From Sulfurospirillum multivorans DSM 12446 (GTDB lineage: Bacteria > Campylobacterota > Campylobacteria > Campylobacterales > Sulfurospirillaceae), in NCBI RefSeq assembly GCF_000568815.1, contig NZ_CP007201.1, positions 2,985,654 to 3,049,653 of the forward strand: a stretch of DNA of 64,000 nt. Direction: 5' to 3'. Positions 1 through 64,000 of this stretch are shown piece after piece. How positions within the stretch are numbered: position 1 is the stretch's first letter; each line of letters begins with the position of its first letter. The position numbers were made by a program, and so were the translations under genes. The notes below the pieces were generated by a model. That model searched no databases. It saw nothing but the letters and a program-made list of their open reading frames with translations, and was not told the DNA's origin.

Positions 1-941
1 TATCTGAAGCATATTTAGCGTACACCGCTGGGAAAACAACAGCAAAAATTGGTCGTCAATATATTGCAACGCCTCTTATTGCTTCAAGTCCATCACGAAT
101 GATCAAACAATCCTTTGAGGGTGCAACCCTTGTTAATAAAGATCTTCCACAAACAATGCTCTTTGCAGCCTACGTCGATAAATACCAAAATAGAACAGAT
201 ACCGCAGGCAGTGTTGCAGACTTTACCAATAACTTCTGGATCGCCTCGCCTCTTCCTGGCGCCACATCCGCCGTTGCTGGCAATACAAAAGCGTGGAATA
301 CCCTTGATGGAGATGCTTACAGTTTAATGGCGGTTAACCAATCTATCCCTTATCTTAAACTTACAGGTCAATGGGTAGGTATTACCGATCTTGCAGACAT
401 CTATTACGGTGAAATTGCGTTTAGTGGCAAAACGGATAGCTTTAGGTATGGTCTTGCTGGTCAATACGAAGTAACGGACTTTGACAATACGATGAATACA
501 AACGACTCAGGCTATTACGGTCTAAAAATGAATCTTGGCGTTGGTGCATTTAATACCTATGTTGCTTACTCCGAAATTGACGAAGACACTACGGCGATCC
601 CTGGTGTTGGTGGTGGACCTTATGGAACAATTTATACAAGCCAAGTCTGATATACCCCAGGTACCTTTAATGCAGGGGCTAAAGCTTATGCTATCGATGC
701 AAACTATAATTTTAAAGAGTTCGGTCTTCTCGCAGGTATCCGCTATTCTAATGTTGATATTCCTACAGGAAATGGCACTACTGCCGCTTACGAAATAGAC
801 TACACAACTCTTTATCTCAACTACAAATTTGCAGGTGCCCTCAAAGGTCTTGCCATAGATGTAGGCTATGAGGATGGTGATTTTAGTAAAGCAAATTCAG
901 ATACCAGCGAATTTAGATTTAACGTTAATTATAACTTTTAA
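1..941 (+). pseudogene. OprD-like outer-membrane porin, 5' partial, with an in-frame TGA stop
   Basis: The window opens inside this gene. One frame runs from base 3 to a TAA at 939-941, broken only by a TGA at 648-650. Both halves have the alternating, aromatic-rich composition of a beta-barrel, and the second half ends with Phe (NYNF), as outer-membrane barrels usually do. The first half reads like epsilonproteobacterial OprD/major porins (GRQYIATPL..., then a conserved S-R-M-I-K stretch). The family forms general or specific diffusion pores in the outer membrane. Because the frame resumes directly after the TGA and keeps good barrel sequence, this is a recent nonsense change, a sequencing error or a readthrough codon. 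A selenocysteine is unlikely in a porin. The upstream end lies outside the window. Confidence 0.75.
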
Positions 942-955
942 TGAAAGGACCTACC

Positions 956-2233
956 ATGTATAAAAAAATTAGTTTAGCGCTTATTACAGCAACGTTTTTG
1001 ATGACAGGTTGCGCAACTGCAACACAAACATCAACCAAAATTGATTCTTCCATCAAAGCGGAAGATATGCCTTATGATGCAAGCAAAGTTGATATTGCAA
1101 GTCTTAAAGAACCTTTGCCTCGTGTCGTTAAATATCTTGAAGAAAAGAGTATTCCTTCTAGTATGCTTGTTGATTATAAGTATGTTAGAGATGCTATTGG
1201 AAACGGTACTCAAAAAGGAGCCAAGGCTCTTTTACTGGATGCACGTCCTACGAAGAGCTACCTTGTTATGCCAGGAATCCCAGCAAGCCTCAATGTTCCA
1301 GGAACTGCGCAAGATGCATTTGACTCAGCGTACCCTCAGATTGAAAAACTTCCTAAAAATCACCCTATATTAGTTCATGGCGGTGGTTACCAATGTCTTT
1401 ATGGACCTCGTTTGGTCACCTTTCTTCAAGCGAAAGGATTTACAAATATTAAACTCTATCTAGGCTCAACGCCAGAGTATATTCAACAACCTGATGGCTA
1501 TAAAGATATTACCGTCTATATGGCTAAAGGCATGTTTACGAAAAATGAAGCCGTTTTCCTTGATGCAAGACCTCTTGCGATGTTCCAAAAAGAGACAATT
1601 GTTGGTGCTCATTATATGAATGATACAGAATTTGAAAAGCTCAAAGGTCGTTTACCCGCTGATCTTAAAACACCTATTGTCACGTTTTGTGCAGGACTAG
1701 AATGTGAAAAGTCACACAACCTTGCGAAAGAACTCAAAAAAATGGGCTACAAAAATGTCAGCACTTTTTCAGGTGGACTTCCTGCATGGAAAGAGTTAAA
1801 ACTTCCAACCACCGGTGGAGCTAAAGTAGAAGTGCCTAAAGTTGCCGTTGCTGATAAATTCTTAGATGGTGTTAAACTGGGCTTAGATGAAGGAACGGTT
1901 GATGGAGAGTGGTACAAAGCAGCCATTCTGAGTGGTAAACTTGCTTCAAATATTGCAGTCATTGATGTACGAACACCTTCTGAGTACAAAAGTGGACATC
2001 TTCCGGGCGCGCTTAATGTAGAGGCAGGGGATTTAAAAGCTGAAGCATTCTTGGCAAAACTTCCAGCGGGCAAAGTCATCGTATTTAGCTGTGCAACGGG
2101 AGGTCGTGCTATGGAAGCATGGATGAAACTTAATAAAGCAAAACTTGCGGGAAAAGCACTGTTTTTTGATGCAAATATCAAATGCAGTGCCGATGGAAAA
2201 TGTGATATTAAAGTGAATGAGCCATTAGGTTAA
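956..2233 (+). CDS. Lipoprotein with three rhodanese domains
   Basis: 425 residues. The chosen ATG at 956 follows an AAAGGA ribosome-binding site at 944-949; an upstream in-frame ATG at 941 overlaps the porin stop and lacks one. The N-terminus is a lipoprotein signal with lipobox LMTGC (Cys19), so the protein should be lipid-anchored and face the periplasm. Three rhodanese domains follow, with likely active-site cysteines Cys147 (GGYQC), Cys245 (TFCAG, with a second Cys250) and Cys379 (FSCATGG). Rhodaneses carry persulfide sulfur, and in sulfur-respiring Campylobacterota such proteins deliver polysulfide sulfur to membrane reductases. The specific sulfur donor is not evident. It lies 14 bases after the porin and ends at a strong terminator. 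Confidence 0.85.
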   Translation: MYKKISLALITATFLMTGCATATQTSTKIDSSIKAEDMPYDASKVDIASLKEPLPRVVKYLEEKSIPSSMLVDYKYVRDAIGNGTQKGAKALLLDARPTKSYLVMPGIPASLNVPGTAQDAFDSAYPQIEKLPKNHPILVHGGGYQCLYGPRLVTFLQAKGFTNIKLYLGSTPEYIQQPDGYKDITVYMAKGMFTKNEAVFLDARPLAMFQKETIVGAHYMNDTEFEKLKGRLPADLKTPIVTFCAGLECEKSHNLAKELKKMGYKNVSTFSGGLPAWKELKLPTTGGAKVEVPKVAVADKFLDGVKLGLDEGTVDGEWYKAAILSGKLASNIAVIDVRTPSEYKSGHLPGALNVEAGDLKAEAFLAKLPAGKVIVFSCATGGRAMEAWMKLNKAKLAGKALFFDANIKCSADGKCDIKVNEPLG

Positions 2234-2240
2234 CGTATAC

Positions 2241-2270
2241 GTAAGCCTCTTTTCAAGAGGCTTACCCTTT
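2241..2270. terminator. Bidirectional terminator
   Basis: A perfect 11-bp stem, GTAAGCCTCTT at 2241-2251 and its complement at 2255-2265, with a 3-base loop, followed by a T-rich tract. It separates the plus-strand rhodanese gene from the convergent minus-strand operon. Confidence 0.85.
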
Positions 2271-2942
2271 TTATTCTGGCTTATCCCTACAAATATGATA
2301 GCCTAAGCCTTTCTTACTTTCAATGAGATTACTCCCACACTTATCGCGAATACGTTTAATGTGCATTCTCACCGTTGTGCTATTCACAAATTTTTCATCG
2401 GAGAGAATCTCAGCAATCTCTTCAACGGCACAGGATCGACAAATATTTTTCACAAGATATTGGATAATCTGATTCTCTTTTGAGGTGAGCGAAATGACCA
2501 AATTATTTTTTGAAAGCCGATATTTATTCAGATCATACACAAATTTATTTTTAAGATAAATAATGTTTTCATCGGTATCAAAATGACAATGTCTTGCCGA
2601 TTGAAGAATACGATACCGAAGCTCTTCTAGCTCAAAAGGTTCTTTGAGATAATCGCTACAACCAGATTCATACCCAACCTTGAGATACTCAAAGTCCAAA
2701 AATTTGCTAATCAAAATAATAGGCACCCTAATCTTATTTTCTCGAATCTGTTTGGTGAGCTCCAATGCTTCAAAATCAGGTGCTTCAATCGATAAAATGA
2801 CAACATCATAGCTCTTTTTATAAATAGCATCAAAGACCGTCGATGCGTCTTTAAAAAGCTCAAATACACACGCAAAAGGGCTAAAATGATGCAAAATCTT
2901 TGAGGTTAAAACCGTATCGTTGAGCAGGAGCAAGATACGCAT
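2271..2942 (-). CDS. OmpR-type response regulator lacking the phospho-acceptor aspartate
   Basis: 223 residues: an N-terminal receiver-like domain (about 1-115) and a C-terminal winged helix (about 125-220) with the usual OmpR-type recognition region (TTVRMHIKRIRDK...) and a C-terminal G-L-G-Y hairpin. The residue normally phosphorylated at the end of beta-3 is Ser51 (VVILSIEAPD), where the family has Asp, and the acidic pair after beta-1 is reduced to Asn-Asp. The conserved Lys is present (Lys100, in YLKEPF). It is therefore probably not regulated by classical phosphotransfer. No histidine kinase is adjacent. It is the last gene of the arsC-to-regulator operon, 2 bases after the mini-thioredoxin, so it could sense thiol, metal or arsenic status, but that is inference. 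Confidence 0.8.
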   Translation of the reverse strand: MRILLLLNDTVLTSKILHHFSPFACVFELFKDASTVFDAIYKKSYDVVILSIEAPDFEALELTKQIRENKIRVPIILISKFLDFEYLKVGYESGCSDYLKEPFELEELRYRILQSARHCHFDTDENIIYLKNKFVYDLNKYRLSKNNLVISLTSKENQIIQYLVKNICRSCAVEEIAEILSDEKFVNSTTVRMHIKRIRDKCGSNLIESKKGLGYHICRDKPE

Positions 2943-2944
2943 TT

Positions 2945-3175
2945 TTATCCTAAAAGGGTAACGATTTCATCCACACTTAAAAGCTTCCCGCTGCTGAGCA
3001 CCTTGCCATCGACCACCAATGCAGGCGTTGATGTGACACCGTAATTCATAATTTGCATAATGTCTTCGACTTTTTCAACCTGCGCAAAAATTCCTTTTTT
3101 CGCCACTGCTTCTTTTACATGTAAGGTTAACGCTTGGCATTTTGAACAGCCTGTTCCCAAAATTTCGATTTTCAT
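2945..3175 (-). CDS. Small thioredoxin-like redox disulfide protein
   Basis: 76 residues, a minimal thioredoxin fold with the redox motif GTGCSKC (Cys10, Cys13) and a cis-proline segment (TSTPALV). It matches the redox-active disulfide protein 2 family of glutaredoxin-sized cytoplasmic proteins. The start overlaps the stop of the preceding rhodanese gene by 4 bases, so the two are translationally coupled. In arsenic/sulfur operons such proteins are thought to reduce arsenate reductases or permease partners; the exact partner is not shown by sequence. Confidence 0.85.
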   Translation of the reverse strand: MKIEILGTGCSKCQALTLHVKEAVAKKGIFAQVEKVEDIMQIMNYGVTSTPALVVDGKVLSSGKLLSVDEIVTLLG

Positions 3176-3633
3176 TTTTTCTCCTTCATTTTTTTGTACT
3201 CGTCTAAAAATTCTTTGGCATTCTCGCCGCGTAAAAAATCTGCCGTTTTCAAAAGCCCATCATTGAGGTATTTTGCGTTATAGCCGTTTTGCACCAAAAA
3301 GAGGCGCGCGATGTTTGACCTGTCATTATGCGGGCAGGCTGTGATGATGAGCTTATCTTTTGGAAGCTCTCCTAAGCGTTTTGGCAATTCGTTTAGCGGA
3401 ATATTGATAGCAAAATTCATATGCCATACCTCAAACTCTTCACGAAAACGAATATCCACTAAAATAGCTTTTCCCTCTTCAACAAGCACGAGCATATCGG
3501 GCGTTTTGATCTTCATCGTTTCGCGTTCTTTATAATCAAATTTTGAAAGGTACTCCTCAAAACTCACTTTTTTCAGCTCTGCTGCTTGAAGGAGTCCTAC
3601 AAGTGCCAACAGTATACACATCACTTTTTTCAT
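3172..3633 (-). CDS. Exported single-domain rhodanese
   Basis: 153 residues with a cleavable-looking signal peptide (MKKVMCILLALVGLLQAAEL) and one rhodanese domain covering about residues 40-150. The active-site loop is TACPHNDRSN with Cys100. The sequence around it is clearly related to the cytoplasmic rhodanese at 6300-6668 (shared pattern I-P-L-N-E-L-P, then CP and RSNIA), so the two may be duplicates for different compartments. Sulfur or thiol transfer in the periplasm is the family role; substrate unknown. Confidence 0.85.
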   Translation of the reverse strand: MKKVMCILLALVGLLQAAELKKVSFEEYLSKFDYKERETMKIKTPDMLVLVEEGKAILVDIRFREEFEVWHMNFAINIPLNELPKRLGELPKDKLIITACPHNDRSNIARLFLVQNGYNAKYLNDGLLKTADFLRGENAKEFLDEYKKMKEKK

Positions 3634-3644
3634 TTTTTCTCCTT

Positions 3645-4604
3645 TTATAAAATTGCGTTAAACAGATACCCAATTCCCATAATACCCACCGCGACGATGC
3701 CAAAAAAGGTCGCAATGAGCTTTACATGTAAAATGCGTTTGAGGATCATCGCTTCAGGTAAACTCAAAGCCGTGATCGCCATCATAAAGCTGAGCGCCGT
3801 ACCAAGGAGCATGCCTTTAGAGGTCAAAACCTCAATCAGCGGCATGACGCCCGCAGCATTAGAGTACATCGGAACGCCCAAAATTACGGCTAAAGGCACG
3901 CTGTACCACGCATCGCTTCCTGCGTATTTCACGATGAATTCTGTGGGAATGTAGCCGTGAATAAACGCTCCAATGCCCACACCAATCATCACATACAGAT
4001 AGATTTTTTGCAAAATATCCATCGTGTACGCCCATGACTCTTTCACCCTTTTTTGCATCGTCATCTTAATCTCGACATCTTCCAAATCGCCACTCATCGG
4101 CACAACAGGAATCAGCACGTATTTTTCCATCCCAAGCTTACCTACGATAAAACCGCCAATGATGGCGACCAAAAGCCCAAAGCCGATGTAAAGAGCGGTG
4201 ATTTTCCATCCAAAAAGCCCAAACAAAAGCGCAATGGCAATCTCGTTGTTCATCGGACTCGAGATCAAAAAACTAAAGGTAATGCCAAGAGGAATACGTG
4301 CTTGCATAAACCCTAAAAACAGAGGAATCGCAGAACAGCTGCAAAACGGCGTGATAACGCCAAAAAGAGCCGCCAAGATATTGCCTGTAAATTCACTTTT
4401 ACCTTGCAGATAAACCCTAACTTTCTCCGTGTTAAAATACGTTCGTAAAAAACTTACCGCAAAAATGATCAGTACCAACAACATATAAATTTTAAGGGTA
4501 TCATAGATAAAGAAATGAATAGCACCTCCTGCTTGAGAGGCTTTATCCATTCCAAAAACATCCGCTACCAAAATATCAACGATTCTTTCCCACCAATCAA
4601 ACAT
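3645..4604 (-). CDS. arsP: ArsP-family permease
   Basis: 319 residues, about eight hydrophobic segments, of the DUF318/permease family. The signature TPFCSCSAIP lies in a membrane helix near residue 90; paired cysteines in this motif are used by ArsP proteins to bind trivalent organoarsenicals. Described ArsP proteins from Campylobacter export trivalent organoarsenicals such as methylarsenite and roxarsone(III). The start overlaps the stop of the CDF gene by 8 bases. Its position in an ars operon supports the assignment, although other family members have been linked to other metal(loid)s. Confidence 0.8.
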   Translation of the reverse strand: MFDWWERIVDILVADVFGMDKASQAGGAIHFFIYDTLKIYMLLVLIIFAVSFLRTYFNTEKVRVYLQGKSEFTGNILAALFGVITPFCSCSAIPLFLGFMQARIPLGITFSFLISSPMNNEIAIALLFGLFGWKITALYIGFGLLVAIIGGFIVGKLGMEKYVLIPVVPMSGDLEDVEIKMTMQKRVKESWAYTMDILQKIYLYVMIGVGIGAFIHGYIPTEFIVKYAGSDAWYSVPLAVILGVPMYSNAAGVMPLIEVLTSKGMLLGTALSFMMAITALSLPEAMILKRILHVKLIATFFGIVAVGIMGIGYLFNAIL

Positions 4605-5568
4605 GTGAGCATCCTTTAGTGTAAATTAATTCTTTATGATCGGCACTCTCAAATTCCGCTTGCAACGTAACATGCGAAATCCCAAAATGCTCTTCTAATT
4701 CCTCTTCGATACGAGCAATAACAGCTGTCACCTCTGACAAAGGCAAATTCTCTTTAAAATCCACATGGGCTTCAAGATGAACTTCTTTGTCGTTGAGTTG
4801 CCAAAGATGAACATGGTGGAGATTTTCAACCTCCTCGAACGCTAAAACAGACTTCTCAATATCCTTTACATGTAAACCTTTTGGACTAAATTGCATCAAA
4901 ATCGCCGTCGTCTCTTTAATCAGTGAAAACGAGGTAAAAATAAGATAAAGCGCAATCGCAATGGTAATAAGCGGATCTATCCAATACGCCCCAAAATATT
5001 TCATACCCAAACCGCCAATAAGGACAGCGACTGAGGTCATCGTATCACTTAAAAGATGCAAGTAAGCGGCTTTCATATTAAGATTCTCTTTGGCATCTTT
5101 TTGGATAAGAAGCACACTAACAAAGTTAAAGACAATCCCCAAAAGCGCTAAATAAATCACAATATCTGAATCAATCACATGAGGATGCATCAACTTTGCC
5201 ACACCCTCAACGATTAAATAAACACCAATGCCCGCCAACACTGCAGCATTAAACAATGCCGCGACAATCTCCACTCGTTTATACCCAAATGTCTTCTCTT
5301 CACTGCTCTCTTTGGCAGAGACTTTATTGGCCCACCACGCGATAAACAGTGCCATAACATCTGAAAAGTTATGAAGTGCGTCACTTAAAAGTGCCAAAGA
5401 ACCCGATACAACGCCTCCAATAACCTGAGCCGTCGTGATAAAGACATTGAGGACAATCGTTATGAAAAGATTTTTCCCTGTGACAGTGTGATGATGGTGA
5501 CCACTATGGTCTTCTTCTTTGTGTTCATGACCTTGGTCATGGTTGTGATTAGCGTGTTCGTGTTTCAT
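4597..5568 (-). CDS. Cation diffusion facilitator (Zn/Co/Cd exporter, CzcD type)
   Basis: 323 residues. The start at 5568 forms a 4-base ATGA overlap with the stop of the upstream gene and has GGAG before it; a longer in-frame start at 5583 is less likely. A histidine-rich N-terminal tail of about 27 residues (HEHANHNHDQGHEH...) precedes six membrane helices and a cytoplasmic C-terminal domain. Metal-site helices carry HNFSD (helix 2) and HLLSD (helix 5), the H-x3-D pattern of zinc-type CDF proteins. It should export Zn(II) or a similar divalent cation from cytoplasm to periplasm by proton exchange. Confidence 0.9.
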   Translation of the reverse strand: MKHEHANHNHDQGHEHKEEDHSGHHHHTVTGKNLFITIVLNVFITTAQVIGGVVSGSLALLSDALHNFSDVMALFIAWWANKVSAKESSEEKTFGYKRVEIVAALFNAAVLAGIGVYLIVEGVAKLMHPHVIDSDIVIYLALLGIVFNFVSVLLIQKDAKENLNMKAAYLHLLSDTMTSVAVLIGGLGMKYFGAYWIDPLITIAIALYLIFTSFSLIKETTAILMQFSPKGLHVKDIEKSVLAFEEVENLHHVHLWQLNDKEVHLEAHVDFKENLPLSEVTAVIARIEEELEEHFGISHVTLQAEFESADHKELIYTKGCSHV

Positions 5569-6297
5569 GAGATAAGACTCCAAATCATTTTAATGCCAAT
5601 CGCATACAACGATAGAGCAATAAACTTTCGTGTCTGTTCCACACTGAGTTTAAAAATCATAATGTGATTGCCAATCACACCACCAAGGGCTGCCGCAACT
5701 GCTACAACTCCTAAAAGAATCCAATCAATTTCGATAAGATAAACGTAGGTCAAAAAAGCGGAAAGGGTTGAAAAAGGGATCATAAAACTAACCGTTATCG
5801 CCGTCTGTTTCGCATCGTATCCCAAATAAATAAGCAAAGGGATAATAATCGCTCCTCCGCCAATGCCTAAAAGCCCCGCTAAAAATCCAACAATAGCACC
5901 CATGACTAGCATCACCCATGCTTTCGTATACGTAACAGCGCCTTTTTCTTTTGCCTTAGCATCATCGTAGCACTAAAAATAAAAAAAGTGCAAAAGCACA
6001 TTTGACATAATAGGTATCCATCTGTGTTGCGCTATAAGCACCCAAAGGCGCACAGGCAACGGACATAAAGACAAACGGTAAGACCTGCTTGACATCAATG
6101 CTTTTACGCAGTACATTCATAATTGATGCACCCAGCGTTGAAGCAGTGTTGGCAAACAGACCGACCGCTTTAGCTAAATCAAATCCCACACCTAGAAAAC
6201 TAAGGATAGGAATAAGTGCCACTGAAGAGCCTGTTCCTCCGATGGAAAAAAGGGTTGAGATCACCAATGTGATCCCAAAATAAATTAGATATTCCAC
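5565..6297 (-). pseudogene. TSUP/TauE-SafE permease split by a one-base frameshift
   Basis: The first half (6297-5962, 111 codons) has the N-terminal TSUP repeat with GGTGSS and ends at a TGA. The second half (readable from GTG at 5915 to 5565) has the second repeat with the matching GIGGG motif, in the next frame. TSUP proteins are normally single chains of about 250 residues with two such repeats and export sulfite, sulfoacetate or thiosulfate. Joining the halves needs one base removed, most simply within 5961-5973; a deletion in the nearby T7 run would hit a TAG, so this is not a simple homopolymer slip. Possibilities are a real mutation, a sequencing error, or two separately translated halves. 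Confidence 0.75.
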
Positions 6298-6299
6298 GA

Positions 6300-6668
6300 T
6301 TATGCTTCCAAATGAAGGTCTTTGGCTTTGCCACCTTTAAGACGCTCCATTAACTTTATCATTCCGCAGGTAAGGATTTTCGCGTTGAAACCTTTGAGGG
6401 AGAGATACTGTTTGGCGATATTCGAACGACACGATTCAGGACATGCACACACAATGATTTTATCGTTTGGTAGTTCGCTTAAACGATCAGGAAGTTCATT
6501 GAGAGGAATGTTACATGTAAAAGGAAGTCCCCACACTTTATGCTCAAAACCATAACGCACATCCAACAAGATTGCCTCACCTTTGTTGTACATCGTTATA
6601 AAATCATCTGCTTCCACTTTTGCACTCACAATAGCCTTCATATCGAGGCTACGAATATAACTGTCCAT
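6300..6668 (-). CDS. Cytoplasmic single-domain rhodanese
   Basis: 122 residues with no signal peptide. The rhodanese loop is CACPESCRSN with three cysteines (Cys74, Cys76, Cys80); Cys76 aligns with the active cysteine of the exported rhodanese at 3172-3633. It sits directly before the TSUP permease gene (2 bases), a common pairing in which rhodanese and permease handle sulfite, thiosulfate or sulfane sulfur. Extra cysteines in the loop might also bind As(III) or form disulfides; this is speculation. Confidence 0.85.
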   Translation of the reverse strand: MDSYIRSLDMKAIVSAKVEADDFITMYNKGEAILLDVRYGFEHKVWGLPFTCNIPLNELPDRLSELPNDKIIVCACPESCRSNIAKQYLSLKGFNAKILTCGMIKLMERLKGGKAKDLHLEA

Positions 6669-6677
6669 CTTTTCTCC

Positions 6678-7121
6678 TTAGAAAATAACGTTTTGCTCTT
6701 TAAGCTTTGCGATCAGTTGTTCATAATTCACGGCACCGATATGTCGATCAGACTCAGCGCCCTTAGCATCGAGATAAATTTGTGTCGGAATCATCTGTAT
6801 TCTATAATCACGCGTCGCTAGTTGGTCATTGTAAACCTCTACAAAATAGATCGCACTTTGAGGATACTCTTGTTTCGCGCGGTACAGCAATTTTCCCATC
6901 TCCACACACGAAGCACAACTGGTCGAGCCAAACTCAACAAGCATTGGTGTTTTACCTATCTGGGAAGCTATCTGCGCGTACGGCGTTGCTTCTAACATCG
7001 CTGTTGAAGCCTCTTGCGTCTTTTTCAAAGGCGACGCGATAGGCTTTTTATCTTCTACTTTTGCCTCACCACACCCGACTAAAAGAAACGTTAACACCAC
7101 TAAAATAATCTTTTTTTTCAT
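6678..7121 (-). CDS. Thioredoxin-like lipoprotein
   Basis: 147 residues. The start at 7121 has AGGA before it; longer in-frame versions only read through the ccdA-like gene and are rejected. Signal peptide with lipobox LVGC (Cys17), a short linker, then a thioredoxin domain with redox motif SCASC (Cys69, Cys72) and a cis-proline loop (MIPTQIYL). It should be a membrane-anchored periplasmic thiol reductant. The adjacent CcdA-like transporter is its likely electron source. Confidence 0.88.
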   Translation of the reverse strand: MKKKIILVVLTFLLVGCGEAKVEDKKPIASPLKKTQEASTAMLEATPYAQIASQIGKTPMLVEFGSTSCASCVEMGKLLYRAKQEYPQSAIYFVEVYNDQLATRDYRIQMIPTQIYLDAKGAESDRHIGAVNYEQLIAKLKEQNVIF

Positions 7122-7129
7122 CTTTTTTC

Positions 7130-7837
7130 CTAAAATACAAGATACGTTTGGTAGAGAAAATAACAACCAATTCCCACCAAAACCACGATAAAAAAGCCAT
7201 TGATAAAGCGACTCACCCTGCCTATTTTTTGACTCGAAACCACGCTTTGCGTAAATCCAAGCGAAGTTCCTGCCACCAAAAGCAACATGCCATGTCCTAG
7301 CGCAAATGCCAACACAAGCGCGTACGAATAAACCCAACCGCTTTGACTTGCGATGGTGATGATAGCAACCAACGGCGCCGACGCACACGGCGTGCTCACC
7401 AGTCCAAAAATAAGCCCGATGATCACCGCACCCAAAAGTTTAAATCTCAAAAATTTTCGTGCCACTTTGTCTTTATCGAACCCTTGAATCCATCCAAGGG
7501 CGTAGGCAACGACACTAAATGTCGCAAGAGCTGCAAGAAGATACGCCCAAAAGGGAGCAAGGGAGAGCATCATGCCCATCTTGGAAACCAAAAGCATCAA
7601 CAGTGAAAAACTGATGACCAAACCTAACACAAAAAGCAGGGAATATTGGTAAATAAAGACTTTTTTCTGCTTGGCGTTTAGATCTTTTGAAAGCCCCAAA
7701 GCGCTACCTGCAAGCAGTGGCAAGGTGATGATGGAACACGGAGCCAAAGAGGTTAAAAGACCAATGCCAAACGAAGCAACAATAGCCCATATTCCAAACT
7801 GTGAGGTCATTTCAATGAGCATCTGCTCCCAAGTCAT
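7130..7837 (-). CDS. CcdA/DsbD-type thiol-electron transporter
   Basis: 235 residues, six predicted membrane helices. The two conserved proline-cysteine motifs of the family are present: LAPCS (Cys34) in helix 1 and STPCAS (Cys151) in helix 4. CcdA proteins carry reducing equivalents from cytoplasmic thioredoxin across the inner membrane to periplasmic thioredoxin-like partners, here most likely the lipoprotein encoded 8 bases downstream. Its start overlaps the arsC stop by 4 bases. Placement inside an ars operon suggests maintenance of periplasmic thiols under arsenic stress. Confidence 0.87.
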   Translation of the reverse strand: MTWEQMLIEMTSQFGIWAIVASFGIGLLTSLAPCSIITLPLLAGSALGLSKDLNAKQKKVFIYQYSLLFVLGLVISFSLLMLLVSKMGMMLSLAPFWAYLLAALATFSVVAYALGWIQGFDKDKVARKFLRFKLLGAVIIGLIFGLVSTPCASAPLVAIITIASQSGWVYSYALVLAFALGHGMLLLVAGTSLGFTQSVVSSQKIGRVSRFINGFFIVVLVGIGCYFLYQTYLVF

Positions 7838-8232
7838 AAGAGTTCGGCTTTGATAATCGGCAAGAGTTCGGCTTCAATCGCTTTACATGTAAGAATAAAC
7901 GCACCGTAATCTTTGCCATCAGGATCGGAAAATCCTACGTGGATTTTAGGGATGGGACGAGGAAACATCGGGCAGGTTTCATTGGCATGATCGCACACCG
8001 TGACGACCAAATCGAAGTTTACATGTAAAACCTCATCCAGCGTTTTAGAGTGATACGAATCGTTCCAAATGCCCTCTTCTTCTAAAACTCTTTTCGCATA
8101 GGCGTTCACTTTACCACTTGCACGCACCCCCGCACTGTAAGCTTCAATGCCTTCTAATTTGGCATTCACAAGTGCTTCAGCGATGATGCTTCGACAACTG
8201 TTTCCCGTACATAAAATCAGAACTTTTTTCAT
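7834..8232 (-). CDS. arsC: Arsenate reductase, low-molecular-weight phosphatase type (first copy)
   Basis: 132 residues with the P-loop CTGNSCRS (Cys8 nucleophile) at the N-terminus and the DP loop (FSDPDG) near residue 101, characteristic of LMW-PTPase-fold arsenate reductases. It reduces As(V) to As(III) in the cytoplasm using thioredoxin or glutaredoxin-like thiols. It is the first gene of the ten-gene minus-strand operon. A second homologue lies at 9742-10173; the two differ strongly, so they are not a recent duplication. Confidence 0.88.
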   Translation of the reverse strand: MKKVLILCTGNSCRSIIAEALVNAKLEGIEAYSAGVRASGKVNAYAKRVLEEEGIWNDSYHSKTLDEVLHVNFDLVVTVCDHANETCPMFPRPIPKIHVGFSDPDGKDYGAFILTCKAIEAELLPIIKAELL

Positions 8233-8240
8233 TTTTCACC

Positions 8241-8315
8241 TTTACATGTAACCCATTGAAAGTATAGTAGCATAAATTATCTTTATATCAAGATATATTG
8301 ATATAAAGATAATTT
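8241..8315 (-). promoter_or_regulatory. arsC operon promoter with ArsR-type operator
   Basis: A perfect inverted repeat with 18-bp arms at 8274-8291 and 8298-8315, spacer GATATA. Its core, ATATCAA-GATATA-TTGATAT, resembles ArsR/SmtB operators. Read on the minus strand, TTGATA within the repeat can serve as -35, with TACTAT about 16 bases downstream as -10, so a bound repressor would block polymerase. A TTTACATGTAAC palindrome (8241-8252) lies in the leader just before the arsC ribosome-binding site. Confidence 0.8.
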
Positions 8316-8369
8316 CTTACTCTTTGGCACTTCTTGAGTCGTATATCCAAGAAGTGCGCTAACCTTGTT

Positions 8370-9620
8370 TTAAAGCGTTAATAAAACCAATAACAGCACC
8401 GGTGGCGTGATGATAAGACCGAACTTTGAGTACTGCCAAAAGCTTATTTTCACCCCTTTTTGAGCCAAAACATGCAACCATAAAAGCGTCGCCAAAGAGC
8501 CAAACGGCGTCATTTTAGGGCCTAAGTTACATCCGATGATGTTAGCGTAGGCTAACGCGGTATTGGGGATGTCGTGTAAGGCGATGTCCATGATCATGAC
8601 AGTGGGCATATTGTTCATCACAGCACTTAAGAAAGCTGAAATAAACCCTGTTCCGATAATGGCGATCGTGTCGCCTCTGGTATTTAAATCTTTGAGGATG
8701 ATGGTCAAATGCTCGGTCAATCCTGCATTTTTAAGCCCGTACACCACGATGTAAAGCCCGATGCTAAACCAGACCACTTGCCACGGCGCCGAGGTGATGA
8801 TACGCCTAGGATGCACCACTTTAAACGCATTGGCAATGAGTAAAAAGAGCAGTGCTCCACCCAAAGCAAAGACCGAAATAGGCAGATGGTACGCATCGCC
8901 CACAAAATAGCTTCCCAAAAGCAGTGCTAAAAAGAGCCATGAGAGATAAAACAGTGGTTTGCTTTTAAGAACCTCATCGGGATGTTTCAGCAAGGAGAGA
9001 TCCACACGTGCGACAATATCTTTGCGCAAAAAGAGCCATAAAAACACGATAGAGATGAGCGTGCTCGCCACATAAGGCACAAACATCACGCTTAAATACT
9101 CTGCAAAACCGATGTGAAAGTAGTTGGCGGTGACGATGTTCGTGAGGTTTGAAAAGACAAACGGAAGTGAAGCCGAATCGCTGATAAACCCACCCGCGAG
9201 CAAAAAGGCGATAATCGCTTTCGCTCCCAGCTTTAAAATGCGCATCTGTGCGAGCAAAATAGGTGTTAAGATCAGCGCGGCGCCGTCATTTGCGAAGAGT
9301 GCTGAGATAAACGAGCCTAAGAGAATAGAATAGACAAACATCAGATGACCATTGCCACCCGAGAGTTTTGCCATCTGTATCGCACACCACTCAAAAAAGC
9401 CGATCTCATCAAGTACCATGGAGAGGATAATAATCCCAATAAACGCCAAAGTAGCATCCCAAACGATGCTGGTGACCACAAGCACATCCGCAAAACTCAC
9501 AACACCCACCACCAAGGCAATCACAGCGCCTAAAACAGCGGTCGTGCCGATTTGCAAACCTTTGGGTTGCCAGATGACAAACACCAAGGTCGTTAAAAAT
9601 AAAAGCGAGGCTAAAATCAT
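8370..9620 (-). CDS. arsB: ArsB-type arsenite efflux pump
   Basis: 416 residues, about 11-12 hydrophobic helices across the whole length, of the ArsB/NhaD ion-transporter superfamily. Conserved features include FANDGAALILTPI and an S-N-L-T-N-I segment typical of ArsB. It exports arsenite (and antimonite) from the cytoplasm, driven by the proton gradient alone or with an ArsA ATPase; no arsA is present here. It has its own promoter and operator at 9652-9701 and is separated by 138 bases from the downstream arsC operon. Confidence 0.88.
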   Translation of the reverse strand: MILASLLFLTTLVFVIWQPKGLQIGTTAVLGAVIALVVGVVSFADVLVVTSIVWDATLAFIGIIILSMVLDEIGFFEWCAIQMAKLSGGNGHLMFVYSILLGSFISALFANDGAALILTPILLAQMRILKLGAKAIIAFLLAGGFISDSASLPFVFSNLTNIVTANYFHIGFAEYLSVMFVPYVASTLISIVFLWLFLRKDIVARVDLSLLKHPDEVLKSKPLFYLSWLFLALLLGSYFVGDAYHLPISVFALGGALLFLLIANAFKVVHPRRIITSAPWQVVWFSIGLYIVVYGLKNAGLTEHLTIILKDLNTRGDTIAIIGTGFISAFLSAVMNNMPTVMIMDIALHDIPNTALAYANIIGCNLGPKMTPFGSLATLLWLHVLAQKGVKISFWQYSKFGLIITPPVLLLVLLTL

Positions 9621-9651
9621 GAAATACCTTCGTCATTAAATCATTGCGACG

Positions 9652-9701
9652 AGTGTAACACAATGTCTCTTTAATATCAAGATATATTGATGTTAAAGAG
9701 A
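9652..9701 (-). promoter_or_regulatory. arsB promoter with ArsR-type operator
   Basis: An inverted repeat with 15-base arms (9666-9680 and 9687-9701, one mismatch) and the same GATATA spacer and ATATCAA core as the repeat before arsC. On the minus strand -35 TTGATA (complement of 9675-9680) and -10 TACACT (complement of 9652-9657) are 17 bases apart. The operator overlaps -35. The same regulator should bind both sites. Confidence 0.8.
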
Positions 9702-9741
9702 TGAATCATTCCAGAGCAAAAACGCATTTTAAATGATGCGT

Positions 9742-10173
9742 TTAGTAGTGCGTTTCAGCCATCTCAATAAACGCTAAAACCGCTGCTTTAATCTCTTCTT
9801 TGACCACTCTGGTTTGCGCTAAATTCTCTTCATACGTTCCCATAAACTGACTAGGGTCTTTAAAACTCCAATGAATACGACTTGTTTGACCTGGGAAAAT
9901 AGGACATCGTTCGCTATTGCCCTCATCGCACACGGTGACGACATAATGAAATAATTTTCCATTTTTAAACAAATCAAACACCGATTGCGTTTGCTTGTTT
10001 GCGATATCAATCCCCTCTTCTTTAAGTATTTCAACCGCGAGAGGGTTTACAATGCCAGGCTCCAACCCTGCACTTTGAGCGTTAAATTTCTCTCCGCCGT
10101 ATTTTCTAAGAAGCTCCTCCGCCATTTGACTGCGCGCACTGTTGTGAATACATACAAATAAAACCTTGATCAT
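9742..10173 (-). CDS. arsC: Arsenate reductase, thioredoxin-coupled type (second copy)
   Basis: 143 residues from the ATG at 10173 (five bases after GGAG; the adjacent ATG at 10176 is also possible; a longer start at 10227 is not supported). P-loop CIHNSARS (Cys8), then VVTVCDEG and CPIFPGQ, the cysteines of the intramolecular disulfide relay in thioredoxin-coupled ArsC, and the FKDPSQ DP loop. It reduces arsenate to arsenite for export by ArsB, encoded just downstream. It reads as a different ArsC subtype from the 132-residue copy. Confidence 0.87.
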   Translation of the reverse strand: MIKVLFVCIHNSARSQMAEELLRKYGGEKFNAQSAGLEPGIVNPLAVEILKEEGIDIANKQTQSVFDLFKNGKLFHYVVTVCDEGNSERCPIFPGQTSRIHWSFKDPSQFMGTYEENLAQTRVVKEEIKAAVLAFIEMAETHY

Positions 10174-10470
10174 CATCTCTCCTTTTCCTTTTGCAAGTGC
10201 GCAAAGCTTACATAAGAAAATATACAAAATGGTTACAACGCTTTGCCTGTGTAAAAATGTGACCTAAAAATGACGAAAAAAAGTTAAAACTCATTTTACA
10301 TGTAAACAAAAGTAATACAGCCTACACATAATTACGCACTCTTTGCTTACATGTAAACATAAAAAGCGTTTTAACATAACAAATATTTATAGTTTAACTT
10401 TTGATTTTTAGATTTTATTTATCTAAAACGCTCTAATCTAAGAAGGACAACATCCCGTAAGGAGAAACAT
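10174..10470 (+). promoter_or_regulatory. Divergent control region between arsC and aioBA with nested inverted repeats
   Basis: About 300 bases without a gene. It holds two copies of the dispersed palindrome (10295-10306 and 10347-10356). Two nested inverted repeats lie nearer aioB: outer 9-bp arms AGCGTTTTA (10365-10373) and TAAAACGCT (10424-10432), and inner arms TTTTAGAT (10406-10413) and ATCTAAAA (10421-10428). These are candidate operators for aioBA. No clear sigma-54 site is visible, unlike the arr promoter. The aioB ribosome-binding site is AAGGAG at 10459-10464. Confidence 0.5.
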
Positions 10471-10956
10471 ATGGAGATCGTAGAAGTACAACAAACGAGA
10501 CGAGAATTTTTTAAATTCTCAGCTTTGGGACTTGGCGCAGTTGTGGCTACCCCAGCACTCATTGCAGGTGATGCACACCCTTCAATGTCTGTGTATGGTG
10601 GTTACACAAAAAATAGAGTTGGCTCCTTAGCGCAACTCAAAAAAGCGGGAGAACTTGATTTTTCCTACCCTGATGAGAGTGCATTGTGTAAAGCTGTGTA
10701 TGTCAATAATGAGGTCAAAGCCTACAGCATTATCTGCACCCATAAAGGCTGTCCAACGATCTACAACAAACAAAAAGCGATGTTTGAGTGCCCCTGTCAT
10801 TTCACCAAATATGACGCAAAAAATAACGGACAAATGGTTATTGGTCAGGCAACAGGAGCCCTTCCGCGTGTCCTTTTAGAGATCAGTGGCGATGACATCT
10901 TTGCTATTGGCGTCGATGGCCTTATTTTTGGCCGTATTAACAACACTGTAGGTTAA
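10471..10956 (+). CDS. aioB: Arsenite oxidase small subunit (Rieske protein)
   Basis: 161 residues. The N-terminus has a twin-arginine signal (TRREFFKFSALGLGA), so it is folded before export. The Rieske [2Fe-2S] ligands appear as CTH (about residues 89-91) and CPCH, with the two extra cysteines (HKGC and CPC) that form the stabilising disulfide. The protein passes electrons from the molybdenum subunit to a periplasmic acceptor. It lies 10 bases before aioA, in the standard aioB-aioA order. Only AioA lacks its own signal, so AioB probably carries it across by the Tat system. Confidence 0.92.
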   Translation: MEIVEVQQTRREFFKFSALGLGAVVATPALIAGDAHPSMSVYGGYTKNRVGSLAQLKKAGELDFSYPDESALCKAVYVNNEVKAYSIICTHKGCPTIYNKQKAMFECPCHFTKYDAKNNGQMVIGQATGALPRVLLEISGDDIFAIGVDGLIFGRINNTVG

Positions 10957-10966
10957 GGAGAACACC

Positions 10967-13438
10967 ATGGCACTTACGTTAAACGATAGATTACCTATTC
11001 CTCATAAAAATGCGGAAGTCAAAAATGTTACCTGTGAATTTTGCATCGTAGGATGTGGCTACAAATCTTATAAATGGCCTCTTGGAACCGAAGGAACATA
11101 CAAAGACAATGCCCTTGGCATCGATCTTTCACAACAGCAACCCACCTATGGTGACTGGTGCAGTGAACGAATGTTCAATACGATTACAGATCGTGATGGT
11201 AAAAAATACAACCTGATGGTCATCCCCGATAAAACGTGCGTCGTCAACGTCGGTCAAAACTCTGTGCGTGGCGGTATGATGGGGGTTTCAACCTTCAATG
11301 TAGCCAGCGCAACCAGAGACAGACTCAAAGAGCCTCAAGTTTTTCGAGGTGGTATGCTGATGGAAAGCTCGTGGGAAGAAGCAACAACCATCATCGCAAA
11401 AGTGTATAAAAAAATCATCGATAACGATGGCGCGGATGAAATCTCGCATAAAACCTTTGACCACGGTGGCGGTGGCGGTGGCTTTGAAAACACATGGGGT
11501 ACTGGCAAGCTCTTTCACTCCGCCATTGGCACCACATCGGCTTCGATTCACAACCGTCCTGCGTACAACTCTGAAGTGCATTCAAGCCGTGAAATGGGCG
11601 TGGGTGAGCTTAACAGCAGTTATTATGATACGAGTATCTCCGATACGATGCTTGTCATTGGGTGTAATCCTTACGAGTGTCAAACGAACCTTTTCAACAT
11701 TCACATGCAAGCCAATCTTGATGGCAGTACGCTTGAGGATAAAAAGAGAGAGTATGACAAAGGGGAGAGTCTGAGCAAGGGTAAGATTATTTTTATTGAC
11801 CCTAGACGCACGGCATCCATTACCAACTCCATTGCGATTGCAGGCAAAGAGAATGTTCTTCATCTTCAGATCAAACCCGCTCAAGACATTACCCTTATGA
11901 ACGCACTGGTGAGCTACATCATTGAGCAAGGTTGGGAAGCTAAAGAGTTTATCAAAAACCATACGGAGAACTTTGATGCGATGGTCAAGGTCAATAAAGT
12001 CTCCCTAGAGTATGCCTCTTCTATCACAAATATCAGCGTCGCTGACATCAAAAAAGCGGCAGAATGGATCGCCAAACCCAAACCAAGCGGTCACCGTCCT
12101 CGCAATGCGATTTACTATGAAAAAGGCATCATCTGGGGCATTAAAAACTATGAAAATGTCGCTTCCATCGTCAATCTTGGACTGGTAACGCACAGCGTGG
12201 GTCGTGTGGGAACAGGCATATGTCGCGCAGGCGGTCACCAAGAGGGTTACACAAGACCTGAGTACCATGGCCCAAGCCGTCAAAATTTGGCGGTCATCGA
12301 CACCGACATTATCCAAGGTAAATACCTTGTCTATTCGATCTGGGGAACCAACCCTTTTGGTCAGTCCATCGCGACACAACGCCTCCGAAATGCGGTCAAT
12401 AAGCGCAGTCAAATCGTTAAAGATGCGATCAACGGGTATCATGGAAACAACCTTGATGAACTCTGCGATATTATCTACAACGCGTGCAAATCAGGCGGTC
12501 TTTTTGTCGTCGATATAGACATCTACCCAACGCAATCCAGCGAGCGAGCGCACATTGTATTACCAGCGGCAACAACGATGGAGATGAACCTCACATCCAT
12601 GAGCGGAGAGCGAAGACTGCGTCTGTCTGAAAAAATCATGGATGCCCCAGGAAGTGCCAAGCCAGATTGTTTAATTGCTGCGGACATCGCCAATGCGCTT
12701 AAAGCTGAGTATCTTAAAGCTGGCAATAAAACCATGGCAAAACGCTTTGAAGGCTTTGAGTGGAAAAATGAAGAAGATTCATTTAAAGATGGTTTCGCAG
12801 GTCAAGGCTCTAAAATGGCAAGTCAAGGCGGACCAACAGGAACGCTTGCTACCTATAAACTCTTACGTGATGCGGGCAATAACGGCGTTCAACTTCCTAT
12901 CGTTAAAGTCGAAAATGGCAAGCTTATTGGCACGCGTCTCAATTACGCTGATGGTAAGTTTGGTACGAAATCGGGTCGTGCGACGTTCTTACCAACACCA
13001 CAACCCGCCATGCCAAAACAGGTCGCAAAACAGGTCAAACGCTACAAATACTGGGTCAATTCAGGACGTATCAATGAAGTATGGCAGTCAAACTACCACA
13101 CAGGTCGCCTTGAATTTACCGCAAAACGATGGCCGATGGCTCCACTTGAAATTCATCCCAATGATGCTAAAGAGCTTGGCGTTACGAGTGGCGATATTGT
13201 TCAGCTCAGTAACGATTATGGCTCCACACGAGCGATTGCGATTGTGACGGATGCGGTGCGCAAAGGCGAAGTTTTTGGTGCTTTTGGTTTCCAAAATTCC
13301 ATCATCAACGACCTCTGCACCGATTATGTCGATCCAGATACCAAAATTCCTTTCTACAAAGGAACGGCGGCAAACATCGTTAAAGTTGGCCGAAGCGAAG
13401 GGCTTATCAAAGATATGACCTTCTTGGAACGTGCGTAA
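10967..13438 (+). CDS. aioA: Arsenite oxidase large subunit (molybdopterin enzyme)
   Basis: 823 residues, the usual AioA length. A [3Fe-4S] motif C-x2-C-x3-C is at Cys23, Cys26, Cys30 (CEFCIVGC). Residues matching those that bind arsenite in the Alcaligenes faecalis enzyme (His195, Glu203, Arg419, His423) are found here as His195, Glu203, Arg420 and His424. AioA oxidises As(III) to As(V) at a bis-MGD molybdenum centre in the periplasm. No signal peptide, as expected for a Tat passenger of AioB. No aioXSR sensor genes or aio cytochrome c are adjacent. Its last 47 codons recur at 20071-20211 with only synonymous changes. Confidence 0.95.
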   Translation: MALTLNDRLPIPHKNAEVKNVTCEFCIVGCGYKSYKWPLGTEGTYKDNALGIDLSQQQPTYGDWCSERMFNTITDRDGKKYNLMVIPDKTCVVNVGQNSVRGGMMGVSTFNVASATRDRLKEPQVFRGGMLMESSWEEATTIIAKVYKKIIDNDGADEISHKTFDHGGGGGGFENTWGTGKLFHSAIGTTSASIHNRPAYNSEVHSSREMGVGELNSSYYDTSISDTMLVIGCNPYECQTNLFNIHMQANLDGSTLEDKKREYDKGESLSKGKIIFIDPRRTASITNSIAIAGKENVLHLQIKPAQDITLMNALVSYIIEQGWEAKEFIKNHTENFDAMVKVNKVSLEYASSITNISVADIKKAAEWIAKPKPSGHRPRNAIYYEKGIIWGIKNYENVASIVNLGLVTHSVGRVGTGICRAGGHQEGYTRPEYHGPSRQNLAVIDTDIIQGKYLVYSIWGTNPFGQSIATQRLRNAVNKRSQIVKDAINGYHGNNLDELCDIIYNACKSGGLFVVDIDIYPTQSSERAHIVLPAATTMEMNLTSMSGERRLRLSEKIMDAPGSAKPDCLIAADIANALKAEYLKAGNKTMAKRFEGFEWKNEEDSFKDGFAGQGSKMASQGGPTGTLATYKLLRDAGNNGVQLPIVKVENGKLIGTRLNYADGKFGTKSGRATFLPTPQPAMPKQVAKQVKRYKYWVNSGRINEVWQSNYHTGRLEFTAKRWPMAPLEIHPNDAKELGVTSGDIVQLSNDYGSTRAIAIVTDAVRKGEVFGAFGFQNSIINDLCTDYVDPDTKIPFYKGTAANIVKVGRSEGLIKDMTFLERA

Positions 13439-13444
13439 AAATAG

Positions 13445-13467
13445 GAGGTAGCTTACGCTACCTCTTT
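13445..13467 (+). terminator. aioBA terminator
   Basis: Perfect 8-bp stem GAGGTAGC (13445-13452) with GCTACCTC (13457-13464), loop TTAC, then a short T run. It lies 6 bases after the aioA stop and also serves the convergent MFS gene. Confidence 0.8.
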
Positions 13468-13481
13468 ACTAGGCTTATGTA

Positions 13482-14654
13482 TTATTTTTCAATTTTTATT
13501 GTAAGAATTTTTCTAAAAAAAAATAAAATTACTGCCAATGAAATTGCCCCTATCGCAACACCTTGGAAGAGAACTTGGGCATCGTAATGATCCCAAATAT
13601 AACCTGCCATTGCCAAAGAAATAAATGTTGCAATACCTACACAACCATAATAGATACCATACGCTGAAGCCTTGAGTGCTTTTGGCGTTGTATCGGAGAT
13701 AATCGCTTTTGCCAAAGCATTAAACCCAGCGGCAAACACACCATAGGATCCAAAAGCTATCCAAGCACTCATTGGAGTCTGCCATGTCATTATCCACGCA
13801 GATAAACCAAAGATAGTGTATATAAGACTTAGCATCAAAGGTTTTCCCACACGATCAGCTATTTTCCCAATAGGAATAGCAAAAAATGATTGCGTTGCAT
13901 TGTAAAGTGTATAAGCTAAGGGGATCATCATTAAAGCAAGTCCATTGTCACCAGACTTTAAAACCATAAACGAATAATTCATTGCAACTAAACTAAATGC
14001 CACTTGGAAGGCAACAAGCATATAAAATTCTTTAGATAGTGCAAAAGGTCTAAAAGAGCGAAAAGGAATAGGTTCAGCTCTAACGTCTGAAACAAATACG
14101 ATTAGTATCAATACGGCTAAGACGCCAGGAACAAAACTCAGCGCAAAAACAAATCGAAATGTGGTTTCACTTTCTCCATAAAATTGTAAACATAAAAATG
14201 CAGTTAAAGAACCAGCAATGGCTCCTGCACTGTCCATCATTTTATGAAAACCAAACACAAAACCACTTCTGTGTGATGGAGTAAATGCAGAAATCAAGGC
14301 ATCTCTTGGTGCAGTTCTTACACCTTTACCAAAACGATCTCCCACCCGTACCATACCAACCATCAGTGCACTACTTGCAAAATATGCCAAAGGCTTAATT
14401 AGATTTGAAAACCCATAGCCTATAATCGTTAGCATTTTTCGATGCCCCAATTTGTCGGACAAAAATCCTGAAAAAGCAATGAGCATCGCTACCCCAAGTT
14501 CCGCGAACCCTTCAATCATTCCAATATCAGATTTTGTGGCATGTAAGAATCGTTCTAAAAAAAGCGGTAAGAGAGGGAGAATCATTTCTGTTGCAAAATC
14601 AGTGAAGAAGCTATTTGCACCTAAGGCTACAATATTTTTATTAATATCTTCCAT
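13482..14654 (-). CDS. MFS transporter of unknown substrate
   Basis: 390 residues with about 12 membrane helices and the MFS loop 2-3 signature (GFLSDKLGHRK) around residues 58-68. No substrate is recognisable. It is the last gene of a tightly packed minus-strand set and overlaps the DUF190 gene at its start by one base, which suggests co-expression with crcB and DUF190. It lies inside the block between aioA and its 3' remnant, so it was probably acquired with that block. Confidence 0.75.
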   Translation of the reverse strand: MEDINKNIVALGANSFFTDFATEMILPLLPLFLERFLHATKSDIGMIEGFAELGVAMLIAFSGFLSDKLGHRKMLTIIGYGFSNLIKPLAYFASSALMVGMVRVGDRFGKGVRTAPRDALISAFTPSHRSGFVFGFHKMMDSAGAIAGSLTAFLCLQFYGESETTFRFVFALSFVPGVLAVLILIVFVSDVRAEPIPFRSFRPFALSKEFYMLVAFQVAFSLVAMNYSFMVLKSGDNGLALMMIPLAYTLYNATQSFFAIPIGKIADRVGKPLMLSLIYTIFGLSAWIMTWQTPMSAWIAFGSYGVFAAGFNALAKAIISDTTPKALKASAYGIYYGCVGIATFISLAMAGYIWDHYDAQVLFQGVAIGAISLAVILFFFRKILTIKIEK

Positions 14655-14965
14655 TAGATTACACCATATTCAATCGCACATTTGGTGTAAAAAATCTGCT
14701 GGTTTTGCTCTTTTAAAAATGTAAAGAGTGCTTCGCATTCTGCTTCTGTAACATTCATAATCAACTCAATGGGTTGTTCTGCTAACTCAAAAAAAGAGGC
14801 AGAGTGCCATTTACCATCTCGTCCAATTCCTTTACTGGCATTCACAACCGTAATTCCTTGAATGCCCAAAGATTGAGCACTTTTTTCAAACCATTCAATC
14901 AGATTCTCCCCACTGTGGTGTTGTCGATTTTGGAGGGTGGAAAAGACAAGTTGATACCCTTTCAT
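14654..14965 (-). CDS. DUF190 family protein
   Basis: 103 residues, the usual length of DUF190 proteins, which have a PII-like ferredoxin fold. The start overlaps the stop of crcB by 4 bases. DUF190 genes often accompany crcB fluoride channels in bacterial genomes; a regulatory or ligand-sensing role is assumed from the fold but not established. Confidence 0.75.
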
Positions 14966-15354
14966 GCAATTCTTTTGTGTGTGAGTAATGAAAATGTTGC
15001 CAAGCCTAAAAGCGTCATGATAAGTGAACCGCCTACATGTAAAGCTAAGCCTATAAAAAGTGTTGTGAGTTTTTGTTCCTGGATAAGCACAACCATCTCT
15101 GCACTAAAGGTGCTAAACGTTGTTAAGCCTCCTAAAAAGCCTGTAATGATTAAAAGTCTCCATTCAGGAGAAAGTGATGTATTGTTACTAAAAAAAGCAA
15201 TGGCTAATCCTATCATGTAGCCACCTAATAAATTAGCCCCTAATGTTCCTAATGGAAGTGAAGGATAGAAACTATTGAGTTTCATGCCTAAAAACCAACG
15301 AAGTAGTGCTCCAAAACCAGCACCTGTAAAAATTGCTATAAGTGAGTACATCAT
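14962..15354 (-). CDS. crcB: CrcB/Fluc fluoride channel
   Basis: 130 residues with four membrane helices, GFGALLRW near the N-terminus and the conserved G-F-x-G-G-x-T-T-F-S-T-F segment (about residues 71-82) that lines the fluoride pore. Fluc proteins form dual-topology dimers that let cytoplasmic fluoride leave. Only 41 bases separate it from the next upstream gene, too little for a fluoride riboswitch, so none is called. Confidence 0.9.
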
Positions 15355-15395
15355 TTAAAACCTATCACAACGAGGAATAAAAAATTATAACTCTT

Positions 15396-16193
15396 TTAGG
15401 ATGATTTTTTACTGTGAGAGAATACTTTAATTGCAGATAGCATTAAAATGATGCCCAAAATCCATACAAGCCACTCTGAATGAATAAACTGAAGAGCATA
15501 TGCGCCTATGAGTGAGCCTGCAAAAGAACCTATGACCATAAATAGAATAAATTTCTTGTGCTCTTTCAACTGAGAAAAAACCTGATTTCGAGAATAACGA
15601 ATAAATGCAACTATCATAGTGGGCAAAGAGATACAAAGCGATAAAGTGCCTGCTATTTTCATATCAAACCCATACAGTAACATCAGGGTAGGAATTAAAA
15701 ACTCACCTCCTGCAACACCTAAAATAGCTGCTATAACTCCAATACCTTGTAAGCTCAGTCCTGTCAATACCATTGTTGGATAGAGTTCAATAACATACAG
15801 ATGCGAGCTTATCATACTAAGGGATAAAATGACTAAAATAAAAGCAATGAGCTTATTTAAAAAGCGTTCGTGAAGTAAACAGGCATAATGTGCACCAACC
15901 CATGCTCCTATCATTGAACCTATTAATAGAACAATGACGGTGCTAATATTGGCGTAAAGATCCATAGCTCCTGTATAATAAACGCGAAATATTAATGAGA
16001 AAAGAACCGTTGCAAGGGAAGTTAGCTTATTCATCATAATGGCTAACAAGGTACTAAATCCAAAGTACCCTACTAAAAGAGGTAACCGAAATTCTGCACC
16101 ACCAAGACCTATTAAACCACCTAAGGTTGAAACAGAGAGCCCACCTAAGAAAGATTTAAAAGGTACGTGTGTGTGCAAGGATTCTTTTTTCAT
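15396..16193 (-). CDS. TSUP (TauE/SafE-like) membrane permease
   Basis: 265 residues, about eight helices in two repeats with GLIGLGGAEFRLP and GVAGGEFLIPTL as the paired repeat motifs. The family moves sulfur oxyanions or related organic anions. Its start overlaps the modC stop by one base, so it is read with the molybdate operon. Sulfate and molybdate are similar oxyanions, but a role in molybdate uptake is only a guess. It is unrelated at close range to the broken TSUP gene at 5565-6297. Confidence 0.82.
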   Translation of the reverse strand: MKKESLHTHVPFKSFLGGLSVSTLGGLIGLGGAEFRLPLLVGYFGFSTLLAIMMNKLTSLATVLFSLIFRVYYTGAMDLYANISTVIVLLIGSMIGAWVGAHYACLLHERFLNKLIAFILVILSLSMISSHLYVIELYPTMVLTGLSLQGIGVIAAILGVAGGEFLIPTLMLLYGFDMKIAGTLSLCISLPTMIVAFIRYSRNQVFSQLKEHKKFILFMVIGSFAGSLIGAYALQFIHSEWLVWILGIILMLSAIKVFSHSKKSS

Positions 16194-17062
16194 TAGATGA
16201 TTTTTACAATAGGTGCAAATGCTTTTGTGCTTACACTCACACTTGTTCCAACGGTTAGGTTAATAGCCTCACTTTCATCTAAAACAACTTCGACGATTGT
16301 GTTACCAATGCCGATGGTTGCAACATAAATGCTATCACGCTTTTCACAATCTAAAACCTCTCCCTCAAAGGCAAATTTACTGGTACTGTGTTGAGAAAGA
16401 AATACTTTTCTAGGTGAGCCTTGATTGAAAATCTTTCCCTCTTTCAGCCATAAAACTTGATCAGAGAGCTTAAACACTTCACTGCGGTCATGGGAAACCA
16501 TCAGCGTAGCTAGTTTAAAAATATCGTGTGTTTTTTTAAGTTCATCTTGCAAGCGTGAACGCGTCAAGGCATCCAGTGCTGAAAGAGGCTCATCTAAAAG
16601 CAATACCTTAGGCTCTTGTGCAATGGCACGCGCAAGGGCAATACGTTGTCTTTGTCCACCTGAAAGCGTTGAAGGTAAGCGATTTTTTAAAACATCCAAT
16701 CCCATTACATGTAAGATTTTTTCGGCTTTTTTAGCATCCTTGTGGGTTTGTGCAAAAAGAAGATTTTCCAAAACACTCATGTGTTCAAACAAAGCATAGT
16801 TTTGAAAAACAAACCCCACACGGCGTTTTTGAGGAGTAAGATTAATCCCTTTAGTGCTATCAAACCACACTTCACCGTCCATCTCAATGGTTCCACTATC
16901 AGGCGTTTCAAGCCCTGCTATCATGCGAAGTAAGGTCGTTTTTCCAATACCAGACTCTCCAAAAATTGTCCAAAAGACCCCTTTTTCAAAATCGCACTTC
17001 ACTTCAAAATCAATGACTCCCGTTGCGCCTTGGAGCTTTTTAAAAAGATGTACTTTAAGCAT
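16193..17062 (-). CDS. modC: Molybdate ABC transporter ATP-binding protein
   Basis: 289 residues. The ABC domain has Walker A GESGIGKTT (about 35-43), signature LSGGQRQR (about 128-135) and Walker B VLLLDEPLSALD. A C-terminal TOBE/Mop domain (about 225-289) senses molybdate in this family. It energises uptake through ModB. The gene overlaps modB by 8 bases. Supply of molybdate fits the two large molybdoenzymes (AioA, ArrA) in this window. Confidence 0.92.
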   Translation of the reverse strand: MLKVHLFKKLQGATGVIDFEVKCDFEKGVFWTIFGESGIGKTTLLRMIAGLETPDSGTIEMDGEVWFDSTKGINLTPQKRRVGFVFQNYALFEHMSVLENLLFAQTHKDAKKAEKILHVMGLDVLKNRLPSTLSGGQRQRIALARAIAQEPKVLLLDEPLSALDALTRSRLQDELKKTHDIFKLATLMVSHDRSEVFKLSDQVLWLKEGKIFNQGSPRKVFLSQHSTSKFAFEGEVLDCEKRDSIYVATIGIGNTIVEVVLDESEAINLTVGTSVSVSTKAFAPIVKII

Positions 17063-17750
17063 GGAAACTCGCTTTTACTTCATTACCTAATTTCGTATAC
17101 ACCAACCACAAAATGGCAAACGAAAAGGCAAACAAAATTAAAGAATAGCTATGCGCCATTGTATAATTAAGAGCTTCGACTTCATTGTAAATGGCAATAG
17201 AAGCTACTTTCGTTTGTCCATTAATATTGCCCCCAATCATCAATACCACACCAAATTCACCCACTGTATGTGCAAAGGAAATGACGCCACCTGTGGCAAG
17301 AGAAGATTTCATTGCAGGTAAAACAACCCTAAAAAGTGTTTGTATTTGGCTTTTACCCATTGTATGGGCTGCTTCAATACTAAAACGATCCACTGATTTG
17401 AACCCACTTAAGAGTGGATGAACCATAAAAGGAAGACTAAAAATAATAGAACCTACAACCAATCCATCAAAATGAAATGCTAATTGATGCCCAAAAAGCT
17501 CTTTCCAAATAGCACCTAAGAATCCATTTTGGCTAAACATAAGAAGGAAATAAAAACCGAGCACCGAAGGAGGTAAAACCAAAGGCATCGCAATGACAGC
17601 TTCCAGTATGGCTTTGAAACGTATTTTAGAAAAAGCTAAATAATAAGCAAGTGGAATACCTACAAGATATAAAAAAATCGTTGTAATCAATGCCAATTCT
17701 AGGGTTAGCCCAAAAGGTTCCCAAAATGCAGGACTCAAGATTTCATTCAT
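17055..17750 (-). CDS. modB: Molybdate ABC transporter permease
   Basis: 231 residues with about five to six membrane helices and the EAA-like loop contacting the ATPase (EAAHTMGKSQIQTLFRVVLP). The sequence GVISFAHTVGEFGVVLMIGG is typical of ModB. It forms the channel of the ModABC importer. It overlaps modC downstream and the TOBE gene upstream by 4 bases. Confidence 0.92.
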   Translation of the reverse strand: MNEILSPAFWEPFGLTLELALITTIFLYLVGIPLAYYLAFSKIRFKAILEAVIAMPLVLPPSVLGFYFLLMFSQNGFLGAIWKELFGHQLAFHFDGLVVGSIIFSLPFMVHPLLSGFKSVDRFSIEAAHTMGKSQIQTLFRVVLPAMKSSLATGGVISFAHTVGEFGVVLMIGGNINGQTKVASIAIYNEVEALNYTMAHSYSLILFAFSFAILWLVYTKLGNEVKASFHA

Positions 17751-18142
17751 ACCATCTCCTCAAGCGATAATTCAGTTGCTTTAACGAAAAAGTTTATTAG
17801 ATCATTTACCTGTAAATTCAAACGTTCTATAGCTGCGGTTGTAATGATTGAGCCTAATGTATGAGAATGATGTGTTGCTCTAATGGTAGAGAGTATCACT
17901 CCTTTGTTTAATACTTCAATGTGGCACTCAAAGATATTTGAGAAACTGATATTGTTGCAAGTTCCTTTAGCAACACCTACTTCTGTCTCCTTAAAACAGA
18001 TATACACTTCACTTCCCTCTTTTGCAAAAGAGGGAAGTTCTAAGGTAATTGCTGTGAGCGTTTGTTCATGATAGTTTAAAAGGATGCGTGATATCCCTTC
18101 ATAGGTTTGGATATGACTGATTCGTGCACGCAAACGATTCAT
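17747..18142 (-). CDS. TOBE/Mop-domain molybdate-binding protein
   Basis: 131 residues without signal peptide or membrane segment. The C-terminal half (about 70-131) resembles a Mop/TOBE molybdate-binding fold (pattern N-K-G-V-I-L-S-T-I-R-A-T, then I-I-T-T-A-A-I-E-R-L). It is encoded between modA and modB with overlaps on both sides. Possible roles are cytoplasmic molybdate storage or regulation of the transporter; similar small proteins occur in Campylobacter mod operons. Confidence 0.75.
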   Translation of the reverse strand: MNRLRARISHIQTYEGISRILLNYHEQTLTAITLELPSFAKEGSEVYICFKETEVGVAKGTCNNISFSNIFECHIEVLNKGVILSTIRATHHSHTLGSIITTAAIERLNLQVNDLINFFVKATELSLEEMV

Positions 18143-18894
18143 AGTTCACCTGGAAGGACAAAGCCATATCTTTTAAAGATTGTACGTGCCTGTGGTGTTC
18201 CTACAAAAGCTTCAAATTTCTGTGCCGTAGGATTGTTCTCACCATTTTTAAGAAGTGCATAGCCTTGTATGATTTCGTTGTGCCACTCTGATGGTAAAAG
18301 GAAAAAATCACCTTGTGCTTTTAGCGTATCAGAAATACCCAATGATAAAGGGATAATGCCAACTTCTGCCGCTCCTGTTTGAATAAACTGAGCAGCTTGT
18401 GAGACATTTTCACCCAAGACTAAACGATCTTGAATTTTGTCATAATAGTTTTGACTTTTTAGTGCATTAACTGCGGCTACACCATAAGGTGCATGAGAGG
18501 GATCAGCAATAGCAATCTTTTTTACTTTTGGATCCAATAAAAGCTCCAAACCTCTTTTAACATCCATATTATTTGTTTTAGGAGCCCAAAGGCCAATACG
18601 TCCATAGGCATATGGTTTAGGTTCATGACTAATGAGTCCAGCATCTTTTAGCTTTTGGACATATCCCATATCTGCTGCAAAATACATGTCATAAGGGGCA
18701 CCATTGAGAATTTGTGTATATGCTTTCCCCGTTGAACCAAAAGCGATATGTGCTTTTTCCCCAGGATAAGCTTTTTCAAATTCAACTTGCATCTCTTTAA
18801 ACGCATAGACCAAATCTGCTGCCGCGGTTATTTGAACTTCTCCTGCCCATAATGATAGGGAAAGACACGCCATTCCTAGTATTTTCTTTAACAT
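18139..18894 (-). CDS. modA: Periplasmic molybdate-binding protein
   Basis: 251 residues from the ATG at 18894, preceded by AAGGAG six bases away; a longer start at 18912 lacks a site. A signal peptide (MLKKILGMACLSLSLWAGEV) precedes a two-lobed type II binding protein with the ModA pattern AAADLVYAFKEM near the mature N-terminus and G-S-T-G-K near residue 55. It captures molybdate or tungstate in the periplasm and gives it to ModB. Confidence 0.92.
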   Translation of the reverse strand: MLKKILGMACLSLSLWAGEVQITAAADLVYAFKEMQVEFEKAYPGEKAHIAFGSTGKAYTQILNGAPYDMYFAADMGYVQKLKDAGLISHEPKPYAYGRIGLWAPKTNNMDVKRGLELLLDPKVKKIAIADPSHAPYGVAAVNALKSQNYYDKIQDRLVLGENVSQAAQFIQTGAAEVGIIPLSLGISDTLKAQGDFFLLPSEWHNEIIQGYALLKNGENNPTAQKFEAFVGTPQARTIFKRYGFVLPGEL

Positions 18895-18915
18895 AAATGC
18901 TCCTTGTATCAAATG

Positions 18916-19698
18916 TTATTTTCCGATTAGAATACTGCTTGATTTAATAATGGCACACACAGATGAACCGATTTCTAAACCTAAACTTTTTGCAGATTCA
19001 GATGTAATGGTTGCCACAATCATTTCATTTTCACCTATGTCAATACTGACTTGGGCATTCACTTCACCAAGAATAATGCCACTTATTTTGCCTAGAATTT
19101 TGTTGCGAGCACTGGTTGCGATATGAGTGTCATTGGATATAAGAACAGAGGATGCTTTGATAATCCCAATGACTTCATCCCCAATATGTAACCCCATTTC
19201 TTCAACAGCGCTGTTTGTAATAGTTGAAACAAGAATAACCCCACTTTTTAAGACCATGCTTACTTCGGCATTGACTTTTGCTTGTTTAATGTCACCAATT
19301 TTTCCCATAAACTGATTACGTGCACTAATTTGCATAGCTATCCTTTGTAAGTTTTTAATGTGATCCATATTAAATTCAGCCATAGAAGAGAGTGTTTTTA
19401 AAAAACGTTCATACTCATGTTTCAGTACATCATAGTTCTTGACAATTTCTTCTCCATAAGGAGTTAATGAGGTTCCTCCTCCACCATTTCCACCAGTAAC
19501 TCTTACAACTAAAGGCATAGTGGAGAGGTTATTCATCGTATCAATGGCTCCCCATGCTGTCTTATAACTAATACCAACTTGTTTAGCTGCTGTTGTAATT
19601 GAACCACTCTCTTTGATAGCTTGAAGTAAATGAATACGTTTTTCCAATAGGACTGGTTTATCAAAACATATTAGTCCACTTGATAAATCTTTACTCAT
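18916..19698 (-). CDS. modE: Molybdate-responsive transcription regulator
   Basis: 260 residues: an N-terminal LysR-like winged helix (about 15-110; GSITTAAKQVGISYKTAWGAID) and two tandem Mop domains (about 125-190 and 195-260; repeated pattern S-A-R-N-x-x-G-K-I and E-V-N/S-...). ModE with bound molybdate normally represses mod operons. It is first in the operon, 21 bases before modA, so autoregulation from the region upstream is expected. Confidence 0.92.
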   Translation of the reverse strand: MSKDLSSGLICFDKPVLLEKRIHLLQAIKESGSITTAAKQVGISYKTAWGAIDTMNNLSTMPLVVRVTGGNGGGGTSLTPYGEEIVKNYDVLKHEYERFLKTLSSMAEFNMDHIKNLQRIAMQISARNQFMGKIGDIKQAKVNAEVSMVLKSGVILVSTITNSAVEEMGLHIGDEVIGIIKASSVLISNDTHIATSARNKILGKISGIILGEVNAQVSIDIGENEMIVATITSESAKSLGLEIGSSVCAIIKSSSILIGK

Positions 19699-20070
19699 AT
19701 ATTTCCTTATGTAATATATTTATACAACGATTATTTGGAAGTATAGCAATATAACCTTAAGACATATAACGCTCTTATGCTTAATTTTTAAACATGTAAT
19801 TTTTGCATATTATAATTAATAATATTTGTATCAGAATAACGTATTTATGGGTTTAATATGCAAATAATACATATATATTATTCAAGTATTTTTCCAATAA
19901 AATATAAATTAAATTATAAGTTTTAAATATATTAAATCAAACATTTCTTTAAACAATATGTATAATTAGCATATTTAAAAAATAATTAAATAAAATGACT
20001 ACTTATATTGTGCGTAGCATTTATCTGTTATGTAAAAAAATGATTTGGAGTTAATGGAAGTAGTAATTAC
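19699..20070. other. Very A/T-rich gap holding the mod promoter region and a recombination junction
   Basis: About 370 bases with no convincing gene. It is noticeably richer in A and T than the flanks. The mod operon promoter should lie in the part next to modE. ATATAACG at 19764-19771 matches a ModE half-site, and AATATAAC at 19748-19755 is a possible degenerate partner, but the palindrome is imperfect. The right edge at 20070/20071 is the point where similarity to aioA begins. Confidence 0.5.
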
Positions 20071-20211
20071 TCTATCATCAACGACCTCTGCACAGACTAT
20101 GTCGATCCCGATACCAAAATTCCTTTCTACAAAGGAACGGCGGCAAACATCGTTAAAGTTGGGCGAAGTGAGGGACTTATCAAAGATATGACTTTCTTGG
20201 AACGCGCTTAA
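20071..20211 (+). pseudogene. 3' remnant of a second aioA gene
   Basis: Codons 20071-20211 encode the same final 46 residues and stop as aioA (from Ser-Ile-Ile-Asn to Leu-Glu-Arg-Ala). Compared with 13298-13438, eleven positions differ, all at third codon bases and all synonymous. There is no start codon, ribosome-binding site or rest of the gene. Absence of any amino-acid change means the two sequences diverged while both were under selection, so this is the tail of a distinct functional aioA allele left by recombination, not a decayed recent duplicate. Confidence 0.9.
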
Positions 20212-20224
20212 GCTACTCCGTAAT

Positions 20225-21331
20225 TTAAAAATACCAATACAGCTTTGTCCATAACGTATCTTGAACCAGTTTAGAGCCGTATTCGGAGCCTATTTGACCA
20301 TCGTTCATATTGTATGAAATATCTAAAAGCATATTGTTTTTAAAGCTGTACGTTGCGCCAAAAGAGTTTTGCATCGACTTATCTTCGAGGTTGTAGATAT
20401 TTTTATAGTAAAGAGCTCCATACAGCCAATTAAAGGGTTCTTTTTGTGAAAATTTGTTCATGAAATATTGATGATCAAAAAAAGGCTCTGATCTACTGCT
20501 CTGATTTTTTTGATAAAAATACTCGCTGGTGATACTGAGTTCAAACTCGGTTAAATACTTCAACCCCACCAAATACGCATAATCATCTTCGCCTAATGTT
20601 TTAGCAAACTCTCCATGTACTTCAATGTTGGTTTGAATATTTTTAGAAAAATCCAGCCCTATTTTATCGCTCTGCTCACTTCGATGATAATAGATAAGAT
20701 CAATATCCGTATCATACGCCAGAAAATAGGCTTTAAACCCTACATTATTTTCATCTTTTTGGCTAAAATCACTGTTTATATGGTCATTGTTTTGCATCAC
20801 AATGAGATCCAACGAGACATTTCGCACATCCCCATCGTAGCTTTTGTTATACCGATAATTCGCCATCACATATCCCTCACGTGAAGCATCAGGGTCATTT
20901 GGATCTTTCTTTCGATCAAAAAAAGCGATGGGATTGACGAAGTAGCCTTTACCCCATTTAGGCGCTTTTTTACCGACCTCAATAAGATTATTTTGATCAA
21001 ACTTGTACTGCACGAAGAGTTGTGCAATAGTGTAAGCATCACTGTACTCTCTATCGACATCGTTGTAATTCACCATCACTTCAGAGTCAAGTTTAATGGC
21101 ATCTTGAAAGTAAGCAAATTTTAAATCACCTTCACTGCCATAGCTCTTCATGCTCTCTTTGTTTTTGGTATGAAACAGAGGTGAGTCTTCATTTAAGCCT
21201 TGCAGTTTATTTTCACCTTTAAGGTAACCACTCAAAGTATAGGGTTTGACCTCGATGGCATCAAGGTCAAAATCGTAATCTCCAGCATTGCCTAAAACTG
21301 CTGCAAAAAGAATTACATGTAAAGGTTTCAT
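20225..21331 (-). CDS. Predicted outer-membrane beta-barrel protein of an ABC export operon
   Basis: 368 residues, signal peptide (MKPLHVILFAAVLGNAG), then alternating amphipathic strands with many Tyr/Phe/Asn and a C-terminal aromatic residue (KLYWYF), the usual end of outer-membrane barrels. Specific family not recognised. It follows the LolA-like gene with no gap, so it belongs to the ATPase-permease-LolA-barrel operon. Its partners suggest that a lipoprotein or lipid is moved to the outer membrane. Because the permease gene is now split, the set may be inactive. Confidence 0.7.
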   Translation of the reverse strand: MKPLHVILFAAVLGNAGDYDFDLDAIEVKPYTLSGYLKGENKLQGLNEDSPLFHTKNKESMKSYGSEGDLKFAYFQDAIKLDSEVMVNYNDVDREYSDAYTIAQLFVQYKFDQNNLIEVGKKAPKWGKGYFVNPIAFFDRKKDPNDPDASREGYVMANYRYNKSYDGDVRNVSLDLIVMQNNDHINSDFSQKDENNVGFKAYFLAYDTDIDLIYYHRSEQSDKIGLDFSKNIQTNIEVHGEFAKTLGEDDYAYLVGLKYLTEFELSITSEYFYQKNQSSRSEPFFDHQYFMNKFSQKEPFNWLYGALYYKNIYNLEDKSMQNSFGATYSFKNNMLLDISYNMNDGQIGSEYGSKLVQDTLWTKLYWYF

Positions 21332-22048
21332 CTATTTTCGAAACTCTTGAACTTTGCCAATGTTTTCGATGGTAAACATCTCATCGGCAAACTCACGCGC
21401 TGTTATTTTTCCATACACCATGATGGATTTATAGCCTTTATAAAGTGGCGAATCCGTCTCAATCACCGCAGGTCTTACAATGCCCCCACCAAAGTCTTTC
21501 ATCTCTTTATAGTAGAGCGTTTTTATAAGCATCCCCGTAGACGTATAACAGGAGATTTTTGTTGGTGTCACGGTTTTTTTATCCACTTCCATCAACAATT
21601 TATCGTAGGCTACCGTCTCATTTTTAGCTTTCAAATCTAAAACAATCGTAGCCCCCTCATCTGTTTGGCTTTTGATGTCATATTCAGCTGAAAAATCGAG
21701 TTGCATAATATCGCTGTTGTTAAACACACCACCCACCACACTTTGCATGGACGTAATGCGAATGGGCTTGCCCACATCGGGTAAATAAAGCCACATATTT
21801 TCATCCAATCTCAGTGTACTCCTGCCTTTTTCACTGTCAGGCTGTAAGAACAACGAAACAATTTTATCTTTGCCTTTTTTGATCTGATAAAGCAAAAACT
21901 CTTTTTTGCTCCCATCAGGCTCGATGTTAATGAGTTTTTTATAGCTATCCGCAGAACTAGGACTGAGCTTTTTATCCACTTGTTCTAAAATGCTCTCTGC
22001 ACCAAAGAGTGCTAGCGTTGTAAGTAAAAAAAGTATGATCTTCTTCAT
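21332..22048 (-). CDS. LolA-like outer-membrane lipoprotein-sorting protein
   Basis: 238 residues with a signal peptide (MKKIILFLLTTLALFGAES). The rest resembles the LolA/LolB-like outer membrane lipoprotein-sorting family, with short beta strands and the segments KGKDKIVSLFLQP and MWLYLPDVGKPIRI. Proteins of this type carry lipidated substrates across the periplasm and often sit in operons with MacB/LolCDE-like ABC transporters, as here. It is not the housekeeping LolA. Confidence 0.75.
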   Translation of the reverse strand: MKKIILFLLTTLALFGAESILEQVDKKLSPSSADSYKKLINIEPDGSKKEFLLYQIKKGKDKIVSLFLQPDSEKGRSTLRLDENMWLYLPDVGKPIRITSMQSVVGGVFNNSDIMQLDFSAEYDIKSQTDEGATIVLDLKAKNETVAYDKLLMEVDKKTVTPTKISCYTSTGMLIKTLYYKEMKDFGGGIVRPAVIETDSPLYKGYKSIMVYGKITAREFADEMFTIENIGKVQEFRK

Positions 22049-22057
22049 GGTGTGCTC

Positions 22058-23071
22058 CTAATAGGTACGTAAAGCTTCAACAGGATCAAGTCTTGAAGCT
22101 TTGATGGCGGGAGATATGGACGCGACTAACGAGATAAAAATAACGATGATACTCACACTAAGTATCTCATTTAACCCTAAGCTCGGTGTTAAAATAAGAC
22201 CGCTTTGTTGCCCAATACTATAGGTAATCTTGACCATATTGAGAAGATAAACAATCCCCAAAGACAAAATACTTCCCACAACCGCCCCAAACACGCCTAG
22301 CATCAAGCCTTCACATAAAAAAAGTTTGACGATGGTCAAAGGCGGTGTGCCCATAGCCGCAATGGTTCCTATTTCTCGGACACGCTCAAACACACTCATG
22401 ATCATCACATTGAGGATGGAGATAAGGACAATAGAGATAAGGATGATTTGAATCGAAATATTCATAACATCAATCATCTTAATGATGTTGTAAAAAGGAG
22501 AGAGTTGCTGCCATGTATGAATTTCCAAAACAGGCTTTCCCTCTTTATTGAGTTTTTCCAAGAGTGGCTGAAGTGATTTTTCTGCAACTCTCAGTTTTTC
22601 TACGTCTCTTAGGCGAAGGACGATTTCACTGATCTCAAGTTCATTGTTCATTCGCAGTGCCTTTTTGGCATCTTCGATGTGAATGTACCCATCACGTCCT
22701 CCAGGTCCCATGACTTGCCCCACGATACCTGCAACTTTAAGGTTAATGCCATTGACGGAGCCATTTTTGTTATTGGCAACCAAGACGATGGTATCGCCTA
22801 TTTTGACATCCATCCCTTTGATAAGCAGTTCAGGAACAATGATTTCGCCTGATTTAAAAGTACCATTCATATCAGAAATTCGACTTTCAAGGAGTGGCAA
22901 CGTTGGAAATTCATCTTTAGGATTAATCGCGTTAAGTCTGATGTTGGTCGTACTGGTAAAGTTAGAAAACATTGCACCAAACTTGATGCGATAGCTGTAA
23001 CTCTCTATAAAAGGATTGGACTCTAGCTTCGATTCGACAAATTCTAACATTTTGGCATTGAGGTTTTTATC
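22058..23071 (-). pseudogene. FtsX/MacB-type ABC permease, 3' part, separated by the transposon
   Basis: The C-terminal 334 or so codons of a permease whose first 78 codons lie at 30652-30886. This part has a periplasmic MacB-like core domain and three C-terminal helices including the FtsX pattern (ERVREIGTIAAMGTPP) and ending ASRLDPVEALRTY. Joining ...LPLDKN with LNAKMLEF... across the target repeat restores a continuous 412-residue protein, normal for the family. A GTG at 23092, inside the transposon terminal repeat, could start translation of the remnant, but it lacks the first helix. Confidence 0.9.
23062..23071. repeat. Target-site direct repeat, left copy
   Basis: GGTTTTTATC immediately outside the left terminal repeat; the same ten bases follow the right terminal repeat at 30652-30661. 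Only one copy is needed to rebuild the permease gene. Confidence 0.85.
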
Positions 23072-23100
23072 GATATTATGTAGCAAGCGCACAAAGATTT
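23072..23100 (+). repeat. Left terminal inverted repeat of the transposon
   Basis: Begins GATATTATGTAGCAAG, then CGCACAAAGATTT. It matches the inverted right end at 30623-30651 except for one C/T difference and one extra A. Inside the permease fragment it supplies an out-facing GTG at 23092. Confidence 0.88.
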
Positions 23101-23157
23101 CCTAGCTATTTTTGATAAAATTTTCTTAAATAAACTCCATATTTAAGGGATTTCATT

Positions 23158-23598
23158 ATGGCAGAATCACATGTTATTTCGGCACTCGTATTAAAGAGAA
23201 GTGAATTTTTAGGTGAGATACAACATTATGAAGCACTTATAAAAGAGTATAAAGAGAATCTTGTCAGCATAGACAAAACCATCCATATTTTTGATGCTTC
23301 ATATGACCTTAGAACTATAAAATCAAAAAGAGTTATGAAAGAGAGATATTTTCAAATTGGAGAAGCGGTTGTTTTAATTCTTGATACACTTAGAACAAGC
23401 AATAAACCAATGAAAACAGATGAAATATGTGCTGCGATTGCTTCAAAAAAAGGTTTATCTTTAGAAAGCGATTATGAAAAAGCTACCTTTCAAAAAACTA
23501 TAGTTGCCTCTTTAAGCAGAACAGTGAATAATAATCTTGTTGAGAGAGCTGGGAGGGACGGGTTAACTATGATTTGGCAGATAAAAGCGGTTATTTAA
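23158..23598 (+). CDS. Transposon accessory protein, unknown function
   Basis: 146 residues, ATG preceded by AAGGGA. The N-terminal half is charged and helical, probably a coiled coil (about residues 15-50). The C-terminal half (about 70-146) looks like a small winged helix (MKTDEICAAIASKKG..., then a final strand pair). It lies between the left end and the transposase and its stop overlaps the convergent transposase stop by 4 bases. Similar small proteins starting with M-x-E-S-H-V are, from memory, frequent in proteobacterial genomes; a role in transposition or as a repressor is possible but not shown. Confidence 0.65.
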   Translation: MAESHVISALVLKRSEFLGEIQHYEALIKEYKENLVSIDKTIHIFDASYDLRTIKSKRVMKERYFQIGEAVVLILDTLRTSNKPMKTDEICAAIASKKGLSLESDYEKATFQKTIVASLSRTVNNNLVERAGRDGLTMIWQIKAVI

Positions 23599-24611
23599 GC
23601 TCCCAGTCTCTCACTCACCCTCTTATTACCCTGCCAGTATCCACAGAACTCATTGCTTACGGGTGTTGCTAAGCATTTTGAGAAGATGTCATTGAAAATA
23701 GCACCATTACTCATTCTTCGTGTATCTTCACGATAAGCGATTTCATTGGCATAGTTACTCAAATAGAGGTTTGAAATTTTATGACATTGTCCATACTGCA
23801 TACGGCGAAATCTTGCATTGTATGATTCAGATTGATTATTACAAGCACCATCCATACTTTTATATTCAATACTGTGATTTACTCTTTTCATATCATAATG
23901 AGCGTGAAAATGGTCATAGCCAGTATGCTCATCTGCATGGATTATTGCTCCAAGCTCAATGCTATTATAGATTATCTCTTTGATGTCAGAAGTGTTCTCA
24001 CCCTTTGTGATAAAAGTCTTTGTTCTTACGGAACCAACGCATTTAGAATTAATTTCAGCTCTTTGTCTAATTGAGATGACCGTTCTTTTATTGGGCTTAT
24101 AGGCTTGTCTTCTATCAATTCTATCTTCAATATTATTCGCTGGTCTGATATAGTTTCCTACATAGACACCATCCACTTCACACACTCCGCTTAGTTTTTC
24201 ATTATTTTGATTTAGCAGAAGTGATTCTCTAATCTTATGTGATAAAACCCAAGCCGTTTTATACTGAACATCAAGGTCACGACTAAACTGCAAAGCTGAG
24301 ATTGATTTTACTGCATTGGTGAAGAGCGCTATGGCTATCAAATAGACTTTTAGTGGAAGCTTGTGACTTGCAAACAGAGTTCCACTTGTAACTGAAAAAG
24401 TATGATTGCACTCTTTACATCTAAAGTGTCTGCGTGTTGTTAAGAAGTAATGTTCACCACAATTTCCACATGATGGACAAACAGGCTTACCCTTATTATC
24501 ACTCCATCTTACTGCTTTAAAATTCTCAAAGGCTTCATCGTCACTCATAGTAAAAAGTTTCATTAGTGATAAATCTCTGGCTTGTGCTGTAAGTAAAAAA
24601 TGTTGTGACAT
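23595..24611 (-). CDS. IS1595-family (ISXO2-like) transposase
   Basis: 338 residues from the ATG at 24611, preceded by AGGAGG; a longer start at 24668 lacks a site. Domain order is typical: a zinc ribbon (about 45-75; CPSCGN ... CKEC), a helical segment (LPLKVYLIAIALFTNAVKSI), then the ISXO2-like catalytic domain. Candidate acidic residues are Asp in EVDGVYVG, Asp in HADEHTGY and Glu in NQSESYNARF, giving a DDE set. It looks intact and probably moves the whole element. It is read toward the left end. Confidence 0.9.
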   Translation of the reverse strand: MSQHFLLTAQARDLSLMKLFTMSDDEAFENFKAVRWSDNKGKPVCPSCGNCGEHYFLTTRRHFRCKECNHTFSVTSGTLFASHKLPLKVYLIAIALFTNAVKSISALQFSRDLDVQYKTAWVLSHKIRESLLLNQNNEKLSGVCEVDGVYVGNYIRPANNIEDRIDRRQAYKPNKRTVISIRQRAEINSKCVGSVRTKTFITKGENTSDIKEIIYNSIELGAIIHADEHTGYDHFHAHYDMKRVNHSIEYKSMDGACNNQSESYNARFRRMQYGQCHKISNLYLSNYANEIAYREDTRRMSNGAIFNDIFSKCLATPVSNEFCGYWQGNKRVSERLGA

Positions 24612-24763
24612 AAAAGGCCTCCTTAAAAATACATGATAATTATATCGAATTTGATTATATTTTGTCAATTAGTTTAACTATTTAAAGTATATTTTGTTAA
24701 TTTTATTGGTTATAAATATAATTTTAGATATAATCACTTGTAAATATGAAGTTGAGGCGAAAG

Positions 24764-24985
24764 ATGTTAGAGTTTGATAAAAATATACCAAAGAATTTAA
24801 TCAAGGCAGAACTACATCGCCAAGGTCTACAAGTAAAAGATTTAGTGAGACTCTTAGAACCCTATAACGTAAAAATGACTGATTTATCATTCAATAACAA
24901 AATGAGTCGAAAAGGATTTAGTGCAGATTTTTTTCTTAAGTGCATGGATGCATTGGGTGTAAAAACACTGAAAATTCGTGACTAA
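24764..24985 (+). CDS. DUF6471-like small helix-turn-helix protein
   Basis: 73 residues. The ATG at 24764 is preferred because GAGG lies seven bases before it; an earlier ATG at 24746 has none. The sequence (NLIKAELHRQGLQVKDLVRLLEP ... FSADFFLKCMDALGV) has the layout of a small HTH domain with helices 1-4 and resembles DUF6471 proteins. Placed 92 bases before the methyltransferase in the same direction, it could be a controller protein timing restriction after transfer; this is inference. Confidence 0.65.
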   Translation: MLEFDKNIPKNLIKAELHRQGLQVKDLVRLLEPYNVKMTDLSFNNKMSRKGFSADFFLKCMDALGVKTLKIRD

Positions 24986-25077
24986 AGAGAAACGATTTGG
25001 CTTTACTATTACAGAATGAAATATTTTTGACTGTTTTAAAAAAAAATAAATAGACTTACAAAAAAAGAAGGCAAAAA

Positions 25078-26985
25078 ATGAGTAAAAGTATTATAAATGA
25101 CATGTGCATTTCAGATACATTTGAAGCTAGACCAATATTGAAATGGGCAGGGGGTAAAACTCAACTCTTAGCAGAATTACTTAAACGAATGCCATTAGAA
25201 TATAATAACTATATAGAACCTTTCTTTGGTGGTGGTGCGTTATTTTTTAAAGTTCACCCTAAAAAAGCTATTTTATCTGATATTAATCCTGAATTGGTTC
25301 ATTTATATAATACAATTGCTACAAATCCACATGAAGTCATTAACAATTTAAAGAATAACTTTTACAATGAAGAAGAATTTTTTTATCAAATGCGTGCTAT
25401 AGATACTGAGCCACTGACAGATACTATGAAAGCTGCAAGAACAATTTATCTTAACAAAACATGTTTTAATGGCTTATATAGAGTGAATAAAAAAGGTCAA
25501 TTTAATACGCCATATGGAAAATATAAAAATCCAAATTTTTGTGATGAAGTCACAATACTCGCAGCCTCTAAAGCCCTTCAAGGAACCATTTTTGAGCATA
25601 TGAATTATAAGGATACTTTGACTAAATATGCAAAAGCTGGCGATTTCATTTTTTTAGACCCGCCTTATTTACCAATTAGTGAATATTCTGATTTTAAACG
25701 TTATACCAAGGAAGGTTTTTATGAAGAAGACCAACAAGAATTAGCAACACTAGTAAAACAGTTATCAGAGGAAGGATGTCATGTACTTTTGACAAATTCT
25801 AATGCGCCTCTTGTATATGATTTATACAGTGACTTTGATATAAGCGTTATTCAAACAAAGCGCCATATAAATAGTAAAAGTAATAGCAGAACAGGACAAG
25901 ATGTTATTGTATCTGCTCCACCAAAGCGCAGAAAACTTGTAAACTTGGGAAGTTTTGATCTTCCCCTCCAAAATAAAAAATATCCAACTACAAGATATAT
26001 GGGTAGCAAACAATCTTTATTAAATCAAATTGCTGCAGCAACCAGCTCTTTTCAATTTGAGACTTTTTTAGATTTGTTTGGGGGTAGTGGTGTTGTGAGT
26101 TATATGTTTAAAACATTAGGGAAACAGGTAATATCTAACGATTATATGGCAATGAATTTTAAGCTTTCTGATGCGTTGATTTCCAATAAAGAAATTAAAT
26201 TGTCTGAATCTGATATAGAACTTCTCCTCCATGGTAATTTAGATGACAATGGATTTATTTCAACAACTTTCAAAGGTATTTATTATACCGATGAAGAAAA
26301 TGCTTTTATCGATTTAGTTAGAAATAATATTCAAAAATTAAAAGACAAAACAAAACAAAATATTGCGATGAGTGCGCTCATCCGAGCATGTACTAAAAAG
26401 CGTCCTCGTGGTATTTTTACATACACGGGATTCCGTTACAATGATGGCCGAAAAGATTTACTTCTTAGTTTTGAGGAACAATTTAGAGCCGCTGTTAAAG
26501 TAATCAATAATGCAGTATTTGATAATGGCAAGGCAAATAAATCTCTCAATAAAGATGCAATGGATGTTAATGTCAAGGCTGATTTAGTCTACATAGACCC
26601 ACCATATTTCAACCCAACTTCGGACAATGAATATGTAAGACGTTATCATTTTATTGAAGGTTTAGCAAAAAATTGGCTTGGTGTTGAAATGCAGTGGGAG
26701 ACAAAAACTAAAAAATTTAAAAATTATCCAACACCATTTAGTACCAGAATCGGTGCTTATGATGCTTTTGACAAGTTATTTAAAAAACATTCTAATAGTA
26801 TTTTGGTTGTATCATATTCATCAAACTCATTCCCAACGAAAGATGAGATGGTTGGGTTATTAGCAAAATATAAAAAAGATGTTGAAGTCTTAGCCATAGA
26901 TTACAAATATTCATTTGGTAATCAAGGGCATAAAATTAACGATAATAAAAATAATGTACAAGAGTATATCTTTATAGGATATTAG
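25078..26985 (+). CDS. Fused double DNA adenine-N6 methyltransferase (D12 class)
   Basis: 635 residues made of two complete Dam-like (MethyltransfD12) domains. Domain 1 (about 15-285): WAGGKTQLL, EPFFGGGALFF for S-adenosylmethionine binding, catalytic DPPY at 194-197. Domain 2 (about 300-635): RYMGSKQSLL, DLFGGSGVVS, catalytic DPPY at 507-510. Fused pairs such as M.FokI modify the two strands of an asymmetric site, one adenine per domain. It protects against the endonuclease encoded one base downstream. The site cannot be read from sequence. AAGAAGG lies before the start. Confidence 0.93.
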   Translation: MSKSIINDMCISDTFEARPILKWAGGKTQLLAELLKRMPLEYNNYIEPFFGGGALFFKVHPKKAILSDINPELVHLYNTIATNPHEVINNLKNNFYNEEEFFYQMRAIDTEPLTDTMKAARTIYLNKTCFNGLYRVNKKGQFNTPYGKYKNPNFCDEVTILAASKALQGTIFEHMNYKDTLTKYAKAGDFIFLDPPYLPISEYSDFKRYTKEGFYEEDQQELATLVKQLSEEGCHVLLTNSNAPLVYDLYSDFDISVIQTKRHINSKSNSRTGQDVIVSAPPKRRKLVNLGSFDLPLQNKKYPTTRYMGSKQSLLNQIAAATSSFQFETFLDLFGGSGVVSYMFKTLGKQVISNDYMAMNFKLSDALISNKEIKLSESDIELLLHGNLDDNGFISTTFKGIYYTDEENAFIDLVRNNIQKLKDKTKQNIAMSALIRACTKKRPRGIFTYTGFRYNDGRKDLLLSFEEQFRAAVKVINNAVFDNGKANKSLNKDAMDVNVKADLVYIDPPYFNPTSDNEYVRRYHFIEGLAKNWLGVEMQWETKTKKFKNYPTPFSTRIGAYDAFDKLFKKHSNSILVVSYSSNSFPTKDEMVGLLAKYKKDVEVLAIDYKYSFGNQGHKINDNKNNVQEYIFIGY

Positions 26986-26986
26986 T

Positions 26987-28714
26987 ATGACACTATGGTT
27001 TTTTGGGAATACTACAGTCAGATCGCCTTTTCGATTACGAGACGGTTTGATTGCTATTTATAAAGCACAGTTACAAGGTCATCTTCGCGGCAAAAATGAA
27101 GAAATGAGGTTTAATGAAATTCTTGCTGAATTTGGAATTGTTGATACCAAAAGTGATGTTACTTATAGTATTGGTAGGAAGTGGAGAGCCGCATTAACAC
27201 AACATGGATTTTTGTATCCAAAGCTAAACAAAAAAGATCAAGATAATTTTTTATCAGAACTTGGAGCTACAGATACTATAACACCAAATGGTTTTAGATT
27301 AATGCGAGCAGAAACAGTATCTGGGTGGCAAGAGTGTTTTTTGCGTTCCATGGCAGCATATATTGTTCCTTCTGATATTGAACCTAAAAAAGAAATTTCT
27401 AAATATTTTTCACCTCTTCGATTGGTTTTAGAGATTATGCTAGAGTTAGAAAAAAAAGTTGGTGATAGCAAAGTAAATTTTATTGAGATAGCATCAATAA
27501 TTCAATGTCGAGTACCAACTGATGGTATTCAAAACATTGTTGGTGAAATAATTTCGCTTAGAACAGCCAGAAACGATTCAATTAGAAAAAAACATTTTGA
27601 TCGTTTAATTTATGATAATTTAGCGGAGAAATACAACAAAAAACCAGACACATTTAGTGCCTATGCTGATGCAAATCTAAGATATTTAAAAGCAACAGGG
27701 CTTTTTTATAGTAAAGGACGAGGGATAGCCTTATCTGATGAAAAACATGTACTCATTATCAAACTTGTTGCAGATAATTTTAAATATACTTATGATTTAG
27801 CTTATTTAAAAAATCTTACCAACGGTGCAAAACTCCCATTAGACAATCATGATGATGCTATGGATGTTCTAAATGATCTTATTGGAAAATTACGCCAACG
27901 GGGTGAATTTATCGATGTATCACAAGAAAAACTCGATACTCCTTCTGATATAGCCATCATTAGACATACCATTGAAGATAAATTATTTAAATTTCATGAA
28001 ATTGATTATGCTAAATCACAAGCATCACAGATAGATGAAATATTAATATACCTTGATCTTTTCTCTAAAAATAAAGTAAAACATGAACGAGAGGATGGCA
28101 GTAGTATCGAAATTCCTAGCTCTGAAAAACCAGCATATTTGGAATGGATAATATGGCGCTCATTTTTAGCTATCAACTCTCTTACAAATATGCCTTGGGA
28201 GGCAAGAGGGTTTAAAGTAGACCAAGATTTTTTACCTATTGGGACAGCTTCTGGCGGTGCTCCTGATATGGTTTTTGAATTTGAAGATATGGTAATTGTG
28301 GTTGAAGTAACGCTAACTACATCTTCAAGACAAGAAGCAGCAGAAGGTGAACCTGTTAGAAGACATGTTGCAAAATATGCTGAATCATTTGATGGGACAG
28401 ACAAAAAAGTATTTGGATTATTCATTGCGATTAATATAGACACTAACACTGCTAATACATTTCGTCTCGGTGAGTGGTATTTAAAAGATGACAAAAAAAT
28501 AGGCTTACTTATTGTTCCAGTTGAACTAAATGATTTCAAACTTCTTTTAACTGCTTATCGATCAAATATTGCCCAAGTAAAAGATATTTTAAGACCATTG
28601 ATGATGGAATGCAGGGTAGAAATAAATAATGATGCACCTAAATGGAAGAAAGCAATTTCAACTATTATTAATAATCAAATAAAATTTTATAATCATGCAA
28701 ACCCTAGAATATAA
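26987..28714 (+). CDS. AlwI-like type IIS restriction endonuclease
   Basis: 575 residues. The N-terminus (MTLWFFGNTTVRSPFRLRDG) is characteristic of the AlwI/MlyI/PleI/BstNBI family. The first two-thirds should be the DNA-recognition part. The C-terminal third holds a PD-(D/E)xK-like nuclease core: Pro426-Asp427 (GGAPDMVFEF), then Glu440 in VEVTLTTSSR, with Thr442 where many nucleases have Lys, a family trait as I recall it. Such enzymes cut a few bases outside an asymmetric 5-bp site and some nick one strand. The ATG follows the methyltransferase stop by one base, so the genes are co-translated. Confidence 0.88.
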   Translation: MTLWFFGNTTVRSPFRLRDGLIAIYKAQLQGHLRGKNEEMRFNEILAEFGIVDTKSDVTYSIGRKWRAALTQHGFLYPKLNKKDQDNFLSELGATDTITPNGFRLMRAETVSGWQECFLRSMAAYIVPSDIEPKKEISKYFSPLRLVLEIMLELEKKVGDSKVNFIEIASIIQCRVPTDGIQNIVGEIISLRTARNDSIRKKHFDRLIYDNLAEKYNKKPDTFSAYADANLRYLKATGLFYSKGRGIALSDEKHVLIIKLVADNFKYTYDLAYLKNLTNGAKLPLDNHDDAMDVLNDLIGKLRQRGEFIDVSQEKLDTPSDIAIIRHTIEDKLFKFHEIDYAKSQASQIDEILIYLDLFSKNKVKHEREDGSSIEIPSSEKPAYLEWIIWRSFLAINSLTNMPWEARGFKVDQDFLPIGTASGGAPDMVFEFEDMVIVVEVTLTTSSRQEAAEGEPVRRHVAKYAESFDGTDKKVFGLFIAINIDTNTANTFRLGEWYLKDDKKIGLLIVPVELNDFKLLLTAYRSNIAQVKDILRPLMMECRVEINNDAPKWKKAISTIINNQIKFYNHANPRI

Positions 28715-28904
28715 TAAAGAAACAGGTCAAATCACTAGTTGCGAGTACAATGAAGGCTTTTTAGTAAGTTCAAACGATATTACTACTGCTGTAATGACTT
28801 TAGCGCTTGAGAAGCTTTATGATGATTATGGCTTGGATATTGGTGATGAAGTTGTCATTACGAAGAAAAATGGTTTGGATAAAGTTACTAAATTTGAGGT
28901 GTAA
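28695..28904 (+). CDS. Small protein of unknown function
   Basis: 69 residues, acidic, no membrane segment. It starts 20 bases inside the end of the endonuclease gene and its stop is followed by the metallophosphoesterase start 2 bases later, so it belongs to the same transcript. The C-terminal half (GLDIGDEVVITKKNGLDK) has a beta-turn-rich look like small swapped-hairpin antitoxin proteins, but this is too short to identify. Not recognised. Confidence 0.6.
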   Translation: MQTLEYNKETGQITSCEYNEGFLVSSNDITTAVMTLALEKLYDDYGLDIGDEVVITKKNGLDKVTKFEV

Positions 28905-28906
28905 AA

Positions 28907-29752
28907 GTGGCTCGTATTGATATATTAAGCGACTTACATTTGGACGCCTATTTTCCTCACACTCCAAAAGTTAAAAAAGAAGCTGTTAAAGATATTTTTG
29001 ACCCTATATTTCTGGTAAATAGAACAAGCGTAGGTGATGTTCTTATTATTGCGGGAGATATAGGGCACTACAATGAACAAAACATTGAGATATTGCGGAT
29101 ATTCAGGCAAGAGTATTATCAAAATATCGTATGCGTATTAGGAAATCACGACTACTATTTAAATTCAAAAGATGAGCAAGAGAAGTACCAAAAATCCTCA
29201 TTTGCTCGTGTAGAAGAGATGAGAGCGTTAATCAATGCAGAAGAAGGTATGTATTGCCTCAATGGTGCCGTAGTTGAAATTGATGGTATTAGATTTGGTG
29301 GTGTTGATAGTTCTTACAATAACGCTTATCTAAAAGTATATTTCCCCATTTCTGATAATCCAAGATCGAATAATGAGTATTGGAAAATGAATATGCCAGA
29401 TCATAAAATGATGTTTGGCATTAAGAAATACAATCAACTGTACAAGTTATCACTGCCGTTGCTAGAAGCAGTGTATAAAGATTGTGATGTGATGATAACT
29501 CACGTCAATCCCTCTTTTTTACATCAGCATTTGTCTCCTAGTTGGCAAAATAATCGTAGCAGTATGTTTTACTCTTTTGATGGTCATAGGTTCTTAGAGG
29601 GCGGCAGTATGAAATATTGGCTATTCGGGCATACCCACAATAGGCTAGAATACGAACATTATGGTGTTACGTGTATCTGTAATCCTTTGGGCTATCCACC
29701 AGAAGAGGACTACAATAAGATGGCCGTGACCTTGAGGAGTATTGAGTTATGA
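28907..29752 (+). CDS. Calcineurin-like metallophosphoesterase
   Basis: 281 residues. The GTG start has GAGG seven bases upstream. All blocks of the metallophosphoesterase fold are present in order: DLHLD (Asp9, His11), GDIG, GNHDYY, the HVNP histidine, and GHTHNR near the C-terminus. These bind two divalent metals and hydrolyse phosphomonoesters or diesters, in some relatives nucleic acids or cyclic nucleotides. No extra domain is attached. It is the catalytic member of a four-gene set downstream of the restriction-modification genes. A defence function is suspected from position only. Confidence 0.82.
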   Translation: MARIDILSDLHLDAYFPHTPKVKKEAVKDIFDPIFLVNRTSVGDVLIIAGDIGHYNEQNIEILRIFRQEYYQNIVCVLGNHDYYLNSKDEQEKYQKSSFARVEEMRALINAEEGMYCLNGAVVEIDGIRFGGVDSSYNNAYLKVYFPISDNPRSNNEYWKMNMPDHKMMFGIKKYNQLYKLSLPLLEAVYKDCDVMITHVNPSFLHQHLSPSWQNNRSSMFYSFDGHRFLEGGSMKYWLFGHTHNRLEYEHYGVTCICNPLGYPPEEDYNKMAVTLRSIEL

Positions 29753-30165
29753 AGTATATCACTGCTGTTTCAGCTTTAAATATCCCTTTTGGACTCATTC
29801 AATGCGATTGGCATCAAACTGAAATGCTGAAAAATAATTTTTATCAAATTCACCCGTCTAATTTCATGGGCGCAGTCGATATTTTTGGAAACTATGGAAT
29901 TTATGACAATACTGATTTTTTTACCAAAAAGGGTTTTGAAGTCTCTGGTGTTTTGGTTGCTTCTCCGATTCGTGCACTTTTGGATATCTTGTTTAATTCC
30001 ATTGTTGAGAGAGGTGTTTATCCGAAACATTTTATGATGAGAGATTATCTGTTTGATGAGATTGATCGTGTAGAGTTAAGTGAAAAATTGAATACTTTTG
30101 GTGAAGCCTTGAGTAGCGGGAAGCTAGATATGCTCTTGAGATGGAGAGCAGAAAATGAAATATAG
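29749..30165 (+). CDS. Unknown protein coupled to the metallophosphoesterase
   Basis: 138 residues with a 4-base ATGA overlap with the phosphoesterase, so translation is coupled. It is mixed alpha/beta and has no signal or membrane segment. Segments ITAVSALNIPFGL and VASPIRALLDILFNSIVERG faintly recall AbiEi-type antitoxins, in which a P-x-R-A-L-L-D block is common, but no winged helix is clear. Treat as unassigned. Confidence 0.6.
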   Translation: MKYITAVSALNIPFGLIQCDWHQTEMLKNNFYQIHPSNFMGAVDIFGNYGIYDNTDFFTKKGFEVSGVLVASPIRALLDILFNSIVERGVYPKHFMMRDYLFDEIDRVELSEKLNTFGEALSSGKLDMLLRWRAENEI

Positions 30166-30421
30166 TGAAGATTTCAAATTAACAACGGCTATAGATTTAC
30201 ATAATATCATTATTGTTTGTGAGCGTCTTGATGAATTAGACGAGAAGACGCTCTTAGATTTTCAAAGGTTAAGTCGTGATACGGAGTTGCTTTTTAGTTT
30301 TAAAGATGGCTATGACTCAGATCCATTGCTTGCTGGACGATTTTACGAGGATATGTCAATGCTTGAGAAGATTTTTTCTTGCACTGGGGTTGATCTTGAA
30401 AAAGAGTTTCCTAAATCTTAA
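30155..30421 (+). CDS. Unknown small acidic protein
   Basis: 88 residues; the start lies 10 bases inside the end of the preceding gene. It is strongly helical and acidic and has no recognisable motif. It closes the passenger operon. Its tight overlap implies that it acts with the 138-residue protein and the phosphoesterase. Confidence 0.55.
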   Translation: MKYSEDFKLTTAIDLHNIIIVCERLDELDEKTLLDFQRLSRDTELLFSFKDGYDSDPLLAGRFYEDMSMLEKIFSCTGVDLEKEFPKS

Positions 30422-30622
30422 TATTTTATAAATGGCGTAAGTTTTTTGGAGAGATTGGTGTGTTTTAAGAACGGGTACTTAATCTAACAATGAAAGAAGT
30501 ACGCTAGTTCACGCTTAAGCGTGTATGCTTAGATAGTGTCTCCACTACTAAGGGAACGCATACTTATTTCAACAATAAAAGTATATCATATTTAGTGAAA
30601 ATTTGGCAAAACATCAGGTTAC
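30422..30622. other. Right subterminal region of the transposon with inverted repeats
   Basis: Two hundred non-coding bases. A perfect 14-base palindrome CACGCTTAAGCGTG lies at 30510-30523, and related pieces AGTACGCT and ACGCATACT flank it, so a longer imperfect fold is possible. It could be a terminator for the passenger operon, a transposase sub-terminal site or a small RNA. No run of T follows the stem. Confidence 0.45.
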
Positions 30623-30651
30623 AAAATCTTGTGCACTTGCTACATAATATC
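30623..30651 (-). repeat. Right terminal inverted repeat of the transposon
   Basis: Reads AAAATCTTGTGCACTTGC on the plus strand and ends CATAATATC; its reverse complement matches the left end from the outermost base for 23 bases with one difference. Confidence 0.88.
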
Positions 30652-30661
30652 GGTTTTTATC
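30652..30661. repeat. Target-site direct repeat, right copy
   Basis: GGTTTTTATC, identical to 23062-23071. It encodes Asp-Lys-Asn of the interrupted permease on the minus strand. Confidence 0.85.
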
Positions 30662-30886
30662 GAGAGGGAGGTTATCGACAGAAGCCACATACCCTTTTTT
30701 GTGTATCTGAATATGCCCCATTAAAGAATCGGTAATCTGCCCAACCGTGTAACTTTTAAAGCTCCCTGACATCGCCGTGTAGATAAGCACAAAAATGACC
30801 CCTATTGTAATCAATGAAGCCGTTAAAAGCGTTCTTCGATAGTTTCGTTTGAGATTGCGATAGGATATTTTAAGGATATTGTTCAT
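30652..30886 (-). pseudogene. FtsX/MacB-type ABC permease, 5' part, separated by the transposon
   Basis: Encodes the first 78 residues: the cytoplasmic start with N-L-K-R-N-Y-R-R, the first membrane helix (about 20-40) and the beginning of the periplasmic domain up to LPLDKN. The reading frame then runs into the transposon and stops at 30614 after 12 foreign codons. The start overlaps the stop of the ATPase gene by 4 bases. The remainder is at 22058-23071. Confidence 0.9.
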
Positions 30887-31569
30887 TTGTTCATCCTTTG
30901 ATCTGCTACAATTTCACCATCAACAAGGGTGATAAGTCTGTCCACATTGGAGACTATTTTTTCATCATGGGTTGCAAACACAAACGTCGTTTGATGCTCT
31001 CTTTGAATTTTTTTCATCAGCTCAATAATCATATGTGCTGTTTTGGTATCAAGATTCGCCGTAGGTTCGTCCGCAAAGACAATTTTTGGATTGGTCACGA
31101 GTGCTCTTGCTATGGCGACACGTTGCATCTGACCGCCTGAGATTTTATCAGGGGTTTTATCTTTATGATCCAACATCCCAACCTCCTCAAGTAACGTAAG
31201 TACCCGTGATTTGCGCTCCTCTTCGGGAAGGTTTTGGATCATAAGGAGAGGATATTCAATATTTTCATACACACTCAGCACAGGAATAAGATTGAAACTT
31301 TGAAAGATAAAACCGATGTTTTCGCCCCTAAAATTCGCCATCTTTGTTCTGCTCATCCCCGTAATAGGTGAGCCATTAATGGTAATTTCACCGTTGGTTG
31401 GGGTATCAAGGCACCCGAGCATATTTAAAACCGTACTTTTCCCACTTCCACTAGGTCCAACTAAAGAGATAAATTCCCCCTCGCTAATCTCTAAAGACAA
31501 ATCTTTGATAACTTCTTGACGTATCTCGCCTGTCTGATACACTTTTTTGAGATGATTCGCGCTAATCAT
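30883..31569 (-). CDS. LolD/MacB-type ABC transporter ATPase
   Basis: 228 residues, the usual size. Walker A GPSGSGKST (about 38-46), signature ISGGQMQR (about 143-150), Walker B IVFADEPTANLD and the switch histidine (FATHDE) are all intact. It energises FtsX-fold exporters in the LolCDE/MacAB/FtsE class. Its permease partner, coupled by a 4-base overlap, is broken by the transposon, so this ATPase is probably without its partner now. The operon sits directly after the arsenic sensory genes, with a 57-base gap. Confidence 0.88.
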   Translation of the reverse strand: MISANHLKKVYQTGEIRQEVIKDLSLEISEGEFISLVGPSGSGKSTVLNMLGCLDTPTNGEITINGSPITGMSRTKMANFRGENIGFIFQSFNLIPVLSVYENIEYPLLMIQNLPEEERKSRVLTLLEEVGMLDHKDKTPDKISGGQMQRVAIARALVTNPKIVFADEPTANLDTKTAHMIIELMKKIQREHQTTFVFATHDEKIVSNVDRLITLVDGEIVADQRMNK

Positions 31570-31626
31570 ATTCTTTCCCCTTTTATGTCATTTGTAAAAG
31601 TATAAGCCGGCTATGTTAATACGATG

Positions 31627-33009
31627 TTAATTACTATCGTCTTGGTAAAGATTAAACTCTTTGAGTTGTTTTTTGAGTGTATTTCGAGAAATATCGAGTA
31701 TGGTGGAAAGCTGTGTGATGTTTGGACAGAGAGAAAAGCTTACATGTAAAAGAGATTTTTGCATCATCTGCTCTAATTCATGGGCTTTTTCAACCCCTTC
31801 TTTCTCTAAAAAATCACGACAAAATTGCTCTAAGTTCTGTTTTTCACACGGCGATGCGTCTTCAAACTCTTTGATGTCTTCCGCTTTGATCATCGCGTCG
31901 CTGGCATTGAGACAGGCACTGTAAATCGTATTGCGCAGCTCTCTAATGTTGCCTCGCCAATGATGGCGTGCAAGCTTCACCAACGCTTCTTCAGAAATGG
32001 ATGTTATGGTTGTTTTAAGATCGCGGTTGGCTTTCGCGATAAAGTGTTCACACAAAATAGGAATATCTTGAATCCGCTCTTTAAGCGTTGGCATCGTGAT
32101 GGTGAGCATGGAGAGTCGAAAGTAAAGGTCTTCACGAAAACTCTTTTGCTGGCTTTGCTCTTTAAGATTGGCATTGGTCGCACTGATGACGCGTCCTTCA
32201 AACGTGATCTCCTTTGCACCACCCACACGCCTGAACTTTTTTGTCTCTAAAAAACGAAGTAACTTGCTTTGAAGCTCAATGTCAAGCTCTCCTATCTCGT
32301 CTAAAAAGAGCGTTCCTTCGCCTGTTTGCTCGGCGTACCCGATGTGCTGTTTATCGGCACTCGTGAACGAGCCTTTTTCATGCCCAAACAGTTGACTCTC
32401 AAAAAGCTCTTTTGGAATGGACGCGCAATTCACGGCAATAAAAGGGTGTTCCCCATGCGTAGAGTTAGTATGAATGAGATTGGCGATCAGCTCTTTACCC
32501 GTTCCTGTTTCTCCGTAAATAAGCACAGAAAGGTCGTTATTGGCGGCAATGCCAATCTTTTTATAGATCTCTTTCATTGTTTCATACGAACCTACAAATG
32601 CCTCTTCCCCTTGCTTGATCGGCTTTTTAGCACTTTTTTCTTTACTGGAAGTGTCTGCATATTTTCCAACCAACGCTAAAAGCTGCACCTCATCAAAAGG
32701 CTTTTGTAAAATGTCTTTAATGCCGATTTTGGACGCTTCGATCATATTGGTCGGTGTCGTGTACGCTGTCATCAAGATGATAGGAAGATGAATGCCTGCT
32801 TTTTTAAACTGTTTAATCAGATCAATGCCTGTAAGATTTTCTCCTAGCATCACATCGACGATTAAAAGCTCGACGCCTTGCTCTTCGATGATTAAAGCGA
32901 GTTCAAACTCTTCGCCATTAAACTGCAACGGTGTGTGTTGATTGCGCTGTAAAATTTTAGCAACCGAGTAGCGAATCTCTTGTTGGTCATCAATAATGGC
33001 AATTTTCAT
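31627..33009 (-). CDS. Sigma-54-dependent response regulator of the arr sensory system
   Basis: 460 residues in three domains: receiver (1-120; phospho-acceptor Asp52, Lys103), AAA+ ATPase (about 135-370; Walker A GETGTGKE at 166-173, arginine-rich sensor region) and a Fis-type helix-turn-helix (about 430-460; LDISRNTLKKQL). The loop that contacts sigma-54, normally GAFTGA, reads GSFTSA at 213-218. NtrC-class regulators activate sigma-54 promoters after phosphorylation, here by the kinase encoded upstream with a 4-base overlap. The consensus sigma-54 site before arrCAB is the obvious target. By analogy with AioR/ArxR and ArrR systems it should respond to arsenic oxyanions. Confidence 0.87.
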   Translation of the reverse strand: MKIAIIDDQQEIRYSVAKILQRNQHTPLQFNGEEFELALIIEEQGVELLIVDVMLGENLTGIDLIKQFKKAGIHLPIILMTAYTTPTNMIEASKIGIKDILQKPFDEVQLLALVGKYADTSSKEKSAKKPIKQGEEAFVGSYETMKEIYKKIGIAANNDLSVLIYGETGTGKELIANLIHTNSTHGEHPFIAVNCASIPKELFESQLFGHEKGSFTSADKQHIGYAEQTGEGTLFLDEIGELDIELQSKLLRFLETKKFRRVGGAKEITFEGRVISATNANLKEQSQQKSFREDLYFRLSMLTITMPTLKERIQDIPILCEHFIAKANRDLKTTITSISEEALVKLARHHWRGNIRELRNTIYSACLNASDAMIKAEDIKEFEDASPCEKQNLEQFCRDFLEKEGVEKAHELEQMMQKSLLHVSFSLCPNITQLSTILDISRNTLKKQLKEFNLYQDDSN

Positions 33010-34373
33010 AAAACCTCTTCACATGGGATATACAAACAAAACTTTGTCTGCTCTTCTTGACTTTCAAACTCGATGTAACCGTTGGAGAGATAGACAATTT
33101 TATAGATGCTAAAAAGCCCCAAACCAGAGCCCTCTTTTTTTGTGGTAAAAAAGGGTTTAAACAGATTGGCTTTGGTTTTTTCATCCATCGTTTCACCTCT
33201 GTTTTTGACACACAAGATGGAAAATCCTGCTTGCTCTGCCCTCTTCCATGTGATCTCAATCGTACTCAGTTGAAACGCTGCATCAATAGCGTTATTGAGT
33301 AAATTTATCAAAATAATTTCAATGGCATTCGCCCCCATTTTGACGCTCAAATCTTCTTCAATAACGCTCTGAATTCCTAAATGTTTTTTACTCAAAGAAG
33401 CGCGTAATAATGCAATAGATTCTTCAACAAATTGCTTTACATGTAAAGGTTTTTCGTACTTAAAATCCGCTGGTTTGGCAAGGGCTAAAAAGTCCACCAC
33501 CTGATGATCGATGCGCGCTAATGCTCCATGAATAATGGGCATATCTTCTTTATCGGGCAGTTGTGATGGAGAGAGCAACAACTTTAAAGGCTGCAGCAAA
33601 TTTTTAACTTCATGCGCAAACGAAGAGCCAATTTCCCCCAAGATAATGAGTGAGTGTGAAATGCGAGCATTTTTTTCCTCTTTTTCAATGGAGTCTCGCA
33701 GCTCATGCATCAATTGCGTTGTTTTTTCGATGATGCGGGTAATCTCATCGTTCTCTTTGCCTTGATAAATCGTAATGTCATCCCAGCGTTTTTCAATCAT
33801 CGCCGTTGCATTGTTCGAGAGCAGATCAAGCCTACCAAGCAATCTTCCCATAAAAATATTGGCAATAACAAGGGAAAGTAGAGCCACCATCGTTAGAAGC
33901 ACAAACTGCGCTAGAAAAGCTTCTTGTATCATGCTCAAAAATGTCTGATTTTTAACCTTCAGCACAAAAGAGCCAAAAATTACGCCATCTTCTTCAAAAG
34001 GAACAACGTTATAGCTATCAAACTCTTTAAATATATCGCCAAGGCGATAATGCTCCGTATCGGTATGGGCTACAATCACATTATGATTATCTACAAATCC
34101 CGAGCTTTCGATCATACTGCTGGAACTCAGCGTTTTGAGAAATTTGTACAGCTCCCACTGATTATGCGTAAGAATAAACTCACTCACAAAAGCTTTGTTA
34201 GAGTTGATATTGGTCTTAATCAACTCATCAATGATCTGATTGGTATGGTTTTTATGAATGTCGATATTGATCAAAATCGACACCGAAGAGATCGAAAAAA
34301 CGACCCAAAAAATAAGCGTGGCAAGTTTGACTTGAACAGAAAGCGCTAAAAGATAGTCAAAAAACTTTTTCAT
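33006..34373 (-). CDS. Membrane histidine kinase of the arr sensory system
   Basis: 455 residues: membrane helix (about 15-37), periplasmic domain (about 38-150), second helix (about 153-177), HAMP-like linker, then HisKA with phospho-accepting His254 (SSFAHEVKN) and an ATPase domain with N box (LLNNAIDAA) and G box (GSGLGLF). It phosphorylates the regulator downstream. A periplasmic binding protein encoded immediately upstream probably presents the ligand to the extracytoplasmic domain, as in AioX-AioS. Overlaps of 4 bases on both sides tie the three genes together. Confidence 0.87.
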   Translation of the reverse strand: MKKFFDYLLALSVQVKLATLIFWVVFSISSVSILINIDIHKNHTNQIIDELIKTNINSNKAFVSEFILTHNQWELYKFLKTLSSSSMIESSGFVDNHNVIVAHTDTEHYRLGDIFKEFDSYNVVPFEEDGVIFGSFVLKVKNQTFLSMIQEAFLAQFVLLTMVALLSLVIANIFMGRLLGRLDLLSNNATAMIEKRWDDITIYQGKENDEITRIIEKTTQLMHELRDSIEKEEKNARISHSLIILGEIGSSFAHEVKNLLQPLKLLLSPSQLPDKEDMPIIHGALARIDHQVVDFLALAKPADFKYEKPLHVKQFVEESIALLRASLSKKHLGIQSVIEEDLSVKMGANAIEIILINLLNNAIDAAFQLSTIEITWKRAEQAGFSILCVKNRGETMDEKTKANLFKPFFTTKKEGSGLGLFSIYKIVYLSNGYIEFESQEEQTKFCLYIPCEEVL

Positions 34374-35242
34374 TGTCTCTGTTCAATGACCTCAAGCATT
34401 TTTGCCACATTGGAAAAATCTTGACCAGAGGGGAGATCAAAACGATCCAAAGAGAGTTTTTCTAAAATGCTTTGACCGTACGCATCTTGGTGCATCGTAA
34501 TGAAAGCATTTTGAAGTTCTTCAAACTTTTTTTGAGGCAATGAACTTCGCGTAACAATCGGAGAATTGGTATAAGGTCCTAGAATTTGTACGACTTTTAA
34601 CTGCCCAATTTGATCAGGATGCTTTTGCGCAAAACGGGTATAAACGATGCTGTCCACACTTGCCCCATCCACAAATCCATCAATAACCGCTTTGATGGAC
34701 TCTCCGTGTTCATACGTATAAATGTAGGATTTAAAAAACGTTTTAGGGTCCATCCCATGACTTAACATATAGTAACTTGGAGCCGTAGCCCCTGAATTAC
34801 TTTCAGGATCGGTAAAGGCAAAAATTTTTCCTTTAAAGTCTGCAAGGGAATCAACCGAAGTGCTTTTTTTTGCAATGATATAGGAGTAATATTGATCGCT
34901 TCCATCAAAGATGGGAATCGCTAAGATTTTACCCGTTCCTTCTTTATCCAACTTGGTATAACTGGAGTTACAGACATACGCCACATCCACTTTATGCTCT
35001 TTAATGAGCTGATTCATCTCTGCATAGGTTTTTGAAAAACGTATTTGTACATCAAAATCACTGATTTTATGTTCTAAATACTTCTCCCAATCCATAAAAT
35101 TTTTAAGATCATCTTTCAATACTGTTCCCGTTAATCCAAGAACAATTTTTTCTTTTGCACAGAGTGAAAAAGGGAGCATGATCAGCAAAAAAAGCATGGT
35201 AAATTTTTGAAAGGCACTGGTCAAAATTTGAACGTTTTTCAT
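34370..35242 (-). CDS. PhnD-like periplasmic oxyanion sensor (ArrX/AioX-like)
   Basis: 290 residues with a signal peptide (about 1-29), then a phosphonate/phosphate-binding-like type II fold (GLTGTVL ... VDVAYVCNSSY ... NSGATAPSYYML). The mature protein has a single cysteine, Cys91, in AYVCNSSY; arsenite binding by AioX depends on one cysteine, and the position looks equivalent, which I could not check by alignment. Together with the downstream kinase and sigma-54 regulator it forms a three-gene sensory set like aioXSR, arxXSR or arrKSR. It is transcribed divergently from arrCAB. Confidence 0.8.
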   Translation of the reverse strand: MKNVQILTSAFQKFTMLFLLIMLPFSLCAKEKIVLGLTGTVLKDDLKNFMDWEKYLEHKISDFDVQIRFSKTYAEMNQLIKEHKVDVAYVCNSSYTKLDKEGTGKILAIPIFDGSDQYYSYIIAKKSTSVDSLADFKGKIFAFTDPESNSGATAPSYYMLSHGMDPKTFFKSYIYTYEHGESIKAVIDGFVDGASVDSIVYTRFAQKHPDQIGQLKVVQILGPYTNSPIVTRSSLPQKKFEELQNAFITMHQDAYGQSILEKLSLDRFDLPSGQDFSNVAKMLEVIEQRQ

Positions 35243-35267
35243 CTTTATAAAGCTCCTTTTTTCTCTT

Positions 35268-35312
35268 GAAGCCCCTATTCTAGGGCTTTAGAAAGTTGGC
35301 ACGTTAATTGCA
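35268..35312 (+). promoter_or_regulatory. Sigma-54 promoter of arrCAB with adjacent inverted repeat
   Basis: TGGCACGTTAATTGCA at 35297-35312 matches the sigma-54 consensus TGGCACG-N4-TTGC(A/T) at every defined position. Transcription should start near 35324, about 40 bases before the first gene. Just upstream, AAGCCC at 35269-35274 and GGGCTT at 35283-35288 form an inverted repeat that may be an activator site or a terminator for the other strand. The divergent operon encodes a sigma-54 activator, which fits. Confidence 0.88.
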
Positions 35313-35364
35313 GTAAGCACATTGTACTTGAAGAAAAGTTCAAAAAACTTTAAAGGAGTCCATG

Positions 35365-36201
35365 ATGCAATTATTGTGGGATATACGGGTCTCGCTCGAT
35401 CTGTTTTTGGGTGGTTTAGGTGTAGGAGCCTTCCTCGTGGGGGTTATACTTTACTATGTCGATGCAAAAGTTTACGATGGTTTTGTCAAAAAATCATTTG
35501 TGATTGCACCGCTTTTGGTGATAGCAGGATTGTTGCTGCTTCTTACAGAACTTGGTCGCCCCTTGAACGTTATTAAAACGATCTATGCGATTAATCCAAC
35601 ATCGTTTATGTCAATCGGTATCTTTTTACAAAGCGCGTTTGTAGCCGTTGCGCTTCTTATCGCCTTTAAAGTACTGACCAGTGGTGTTGAATCGCTTAGC
35701 TCAAAAATCGTTTACGCAGGTGCCATTCTTGCGGGACTCGTTGGTTTGTATCATGGATTTTTACTCTCCGGCATCGCAAAAGAGCCTTGGAACAACGCTA
35801 TTCCTGTTATTTTCTTTGTCTCGTCTATTCTTTCAGGTGCATCCTTGATGGTTCTACTGAACTTAGGAAGCCTAGAAAGTCTTGTAACACGCTTTAAACT
35901 TCCCCTGATCATCAACATGGTTTTAACCATTGAGTTAGCCGCTGTTTTTGCATGGGTTTACAATCTTGCCCTGACAACAGCATCTTCTAAACATGCCTAT
36001 GATGTTCTCATCAGCAACTTTAGTATGGAGTTTTGGGTACTGAGTATTTTAATGGGGTTAATTGCACCTTTAGCCATTTTCACATTGGTCATTTTAAACA
36101 AATTATCCCTCAAAGCAGTCGCCATTCCAACCTTCGCAATCATCGTTTTAGGAAGTTTTTTCCTCAAAAACTTAGTTGTTTATCTTGGTCAAGCAGTATA
36201 A
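35365..36201 (+). CDS. arrC: NrfD-type membrane anchor of arsenate respiratory reductase
   Basis: 278 residues; ATG at 35365 lies six bases after AAGGAG, and an adjacent ATG at 35362 is also possible. Eight or so membrane helices with the NrfD/PsrC pattern (FLGGLGVGAFLVG near the start, ELGRP about residue 65, YHGFLLS). NrfD proteins oxidise menaquinol and pass electrons to an iron-sulfur subunit. It is first in a three-gene operon. The same protein type serves polysulfide reductase, so the name rests on the catalytic subunit downstream. Confidence 0.8.
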   Translation: MQLLWDIRVSLDLFLGGLGVGAFLVGVILYYVDAKVYDGFVKKSFVIAPLLVIAGLLLLLTELGRPLNVIKTIYAINPTSFMSIGIFLQSAFVAVALLIAFKVLTSGVESLSSKIVYAGAILAGLVGLYHGFLLSGIAKEPWNNAIPVIFFVSSILSGASLMVLLNLGSLESLVTRFKLPLIINMVLTIELAAVFAWVYNLALTTASSKHAYDVLISNFSMEFWVLSILMGLIAPLAIFTLVILNKLSLKAVAIPTFAIIVLGSFFLKNLVVYLGQAV

Positions 36202-36211
36202 GGAGTCAATG

Positions 36212-38767
36212 ATGAGTATTAACAGAAGAGATTTTCTCAAAACAACAGCAGGAAGTGCTGCGGTAGCTTCAACCCTTTCTATTTTTCCAGAAGTTGTCGA
36301 AGCCAAAATTGGAGAGCTCGCCTACGAGGGCGAAGCAGGTAAATGGATGAGCTCAACCTGTCAAGGATGCACAAGTTGGTGTGCTATTCAAGGACTTGTT
36401 GTCGATGGTAAAGTCGTAAAAATCAGAGGCAATCCAAACTCTCCAAGTGGTGGTCGTATCTGCCCACGTCCACACTTAGCATTGCAACAAGTGTACGATC
36501 CAGATCGTGTTAAAACACCCCTTAAACGTACCAATCCTAAAAAAGGAAAAGGCGTTGATCCTAAATTTGTGCCTATTTCTTGGGATGAAGCCATTAACAC
36601 CATCGCTGATAAAATTATGGAGCTCATTAACGCTGGTGAAACACACAAATACCTTCTTATGCGTGGTCGTTACACCTATATGAATGAGATTATGTACAAC
36701 ACCTTTCCAAAACTCATTGGTAGCCCGAACAATATCTCTCACTCTGCGATTTGTGCCGAAGCTGAGAAGTTTGGTCGCTACTACACAGAAGGCTATTGGG
36801 ACTATGCCGATGCCGACTTGGATAACTGTAAATACCTTCTTGCATGGGGATGGGATGGAATTGCGTCCAACCGTCAAACACCCTGGTTTATGAATCAATT
36901 AGGCTATATGAAAGATAAAGCACGCATTACGGTCATTGACCCAAGACTTTCCGCTACCGCCTCAAAAGCAGATCGTTGGTTGCCAATTATCCCGGGGATG
37001 GATGGCGCACTTCAGATGGCAATTGCGCATGTGATTTTAAGTGAAGGGAGATGGAATAAAACCTTTGTAGGTAATTTTACCGATAAAATCAATTATTTTA
37101 TTCCTGAAAAAGAGGTGCCAAGCGAGCTCGAAGTCGAAGGCAAAGTCATTCCTGTCGTTTTTGAAGAAAACCATACGCATGGAGTAGTTGCATGGTGGAA
37201 TTTAGAGCTAAAAGACCGTACCCCAGAGTGGGCTGAAAAACTCACCGGTATCAGTGCTAAAGAGATCAAAGAAGTGGCACGTGAATTTGCAGCAGCAGGA
37301 AGTCGCGCAATATCATGGGTGAGCCCAGGGGCATCGATGCAAGTACGAGGTGCGTACTCTTCGTTTGGCGGACACGCTCTCAATGGTCTTGTAGGCTCGG
37401 TCGATGCTGAAGGCGGTATCTTACAAGGTAGTTCTGCCCCTTCTGCTAAAATGCCTGATTACAAACCATACTTGAATGAACAGCTTGAAAAAGCACTCAA
37501 ACAGAAAAAAATTGACCAACGTGGCACCAAAGGGTTCCCTGCACTCAATAAAAAAAGTGGCGGCGGTGTCGTAACCAGTCGTGTCGCACAAGCGATGATG
37601 GATAAAGATCCTTACGACATTAAAGTCGCTATTGGGTATTGGAATAACTTTGTTTTTTCTATCAATGGCTCTAATGTTTGGGAAAAAGCGATGGAACAGT
37701 TACCATTCTTTGCACACGTTACAACCAATATCGCTGAGATGAGCATGTATGCGGACATTGTTTTACCCGCTAAAATGCACCTTTTTGAACGCTATGGTTT
37801 TGTTAAAAACAAACAAAATATGTACGGGTATATGTCCATTCATCAACCATTGATTAAGCCGTATGGTGAAGCCAAAACCGATGAGACGGAGGTTCCCTTC
37901 TTACTCGCTCAAGCTTTAGCTAAAAAAGGGTTTGATGGTCCACTTCGCTATTTCCAAGACAATTTCAAAGATATAGAAACAGGAAAAACACCTGAAACTT
38001 CCGAAGAGTTCGATCTTAATGTTGTCAAGTTTCTCAGTAAACCTGTATGGGATGGCTCAAGTAATGACAAAGGCGATACCATCAACAGCTGGAATGAACT
38101 CCTCGAAAAAGGTGTTTGGAAAACCAAAAAATACAAACCCGGCAAAAAAATCGACAACTTTAAAACCGAAACGAAAAAATTCGAGTTTTACAGTGAAACA
38201 CTCAAAAAAGTGATGATTGAGCATGCCGAGAAAAATAAAATCACGGTGGATGAAGCGTTTGAAGCAGCAAACTATACCTGTAGAGGTGAGTTAGGCTTTG
38301 TTCCTCACTATGAAGAAGTGGTACGTCATGGTGACGAAGCGACCTATCCGTTTATCTTCTCCGAACATCGATCTCGCCTCAACCGCGAAGGTCGTAGCCA
38401 AAACTGCTCATGGTACTATGAGATCAAAGACGTTGATCCAGGTGATGTTGCGAACAAAGATGTGACCAAAATCAATCCACTTGATGGCAAAAAATTGGGG
38501 TTAAAAGATGGCGATAAAATCAAAATTTCTTCACCACAAGGTAGCCTTGAGAGTGAAGTGAAACTCTGGGAAGGAACGCGCCCTGGTGTTGTGATCAAAT
38601 GTTACGGACAAGGGCATTGGGCGTATGGTCGGGTAGGCTCTGAAGTTTTTGGTGCAAAACCAAGAGGCGGAAACAATAACGCCATCTTGTTCCACGATTA
38701 TGAACGTCTCAGTGGTGCAAACCCACGTCACGGCGGACTTTCACGCGTCAAAATTGAAAAGATATAG
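36212..38767 (+). CDS. arrA: Arsenate respiratory reductase catalytic subunit
   Basis: 851 residues from the ATG at 36212 (six bases after AGGAG). Tat signal INRRDFLKTTAGSA, then the [4Fe-4S] motif Cys50, Cys53, Cys57, Cys84. Residues known to shape the arsenate site in Shewanella ANA-3 ArrA (Arg165, Tyr166, His189, Cys193 as Mo ligand, Lys198, Tyr210) are all found with one constant offset of 12: Arg153, Tyr154, His177, Cys181, Lys186, Tyr198. The enzyme reduces As(V) to As(III) in the periplasm as terminal electron acceptor. Polysulfide or thiosulfate reductase was considered, but the offset-perfect site and the arsenic-type sensor favour ArrA over PsrA, PhsA and ArxA. Confidence 0.83.
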   Translation: MSINRRDFLKTTAGSAAVASTLSIFPEVVEAKIGELAYEGEAGKWMSSTCQGCTSWCAIQGLVVDGKVVKIRGNPNSPSGGRICPRPHLALQQVYDPDRVKTPLKRTNPKKGKGVDPKFVPISWDEAINTIADKIMELINAGETHKYLLMRGRYTYMNEIMYNTFPKLIGSPNNISHSAICAEAEKFGRYYTEGYWDYADADLDNCKYLLAWGWDGIASNRQTPWFMNQLGYMKDKARITVIDPRLSATASKADRWLPIIPGMDGALQMAIAHVILSEGRWNKTFVGNFTDKINYFIPEKEVPSELEVEGKVIPVVFEENHTHGVVAWWNLELKDRTPEWAEKLTGISAKEIKEVAREFAAAGSRAISWVSPGASMQVRGAYSSFGGHALNGLVGSVDAEGGILQGSSAPSAKMPDYKPYLNEQLEKALKQKKIDQRGTKGFPALNKKSGGGVVTSRVAQAMMDKDPYDIKVAIGYWNNFVFSINGSNVWEKAMEQLPFFAHVTTNIAEMSMYADIVLPAKMHLFERYGFVKNKQNMYGYMSIHQPLIKPYGEAKTDETEVPFLLAQALAKKGFDGPLRYFQDNFKDIETGKTPETSEEFDLNVVKFLSKPVWDGSSNDKGDTINSWNELLEKGVWKTKKYKPGKKIDNFKTETKKFEFYSETLKKVMIEHAEKNKITVDEAFEAANYTCRGELGFVPHYEEVVRHGDEATYPFIFSEHRSRLNREGRSQNCSWYYEIKDVDPGDVANKDVTKINPLDGKKLGLKDGDKIKISSPQGSLESEVKLWEGTRPGVVIKCYGQGHWAYGRVGSEVFGAKPRGGNNNAILFHDYERLSGANPRHGGLSRVKIEKI

Positions 38768-38781
38768 GGAAAGGATAGATT

Positions 38782-39480
38782 ATGACAAAAAAATATGGAA
38801 TGGTCATTGACCTTCACCGCTGTGTAGGATGTGGTGCGTGTGATTTGGCATGTAAAAGTGAAAATAATACCCCTGTAGGAATTAACTGGGCTAGCCACAC
38901 AACAGAGACTTATGGGGTTTTCCCAAAAGTAAGCTACAAACACACGCCTACTTTGTGTAACCATTGTGAAGATGCTCCTTGTGTCAGAGTGTGCCCGACT
39001 CATGCGATGCACAAAACAGATGAAGGTTTTGTCGTACATGATCCGAGCATTTGCATCGGCTGTAAAAGCTGTATGTTGGCTGATCCTTATGGCGTTATCT
39101 TTTTCAACAAAGAACATGCGTTTTTAGATTTTGCAACCGATACAAGCAGTGCCGTTAAAGATGGAACGTTCTCGAAAAAAGAGCTTTCCGATAAAGCCAA
39201 AGCACCTTTTCCTAACTTTAATGCGGCGCGTGGTGCGGATGGATACGAAGCAGTACGTCGTAAAGGTGCCGTTGAGAAGTGTTCATTTTGTAACCACCGC
39301 GTTGCAAAAGGGCTCTCTCCTGCATGTGTGGTAGCGTGTCCTGCAGATGCGCGTATTTTTGGTGATCTCAATGATGAGAAAAGCAAAATCGCAACCACAC
39401 TTAGAGCACACAAACCAACGGTGTTGCTTCCTGAAAAAGGCACAAACCCTAAAGTGTTCTATATCAGAGAGTACAACTAA
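38782..39480 (+). CDS. arrB: Iron-sulfur subunit of arsenate respiratory reductase
   Basis: 232 residues in the DmsB/PsrB family, which normally binds four [4Fe-4S] clusters. Cysteine groups: CVGCGACDLAC near the start, CNHCEDAPCVRVCP, CIGCKSCMLADP, and C-terminal CSFCNHR with CVVACP. In the third group the last ligand is Asp (LADPYG), where relatives have Cys (ACPYG). That cluster may be Asp-ligated or three-iron. The subunit moves electrons from ArrC to ArrA. AAAGGA precedes the start and a terminator follows. Confidence 0.85.
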   Translation: MTKKYGMVIDLHRCVGCGACDLACKSENNTPVGINWASHTTETYGVFPKVSYKHTPTLCNHCEDAPCVRVCPTHAMHKTDEGFVVHDPSICIGCKSCMLADPYGVIFFNKEHAFLDFATDTSSAVKDGTFSKKELSDKAKAPFPNFNAARGADGYEAVRRKGAVEKCSFCNHRVAKGLSPACVVACPADARIFGDLNDEKSKIATTLRAHKPTVLLPEKGTNPKVFYIREYN

Positions 39481-39483
39481 CCA

Positions 39484-39510
39484 AAGACCCTCTTTTGAGG
39501 GTCTTCTTAA
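39484..39510 (+). terminator. arrCAB terminator
   Basis: Perfect 9-bp stem AAGACCCTC (39484-39492) with GAGGGTCTT (39497-39505), loop TTTT, followed by a short T-rich stretch directly after the arrB stop. Confidence 0.85.
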
Positions 39511-39520
39511 TTTAATAGAG

Positions 39521-39645
39521 TTCTAAACACGTCATTAAAGCAAAGCTTCAAAGACTACGTTAACACTGGGTTTTCCTCGGCGAAATGCCCGCGCACCTTT
39601 GGTGCTTTTACTTCTTGCAAAATGGATTCTGCGAGAAGTCTAATA
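39521..39645 (+). repeat. Dispersed structured repeat, copy 1
   Basis: About 124 bases, strongly similar to 54491-54614 in the same orientation, although the neighbouring genes are unrelated. It folds into consecutive hairpins, including GCACC-TTT-GGTGC (39593-39605) and a terminal stem CTTCTTGCA (39611-39619) with TGCGAGAAG (39630-39638). Differences from copy 2 preserve pairing. It lies between the arr terminator and the PstS-like gene and may form its leader. It could be a structured RNA or a small non-autonomous mobile element. Confidence 0.7.
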
Positions 39646-39659
39646 CAGGAGTTGCACTT

Positions 39660-40457
39660 ATGCGTCTAATCTTTTTATGTCTTAGCTTTTTTTTATCCCT
39701 TCATAGCGCGGAACTCTCTTATGTAGGTTCATCAACCATTGGGAAAACTGTTTTGCCAGAATTTGCAAAAGAGTTTTCAAAAAATTATGGGCATACCTTT
39801 TCGCGTATTGAAAACCCTGGTTCTGGGCAAGGTGTTGATGCACTTTTGAAAGAGGAAACGGAACTGGCAGGTATTTCACGCGCCATTGAAACCAAAGAGA
39901 GAGCCTTAGGGCTTCGCTTTTTTATCATAGGGTACGACGCGATTGGCGTGGTTGTGCATAAAAATAACCCTGTCAAAAATCTCAGTATGGAACAACTCAA
40001 AGATATTTTCTCAGGCAAAATCAAAAACTGGAGTGAAGTCGGAGGAGATAATGCACCCATCGTTGTGGTCATAGAAACGCTTGCCGACAAACGCGCCACG
40101 CAAATTGTTTTTACAGAGATTGTTTTTGATACAAAAGTTTTAGTGGGAACCTACAGTAAGGATGCCATCGAAGTCGACGCTCCCATCGATGAAGTCAATT
40201 ATGTCAAAAACCACCCCAATGCCATTACCGCAGCGAGTATGGTTTTTGTGAAAAACACACCTGAAGTTCAGGCGTTAAGTATCAACGATGTCGAAGCGAT
40301 TGATAAAAATATTGCCGATGGCTCTTACCCAATTTCAAGGCCGTTAGTGCTTGTAACCAAAGAGAACCTCTCAACGGCTTTAGTGCAATTTCTAAACTAT
40401 GTTTACACCAAAGAGGCACAAGCGATTGTTGCTAAAACCTTTGTCGCCGTTCGATAG
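39660..40457 (+). CDS. PstS-like periplasmic phosphate/oxyanion-binding protein
   Basis: 265 residues from the ATG at 39660 (AGGAG eight bases before); an in-frame ATG at 39585 lies inside the structured repeat. Signal peptide (MRLIFLCLSFFLSLHSA), then the PstS fold with GSSTIGKTVLPEFA, GSGQGVDALL and the conserved DIFSGKIKNWSEVGG. The protein should bind phosphate or the related arsenate. No pstCAB transporter follows; instead a chemoreceptor gene starts 8 bases downstream, so it may serve sensing or taxis rather than uptake. Confidence 0.8.
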   Translation: MRLIFLCLSFFLSLHSAELSYVGSSTIGKTVLPEFAKEFSKNYGHTFSRIENPGSGQGVDALLKEETELAGISRAIETKERALGLRFFIIGYDAIGVVVHKNNPVKNLSMEQLKDIFSGKIKNWSEVGGDNAPIVVVIETLADKRATQIVFTEIVFDTKVLVGTYSKDAIEVDAPIDEVNYVKNHPNAITAASMVFVKNTPEVQALSINDVEAIDKNIADGSYPISRPLVLVTKENLSTALVQFLNYVYTKEAQAIVAKTFVAVR

Positions 40458-40465
40458 GAGTTCAG

Positions 40466-42168
40466 ATGAATCACTTTAAATTAACCCTACATGCTAAAAT
40501 TTTTACGTTAATGTTTCTCTTTTTTCTTCTGTTTGTAGGCTATGGTTCCTACCTCTCTTTTCCTTTTTTAGTATGGAAAATCAAATGGAGAGCCGACTGG
40601 ATTCTGTTTCATCCAAGACAGCGCATCAAAGCGATGAACTCTCAAACCTTGATACCTTGCAAAAAGAGATCGCCCTTCTTTTGGAAGCAAAAACACTCTT
40701 TGAGTCTATGGAAAAAGCGCAAAAAAACTATGCCTCTTTACACGATGGTGCGTATTGGCTTGATTTTAACGCACTCTATTCCACGCTTGAAAAAGCCCTC
40801 AATCATCCTTTATTGATAGCGCTTTCACCCACTCTGAAAGCTGGATTTGAAAGCCTTAAGGAAGATTTTGAGAGTATGGATAAGCTCATCGTCTCCTTTA
40901 ATGACGAACGTGCCAAACAAATTTCACTGATCTCACTTTCTCCAAAAATTGACCGCTTTAAAGCGCTGATTGATACAGCAATGAACCAAAGAGAAGCAAT
41001 ACGCCAAAATGTCATTGCCTCAGCCATTGAAACACAAACCCTTACCCTAGAAGGGGTAAAAGAGCTCAAAATTGCCAATGATACGATGCACCGCAAAATG
41101 GTCATCATCAATAGTGTTGGAGGCGTTATCGCTCTAGTGATGCTCTGCTTAGCGACCTATTTGCCGACGATACTCTCCAAGCAACTCAAACAGTTTAGAG
41201 AAGCGTTTCGAGTGCTCTCCGATGGGGATTTCAGGCATAAACTCACCTTTACTGGTACCGATGAAGTCGCAGAACTAGGCCCTTTATACAATAGCATTGT
41301 GGAGAACTTGAGCCAAAAAATTCATTTCATTGTGGCAAAAGCGAAGGAGCTTGATCATATCGCTACGGTGGTTAGTCAAATTGTAATAACGCTTGAAAAA
41401 ACAGCAGAACACGTCTCAACGCATACCCAAAAAATTAATGAAACCAATCAGAATTTTAGTGCCATTTCCCAACAAATTAGGCTCATTACCAGTGCCACCA
41501 TCGAAGATGCCCAAACGCTTCTAAACAATAATACACACGTCAGCAGTACCGTGCAAGTCTCCATTGACGATCTTAAAATGGCGGCGCATGCCACAAGCGA
41601 AATTCAACAAACGACAGAATCCCTCGCCATTGCAACCGAACAAATCAGTCAAATTCTTTTAGCGATTGAAGATATTTCAGATCAGACCAATCTTTTAGCC
41701 CTAAATGCTGCCATTGAAGCGGCGCGTGCGGGAGAACATGGGCGTGGGTTTGCGGTTGTCGCTGATGAAGTGCGTCATCTAGCAGAAATGTCGCATCAAG
41801 CGACAGGGAACATTGAGCACATTGTTGCCAATGTCCATGGTAAAGCATTGGAAGTCAAAGGGCAAATTGAACAAAGTGCACAAAGCTTGCAAGAGGTTAT
41901 TTCACAAACCCAAATTGCGCTTGGCTCTTTTGATGGCATTAGCCATGCGATTATGGCGCTCAATCAAGAACTCAATACCGTAGAGCATGAGACCAATACA
42001 CAGCAAAAAGAGAGCTTGCAAATCCATAAAGTCACCACAGAACTCACCGTCCAGACGCATTCAATGGCTGAAATCTCTAATGAACTTTTATCGTTTTCCA
42101 AACAGCTAAAAATAACGGCCGACGCACTTCAAGCCAACATGCAAGAGTTCAAACTGCAAGCTTTTTAG
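40466..42168 (+). pseudogene. Methyl-accepting chemotaxis protein with a frameshift in a T run
   Basis: The first frame (from 40466) gives the N-terminal membrane helix; the rest, from about 40573, is two frames later. Adding one T to the six-T run at 40564-40569 joins them into one protein of about 567 residues: helix 1, a helical periplasmic domain (about 40-205), helix 2, HAMP, and the conserved MCP hairpin tip ([20 protein letters not shown]). This may be a sequencing error, a mutation or phase variation. The gene is coupled to the PstS-like protein, a likely ligand presenter. Confidence 0.82.
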
Positions 42169-42211
42169 GAGGGTGAAATATCTTTACATGTAAAGCCTAA
42201 ACAAAAAAGCC

Positions 42212-43219
42212 TTACGTGCCTAAAAGGGAGCTGTAACGCGTCTCTTCCATGGCACGTCCTGCGCCTAGGATGATGTTGTGCAGAGGATTTTCCACAAGAT
42301 TGACCTGTATCTCTAATTTCTCACTGAGGTAGCGATCGAGCCCTTGAAGCATCGACGAGCCGCCTGTAAGCAAGATGCCTTGATCGTAAATATCTTGCGC
42401 AAAGGAAGGCGGGAGCTCTGAGAGTAGCGAATGGGTGAGTGCTACCATTTTATCGGCAAGAGGCATGATGGCACGGTGTACATCGGTGGAGCTGACCACA
42501 AAACTTTCAGGAAGTCTTGAGACGAGATTTTTTATATTGATCTTCATCGTTTTTTCTTCGTTTTCAAACAAATTTCCCAGCTCTTTTTTCAAACGCTCCG
42601 CATCGTTATGTGAGACGAGAATACGCTTATGCGCTTTAAAATACTCGATAATCGCCTCATCAAGATCATTCCCCGCAAGACGAAGCGACTTACTCATCAC
42701 AATGCCATTGCATGAAAGCAGTGAAATATCGCTCACGCCTGCACCAATGTCAAGCACTAAAACACCTTTGGGTAGCTCAATGGACTGCATGGAACCAAGG
42801 GCTGCAGAAAAAGGGTCTTTGATGAGCATCACATCACGCGCACCCCCATCTTTGCACGCTTCTATCACCGCACTTCGCTCCATGGACGTCAAATCACTCG
42901 GAACACTCACCACGATGGTTGGCTTGAAAAAACGACGTTGTGCAATGCGGGAAATCACCTCTTTGATGTAGGCTTTCGCCACGGTCAAATTAGCGATTGC
43001 TCCTCTGGAGAGCGGATGCATCACTTCAATGTATTTTGGGTTTTTACCCCACATGCGCCTTGAAGAAGCACCGCCATCAAAAAATGAGTTTCGGTTATTA
43101 TCAAAGGCAATGGACGTTGGCTCATCTAAAATGATCCCACGACTGGGTTGATACACCAGTGTATTATTGGTGCCAAGATCAATAGCAAAGGCGTTGGTAG
43201 ATCGGAGAATTGCAAACAT
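42212..43219 (-). CDS. MreB-like rod shape-determining protein
   Basis: 335 residues, an actin-fold protein with phosphate-1 loop AIDLGTNNT (about 12-20), LDIGAGVSDISLL (phosphate 2) and LTGGSSMLQGL (adenosine loop). MreB filaments direct cell-wall synthesis. Here it overlaps the terC stop (TAATG) rather than lying with mreC, and shows several unusual stretches (GGASSRRMWGKNP), so it may be a second MreB or an MreB-like ATPase and not the main copy. Confidence 0.85.
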   Translation of the reverse strand: MFAILRSTNAFAIDLGTNNTLVYQPSRGIILDEPTSIAFDNNRNSFFDGGASSRRMWGKNPKYIEVMHPLSRGAIANLTVAKAYIKEVISRIAQRRFFKPTIVVSVPSDLTSMERSAVIEACKDGGARDVMLIKDPFSAALGSMQSIELPKGVLVLDIGAGVSDISLLSCNGIVMSKSLRLAGNDLDEAIIEYFKAHKRILVSHNDAERLKKELGNLFENEEKTMKINIKNLVSRLPESFVVSSTDVHRAIMPLADKMVALTHSLLSELPPSFAQDIYDQGILLTGGSSMLQGLDRYLSEKLEIQVNLVENPLHNIILGAGRAMEETRYSSLLGT

Positions 43220-43962
43220 TATGACTCTTTAGGTACGACTGATTTTTTAATTTTTTTCTTACGACTGTAGATGTTAATCGACTCAACTGCAAGGGAGAAT
43301 GCCATCGCAAAGTAAACATATCCTTTTGAGATATGAAGCCCCAACCCTTCAGCGATCAGTGTCACACCAACTAAGATCAAAAAGGAGAGTGCTAAGATTT
43401 TAATGGTAGGGTTCGTATCGATAAAATTAGAGATACCTTTACTCGCAAACATCATCACCCCAACAGCAATCACAACGGCTAAAATCATAACGATGATGTC
43501 ATTGGCCATACCCACCGCCGTAATGACCGAATCAAGGGAAAAGACAATGTCTAAGATTGCGATCTGAATGAGTGTATTGAAAAAACCGCGTGAGCCTTTT
43601 TTGAGCTCTTTTGCCTCTTCGCCTGCCTCTTCAATATCTTGGTGAATCTCCGTCGTTGACTTTGCAAGCAGAAAAAGTCCTCCGATGATTAAGATCAAAT
43701 CGCGCCCTGAAATAGCTTGCCCAAGAATAGTAAAAAGCGGTGTTGTAAGCTTCATAATCCAAAAGAGTGATAGCAAGAGCATGATGCGGGTGATCATCGC
43801 AAGAGCAAGTCCAAAAATACGACCTTTATCTCTTTGATGCGCCGGCAAACGCCCTACTAAAATCGCAATAAAGATAATATTGTCGATGCCAAGCACGATT
43901 TCTAAAGCCGTCAAGGTCAATAACGCCATAAGCGCTTCGAGGGTAAACAACGATTCTAACAT
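43219..43962 (-). CDS. TerC-family membrane protein
   Basis: 247 residues with about seven membrane helices and the paired TerC acidic motifs ALEIVLGIDNIIFI (about 20-33) and DIVFSLDSVITAVG (about 135-148). Family members are linked to tellurite resistance and, more recently, to Mn(II) export or metalation of exported enzymes. No ter genes are nearby. It is first in a two-gene operon with the mreB-like gene. Confidence 0.88.
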   Translation of the reverse strand: MLESLFTLEALMALLTLTALEIVLGIDNIIFIAILVGRLPAHQRDKGRIFGLALAMITRIMLLLSLFWIMKLTTPLFTILGQAISGRDLILIIGGLFLLAKSTTEIHQDIEEAGEEAKELKKGSRGFFNTLIQIAILDIVFSLDSVITAVGMANDIIVMILAVVIAVGVMMFASKGISNFIDTNPTIKILALSFLILVGVTLIAEGLGLHISKGYVYFAMAFSLAVESINIYSRKKKIKKSVVPKES

Positions 43963-44082
43963 TTCATTCTTTCCTGATTTTTGTTTGTTTCATTGTACCG
44001 ACTTTTGGGTATAACTCTTCTTAGTAAATCCTCTTGTTAAGCTATGTAAGTTATAATACACTTCCTAAAATAAGGAGTCTGT

Positions 44083-44739
44083 ATGGTTTTTGGTAAGATA
44101 GATTATATCAATCTTCTTCCCTTTCATGTTTTCTTGAAACGCTCTTCCCTCCCCAACGCTTTTAAGCGCTCATGTGAGCATCAAAAAGCCGTTCCCTCCG
44201 TCATCAATCGCAAATTTAGAAATCGTACTGTGGATGCTGCTTTTATCTCAAGTATTGAGAGTAAACGCCTCACAATTAAACGCCTCAACATTGGTATTGT
44301 GGCGCAAAAAAATGTCAAAAGTGTCCTCATTAAAAAAGGTGAGCCCAAAAGTGATCCCGCTTCTGCAACATCGAACAAGCTTGCCCGTGTCCTTGGGTTA
44401 AAAGGTGAAGTATTCATAGGCGATCGCGCGCTAAAGCTCTATCTAGAATCGCCCGAAACCTATATCGATCTTGCGCAAACATGGCATGAGAAGTATCATC
44501 TTCCGTTTGTATTTGCTCGTTTTTGCGTCAATACTCGTCAAAGTTTTTACAAACGACTCTCGACTCAATTTGTACGACACCCCATCAAAATTCCTAACTA
44601 CATTCTCTCTAAATACGCGAAAGAGCGTGGTATAACAGAGAAAAATATTAAAGAATATCTCAAACTGATTAGCTATACTATTGGAAGAAAAGAGCAAAAA
44701 GCACTCTTTATGTTTTTAAAAAAAGCCAAACGCCTTTAA
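44083..44739 (+). CDS. mqnA: Chorismate dehydratase of the futalosine menaquinone pathway
   Basis: 218 residues, starting with the MqnA-typical KIDYINLLPFHVF and with the conserved VPSVINRKF and DAAFISSIES. It converts chorismate to 3-enolpyruvylbenzoate, the first step of futalosine-dependent menaquinone synthesis, which Campylobacterota use. Menaquinone is the electron donor to ArrC. AAGGAG precedes the start. It is somewhat shorter than many MqnA proteins. Confidence 0.88.
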   Translation: MVFGKIDYINLLPFHVFLKRSSLPNAFKRSCEHQKAVPSVINRKFRNRTVDAAFISSIESKRLTIKRLNIGIVAQKNVKSVLIKKGEPKSDPASATSNKLARVLGLKGEVFIGDRALKLYLESPETYIDLAQTWHEKYHLPFVFARFCVNTRQSFYKRLSTQFVRHPIKIPNYILSKYAKERGITEKNIKEYLKLISYTIGRKEQKALFMFLKKAKRL

Positions 44740-44773
44740 GCCTTCATCGTAAAATCCCCAAAGGAGTTGCCTG

Positions 44774-46135
44774 ATGTCTGTGAAAAGTGATATTGAGAAA
44801 GTTTTAAAATCCACGATCCAAAGTACCCCTGGACAAACCGAGTTCTACCAAGCCGTTGAGGAGGTTTTAATCTCCCTTGAACCCCTCTTGCGTGCTGAGC
44901 CCAAATACGATCAGTACAACATTTTAGAGCGCATTGTCATCCCCGAGCGTCAAATTCTCTTTCGCGTTGTCTGGATGGACGACCAAGGCAAAATCCAAAC
45001 CAACATCGGCTACCGTGTGCAGTTTAACTCCGCCATTGGACCCTACAAAGGCGGTCTTCGCTTTCATCCAAGCGTCAATCTTGGTATCATCAAGTTTTTA
45101 GGCTTTGAGCAGATTTTTAAAAACTCCCTCACAGGTCTTGCCATCGGTGGAGCCAAAGGTGGAAGCAATTTTGATCCTAAAGGGAAAAGTGAAGGCGAAA
45201 TCATGCGTTTTTGCCAATCGTTTATGGTCGAACTCTCCAAACACATCGGTGAAACCAAAGACATTCCTGCGGGTGATATTGGCGTGGGTGGGCGTGAAAT
45301 TGGCTATATGTTTGGTGAATACAAGCGCCTTACGAGTCGTTTTGAAGGTGTACTAACGGGTAAAGGGCTCAACTGGGGTGGCTCCCTCGCGCGCACCGAA
45401 GCAACAGGGTATGGCTCGGTCTATTTTGCAGAAAACATTCTCAACAAAGCAGGCGACTCACTCAAAGATAAAATCTGCACCGTCTCAGGTGCTGGCAACG
45501 TTGCACTTTACACGATCCAAAAGCTCTATGAGATGGGCGCACTTCCCGTTACATGTAGCGATTCAAAAGGGATGATTTACGATAAAAATGGCATCGACTT
45601 TACAGCACTGAAAGCGATCAAAGAGGTGGCACGTAAAGACCTGAGCGAGTACATCAAAATTCGTCCCAATGCCGTCTACATTCCTCTATCCGACTACCCA
45701 CAAGGCACCAATGCTGTGTGGAGTATCCCTTGTTTTGCCGCCTTTCCCAGTGCAACGCAAAATGAACTCAACCTTACCGACATCCAAATTCTCTACAAAA
45801 ATGGCTGTCGCTTGGTCAATGAGGGTGCGAACATGCCCAGCACACCCGGTGCGATCGACTTTATGATCTCCCACAAGATGTTTTACGGCCCTGCCAAAGC
45901 CGCCAATGCGGGAGGCGTTGCAACCAGTCAACTTGAAATGAGCCAAAATGCCAGCATGCAAAAATGGACGTTCCCTGAGGTCGATAGCAAACTTCATTCG
46001 ATTATGAAGTCTATTTTTGATCTTGCCTACGCTACCTCCAAAGAGTTTGGAAATGAGGGAAATTTGATGCTAGGAGCCAACATTGCAGGCTTTAGGAAAG
46101 TAGCTGATTCCATGATCGACCAAGGCGCAGTCTAG
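44774..46135 (+). CDS. gdhA: NADP-type glutamate dehydrogenase
   Basis: 453 residues, the length of hexameric GDH. Conserved glutamate-site stretch KGGLRFHPSVN, catalytic lysine in GGAKGGSNFDP, and nucleotide-binding SGAGNVA (G-x-G-x-x-A). It makes glutamate from 2-oxoglutarate and ammonia. It precedes the ethanolamine genes, which release ammonia, a fitting neighbour. AAAGGAG lies before the start. Confidence 0.95.
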   Translation: MSVKSDIEKVLKSTIQSTPGQTEFYQAVEEVLISLEPLLRAEPKYDQYNILERIVIPERQILFRVVWMDDQGKIQTNIGYRVQFNSAIGPYKGGLRFHPSVNLGIIKFLGFEQIFKNSLTGLAIGGAKGGSNFDPKGKSEGEIMRFCQSFMVELSKHIGETKDIPAGDIGVGGREIGYMFGEYKRLTSRFEGVLTGKGLNWGGSLARTEATGYGSVYFAENILNKAGDSLKDKICTVSGAGNVALYTIQKLYEMGALPVTCSDSKGMIYDKNGIDFTALKAIKEVARKDLSEYIKIRPNAVYIPLSDYPQGTNAVWSIPCFAAFPSATQNELNLTDIQILYKNGCRLVNEGANMPSTPGAIDFMISHKMFYGPAKAANAGGVATSQLEMSQNASMQKWTFPEVDSKLHSIMKSIFDLAYATSKEFGNEGNLMLGANIAGFRKVADSMIDQGAV

Positions 46136-46154
46136 TTTACATGTAAGGATTTAT

Positions 46155-46206
46155 GAGGCATGTTTTGAAGCGCTCTTTTCGTGATGAGCGCTTCAAAACG
46201 TGCCTC
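46155..46206. terminator. Exceptionally long hairpin after gdhA
   Basis: A 21-bp stem with one G-T pair: 46155-46175 pairs with 46186-46206, loop of 10 bases. No T tract follows on either side, so it may be a processing or stability hairpin, not a simple intrinsic terminator. A TTTACATGTAAG palindrome lies just upstream at 46137-46148. Confidence 0.65.
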
Positions 46207-46327
46207 ACGCCACCTCGTTATCTTCGCGTATCACCCTATCGTGATTGATTAAAATCTATACACTTCCTTTGATCAAAAAATATCGTTATCGTGTTAGGAT
46301 TCCATTATCAAAAAAGGAAATCTGGAC

Positions 46328-47734
46328 ATGAGTAGCGAATATAAATTCGTTTATGGAAGTAAAACGTATCAGTTTAAAGACTTAAAAGCGTTGATGGCAA
46401 AGGCGACACCCAAACGCTCAGGCGATATTTTAGCAGGAGTTGCGGCGAGTTGTGAAGAAGAGAGAGTCATCGCGCAAATGCGCCTGAGTGAAGTACCGCT
46501 TCAAACGTTTTTACAAACCGCGCTTGTCCCTTACGAGAGCGATGAAGTGACACGACTCATTGTTGATGAACACGACGCTTTGGCGTTTTCTCCCATTGCC
46601 AATTTAAGCGTGGGTGAGTTTAGAAACTGGCTTTTAAGCGACGCCACAACACCCGAAGTTTTAAGCGCTCTTCAAAAAGGACTCACGCCTGAAATGGTTG
46701 CGGCGGTGAGTAAAATCATGCGCAATCAAGAACTCATCATGGTCGCCAAAAAATGCGAAGTCATCACCGCGTTTCGCAACACCATTGGGCTTCGTGGACG
46801 GCTTTCCACGAGACTCCAACCCAACCACCCCACCGATGATATGATGGGCATTGCGGCAAGTATTTTAGATGGTCTTTTATACGGCAATGGCGACGCTGTC
46901 ATCGGCATTAACCCCGCGACGGACAATGTCACGCAAGCGATTAAACTCCTGAAACTCCTCGATGAGATTATCGCGAAGTATGAAATCCCTACCCAATCGT
47001 GCATCTTAACCCATGTGACCAACACGATTGAAGCCATTGAAAAAGGCGCCCCTGTTGACTTGGTCTTTCAATCCATCGGTGGAACAGAAGCGACCAATGA
47101 AAGCTTTGGCTTTAGCCTCGCCACCTTAAAAGAAGCGCAAGAAGCAGCACTCTCTTTGCACCGTGGCACGGTGGGAAATAACGTCATGTACTTTGAAACA
47201 GGACAAGGAAGCTCACTCTCCGCCAACGCTAACTTTGGGGTCGATCAGCAAACTTGTGAAGCCAGAGCGTACGCGGTGGCTCGAAAATTTAACCCATTGC
47301 TTGTCAACACTGTTGTAGGATTCATAGGACCCGAGTACTTGTATGATGGCAAAGAAATTACCAGGGCTGGGCTTGAAGACCACTTTTGTGGCAAGCTTTT
47401 AGGCATACCAATGGGATGTGACATCTGCTACACCAATCACGCCGAAGCCGATCAAAACGATATGGACAACCTGCTCACACTCCTGGGTGTGGCGGGGGTC
47501 AATTTCATCATGGGCATTCCAGGCTCAGATGACATCATGCTCAACTACCAAACCACCTCGTTTCACGATGCCTTGTACGCAAGACGGGTGTTGGGGCTTA
47601 AACCCTCCCCCGAATTTGGAGCGTGGCTTGAAAAAATGCAGATCTTCAAAAACATGGACGGCTATATACTTAATGATGCGATACCGCCACTGTTTGAAAA
47701 ATCCCTCTCGAGTGTTTTAGGACCTACATCATGA
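46328..47734 (+). CDS. eutB: Ethanolamine ammonia-lyase heavy chain
   Basis: 468 residues, full length for EutB. Conserved blocks include NTIGLRGRLSTRLQPNHP and VDLVFQSIGGTEATNESFG around the substrate pocket of the TIM barrel. With EutC it splits ethanolamine to acetaldehyde and ammonia using adenosylcobalamin. AAGGAAA lies before the start. No eutR, eutG or carboxysome genes are present, so this is the short, shell-less arrangement; acetaldehyde must be handled elsewhere. Confidence 0.95.
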   Translation: MSSEYKFVYGSKTYQFKDLKALMAKATPKRSGDILAGVAASCEEERVIAQMRLSEVPLQTFLQTALVPYESDEVTRLIVDEHDALAFSPIANLSVGEFRNWLLSDATTPEVLSALQKGLTPEMVAAVSKIMRNQELIMVAKKCEVITAFRNTIGLRGRLSTRLQPNHPTDDMMGIAASILDGLLYGNGDAVIGINPATDNVTQAIKLLKLLDEIIAKYEIPTQSCILTHVTNTIEAIEKGAPVDLVFQSIGGTEATNESFGFSLATLKEAQEAALSLHRGTVGNNVMYFETGQGSSLSANANFGVDQQTCEARAYAVARKFNPLLVNTVVGFIGPEYLYDGKEITRAGLEDHFCGKLLGIPMGCDICYTNHAEADQNDMDNLLTLLGVAGVNFIMGIPGSDDIMLNYQTTSFHDALYARRVLGLKPSPEFGAWLEKMQIFKNMDGYILNDAIPPLFEKSLSSVLGPTS

Positions 47735-48582
47735 ATGATCCCGTTGTCAAAAACCCTTGGTCGGCATTAAGAGCGTACACCGACGCACGTATAGGTCTTG
47801 GACGTGCGGGCATTAGTGTGCCCACACATGAACTTTTGAACTTTCAACTCTCCCACGCCAAAGCCCGTGATGCCGTGCATTTGCCTTTACATGTAAACGC
47901 ACTTTTGGAAGGTTTTGCGCGTCTGCCTCTGGACATACGTCTTTTAGGTGAAGGCAAGGCGGAGGGGCTTTTGCAAGAAGGGGTAAGTCCTATTTTGCTT
48001 CACTCACAAGCCCAAAGCAGGGACAGTTACCTCCAACGCCCCGACCTTGGACGAAGACTGGATGATCGTTCAAGGCAGAGCTTAGAAGCGTTACAACAAG
48101 GAGCGTCGTATGACCTTGCTATCGTGGTGGTCGATGGACTCTCTTCCCTTGCCATTCACGAAAATGCTTTAACGTTTATCCAAACACTGACCAAAGAGCT
48201 TGCTAAAGATACGCAGGAGTGGAAACTTGCCCCTTTTTGCATTGTTGAGCAAGGCAGAGTCGCCATTGGCGATGAAGTGGGAGAGCTTTTACATGTAAAG
48301 AGTGTCGTGGTGCTTATTGGGGAGCGACCTGGGCTTAGTTCGCCCGATAGTTTGGGATTGTACATGACCTATGCGCCGAAAGTTGGGCTCACGGATGCTT
48401 ATAGAAATTGCATCTCAAACATTCGCAAAGAGGGATTAAGTTACGAGGAGGCCGCTAAAAAAACGCTCTATTTATTAAAAGAATCACGAAAATTACAGCT
48501 CTCAGGGGTCGCCATTAAAGAAAGAGCGTACGAAGATGAGACGTTAAAAATGACGCAAGAAAAAAACTTTCTACTTAACTAA
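47731..48582 (+). CDS. eutC: Ethanolamine ammonia-lyase light chain
   Basis: 283 residues, overlapping eutB by 4 bases. Conserved EutC features: ARIGLGRAGISVPT near the start, QSRDSYLQRPDLGRRL and the cobalamin-binding region with VVDGLSS and RPGLSSPDSLG. It binds the B12 cofactor and completes the active site with EutB. Two copies of the dispersed palindrome occur within it (47886 and 48288), where they encode Leu-His-Val. Confidence 0.94.
   Translation: MNDPVVKNPWSALRAYTDARIGLGRAGISVPTHELLNFQLSHAKARDAVHLPLHVNALLEGFARLPLDIRLLGEGKAEGLLQEGVSPILLHSQAQSRDSYLQRPDLGRRLDDRSRQSLEALQQGASYDLAIVVVDGLSSLAIHENALTFIQTLTKELAKDTQEWKLAPFCIVEQGRVAIGDEVGELLHVKSVVVLIGERPGLSSPDSLGLYMTYAPKVGLTDAYRNCISNIRKEGLSYEEAAKKTLYLLKESRKLQLSGVAIKERAYEDETLKMTQEKNFLLN
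48288..48299. repeat. Dispersed palindrome TTTACATGTAAA (representative copy)
   Basis: One of at least 23 copies of core TTACATGTAA. Core start positions: 3115, 3722, 4866, 6511, 7883, 8019, 8242, 10296, 10347, 16705, 21313, 31740, 33438, 42184, 46138, 47887, 48289, 52352, 54425, 57076, 60012, 60552, 63026. Eleven have the full 12-base form. They occur in genes on both strands and between genes, and none is in the transposon. Confidence 0.85.
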
Positions 48583-48591
48583 AAGGATTTA

Positions 48592-50016
48592 ATGATGGAA
48601 AAAGGAAAAAGCATGGCACACAATGAAGCGTATTTAGCCAAAAGACAGCTCAAAAAAGGAACAGCAGGCTGGTTACTTTTAGCAGGGCTAGGAGTTTCGT
48701 ATGTTATCTCAGGTGATTTTGCGGGATGGAACTTTGGTATAGCCCAAGCGGGTTGGGGTGGATTTTTAATCGCCTCTATTTTGATGGGGGTGATGTATAT
48801 GTTTCTCGTGCTCTCTCTTGCGGAAATGTCCGCAGCCATTCCAGCAGCGGGTGGCGGTTACAGTTTTGCCAGACACGTCATGGGACCAACGGGAGGCTAC
48901 TTAACAGGTTTAGCAATTTTAATCGAATACGCTCTCGCACCCGCAGCGATTGTTATTTTTATCGGTGCGGCAACGGAACAACTTTTGGGAATTGATGGGC
49001 CTATCGTTTACGCTGCTTTTTATGCGGTGTTTATTGGTATCCATGTTTTGGGTGCGGGTGAAGCACTGAAAACCATGATGGTCATTAGTGCCCTCGCCGT
49101 TTTCGCCATTATTGCAACAGCCGTTGCGTTGATCGGTGATTTTAATGTTGCCAATTTGTTTGACATAGTGCCCGCGCAAGACGTTGTGGGAGCTACATCA
49201 TTTTTGCCTTTAGGATGGCATGGTGTTTGGGCGGCATTGCCGTTTGCTATGTGGCTTTTTTTAGCGGTTGAGGGCGTTCCACTCGCTGCTGAGGAGGCAA
49301 AAAATCCTGCTAAAGATGTTCCAAAAGGCATCATCGGCGCAATGGTGTTTCTGCTTTTTACCGCCGCCTTGGTACTTTTTTTACTCGCAGGAGCCAGTGG
49401 TGCTCAGATGATGGGTGAGAGCAAAGTGCCTTTAGTCGATGCTCTCAATGCCGTAGGTAGCACTAAACTTGCCACCCTTGTCAATGTCTTAGCGCTTGCG
49501 GGTCTTATCGCCTCTTTCTTTTCCATTATCTATGGGTACAGCAGGCTGGTATTTGCACTCTCACGTGCGGGGTATTTACCACAATTTTTATCGCTCACGG
49601 GCACACGAAAAACACCCCTATGGGCTTTAATTATTCCTGGTGTGTTAGGATTTTTTGCTTCATTGAGCGGAGAAGGTGATTTGATGCTTGCAATGGCAGT
49701 TGTAGGTGCGACGATTTCGTATGCCTTGATGTCACTCAGCCATATCCTTTTAAGAGTGAAACACCCTAACATGAGACGACCCTATAAAACCCCTGGAGGG
49801 ATTGTAACCTCAGGCATTGCACTGGTTTTATCGCTTATCGCCCTAACCGGTGTCTATGCGTTTGATCCAAGAGCCTTCAACTATACCTTGGTACTTTATG
49901 CGATCGGTGCACTTTACTTCTTTGCATACAGTAAAAATCATTTGGTTGCCAAAACAGCGGAAGAAGAGTTTGCGATGATAGCGCAAGCAGAACAAGAGTT
50001 AGAACACGAACTGTAA
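48592..50016 (+). CDS. eat: Ethanolamine permease (APC family)
   Basis: 474 residues, about 12 membrane helices. The N-terminal helix has the APC-family pattern GVSYVISGDFAGWNFG that is typical of Eat-type ethanolamine permeases, and IPAAGGGYSFARHVMGP follows in helix 3. It lies 9 bases after eutC in the same operon, which supports ethanolamine as the substrate. A second ATG at 48595 is equally possible. Confidence 0.88.
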   Translation: MMEKGKSMAHNEAYLAKRQLKKGTAGWLLLAGLGVSYVISGDFAGWNFGIAQAGWGGFLIASILMGVMYMFLVLSLAEMSAAIPAAGGGYSFARHVMGPTGGYLTGLAILIEYALAPAAIVIFIGAATEQLLGIDGPIVYAAFYAVFIGIHVLGAGEALKTMMVISALAVFAIIATAVALIGDFNVANLFDIVPAQDVVGATSFLPLGWHGVWAALPFAMWLFLAVEGVPLAAEEAKNPAKDVPKGIIGAMVFLLFTAALVLFLLAGASGAQMMGESKVPLVDALNAVGSTKLATLVNVLALAGLIASFFSIIYGYSRLVFALSRAGYLPQFLSLTGTRKTPLWALIIPGVLGFFASLSGEGDLMLAMAVVGATISYALMSLSHILLRVKHPNMRRPYKTPGGIVTSGIALVLSLIALTGVYAFDPRAFNYTLVLYAIGALYFFAYSKNHLVAKTAEEEFAMIAQAEQELEHEL

Positions 50017-50024
50017 ATTGAGTG

Positions 50025-50052
50025 GATGTGAGGATAACTCCTCACATCTTTT
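50025..50052. terminator. Bidirectional terminator between eat and upp
   Basis: Perfect 10-bp stem GATGTGAGGA (50025-50034) with TCCTCACATC (50039-50048), loop TAAC, followed by TTTT. Confidence 0.88.
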
Positions 50053-50683
50053 AAGCACCTAAAGTATTAAAAACACGATCTCCTGCATCTCCAAGACCTG
50101 GGACGATGTAACCATTTTCATTGAGTCCTTCATCAACACACGCGGTAAAGACAGGAACGTCTGGGTGAATTTCACCAAAACGTTTTAAGCCCTCGGGTGC
50201 TGAGACCAAGGCGAGGAAGCGAATATCTTTCACCCCTTTACCTTTGAGAAAATTCACTGCATCAATCGCAGTTCCACCCGTTGCAAACATTGGATCGATG
50301 ATGATCGCAGTGCGCTCTGTGTGGTCAGCAGGAAGTTTGGCATAGTAAAACTCGGCTTCAAGCGTTTTTTCGTTGCGTTGAAAACCCAAAAAGCCCACAC
50401 TTGCATCAGGAATCAATTTAAAAACACTGTCCAACATACCAAGAGCTGCACGAAGAATGGGGCAGATCATGATCTTTACATCTAATTTATGCGTATTTGC
50501 CACCGCAACGGGAGTCTGAACCTTCACGTCTCTTAGAGGCAAATCTCTCGTTGCTTCAAAGAGCATCAAATACGAGATTTCGTCCACCAAAAGTCGAAAA
50601 TGAAAGGGCTCTGTTTTTTCATCTCTTAAGATCGAGAGTTTATGCGCAATAAGAGGATGTTTGATGACGTGGACATTTTTCAC
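50051..50683 (-). CDS. upp: Uracil phosphoribosyltransferase
   Basis: 210 residues. PRPP loop IIIDPMFATGGTAIDAV (about 127-143) and the uracil-binding C-terminus GYIVPGLGDAGDRVFNT are both intact. It converts uracil and PRPP to UMP for salvage. It starts directly after the malic enzyme stop, so they share a transcript. Confidence 0.95.
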   Translation of the reverse strand: MKNVHVIKHPLIAHKLSILRDEKTEPFHFRLLVDEISYLMLFEATRDLPLRDVKVQTPVAVANTHKLDVKIMICPILRAALGMLDSVFKLIPDASVGFLGFQRNEKTLEAEFYYAKLPADHTERTAIIIDPMFATGGTAIDAVNFLKGKGVKDIRFLALVSAPEGLKRFGEIHPDVPVFTACVDEGLNENGYIVPGLGDAGDRVFNTLGA

Positions 50684-51961
50684 TTATTTTTGCTCCGCGT
50701 CGATCATCGCTTGAAGGTCTCGTTTGTACAGACCAATATCAAAATCCTCAACACGTGCAACACCGTCTTTAATCGCCGCTTCTGCAACCGCAGCAGATAC
50801 CCAGACAAGCACGCGTCTATCAAACGGTTTAGGAATAATGTAATGAATACCAAATTTCAAATCTTCACCATTGTACGCTGATTTAACGTACGCGGGAACT
50901 TCCTCTTTAGCCAATTTTGCGAGAGCCACAGCCGCTGCCATTTTCATGCCTTCGGTTACTTTGGTTGCTTTGACATCCAAAGCACCTCTAAAGATGAACG
51001 GGAAGCCTAACACGTTATTGACTTGGTTAGGATAGTCACTTCTTCCTGTTCCCATCATCACGTCATCTCGTACCGCATGAACCTCTTCTGGCAAGATTTC
51101 CGGTGTTGGGTTTGCAAGGGCGAAAATGATTGGGTATGGATTCATCGATTTGACCATCTCTCCTGTCACGACACCAGGCGCTGAGAGCCCAAGGAACATA
51201 TCTGCACCATTCATCGCATCTTCTAACGTTCGATCGCTTGTCTCAAGGGCAAACTCTGCTTTGTAACTGTTAAGGTCTGTTCGTCCAGAGTGAATCACAC
51301 CTTTGGTATCGATCATAACGATCTTTTTAGCCCCTAAAAGTTTGTACATTTTCGCACATGCAATCCCTGCTGCTCCAGCTCCTGAGACAACAATTTTCAT
51401 ATCTTCGATTTTTTTACCGCTGATTTCAAGGGCATTGATAAGTCCAGCAGAAGTAATCATTGCCGTTCCATGTTGGTCATCGTGCATAACAGGGATATTC
51501 ACGCATGCTTGAAGTTTTGTCTCGATCTCAAAACATTTAGGTGCTTTAATATCTTCAAGGTTAATACCCCCAAATGTTGGAGCGAGTGCTTTACAGATCG
51601 CTACGATTTTATCGGCATCATGTTCATCCAGTTCAATATCAAAAGCATCAACGCCTGCAAATTTTTTAAACAGAACGGATTTGCCTTCCATAACAGGTTT
51701 ACCCGCAACAGCGCCAATATCGCCAAGTCCAAGAACAGCGGTTCCATCGGTAATAACCGCAACAAGATTTCCCTTGTTAGTGTAGGTATAGGCTAATTCG
51801 TTATCTTTTTCAATCTCTAAACATGGATGCGCAACACCTGGAGTATAGGCCATAGAAAGGTCTCTGGCTGTATCACAACGTGTTTTGACATTGATCTCGA
51901 TCTTTCCACCGACATGGTATGCTAAAGATTCCTCTTTTGTTACTTTTCCTTTATGACTCAC
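50684..51961 (-). CDS. Malic enzyme (malate dehydrogenase, decarboxylating)
   Basis: 425 residues, the short bacterial form without the phosphotransacetylase domain. Catalytic region [12 protein letters not shown] near residue 37, metal site in HDDQHGTA, and dinucleotide-binding [11 protein letters not shown]. It oxidatively decarboxylates malate to pyruvate, giving NADPH or NADH; which cofactor is used is not clear. It overlaps the end of gltX by 11 bases. Confidence 0.93.
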
Positions 51962-53354
51962 CAGAACTCCTTTGAAATAAAATTAATGTTTCGATTCTTT
52001 TGACCACGTCTTCATATCCAATAATTTCCAAAACGTCGAAAATGGAAGGACTGACCGAACTTCCTACCATCGCAATACGAATCGCTTGCGCCAAATCTTT
52101 AAGTTTTAAACCACGCTCTTCTAAGAATGCTTTGGTAAATGTTTCAAATTCACTCGCTAGTAAAAGCGATTTTTCACCTTTTAATGCTACCAAATACTGC
52201 TCTAAAACGCCTAATCCATCGGCTGTTAAGAACTTTTCAACGGCTTTTTCATCGTAACACGTTGGTGCCTCTAAAATCTGCTTTACAAGGCTTGCAAACT
52301 CAACCAAGGTCTTTGCACGATCACGAAGTGCGTCAATCAGTAACGCTTTCTTTACATGTAAGGAAATATCGACATCAAAAAAGCGCAATTCTTCAATTAA
52401 ACGCTCATAACTCGCCTGCTTAATATAGTGCGCATTCAGCCAAACCAACTTCTCTTGGTTATACGCCGAAGCTGATTTATTGATATGGGAAGGATCAAAG
52501 AGTGCTTGCATTTGCTCAAAGGAGAAAATCTCCTGATCGCCATGACTCCAGCCCAAACGAATCAGAAAATTAAGCAGCGCTTCTGGCAAGTAACCTTCGC
52601 GTTTATAATCCATCACATCCACTGCACCATCGCGCTTGGAGAGCTTTTTACCTTGAGGATTTAAGATCATCGGGACATGGTAAAATTTGGGAATGTCAAA
52701 ACTAAGTGCCTCGTATAAAATGATCTGTTTTGGTGTATTGGAGAGATGATCATCGCCACGAATGACTTCATTCACACCCATCAGCGCGTCATCAATGACA
52801 ACAACAAAGTTATACGTTGGCGTACCATCACTGCGTGCAATGATAAAATCATCCAACATATCGCTCGCATTAAAAGTCACTTCACCTTTGACCCCATCGA
52901 CAAAGGAAACCACACCACTCGTAGGCGCTTTGATGCGAATGACAGGCTCGACTCCCTCGGGAGGAGTACCTGTAAAATCACGGTATCTGCCATCGTAATG
53001 GGGGCGCTCTTTGCGTGCGGATTGCGCTTCACGAAGGGCATCAAGATCCTCTTTGCTCATATAACATTTGTACGCTTTTCCCGCATCTAAAAGCTTTTGA
53101 ACATAGCTTTTATACAGATCAAAACGCTCAGACTGATACACAATCTCACCTTCATGCGCCAATCCAACCCATTTAAACGCTTCTACAATGGCGTCTGCGG
53201 CTTCTTTAGAGTTTCGCGCGAGGTCTGTATCTTCAATGCGAAATAAAAATTTTCCACTGTTTCTTTTTGCCCAAAGATAGCTGTAAAGAGCTGTACGAAG
53301 CCCTCCAATATGCAAATATCCCGTAGGGCTAGGGGCAAAACGTGTCACTATCAT
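51951..53354 (-). CDS. gltX: Glutamyl-tRNA synthetase
   Basis: 467 residues, class I synthetase. HIGH-type motif [11 protein letters not shown] (about 10-20) and KMSKS-type motif KKLSKRDGA (about 240). Campylobacterota commonly have two GltX enzymes, one of which charges tRNA-Gln for later amidation; sequence alone does not tell which this is. A TTTACATGTAAG palindrome lies within it at 52351. Confidence 0.93.
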
Positions 53355-53554
53355 GACTCTACCTTCATTATAATTTGATGAATTATGTATAAATTATGTA
53401 TCATTTTGTTACGCGGTAACTAAAAATTCTACGAGAGCGGACGCAAAAACACTTTTTTAATTTCTTTTGTCTAAAAACATGTTATCATTCGTAGCTCTTA
53501 TTTTTAATACAAACACGATTATATAGCTATTTTTCTTAAAACAAAGGACTATTG

Positions 53555-54409
53555 ATGAAGATAAAACTAAAGGTGTTAACTTTTGTAACGTTGAGTGCTA
53601 CCCTTCTTTTTTCACCTGCAAATGCGGGAACCATTGATGGCGTTTCAGTCATTATTAACAAAGAACCCATCACCCTTTATGATGTTTTCAAATACTCACA
53701 ACGCTTTAACATCTCTAAAAAAGAGTCTTTGGATATTTTGGTACGACAAAAACTTGAAGAGTCTGAGATCAAAAAACAAAATATCGTCGTTGATAGTTTT
53801 GAAGTCGACCAGTACATCGAAAATTTGGCAATCAGCAACAACATGAGTCAATACGACTTTCTCAACATGATTCGCTCAAAAAACATTGATGTCTCTGAGT
53901 ACAAAGAAGATCTTAAAAAGAAATTGCAACGCGATAAACTGTATAAAAAAATCGTCAATACCAAAATGCAACAGATGGGTGATGGTGAGCTTCAAGCCTA
54001 TTACAACGAAAACCTCAATGAATTTTCACAAGCCAGTGCGTTTGATGTAACGATCTATACCAGCGCAAATCAACAAAGCCTTGCTGCGATTCAAAACAAC
54101 CCTATGAGTGCCGTCAATGATGTTGAACTTAAAGAGGGAAAACTTGAAGCGAGTAAAACCGATCCAAAATTAGCAGCCCTGCTTAACAAAACCGCCATTG
54201 GTAAATTTTCGCCTGTTGTCAAATCCGATGCAAATAACTACGCGATGTTTTTTGTGAAAGAGAAACACAATGTTCAAAGTGTCTCATTTGAGAATGCTAA
54301 AAATTATATCTATTCAAAGTTGAGTGAAGGTAAAGAGCAAAAAGCGATTGAAGAATTTTTTGAAAAACTCAAATCTTCTGCCAATATTCAAGTTGTTAGA
54401 GCACCTTAA
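53555..54409 (+). CDS. SurA-like periplasmic chaperone/peptidyl-prolyl isomerase
   Basis: 284 residues; ATG at 53555 follows AAAGGA by about seven bases (an in-frame TTG at 53552 is less likely). Signal peptide (KLKVLTFVTLSATLLFSPANA), then a SurA N-terminal-like domain (GVSVIINKEPITLYDVFKYS), and a rotamase-like C-terminal half (about 150-275). Campylobacterota use such proteins to help fold outer-membrane proteins. Sequence divergence leaves isomerase activity uncertain. Confidence 0.82.
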   Translation: MKIKLKVLTFVTLSATLLFSPANAGTIDGVSVIINKEPITLYDVFKYSQRFNISKKESLDILVRQKLEESEIKKQNIVVDSFEVDQYIENLAISNNMSQYDFLNMIRSKNIDVSEYKEDLKKKLQRDKLYKKIVNTKMQQMGDGELQAYYNENLNEFSQASAFDVTIYTSANQQSLAAIQNNPMSAVNDVELKEGKLEASKTDPKLAALLNKTAIGKFSPVVKSDANNYAMFFVKEKHNVQSVSFENAKNYIYSKLSEGKEQKAIEEFFEKLKSSANIQVVRAP

Positions 54410-54432
54410 AACGGTTCTAAACGTTTACATGT

Positions 54433-54479
54433 AAAAAAGGGGGGGTGAGCCATTTTAAAGCTCACCCCCCCCTTTTTTT
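54433..54479. terminator. Strong terminator with G7/C8 tracts
   Basis: Stem from AAAAAAGGGGGGGTGAGC (54433-54450) to GCTCACCCCCCCC (54460-54472), then seven T. The arms include A/T runs so it works in both directions. A TTTACATGTAAA palindrome overlaps its left edge (54424-54435). Confidence 0.92.
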
Positions 54480-54490
54480 ATAGATTCTTA

Positions 54491-54614
54491 TTCTAAATAC
54501 GTCTTTAAAGCAAAGCTCTAAAGACTACGTTAACACTGGGTTTACTTCGGCAGTAAGCCCGCGCACCTTTGGTGTTTTTCTGCTTGCAAAATGAATTTTG
54601 CAAGCAGTCTAATA
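54491..54614 (+). repeat. Dispersed structured repeat, copy 2
   Basis: Second copy of the repeat at 39521-39645, lying between the surA-like terminator and the end of accC, whose stop codon it includes. Stem GGGTTTAC (54538-54545) with GTAAGCCC (54553-54560), a small GCACC/GGTGT stem, and a terminal stem CTGCTTGCAAAAT (54580-54592) with ATTTTGCAAGCAG (54595-54607). It pairs better than copy 1 and has compensatory differences. Confidence 0.7.
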
Positions 54615-55940
54615 ACGTGAAAGGTAGTTTGTATCGAAATTATTCTCGATAAAATCTTCATTGTCCATCATATTTAAGTGAAAATCACGAACCGTTTTAA
54701 TGCCTTCAATTTGCAACTCACTCAACGCTTGTTTCATCTTCGCAATAGCGCGTGTGCGGCTCTCGCCCCAGACAATAAGTTTTCCAATCATGGAGTCATA
54801 ATTGGGTGGCACGATGTAGCCTTGATACGCATGCGAATCCATACGCACATTGCGCCCTCCTGGGATGATGTACTTTGTAATCTTACCGGGGCTTGGAATG
54901 AATTTGACAGGATCTTCCGCCGTAATGCGACATTCAATCGAATGACCTTTAAAGCTAAGTGCACTTTGATCAAAGAGTTTTTCACCCTCCGCCACGCGAA
55001 TCATCCATTCGATGATGTCAATGCCACTGACCATTTCACTCACACAATGCTCCACTTGAAGTCTCGTGTTCATTTCCATAAAGTAGAAGTTTTTATCGGC
55101 ATCTAAAAGAAACTCAAACGTACCCGCATTTTCATAGCCGATGTATTTGGTCGCTTTAACCGCGACTTCATGAAGTCGTGCTCTGGTCTTGGCGTCGAGT
55201 GCAATAGCAGGAGATTCTTCGATCAATTTTTGGTGACGTCGTTGCAATGAACAGTCGCGCTCACCAATGTGTACGACATTGCCAAACGAGTCGCCAATGA
55301 CTTGCACTTCGATGTGACGAGGATTTTTGATGTATTTTTCCATATAAAGCGCGCCATCACCAAAGGCACTGAGCGCTTCACTCTCCGCAGCAAGAAACGA
55401 TTTTTCCAAATCTTCCATCTTCTCAACCACACGCATACCACGTCCGCCACCGCCAGCACTGGCTTTCACAATAACAGGAAGCCCGATCTGCTCAGCCAAT
55501 TTTTTAGCGTCTTCAACACTCTCAAGAATGCCTTCGCTCCCAAGAATTACAGGTACACCTGCTTTTTTCATCACATCTTTGGCTTTGGATTTATCGCTCA
55601 TCAAAACCATAGAGTCAACCGAAGGACCGATAAATTTGATGTTGTGATGTTGGCACACTTCGACAAACGTTTGATTTTCACTTAAGAAACCATACCCTGG
55701 AAAGATCGCGTCACACCCACTGATCTCAGCCGCGCTGATGATCGAAGGAATACTAAGATAACTCTCCGATGATTTTGGCCCACCAATGCAAATACTCGCA
55801 TCGGCATGTTGAAGATAGAGCGCATCTTTGTCCGCAGTAGAATAAACCGCAATCGCTTGCTTGCCCATCTCTTTGATGGTCCTTATTGCGCGAAGGGCGA
55901 TCTCGCCGCGATTAGCAACAAGAATTTTCTCAATCTTCAT
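54609..55940 (-). CDS. accC: Biotin carboxylase subunit of acetyl-CoA carboxylase
   Basis: 443 residues. ATP-grasp features: VANRGEIALRAIRT at the start, glycine-rich loop KASAGGGGRGM (about 160-170), EKYIKNPRHIEVQ and MEMNTRLQVEH. It carboxylates biotin on AccB, the first half-reaction of fatty-acid synthesis. The start overlaps the accB stop by one base. Confidence 0.95.
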   Translation of the reverse strand: MKIEKILVANRGEIALRAIRTIKEMGKQAIAVYSTADKDALYLQHADASICIGGPKSSESYLSIPSIISAAEISGCDAIFPGYGFLSENQTFVEVCQHHNIKFIGPSVDSMVLMSDKSKAKDVMKKAGVPVILGSEGILESVEDAKKLAEQIGLPVIVKASAGGGGRGMRVVEKMEDLEKSFLAAESEALSAFGDGALYMEKYIKNPRHIEVQVIGDSFGNVVHIGERDCSLQRRHQKLIEESPAIALDAKTRARLHEVAVKATKYIGYENAGTFEFLLDADKNFYFMEMNTRLQVEHCVSEMVSGIDIIEWMIRVAEGEKLFDQSALSFKGHSIECRITAEDPVKFIPSPGKITKYIIPGGRNVRMDSHAYQGYIVPPNYDSMIGKLIVWGESRTRAIAKMKQALSELQIEGIKTVRDFHLNMMDNEDFIENNFDTNYLSRY

Positions 55941-56410
55941 TACACTTTCTCCACCGCAAAGATTGGCATATCGTATTCTACTGGCTGACCATCTTCAACA
56001 AGGATTTCTAAAATTTTACAGTCAAACTCTGCTTCGATTTCATTCATAATTTTCATCGCTTCGATAATTCCGATAGGCTGACCTTTACGGATAATATCGC
56101 CTACTTTTGCAAACGGAGCCGCACCCGGAGCTGGAGATTTGTAGAATGTTCCTACCATCGGTGATTTCATACTAAGTCCAGTCGGTGCCGCATTAATGCT
56201 TGCTTCGCCACCAACGTGCGCGGCAGGTGCTACAGTAGTAGACGCAGGCACAACGCTTGGAGCTTGCATAACAGGCGCTGCTGCATACGCAACAGGACCA
56301 TCAAAACCTTTTTGAAGTTCAATGCTAAAATCACCCTCTTTGATTTTCAGTTTTGTAATATCGCTTTTATCAAAAATACGTATTAACTCTCTAATCTCAC
56401 TTTTGTCCAT
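55940..56410 (-). CDS. accB: Biotin carboxyl carrier protein
   Basis: 156 residues. A short N-terminal domain, an Ala/Pro-rich linker (about 50-85) and the biotinyl domain (about 85-156) with the biotinylation motif EAMKIMNE, Lys in the centre. It shuttles carboxybiotin between AccC and the transferase. First gene of accBC, divergent from dcd. Confidence 0.95.
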   Translation of the reverse strand: MDKSEIRELIRIFDKSDITKLKIKEGDFSIELQKGFDGPVAYAAAPVMQAPSVVPASTTVAPAAHVGGEASINAAPTGLSMKSPMVGTFYKSPAPGAAPFAKVGDIIRKGQPIGIIEAMKIMNEIEAEFDCKILEILVEDGQPVEYDMPIFAVEKV

Positions 56411-56438
56411 TCGGTTTCTCCTAAATATTTGCCATTTT

Positions 56439-56465
56439 TTGGCATGACATAAAATGTGTTATAAT
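56439..56465 (+). promoter_or_regulatory. Candidate dcd promoter
   Basis: TATAAT at 56460-56465 with TTGGCA at 56439-56444, a 15-base spacer that is short for sigma-70. The -35 region overlaps a small inverted repeat (TGCCA...TGGCA). Confidence 0.4.
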
Positions 56466-56501
56466 ACCACACTAAATATATACGATCACTTAAGGGAAGT
56501 T

Positions 56502-57062
56502 ATGGGTTTAAAAGCAGACAGTTGGATACGAGAAAAATCGCTCAAAGAGCGTATGATAGAGCCTTTTTGCGAAGAGCAAGTGGGCAAAGATGTCGTCAGT
56601 TATGGTGTGAGCAGTTACGGGTATGACATCCGCGTAGGACGTGAATTTAAGATCTTTACCAATGTCAATTCCACCGTGGTTGACCCCAAAGAATTTGACG
56701 ATAAAAATGTCATCGATTTTGAAGGTGACATCTGTATTGTCCCCCCAAACTCGTTTGCCTTAGCACGTACGGTTGAGTACTTTAGAATCCCAAAAAACGT
56801 CCTAGCCATTTGTCTAGGAAAAAGCACCTATGCACGTTGTGGCATCATTGTGAATGTAACACCTTTTGAGCCAGAATTTGAAGGTCACATCACCATCGAA
56901 ATTTCAAACACGACACCACTCCCCGCCAAAATTTATGCCAACGAAGGCATCGCGCAAGTCCTCTTTTTAGAGGGTGATACCGCGTGTGAAACCACCTATA
57001 AAGATAAGCACGGTAAGTACCAAGGGCAAACAGGCATTACCTTACCACGCATTTTAAAATAA
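56502..57062 (+). CDS. dcd: dCTP deaminase
   Basis: 186 residues from the ATG at 56502 (GGGAAG before it); a longer start at 56454 lies in the promoter. Conserved [14 protein letters not shown] near residue 40, and [10 protein letters not shown] with the catalytic [13 protein letters not shown]. It deaminates dCTP to dUTP in the pathway to dTTP. Confidence 0.95.
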
Positions 57063-57068
57063 CCGCTG

Positions 57069-57707
57069 ATGGCTTTACATGTAAAGGCTTTAGAACACAC
57101 CAATGCAGAAGAGTTTGATGGTTTTTATGCCATCTACTCTACTGCATTTCCCCTTTGTGAACAAAAATCTCGCGATGCACTTTTAGCGATGCAACACGCC
57201 TCTTTTTACACGATTTATCTTGCTTACAATGACGAAAAAATTGTTGGATTTTGCATTATGTACCATCCGCACGATGACAATTTTTGCTTGCTTGAATACA
57301 TGGCGGTTGATGAGAGTCTTCGTGGTATTGGACTTGGCTCCACGCTTTTACAAAGTAGCATTGATCATCTTTTTAAAACGCATGGTACACGCGCACTTTT
57401 GATCGAAATCGACTCACCTGAAAAAAGCTCGAAAGAGCAAGAAATTCGTGAAAAACGGGAAGAATTTTACCGTCGTTTGGGTGCGTTAAAAATAGATCCA
57501 TTTGATTATATCCTTCCCTCTCAAACCAGTGAACTTGCTCCTCCAATGGAGCTTTTGGTATACCATCCAACTCTGCGCGAAGTTTCGAAAGAGAGCTTGC
57601 AAACATGGCTTGAAAAACTTTATGAAAATGTGTATGGATGCTCCAAAACAGACCCACGCATTGCGCACATGTTAGCGCATGTACCACAGATTTTAACCCT
57701 TATGTAA
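57069..57707 (+). CDS. GNAT-family N-acetyltransferase
   Basis: 212 residues. The acetyl-CoA loop is ESLRGIGLGSTLLQSS (R/Q-x-x-G-x-G/A at about 86-91), after the beta-4 strand CLLEYMAVD. The extra C-terminal 60 residues have no known motif. Substrate unknown. It starts 6 bases after dcd and begins with a palindrome copy (57075-57086) that encodes Leu-His-Val-Lys. Confidence 0.82.
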   Translation: MALHVKALEHTNAEEFDGFYAIYSTAFPLCEQKSRDALLAMQHASFYTIYLAYNDEKIVGFCIMYHPHDDNFCLLEYMAVDESLRGIGLGSTLLQSSIDHLFKTHGTRALLIEIDSPEKSSKEQEIREKREEFYRRLGALKIDPFDYILPSQTSELAPPMELLVYHPTLREVSKESLQTWLEKLYENVYGCSKTDPRIAHMLAHVPQILTLM

Positions 57708-57718
57708 AAGGATTTTTG

Positions 57719-58174
57719 ATGGAGATTTTTTTAAGCGACCAATACGAAACCCTCTGGACAGCGATTAGTTCCATTATGGGCATTATCGCAACGACTTTGG
57801 CTATTTTTGCACTTATTTATTCGATGCGAACCTACCGTAAAACCATGCAAATCGTCCACTACGGCGAAATCGATAAAATGTACTTCGAAATTCTCAAAGA
57901 AGCCCTTGCCAAACCGCACTTGGTCCAAAAAAACAGTGAACGAAGTGCCGAACAAGAGGTGGAGTATGACATCTACGCATTTATTATCTGGAACTTTTTA
58001 GAGTCGATTTATGATCGCTGTATGCTCGATCATGATCTACAAAAAACATGGTTTCCCATCATCCAAGCCGAACGAAAAATCCACCTACCGTGGATTCAAG
58101 AGAGTGAGAACAGAGCAAAATTCAAAATTGAGTTTTTGAGCTTTATTGATGAGGGGAAGTTTGAAGTAGCGTAA
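57719..58174 (+). CDS. Small membrane-anchored protein of unknown function
   Basis: 151 residues from the ATG at 57719 (AAGGA before it), a better start than 57638, which overlaps the acetyltransferase. One N-terminal membrane helix (about 14-36), then a charged cytoplasmic helical domain with several aromatic residues (IWNFLESIYDRCM). Resembles other uncharacterised bacterial proteins with a DUF-type layout; function not recognised. Confidence 0.75.
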   Translation: MEIFLSDQYETLWTAISSIMGIIATTLAIFALIYSMRTYRKTMQIVHYGEIDKMYFEILKEALAKPHLVQKNSERSAEQEVEYDIYAFIIWNFLESIYDRCMLDHDLQKTWFPIIQAERKIHLPWIQESENRAKFKIEFLSFIDEGKFEVA

Positions 58175-58190
58175 GGCTACTTCTGGATCT

Positions 58191-58460
58191 TTAGCCAAAA
58201 AGTTCACTATGCGTTGCAAGTCTTGCCAAGATGATTTCATCATTTATTTTTTGATACACTAATAAAACATCGCCACCTAGATGACACTCCCTAAAATCTT
58301 TCCAGTTACCTTTTAACGTATGGTCTTTTGATTCTGGAGGGAGTTCTTTACCCTCTTTTAAGAGCGCTAAAAAAGAAACGAGCTTTTCAAATTGAGTGTC
58401 TGTTAATTTCGCATGGGCATAATCTTTTAAAAATGATTTATGCCGTTTAAGCGTTGGCAC
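58191..58460 (-). CDS. YafQ-type RelE-superfamily toxin
   Basis: 89 residues, the size of YafQ mRNA interferases. It begins MPTLKRHKSFLKDY and has the family run LKGNWKDFRECHL, GDVLLVYQ and a final LATHSELFG; the late His and the Arg in ECH-type positions correspond to catalytic residues of YafQ. It would cleave mRNA at the ribosome when free. It overlaps the antitoxin gene by 14 bases. Confidence 0.9.
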   Translation of the reverse strand: MPTLKRHKSFLKDYAHAKLTDTQFEKLVSFLALLKEGKELPPESKDHTLKGNWKDFRECHLGGDVLLVYQKINDEIILARLATHSELFG

Positions 58461-58695
58461 GTTTCAACTCATCAAGTGAAAAAGTGTCAACATTTTTACC
58501 TTCTCGAATCTCTTGCAATATTTTTTGTGTTTTTGCATTAGGTATTTCGATGTCAAAAGGGATGCCTTTTCTAAGGCGGACTTGATTTAAAAAGAGATTG
58601 ACAGCCTCGCCTAGGGTTAAACCAAGTGTTGCAAAAATCTCTTGCGCTTCTTGTTTGACAGTGGGGTCCAGTTTGATGCTTGTGGTTTGCCTCAT
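58447..58695 (-). CDS. DinJ/RelB-type antitoxin
   Basis: 82 residues. N-terminal ribbon-helix-helix (TTSIKLDPTVKQEAQEIFATLGLTLGEAVNLFL is the typical layout) followed by a toxin-binding tail. It neutralises the YafQ-like toxin and represses the shared promoter. Confidence 0.9.
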   Translation of the reverse strand: MRQTTSIKLDPTVKQEAQEIFATLGLTLGEAVNLFLNQVRLRKGIPFDIEIPNAKTQKILQEIREGKNVDTFSLDELKRANA

Positions 58696-58715
58696 GATTT
58701 TCTCCTTTCAAATTT

Positions 58716-58757
58716 ATACTACGATAGTATTATAGAGCAATCACAAAACCTTGTCAA
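58716..58757 (-). promoter_or_regulatory. Autoregulated toxin-antitoxin promoter
   Basis: On the minus strand a fully consensus sigma-70 promoter: TTGACA (complement of 58752-58757), 17-base spacer, TATAAT (complement of 58729-58734). A perfect inverted repeat ATACTA-CGA-TAGTAT at 58716-58730 overlaps the -10 and start, a suitable operator for the RHH antitoxin. Confidence 0.88.
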
Positions 58758-59930
58758 TTACTTCTCCACCCTCAACAACAACCCATTCAAATAAAACGAT
58801 GCAGAGGCATTGATAAGGCACGGATGGTCGCTGTCTTGTTGCATTTGCTCAAGCAGTATGTATTGCACTTTAAGATCGTGGGAGACTTCCATTGCGATCT
58901 CCAAAAGCTCTTTTTTGCCGACGTGAAAGGAGCAAGAAAAGAGTGCGATTAAACCGCCATCTTTGACCGCTTTGGTACTTTCCATCAGGAGGTGTTTGAA
59001 ACCTCGTTTGGCACCACTGGCTTGCTCTTTGGTTTTGGCGAAGGATGGTGGGTCAAGGACGATTAGATCAAAACTATTTTTATATTTTTTCTCTTTCATA
59101 AACGTAAACGCGTCGGCTGCATAGGTTTCATACGTCTCCATTGCATTGGCGTGCAAGTTTACTTTGGTTTGCTCTATCGCTGATTCAGAGATGTCCACAA
59201 AGACCGCATTTTTTGCACCTTTGGAGAGTGCGTAGATGCCAAAACCACCCGCATTACAGCAGATGTCAAGCACCGTGTCGTTTTCTTTGATATAACTGGC
59301 ACAGATGGCTCTGTTTTTGCGCTGATCGAGGTAAAAGCCTGTTTTTTGGGCATCTTCGATGTCGACTAAAAAATTGAGCCCATTTTCACTCAGTGTAAAT
59401 TCTTTGGTGGGAGTTCCAAAAAGTGTGCCATTTTTACTCTCCAAACCTTCGATTTCGCGGGAGTGAACGTCTGATTTTTCGACGATCCATGAAGGATTTA
59501 CGAGCTGTTTGAGGGTGCTGAGGATGAGTTCGCGAAAGACTTCCATGCCTGCGGTGTTGATCTGAAGGGAGAGTGTGTCGCCGTATTTGTCGACGATCAG
59601 TCCTGGTAAAAAATCGGCTTCGGAGTGGATGAGTCGCACGGCATTGGTTTGCGCTAGAAGTGCTTCACGCTTATTGATCGCTTTTTTGATGCGGTTATGG
59701 AAAAACTTTTTGCCGATCTCTTCTTTGCCAAAACTCAAGATTCGTGCGAAAATGGCACATTTGGGATTGACATACGCGGTTCCTAAAAAACCGTCTTTTT
59801 TGGAGAAGAGTGCGACTATCTCACCACTTTGAAACTCCTCAGCGCTTGAGTCGATTTCGTTGGCGTACACCCATGGGGTAAAGCGTCTGATTTTGGGAAC
59901 AACGGAGTGTTTTACGTATACTTTATTCAA
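58758..59930 (-). CDS. RlmI-like 23S rRNA cytosine methyltransferase
   Basis: 390 residues with an N-terminal PUA domain (about 1-80), a RlmI-like middle domain, and a class I methyltransferase fold (VLDICCNAGGFGIYAL for SAM binding; catalytic LDPPSFAKTKEQA). Members methylate a cytosine C5 of 23S rRNA (m5C1962 in E. coli). Its start overlaps the neighbouring hydrolase gene by 8 bases. Confidence 0.87.
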   Translation of the reverse strand: MNKVYVKHSVVPKIRRFTPWVYANEIDSSAEEFQSGEIVALFSKKDGFLGTAYVNPKCAIFARILSFGKEEIGKKFFHNRIKKAINKREALLAQTNAVRLIHSEADFLPGLIVDKYGDTLSLQINTAGMEVFRELILSTLKQLVNPSWIVEKSDVHSREIEGLESKNGTLFGTPTKEFTLSENGLNFLVDIEDAQKTGFYLDQRKNRAICASYIKENDTVLDICCNAGGFGIYALSKGAKNAVFVDISESAIEQTKVNLHANAMETYETYAADAFTFMKEKKYKNSFDLIVLDPPSFAKTKEQASGAKRGFKHLLMESTKAVKDGGLIALFSCSFHVGKKELLEIAMEVSHDLKVQYILLEQMQQDSDHPCLINASASFYLNGLLLRVEK

Positions 59931-60705
59931 TGATTTTTCCTAATATAGTTTGTAACTCTTTGGTAAATGCAGGATATTCGAGCACGCTCTCGTGCGTTGT
60001 GTTAAATAACGTTACATGTAAAGGTTTGGTTGGCATCGCTTCTAAGAGTTTTTCAAGATGATATCGTGGGATGAGCAGATCATTTTCAACTTCGATGACA
60101 GCAATTTTTGCTTTGACTAAAGGGAGGTAATTCACACTTTCAAATTTGTTTTTGAGCAAAAGATCAATCGGGAAGAAAGGGTACTTGAGCTTGGCTAAAG
60201 AGAGGATCGAATCATACGGTGTGATTAAAACCAAGCCGTCCACAACGCGTTTGCTGGCAAGATACGTCGCAACGCCTGTGCCTAAACTTCGCCCTATCAC
60301 AACCACTTTGCGACCCTTGGCATAGGTGTCATAAATTTTCAAAGCATCTTCAAAAAAAGCTTGCTCGCTAGGCTCGCCTGTGCTTTCAACATACCCTCGG
60401 TAGTTAAAGGCAACTATATCATACCCTTGTAACGCTTTTACGTCTAAAACAAAGCGTGTTGCATCATCAGCATTTCCACCAAAGTAGAGAATCAACCCTG
60501 CATCGCTTTGTGCATCGGAGCGAAGCACGCCATCTAACACGGCTTCACCCTTTACATGTAAAGAGAGTGGCGCAATGTTTTCACCACTGACTTTGGGGTG
60601 CTTTTCAATCAATTTAGCGGGGAAAAGCTGATCGTTCTGTGTAAAATAGAGATACCCCATCGCTACCAAATAAAATCCGATCACCCCAAATAAGAGTTTT
60701 TTCAT
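59923..60705 (-). CDS. Membrane-anchored alpha/beta hydrolase (BEM46-like)
   Basis: 260 residues: an N-terminal membrane anchor (about 5-22), then an alpha/beta hydrolase with nucleophile elbow GRSLGTG (Ser in G-x-S-x-G) and late His in TTHESVLE. Natural substrate unknown. Two palindrome copies lie within it (60012, 60551). Confidence 0.85.
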   Translation of the reverse strand: MKKLLFGVIGFYLVAMGYLYFTQNDQLFPAKLIEKHPKVSGENIAPLSLHVKGEAVLDGVLRSDAQSDAGLILYFGGNADDATRFVLDVKALQGYDIVAFNYRGYVESTGEPSEQAFFEDALKIYDTYAKGRKVVVIGRSLGTGVATYLASKRVVDGLVLITPYDSILSLAKLKYPFFPIDLLLKNKFESVNYLPLVKAKIAVIEVENDLLIPRYHLEKLLEAMPTKPLHVTLFNTTHESVLEYPAFTKELQTILGKIIE

Positions 60706-61289
60706 CGTTCTTCCTTCTTCAAAAACACCGTAAAATCGCCATCCATATAGCCCTCGTAAATTTCCACATCGTACACAAAATCACTCACGTGCGCTTCGAT
60801 TTCTTCAGGTAAAAAGTAGTTAAAATGCCCCTGCGTTTCTTCACCTCTAAGGAGGTTAAAGACAAACCCTTTTTTGGAAACTTCGTAACAACGGCGGATA
60901 AACAAAAAGGTCTCAAAGCGGTTCAAGATATTCATCGAACCACTGGCGATGTAAAAGTCCGCGCATTCTAGTTCATCGTTTAAAATATCTTTATGCACAC
61001 ACGTCTGCTTTGTGCGTTTATGCGCCACAAAAAGAGCTTCTTCAAGCATATCGTAGCCTGTGTATTTTCGAGGCAATGCGCCTTTTTGCTGCAAAAAAAG
61101 ATACAAATCGCCAAAGCCACACCCTGCATCAATAACGCTACTGGAGGGCAAATGCTCTCCCAAAAGCTCATGAATCACTTCAAAACGGGTGTGTTGAGAC
61201 TGTTTGGAGTTCCAATTAAGACCTCGTGCCGTACAGCCATAACGCTTTATGGCATTTTCATAAAACGTTTTATTGTTAATTCGTGGCAT
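60702..61289 (-). CDS. Class I SAM-dependent methyltransferase
   Basis: 195 residues. SAM-binding motif VIDAGCGFGDLYLFL (about 56-70) and motif IV-like FYIASGSMN. Conserved start MPRINNKTFYENAIKRYG. Target unknown. Overlaps the hydrolase start by 4 bases. Confidence 0.82.
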   Translation of the reverse strand: MPRINNKTFYENAIKRYGCTARGLNWNSKQSQHTRFEVIHELLGEHLPSSSVIDAGCGFGDLYLFLQQKGALPRKYTGYDMLEEALFVAHKRTKQTCVHKDILNDELECADFYIASGSMNILNRFETFLFIRRCYEVSKKGFVFNLLRGEETQGHFNYFLPEEIEAHVSDFVYDVEIYEGYMDGDFTVFLKKEER

Positions 61290-61319
61290 AAAAGGAGGCT
61301 AAAAAAGAAGGGGACACTT

Positions 61320-62039
61320 TTAGCTTAAAAGTGTCGAAACGCTTTGTTGCATCATGCTATTTTGATGTACTTGTGCGAGAACTGAGCTGGTTAGTTTGAT
61401 CTCATCACTTTTTAATGAGGCAATTTTTTGATCGAGTGGAGTTTCAGAGATCTGTGAATTTGCACTGCTTAAATTGGTAATGGCCGTGAGTGAATTGGTA
61501 ATGGAACTGCTGGCAGAATTAATCTGTGTGCTTGTCGTTTGGCTTAAAGTGCTGAGATTTTCTCTAAAATTAGCGATGCCTTCTTGATCATCGACTGAGA
61601 GTTCACTCAGCCCACTTACATCCAGCCCATAGTTACTGGAAAGTAAATTTTGTCCATTGTAAGTGCTCTGTGTCGCAATGTCTTGCATAGAGCTGCTAAT
61701 CGCATTAAACTCCTCTTGAATCATCGCTTTTTGATCGCTATTTAAAGAAGCATTATTGTAACTCACAGAGAGTTCATTGAGCTTATCCGTTCCTGCACTA
61801 ATCGCTTGCAATGAAGAGTCTGCGATCTGGTACATGCTGATCGTCTCATTGGCATTTTGAACATTTTGAGTCAATGAAGAAATTTGAGAACTCAGCGCAT
61901 CAGAGATGATAAGACTGGCACTGTCTTTGCCACTGAGTTCTCGTGTTGCCCCAATTTTCTCTAACGTTGTATCTGTATTGTTTTTATTTTGGGAAATCAA
62001 GTTTAAAATTTGATTATTGGAACTGCTTGAAATGGTCAT
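61320..62039 (-). CDS. flaC: FlaC-like flagellin homologue
   Basis: 239 residues from the ATG at 62039 (AAGGAG seven bases before); a longer start at 62090 runs into the -35 region. It has the flagellin N-terminal D0/D1 domain (ISDALSSQISSLTQNVQNANETISMYQIADSSLQ) and C-terminal D1/D0 helix but almost no surface-exposed centre, which matches Campylobacter FlaC, a secreted flagellin-like protein (249 residues) and not the main filament protein. It precedes pse genes for flagellin glycosylation. Confidence 0.82.
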   Translation of the reverse strand: MTISSSSNNQILNLISQNKNNTDTTLEKIGATRELSGKDSASLIISDALSSQISSLTQNVQNANETISMYQIADSSLQAISAGTDKLNELSVSYNNASLNSDQKAMIQEEFNAISSSMQDIATQSTYNGQNLLSSNYGLDVSGLSELSVDDQEGIANFRENLSTLSQTTSTQINSASSSITNSLTAITNLSSANSQISETPLDQKIASLKSDEIKLTSSVLAQVHQNSMMQQSVSTLLS

Positions 62040-62067
62040 CACAGGCTCCTTGTTTAAAGTTGTCTTT

Positions 62068-64000
<1,933 letters not shown>

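Follow-up and report, generated by a model that had tools for sequence, protein, structure and literature searches.

The locus raises the question of whether a restriction-modification (R-M) system lying inside a permease gene of Sulfurospirillum multivorans was brought there by a transposon, and by which kind. The initial annotation of the window (the whole stretch analysed, 64,000 nucleotides) had proposed that a complete transposon of the IS1595 type moves a type IIS R-M system together with another module. The proposal is supported, in that ten congeners have the site empty, another element in the same genome has these ends, and relatives enclose different cargo between them. We consider it very probable that the locus is a complete, cargo-carrying IS1595-family transposon that inserted into a Sulfurospirillum permease gene, duplicated 8 bp there and belongs to a lineage in which R-M cassettes are exchanged in a slot.

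The element spans positions 23071-30652 of the window (7,582 bp) and has landed in a transporter gene of Sulfurospirillum. Its borders and the interrupted gene are as follows.

22058-23070, minus strand: 3' part of the interrupted FtsX-type permease gene (PF02687, E 9.5e-13; empty-site alignments)
23063-23070, no strand: left copy of the target duplication, GTTTTTAT, 8 bp, identical to 30653-30660
23071-23094, plus strand: left terminal inverted repeat (TIR), CGATATTATGTAGCAAGCGCACAA, 24 nt, 23/24 complementary to 30629-30652
30629-30652, minus strand: right TIR, 24 nt, one mismatch against the left end
30653-30660, no strand: right copy of the target duplication, GTTTTTAT, 8 bp, abutting the right TIR
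30661-30886, minus strand: 5' part of the interrupted permease gene (joined product 412 aa)

The repeats had been described as near-perfect, and 23 of their 24 nt agree. A 10-bp target repeat, GGTTTTTATC, with ends at 23072 and 30651, had also been given. The duplication is real, but when related ends were aligned this version proved to be the same event plus ambiguous shared bases, and it was dropped. The ends of related elements begin with CG in every case (114/114), and because they fix both features the duplication is 8 bp and the element starts at CG. In length the 8-bp GTTTTTAT agrees with the target duplications of the IS1595 family. The TIR pattern was matched in 20 of 397 Campylobacterota genomes and a reversed control pattern in none (chance test). 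GC content was 33.0% in the element versus 40-43% in the flanks.

Joining the flanks in silico gave one FtsX-type permease of 412 residues, as had been predicted for removal of the element. An intact permease gene with an empty site, holding a single GTTTTTAT, was found in 10 Sulfurospirillum genomes (L112-L121), which aligned straight through the joined site. Nine aligned gap-free and L120 had one compensated 1-base gap, distant from the junction. These ten congeners thus show the empty site itself, beyond its reconstruction in silico. A search of 14 other genomes of the genus found no close relatives of the transposase.

Within the element, nine open reading frames were of note.

23158-23598, plus strand: 146-aa accessory protein, backbone, with a long N-terminal helix and a winged helix
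23595-24611, minus strand: IS1595-family transposase, 338 aa, zinc ribbon and DDE domain
24746-24985, plus strand: 79-aa DUF6471 protein, backbone, divergent from the transposase (PF20075, E 5e-19)
25078-26985, plus strand: fused double D12 (N6-adenine) DNA methyltransferase, 635 aa, DPPY motifs at residues 194 and 507
26987-28714, plus strand: AlwI-type type IIS restriction endonuclease, 575 aa
28695-28904, plus strand: 69-aa small ORF, backbone, bounding the cargo slot on its right in Campylobacterota elements
28907-29752, plus strand: calcineurin-like metallophosphoesterase, 281 aa (PF00149, E 5.6e-14), second passenger module
29749-30165, plus strand: AbiEi-like protein, 138 aa (PADLOC AbiEi, E 1.7e-18)
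30155-30421, plus strand: AbiEii C-terminal-like protein, 88 aa (PADLOC AbiEii, E 1.1e-5, profile 130-194 of 203)

The transposase had been assigned to the IS1595 type, and profile searches agreed, with matches to PF12762 over its full length (E 8.2e-39), to the PF12760 zinc ribbon (E 5.6e-14) and to NCBIfam NF033547 (131.6 bits against a cut-off of 75). With its DDE_Tnp_IS1595 catalytic domain and N-terminal zinc ribbon the protein belongs, judged by its sequence, to the IS1595 family. A PDB sequence search with it gave no convincing relative. Since the element holds eight further ORFs beyond the transposase and a classical IS has a single gene, it is a 'transporter IS' (tIS), with passenger genes (the R-M and the phosphoesterase/AbiE-like genes) between IS ends.

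The 146-aa ORF had been overlooked in the initial annotation. Homologues were present in 63 of the 65 related elements for which both ends were found, which makes the winged-helix protein the nearly universal partner gene of the transposase. Its AlphaFold model (pLDDT 90) matched NolR/Fur/PadR-type winged helices in Foldseek (best E 2.7e-3), and no match was found among phage records. The 79-aa DUF6471 protein had been suggested as a possible controller of the R-M system. This role was rejected; the gene occupies the same position in 29 of the 65 elements, many of them lacking R-M genes, and we regard its product as a candidate backbone regulator. A profile comparison with the XRE proteins that occupy the same place showed no similarity, and no convincing relative of DUF6471 was found among solved structures.

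The fused double methyltransferase and AlwI-like endonuclease described at the outset were borne out by D12-D12 and RE_AlwI profiles over open frames. The methyltransferase matched PF02086 in two stretches (E 1.2e-82) and PADLOC MTase_II (E 2.6e-283), and its nearest PDB entry was the DpnII methylase 2dpm (E 7e-66). Its two D12 domains, each with a DPPY motif in the one protein, are predicted to serve both strands of an asymmetric site. Residues 74-519 of the endonuclease aligned to positions 4-440 of the 441 in PF09491 (RE_AlwI; E 4.1e-115), and further matches were PADLOC REase_II (E 1e-173) and N.BspD6I in the PDB (E 1e-19). A candidate catalytic motif, PD..EVT, is intact at residue 426. 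All reading frames are open and the catalytic motifs of the backbone and R-M genes are intact, so that the element carries what is by prediction an intact AlwI-type type IIS R-M system. GGATC/GATCC showed no clear avoidance in the flanks (51 observed versus ~67 expected).

To the right of the R-M genes a four-gene phosphoesterase set had been proposed. The phosphoesterase is present, and on plasmid pSDCE1 a homologue adjoins the remnant of a right end, but the other three ORFs were reinterpreted. The 69-aa ORF travels with the backbone, being 55-93% identical in L005, L014, L017, L018 and L123 beside unrelated cargo and missing from both homologous phosphoesterase loci; its fold was undependable (best model pLDDT 79, the other four ~50). 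Of the final two ORFs, one is AbiEi-like and the other is similar to the C-terminal part of AbiEii. A complete AbiEii nucleotidyltransferase toxin was rejected, the 88-aa protein covering only profile positions 130-194.

Looking for the same ends around other cargo, as had been suggested, was successful in relatives. Among the 65 elements, which were found via their transposase, 57 had exact 8-bp duplications, and these 57 had the same TIR motif. Another element in the same genome has nearly identical ends, a GAATTGTC duplication, a transposase 69% identical and a different R-M system; the window element itself is present there as a single copy. Outside the alphaproteobacteria, a DNA methyltransferase was carried by 26 of the 30 elements scanned. 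Unrelated R-M cassettes were found on near-identical backbones in L034/L036, L017/L018, L054/L126 and the window element/L014. Between Lampropedia and Pseudomonas the backbone was 97% identical over 1,525 nt, around unrelated R-M cassettes. In G207 three 100% identical 4,602-bp copies were found, including the cargo (a D12 methylase and an HNH protein). Two of the three lacked a matching duplication, and an inversion between copies 1 and 3 did not fit as the cause when the flanks were checked by eye.

The window element could have jumped in the past and now be fixed with its parts decaying, the AbiEii-like ORF being a fragment. Its single copy, the apparent truncation of the right-hand AbiE-like genes and the one TIR mismatch agree with this; however, the backbone and R-M frames and catalytic motifs are all intact and relatives have been recently active, as the G207 copies indicate, and we hold a dead element to be rather unlikely. 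It is very improbable that a transposase acting in trans recognises the two ends while the internal one acts on others: the nearly identical ends in the same genome make cross-mobilisation plausible, but in the 65 transposase-found elements these ends border the transposase with a target duplication. Least credible is that a selfish R-M unit was the driver and acquired an IS1595 element on one side, with fortuitous or later added ends, for although R-M systems behave as mobile, addictive units and an AlwI-type system (L142) lies without these ends in the distant genome G509 (61%/43% identity), the ends mark the two outer borders, where an exact target duplication and empty sites accompany them, relatives keep ends and backbone alike although their R-M systems vary, and the minimal element (L039, L040; 1,665 bp) consists of the transposase and winged-helix gene only. 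Cargo without terminal repeats in close relatives had been named as refuting evidence; it was met with only in this weak, distant form and in no close relative, and the G509 locus shows that such cargo also occurs apart from the element, which does not disprove the element.

Weighing against the cargo-carrying transposon are the single copy, the two G207 copies with no matching duplication, the want of clear GGATC/GATCC avoidance and the AlwI-type system found apart from the ends. For this transposon, we infer the movement of the window copy, the activity of its R-M system and the mechanism of swapping, as follows. The DDE transposase would bind the CG(G/A)NATTATGTAGCA ends and mobilise everything in between. 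The winged-helix protein is probably its partner or regulator, and the DUF6471 protein probably modulates the transposase and/or the cargo promoter. The R-M cassette would confer restriction on its carrier. Loss of the element would be penalised as methylation fades and the endonuclease lingers, and because of this penalty the R-M system is proposed to help the transposon persist. The cargo slot would extend from the transposase start codon to the small ORF, and unrelated R-M cassette types would be exchanged in it, probably by recombination between co-resident elements with both ends in common.

More tentatively, it is quite possible that this IS1595-type lineage is a dedicated R-M shuttle, with an invariant chassis made up of both ends, the transposase, its winged-helix partner, the regulator and the small cap ORF, and with a single slot for exchange, its borders recurring close to the start codon of the transposase gene and to the small ORF. 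This slot would take in type I-like, II, IIG and III systems in exchange for one another, possibly by dedicated recombination at the small ORF edge, and the lineage would carry them across genera and classes.

The movement of R-M systems between bacteria has mostly been inferred from patchy distribution. The element looks like a vehicle that spreads them, and it is defined to the base. In addition there are empty sites and sister elements, a case of recent transposition to several copies, and backbones that are nearly identical in different bacterial classes yet have exchanged their cassettes. It therefore becomes directly testable whether R-M systems spread by simple transposition and whether one is swapped for another, and the ends together with the winged-helix gene provide a search key for cargo that includes new R-M genes and further defence genes.

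Compared with known systems, the R-M genes are of the AlwI type (RE_AlwI, PF09491), as assigned from protein sequence, with the endonuclease matching across the whole profile (E 4e-115) and a double D12 methyltransferase adjoining. The 138-aa and 88-aa proteins match parts of both AbiE models (AbiEi/AbiEii), but the AbiEii match is confined to profile 130-194 of 203 and a metallophosphoesterase precedes the two genes. Furuta, Abe and Kobayashi reportedly described in 2010 R-M systems in mobile form, among them some whose genes lie between inverted repeats and come with a short target duplication. In the window element, too, inverted repeats enclose the R-M genes and a short duplication accompanied the insertion, whereas here mobility genes, backbone, empty sites, a whole element family and cassette swapping are documented. 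Passenger genes between IS ends have been described for the IS1595 family as 'transporter IS' (Siguier, Gagnevin and Chandler 2009, as cited in PMC3129680 and PMC12888890), and the family features are a zinc-ribbon plus DDE_Tnp_IS1595 transposase, terminal inverted repeats and 8-bp duplications (PMC8101967). The window element has such a transposase, TIRs, an 8-bp duplication and passengers between its ends. A search of the open literature, with the 2009 IS1595 paper outside it, found nothing specific on R-M passengers in IS1595 elements or on DUF6471. Against the family as described in PMC3129680, PMC12888890 and PMC8101967, the window element differs in carrying a complete R-M system, and its lineage in having a constant winged-helix second gene, a DUF6471 or XRE gene in divergent orientation, and a clearly bounded slot with alternating unrelated R-M systems.

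The window element ends in two terminal inverted repeats (TIRs):

23071-23094, left TIR, complementary to the right TIR at 23 of 24 positions
30629-30652, right TIR, complementary to the left TIR at 23 of 24 positions

Both repeats are abutted on the outer side by GTTTTTAT. The initial annotation had placed the ends at 23072 and 30651 with a 10-bp target repeat; the duplication proved to be 8 bp, the extra base on each side being shared with the element ends. All ends of related elements (114/114) start with CG and the duplications there are 8 bp long, which sets the borders at 23071 and 30652 (7,582 bp). The GC content of the element was 33.0%, against 40.1% and 42.6% in the flanks.

Removal of the element joins the flanks into one FtsX-type permease of 412 residues, as the initial annotation had described. 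The gene was found in 12 of 24 genomes of the genus in a search with the left flank. The anticipated empty site was present in ten of the other genomes (L112-L121), where the 200 bases of the joined site aligned across the junction with a single target copy; one alignment (L120) had a compensated 1-base gap away from the junction. These alignments show that the permease is normally whole and that the insertion is recent, or limited to this lineage.

Next to the left TIR lies the gene for a 146-aa protein, followed by that for the IS1595 transposase, which is on the opposite strand, and by that for a 79-aa DUF6471 protein. The genes for a 635-aa double D12 methyltransferase and a 575-aa AlwI-type endonuclease come next. 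To their right are a 69-aa ORF, the gene for a 281-aa metallophosphoesterase and two last genes, one for an AbiEi-like protein (138 aa) and one for a protein resembling the AbiEii C terminus (88 aa). The transposase, methyltransferase and endonuclease frames are intact. The nearest solved structures were the DpnII methylase for the methyltransferase, which has DPPY in both domains, and N.BspD6I for the endonuclease, which contains a PD..EVT stretch; recognition of GGATC, as by AlwI, is guessed from family membership. The 146-aa protein has a predicted fold (mean pLDDT 90) in which a 44-residue helix leads into a winged helix. Its top structural matches, with modest E-values, were NolR, Fur and PadR-type regulators, and it likely binds DNA as a dimer and serves transposition as a partner or regulator.

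The two Sulfurospirillum transposases served as queries in a scan of 84,980 species genomes. It gave 80 loci, selected on similarity of the transposase without regard to cargo. Ends were located with a search that uses no end sequence (inverted repeats adjoining 8-bp duplications) and with a motif search. Both ends were found for 65 elements, including the two from Sulfurospirillum, with an exact duplication in 57. Of these 65, 63 had the winged-helix gene, 29 a DUF6471 gene and 3 an XRE gene, and a minimal element of 1,665 bp (L039, L040) carried only the transposase and winged-helix genes. This recurrence assigns the winged-helix gene and DUF6471, and in Campylobacterota also the small 69-aa ORF, to the transposon and not to the cargo. 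Transposases of the family were also detected on 12 alphaproteobacterial plasmids and on contigs of a viral collection. The 57 duplications tended to resemble a palindrome close to GAAWTTTC, suggesting a possible target preference in the family. At L052:5061-12871, L070:1838-8275 and L086:5069-13230 two different family elements adjoin, with one 8-bp target sequence repeated between them and on both outer sides (AAGATATC, GAGTTTTC and GATTATCC/GGATTATC, respectively), as though the second had landed in the duplication left by the first.

Related elements carried different cargo between similar ends. The Lampropedia (L034) and Pseudomonas oleovorans (L036) elements shared 97.1% identity in their initial 1,525 nt, a stretch that stops at the transposase start codon, and 80.5% in the final 450 nt; the interiors held an AlwI-type restriction-modification (R-M) system and a type IIG enzyme, respectively. 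L017 and L018 were about 96% identical in the initial 1.55 kb and 95% in a final 285-nt stretch that begins at the small ORF, with unrelated interiors; L018, from a metagenome bin labelled Gracilibacteria, was excluded as evidence for transfer between phyla. L054 and L126 were 90.9% identical over 1,545 nt with different methylase families. Between the window element and the element L014 the left core was 80-81% and the small ORF 87% identical, with unrelated R-M genes. The transposase tree, made with a quick method and having some long branches, showed the same mixing.

A genome of Campylobacterota (G207) carried a 4,602-bp element at three sites, the three copies being 100% identical together with their cargo. 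One copy had an exact duplication and copies 1 and 3 (L123, L125) had no matching one; transposition as a whole unit is the simplest reading. The phosphoesterase and AbiE-like genes of the window element form a right-hand module between the small ORF and the right end; L014 lacks it and stops shortly past the small ORF. Plasmid pSDCE1 of S. diekertiae ACSDCE (L138:10001-11558) holds the remnant of a related element's right end, with a TIR, a phosphoesterase (34%) and a truncated AbiEi-like gene (first 35 residues, 77%). A TIR lies at base 29121 of the second contig of a genome of the same genus (G056), and at the same position in pSDCE1. The remnant shows that such elements reach plasmids in Sulfurospirillum.

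The same ends also bound a 5,513-bp element elsewhere in the genome (C1:1726654-1732166), with target duplication GAATTGTC. Its transposase, winged-helix protein and small ORF were 69%, 48% and 60% identical to those of the window element. As cargo it carried genes for an XRE protein and a single D12 methyltransferase, together with an endonuclease of another kind (DUF6996/DUF6997/DUF7226; PADLOC REase_II, E 4e-46). The backbone DNA of the two was only about 67% identical, so the two arrived separately. The gene that the second element interrupts (L005:2015-3178) gave a weak phage-integrase SAM-like match and another phage-integrase gene lies near the insertion point, so this element may itself sit inside an older piece of mobile DNA.

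A DNA methyltransferase was present in 26 of 30 non-alphaproteobacterial elements with Pfam-scanned cargo, some of which end at contig ends. The R-M types included type III (methylase plus ResIII), HsdM-plus-specificity sets, type IIG, C5 methylase plus HaeII, AlwI-type and D12 plus HNH; the remaining cargo included a GmrSD/HNH set and a JetD-like gene. In the 38 alphaproteobacterial-type elements, whose cargo was also tallied with PADLOC, no more than 6 of the 63 cargo proteins matched DNA methylase families, R-M being a minority. The R-M bias is thus a feature of the clade holding the window element. A second AlwI-type R-M system of the same build (methylase 61%, endonuclease 43% identical) occurred in genome G509 with no TIR found near it, so the R-M genes are recruited cargo. 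In the Gallionella element (L028:3039-9676) the JetD-like gene adjoins one for a 1,669-aa protein that matched nothing in Pfam or PADLOC; the cargo may be a Wadjet-like system. Alphaproteobacterial elements (L058 and L060; L047, L048 and L059) have a second slot, between the transposase and winged-helix genes, whose contents also switch among unrelated cargo; the blocks on either side are 79-91% identical. Most second-slot proteins had no Pfam family match, and these may be unknown defence genes.

In the mechanism we propose, the window transposase would act on the element's own ends, assisted by the winged-helix protein and possibly regulated by DUF6471. The carried R-M system would be active in restriction and could make the element persist through addiction, and cassettes would be exchanged by recombination between elements having both ends in common.

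R-M genes between inverted repeats are a known arrangement, reportedly described by Furuta et al. 2010. The open literature, searched here with Siguier et al. 2009 falling outside, contained no paper that joins R-M passengers to IS1595 elements or describes an exchange slot. Passenger-carrying IS1595 elements as such are a known class, according to the citations of Siguier et al. 2009 in PMC3129680 and PMC12888890, and the family features follow PMC8101967.
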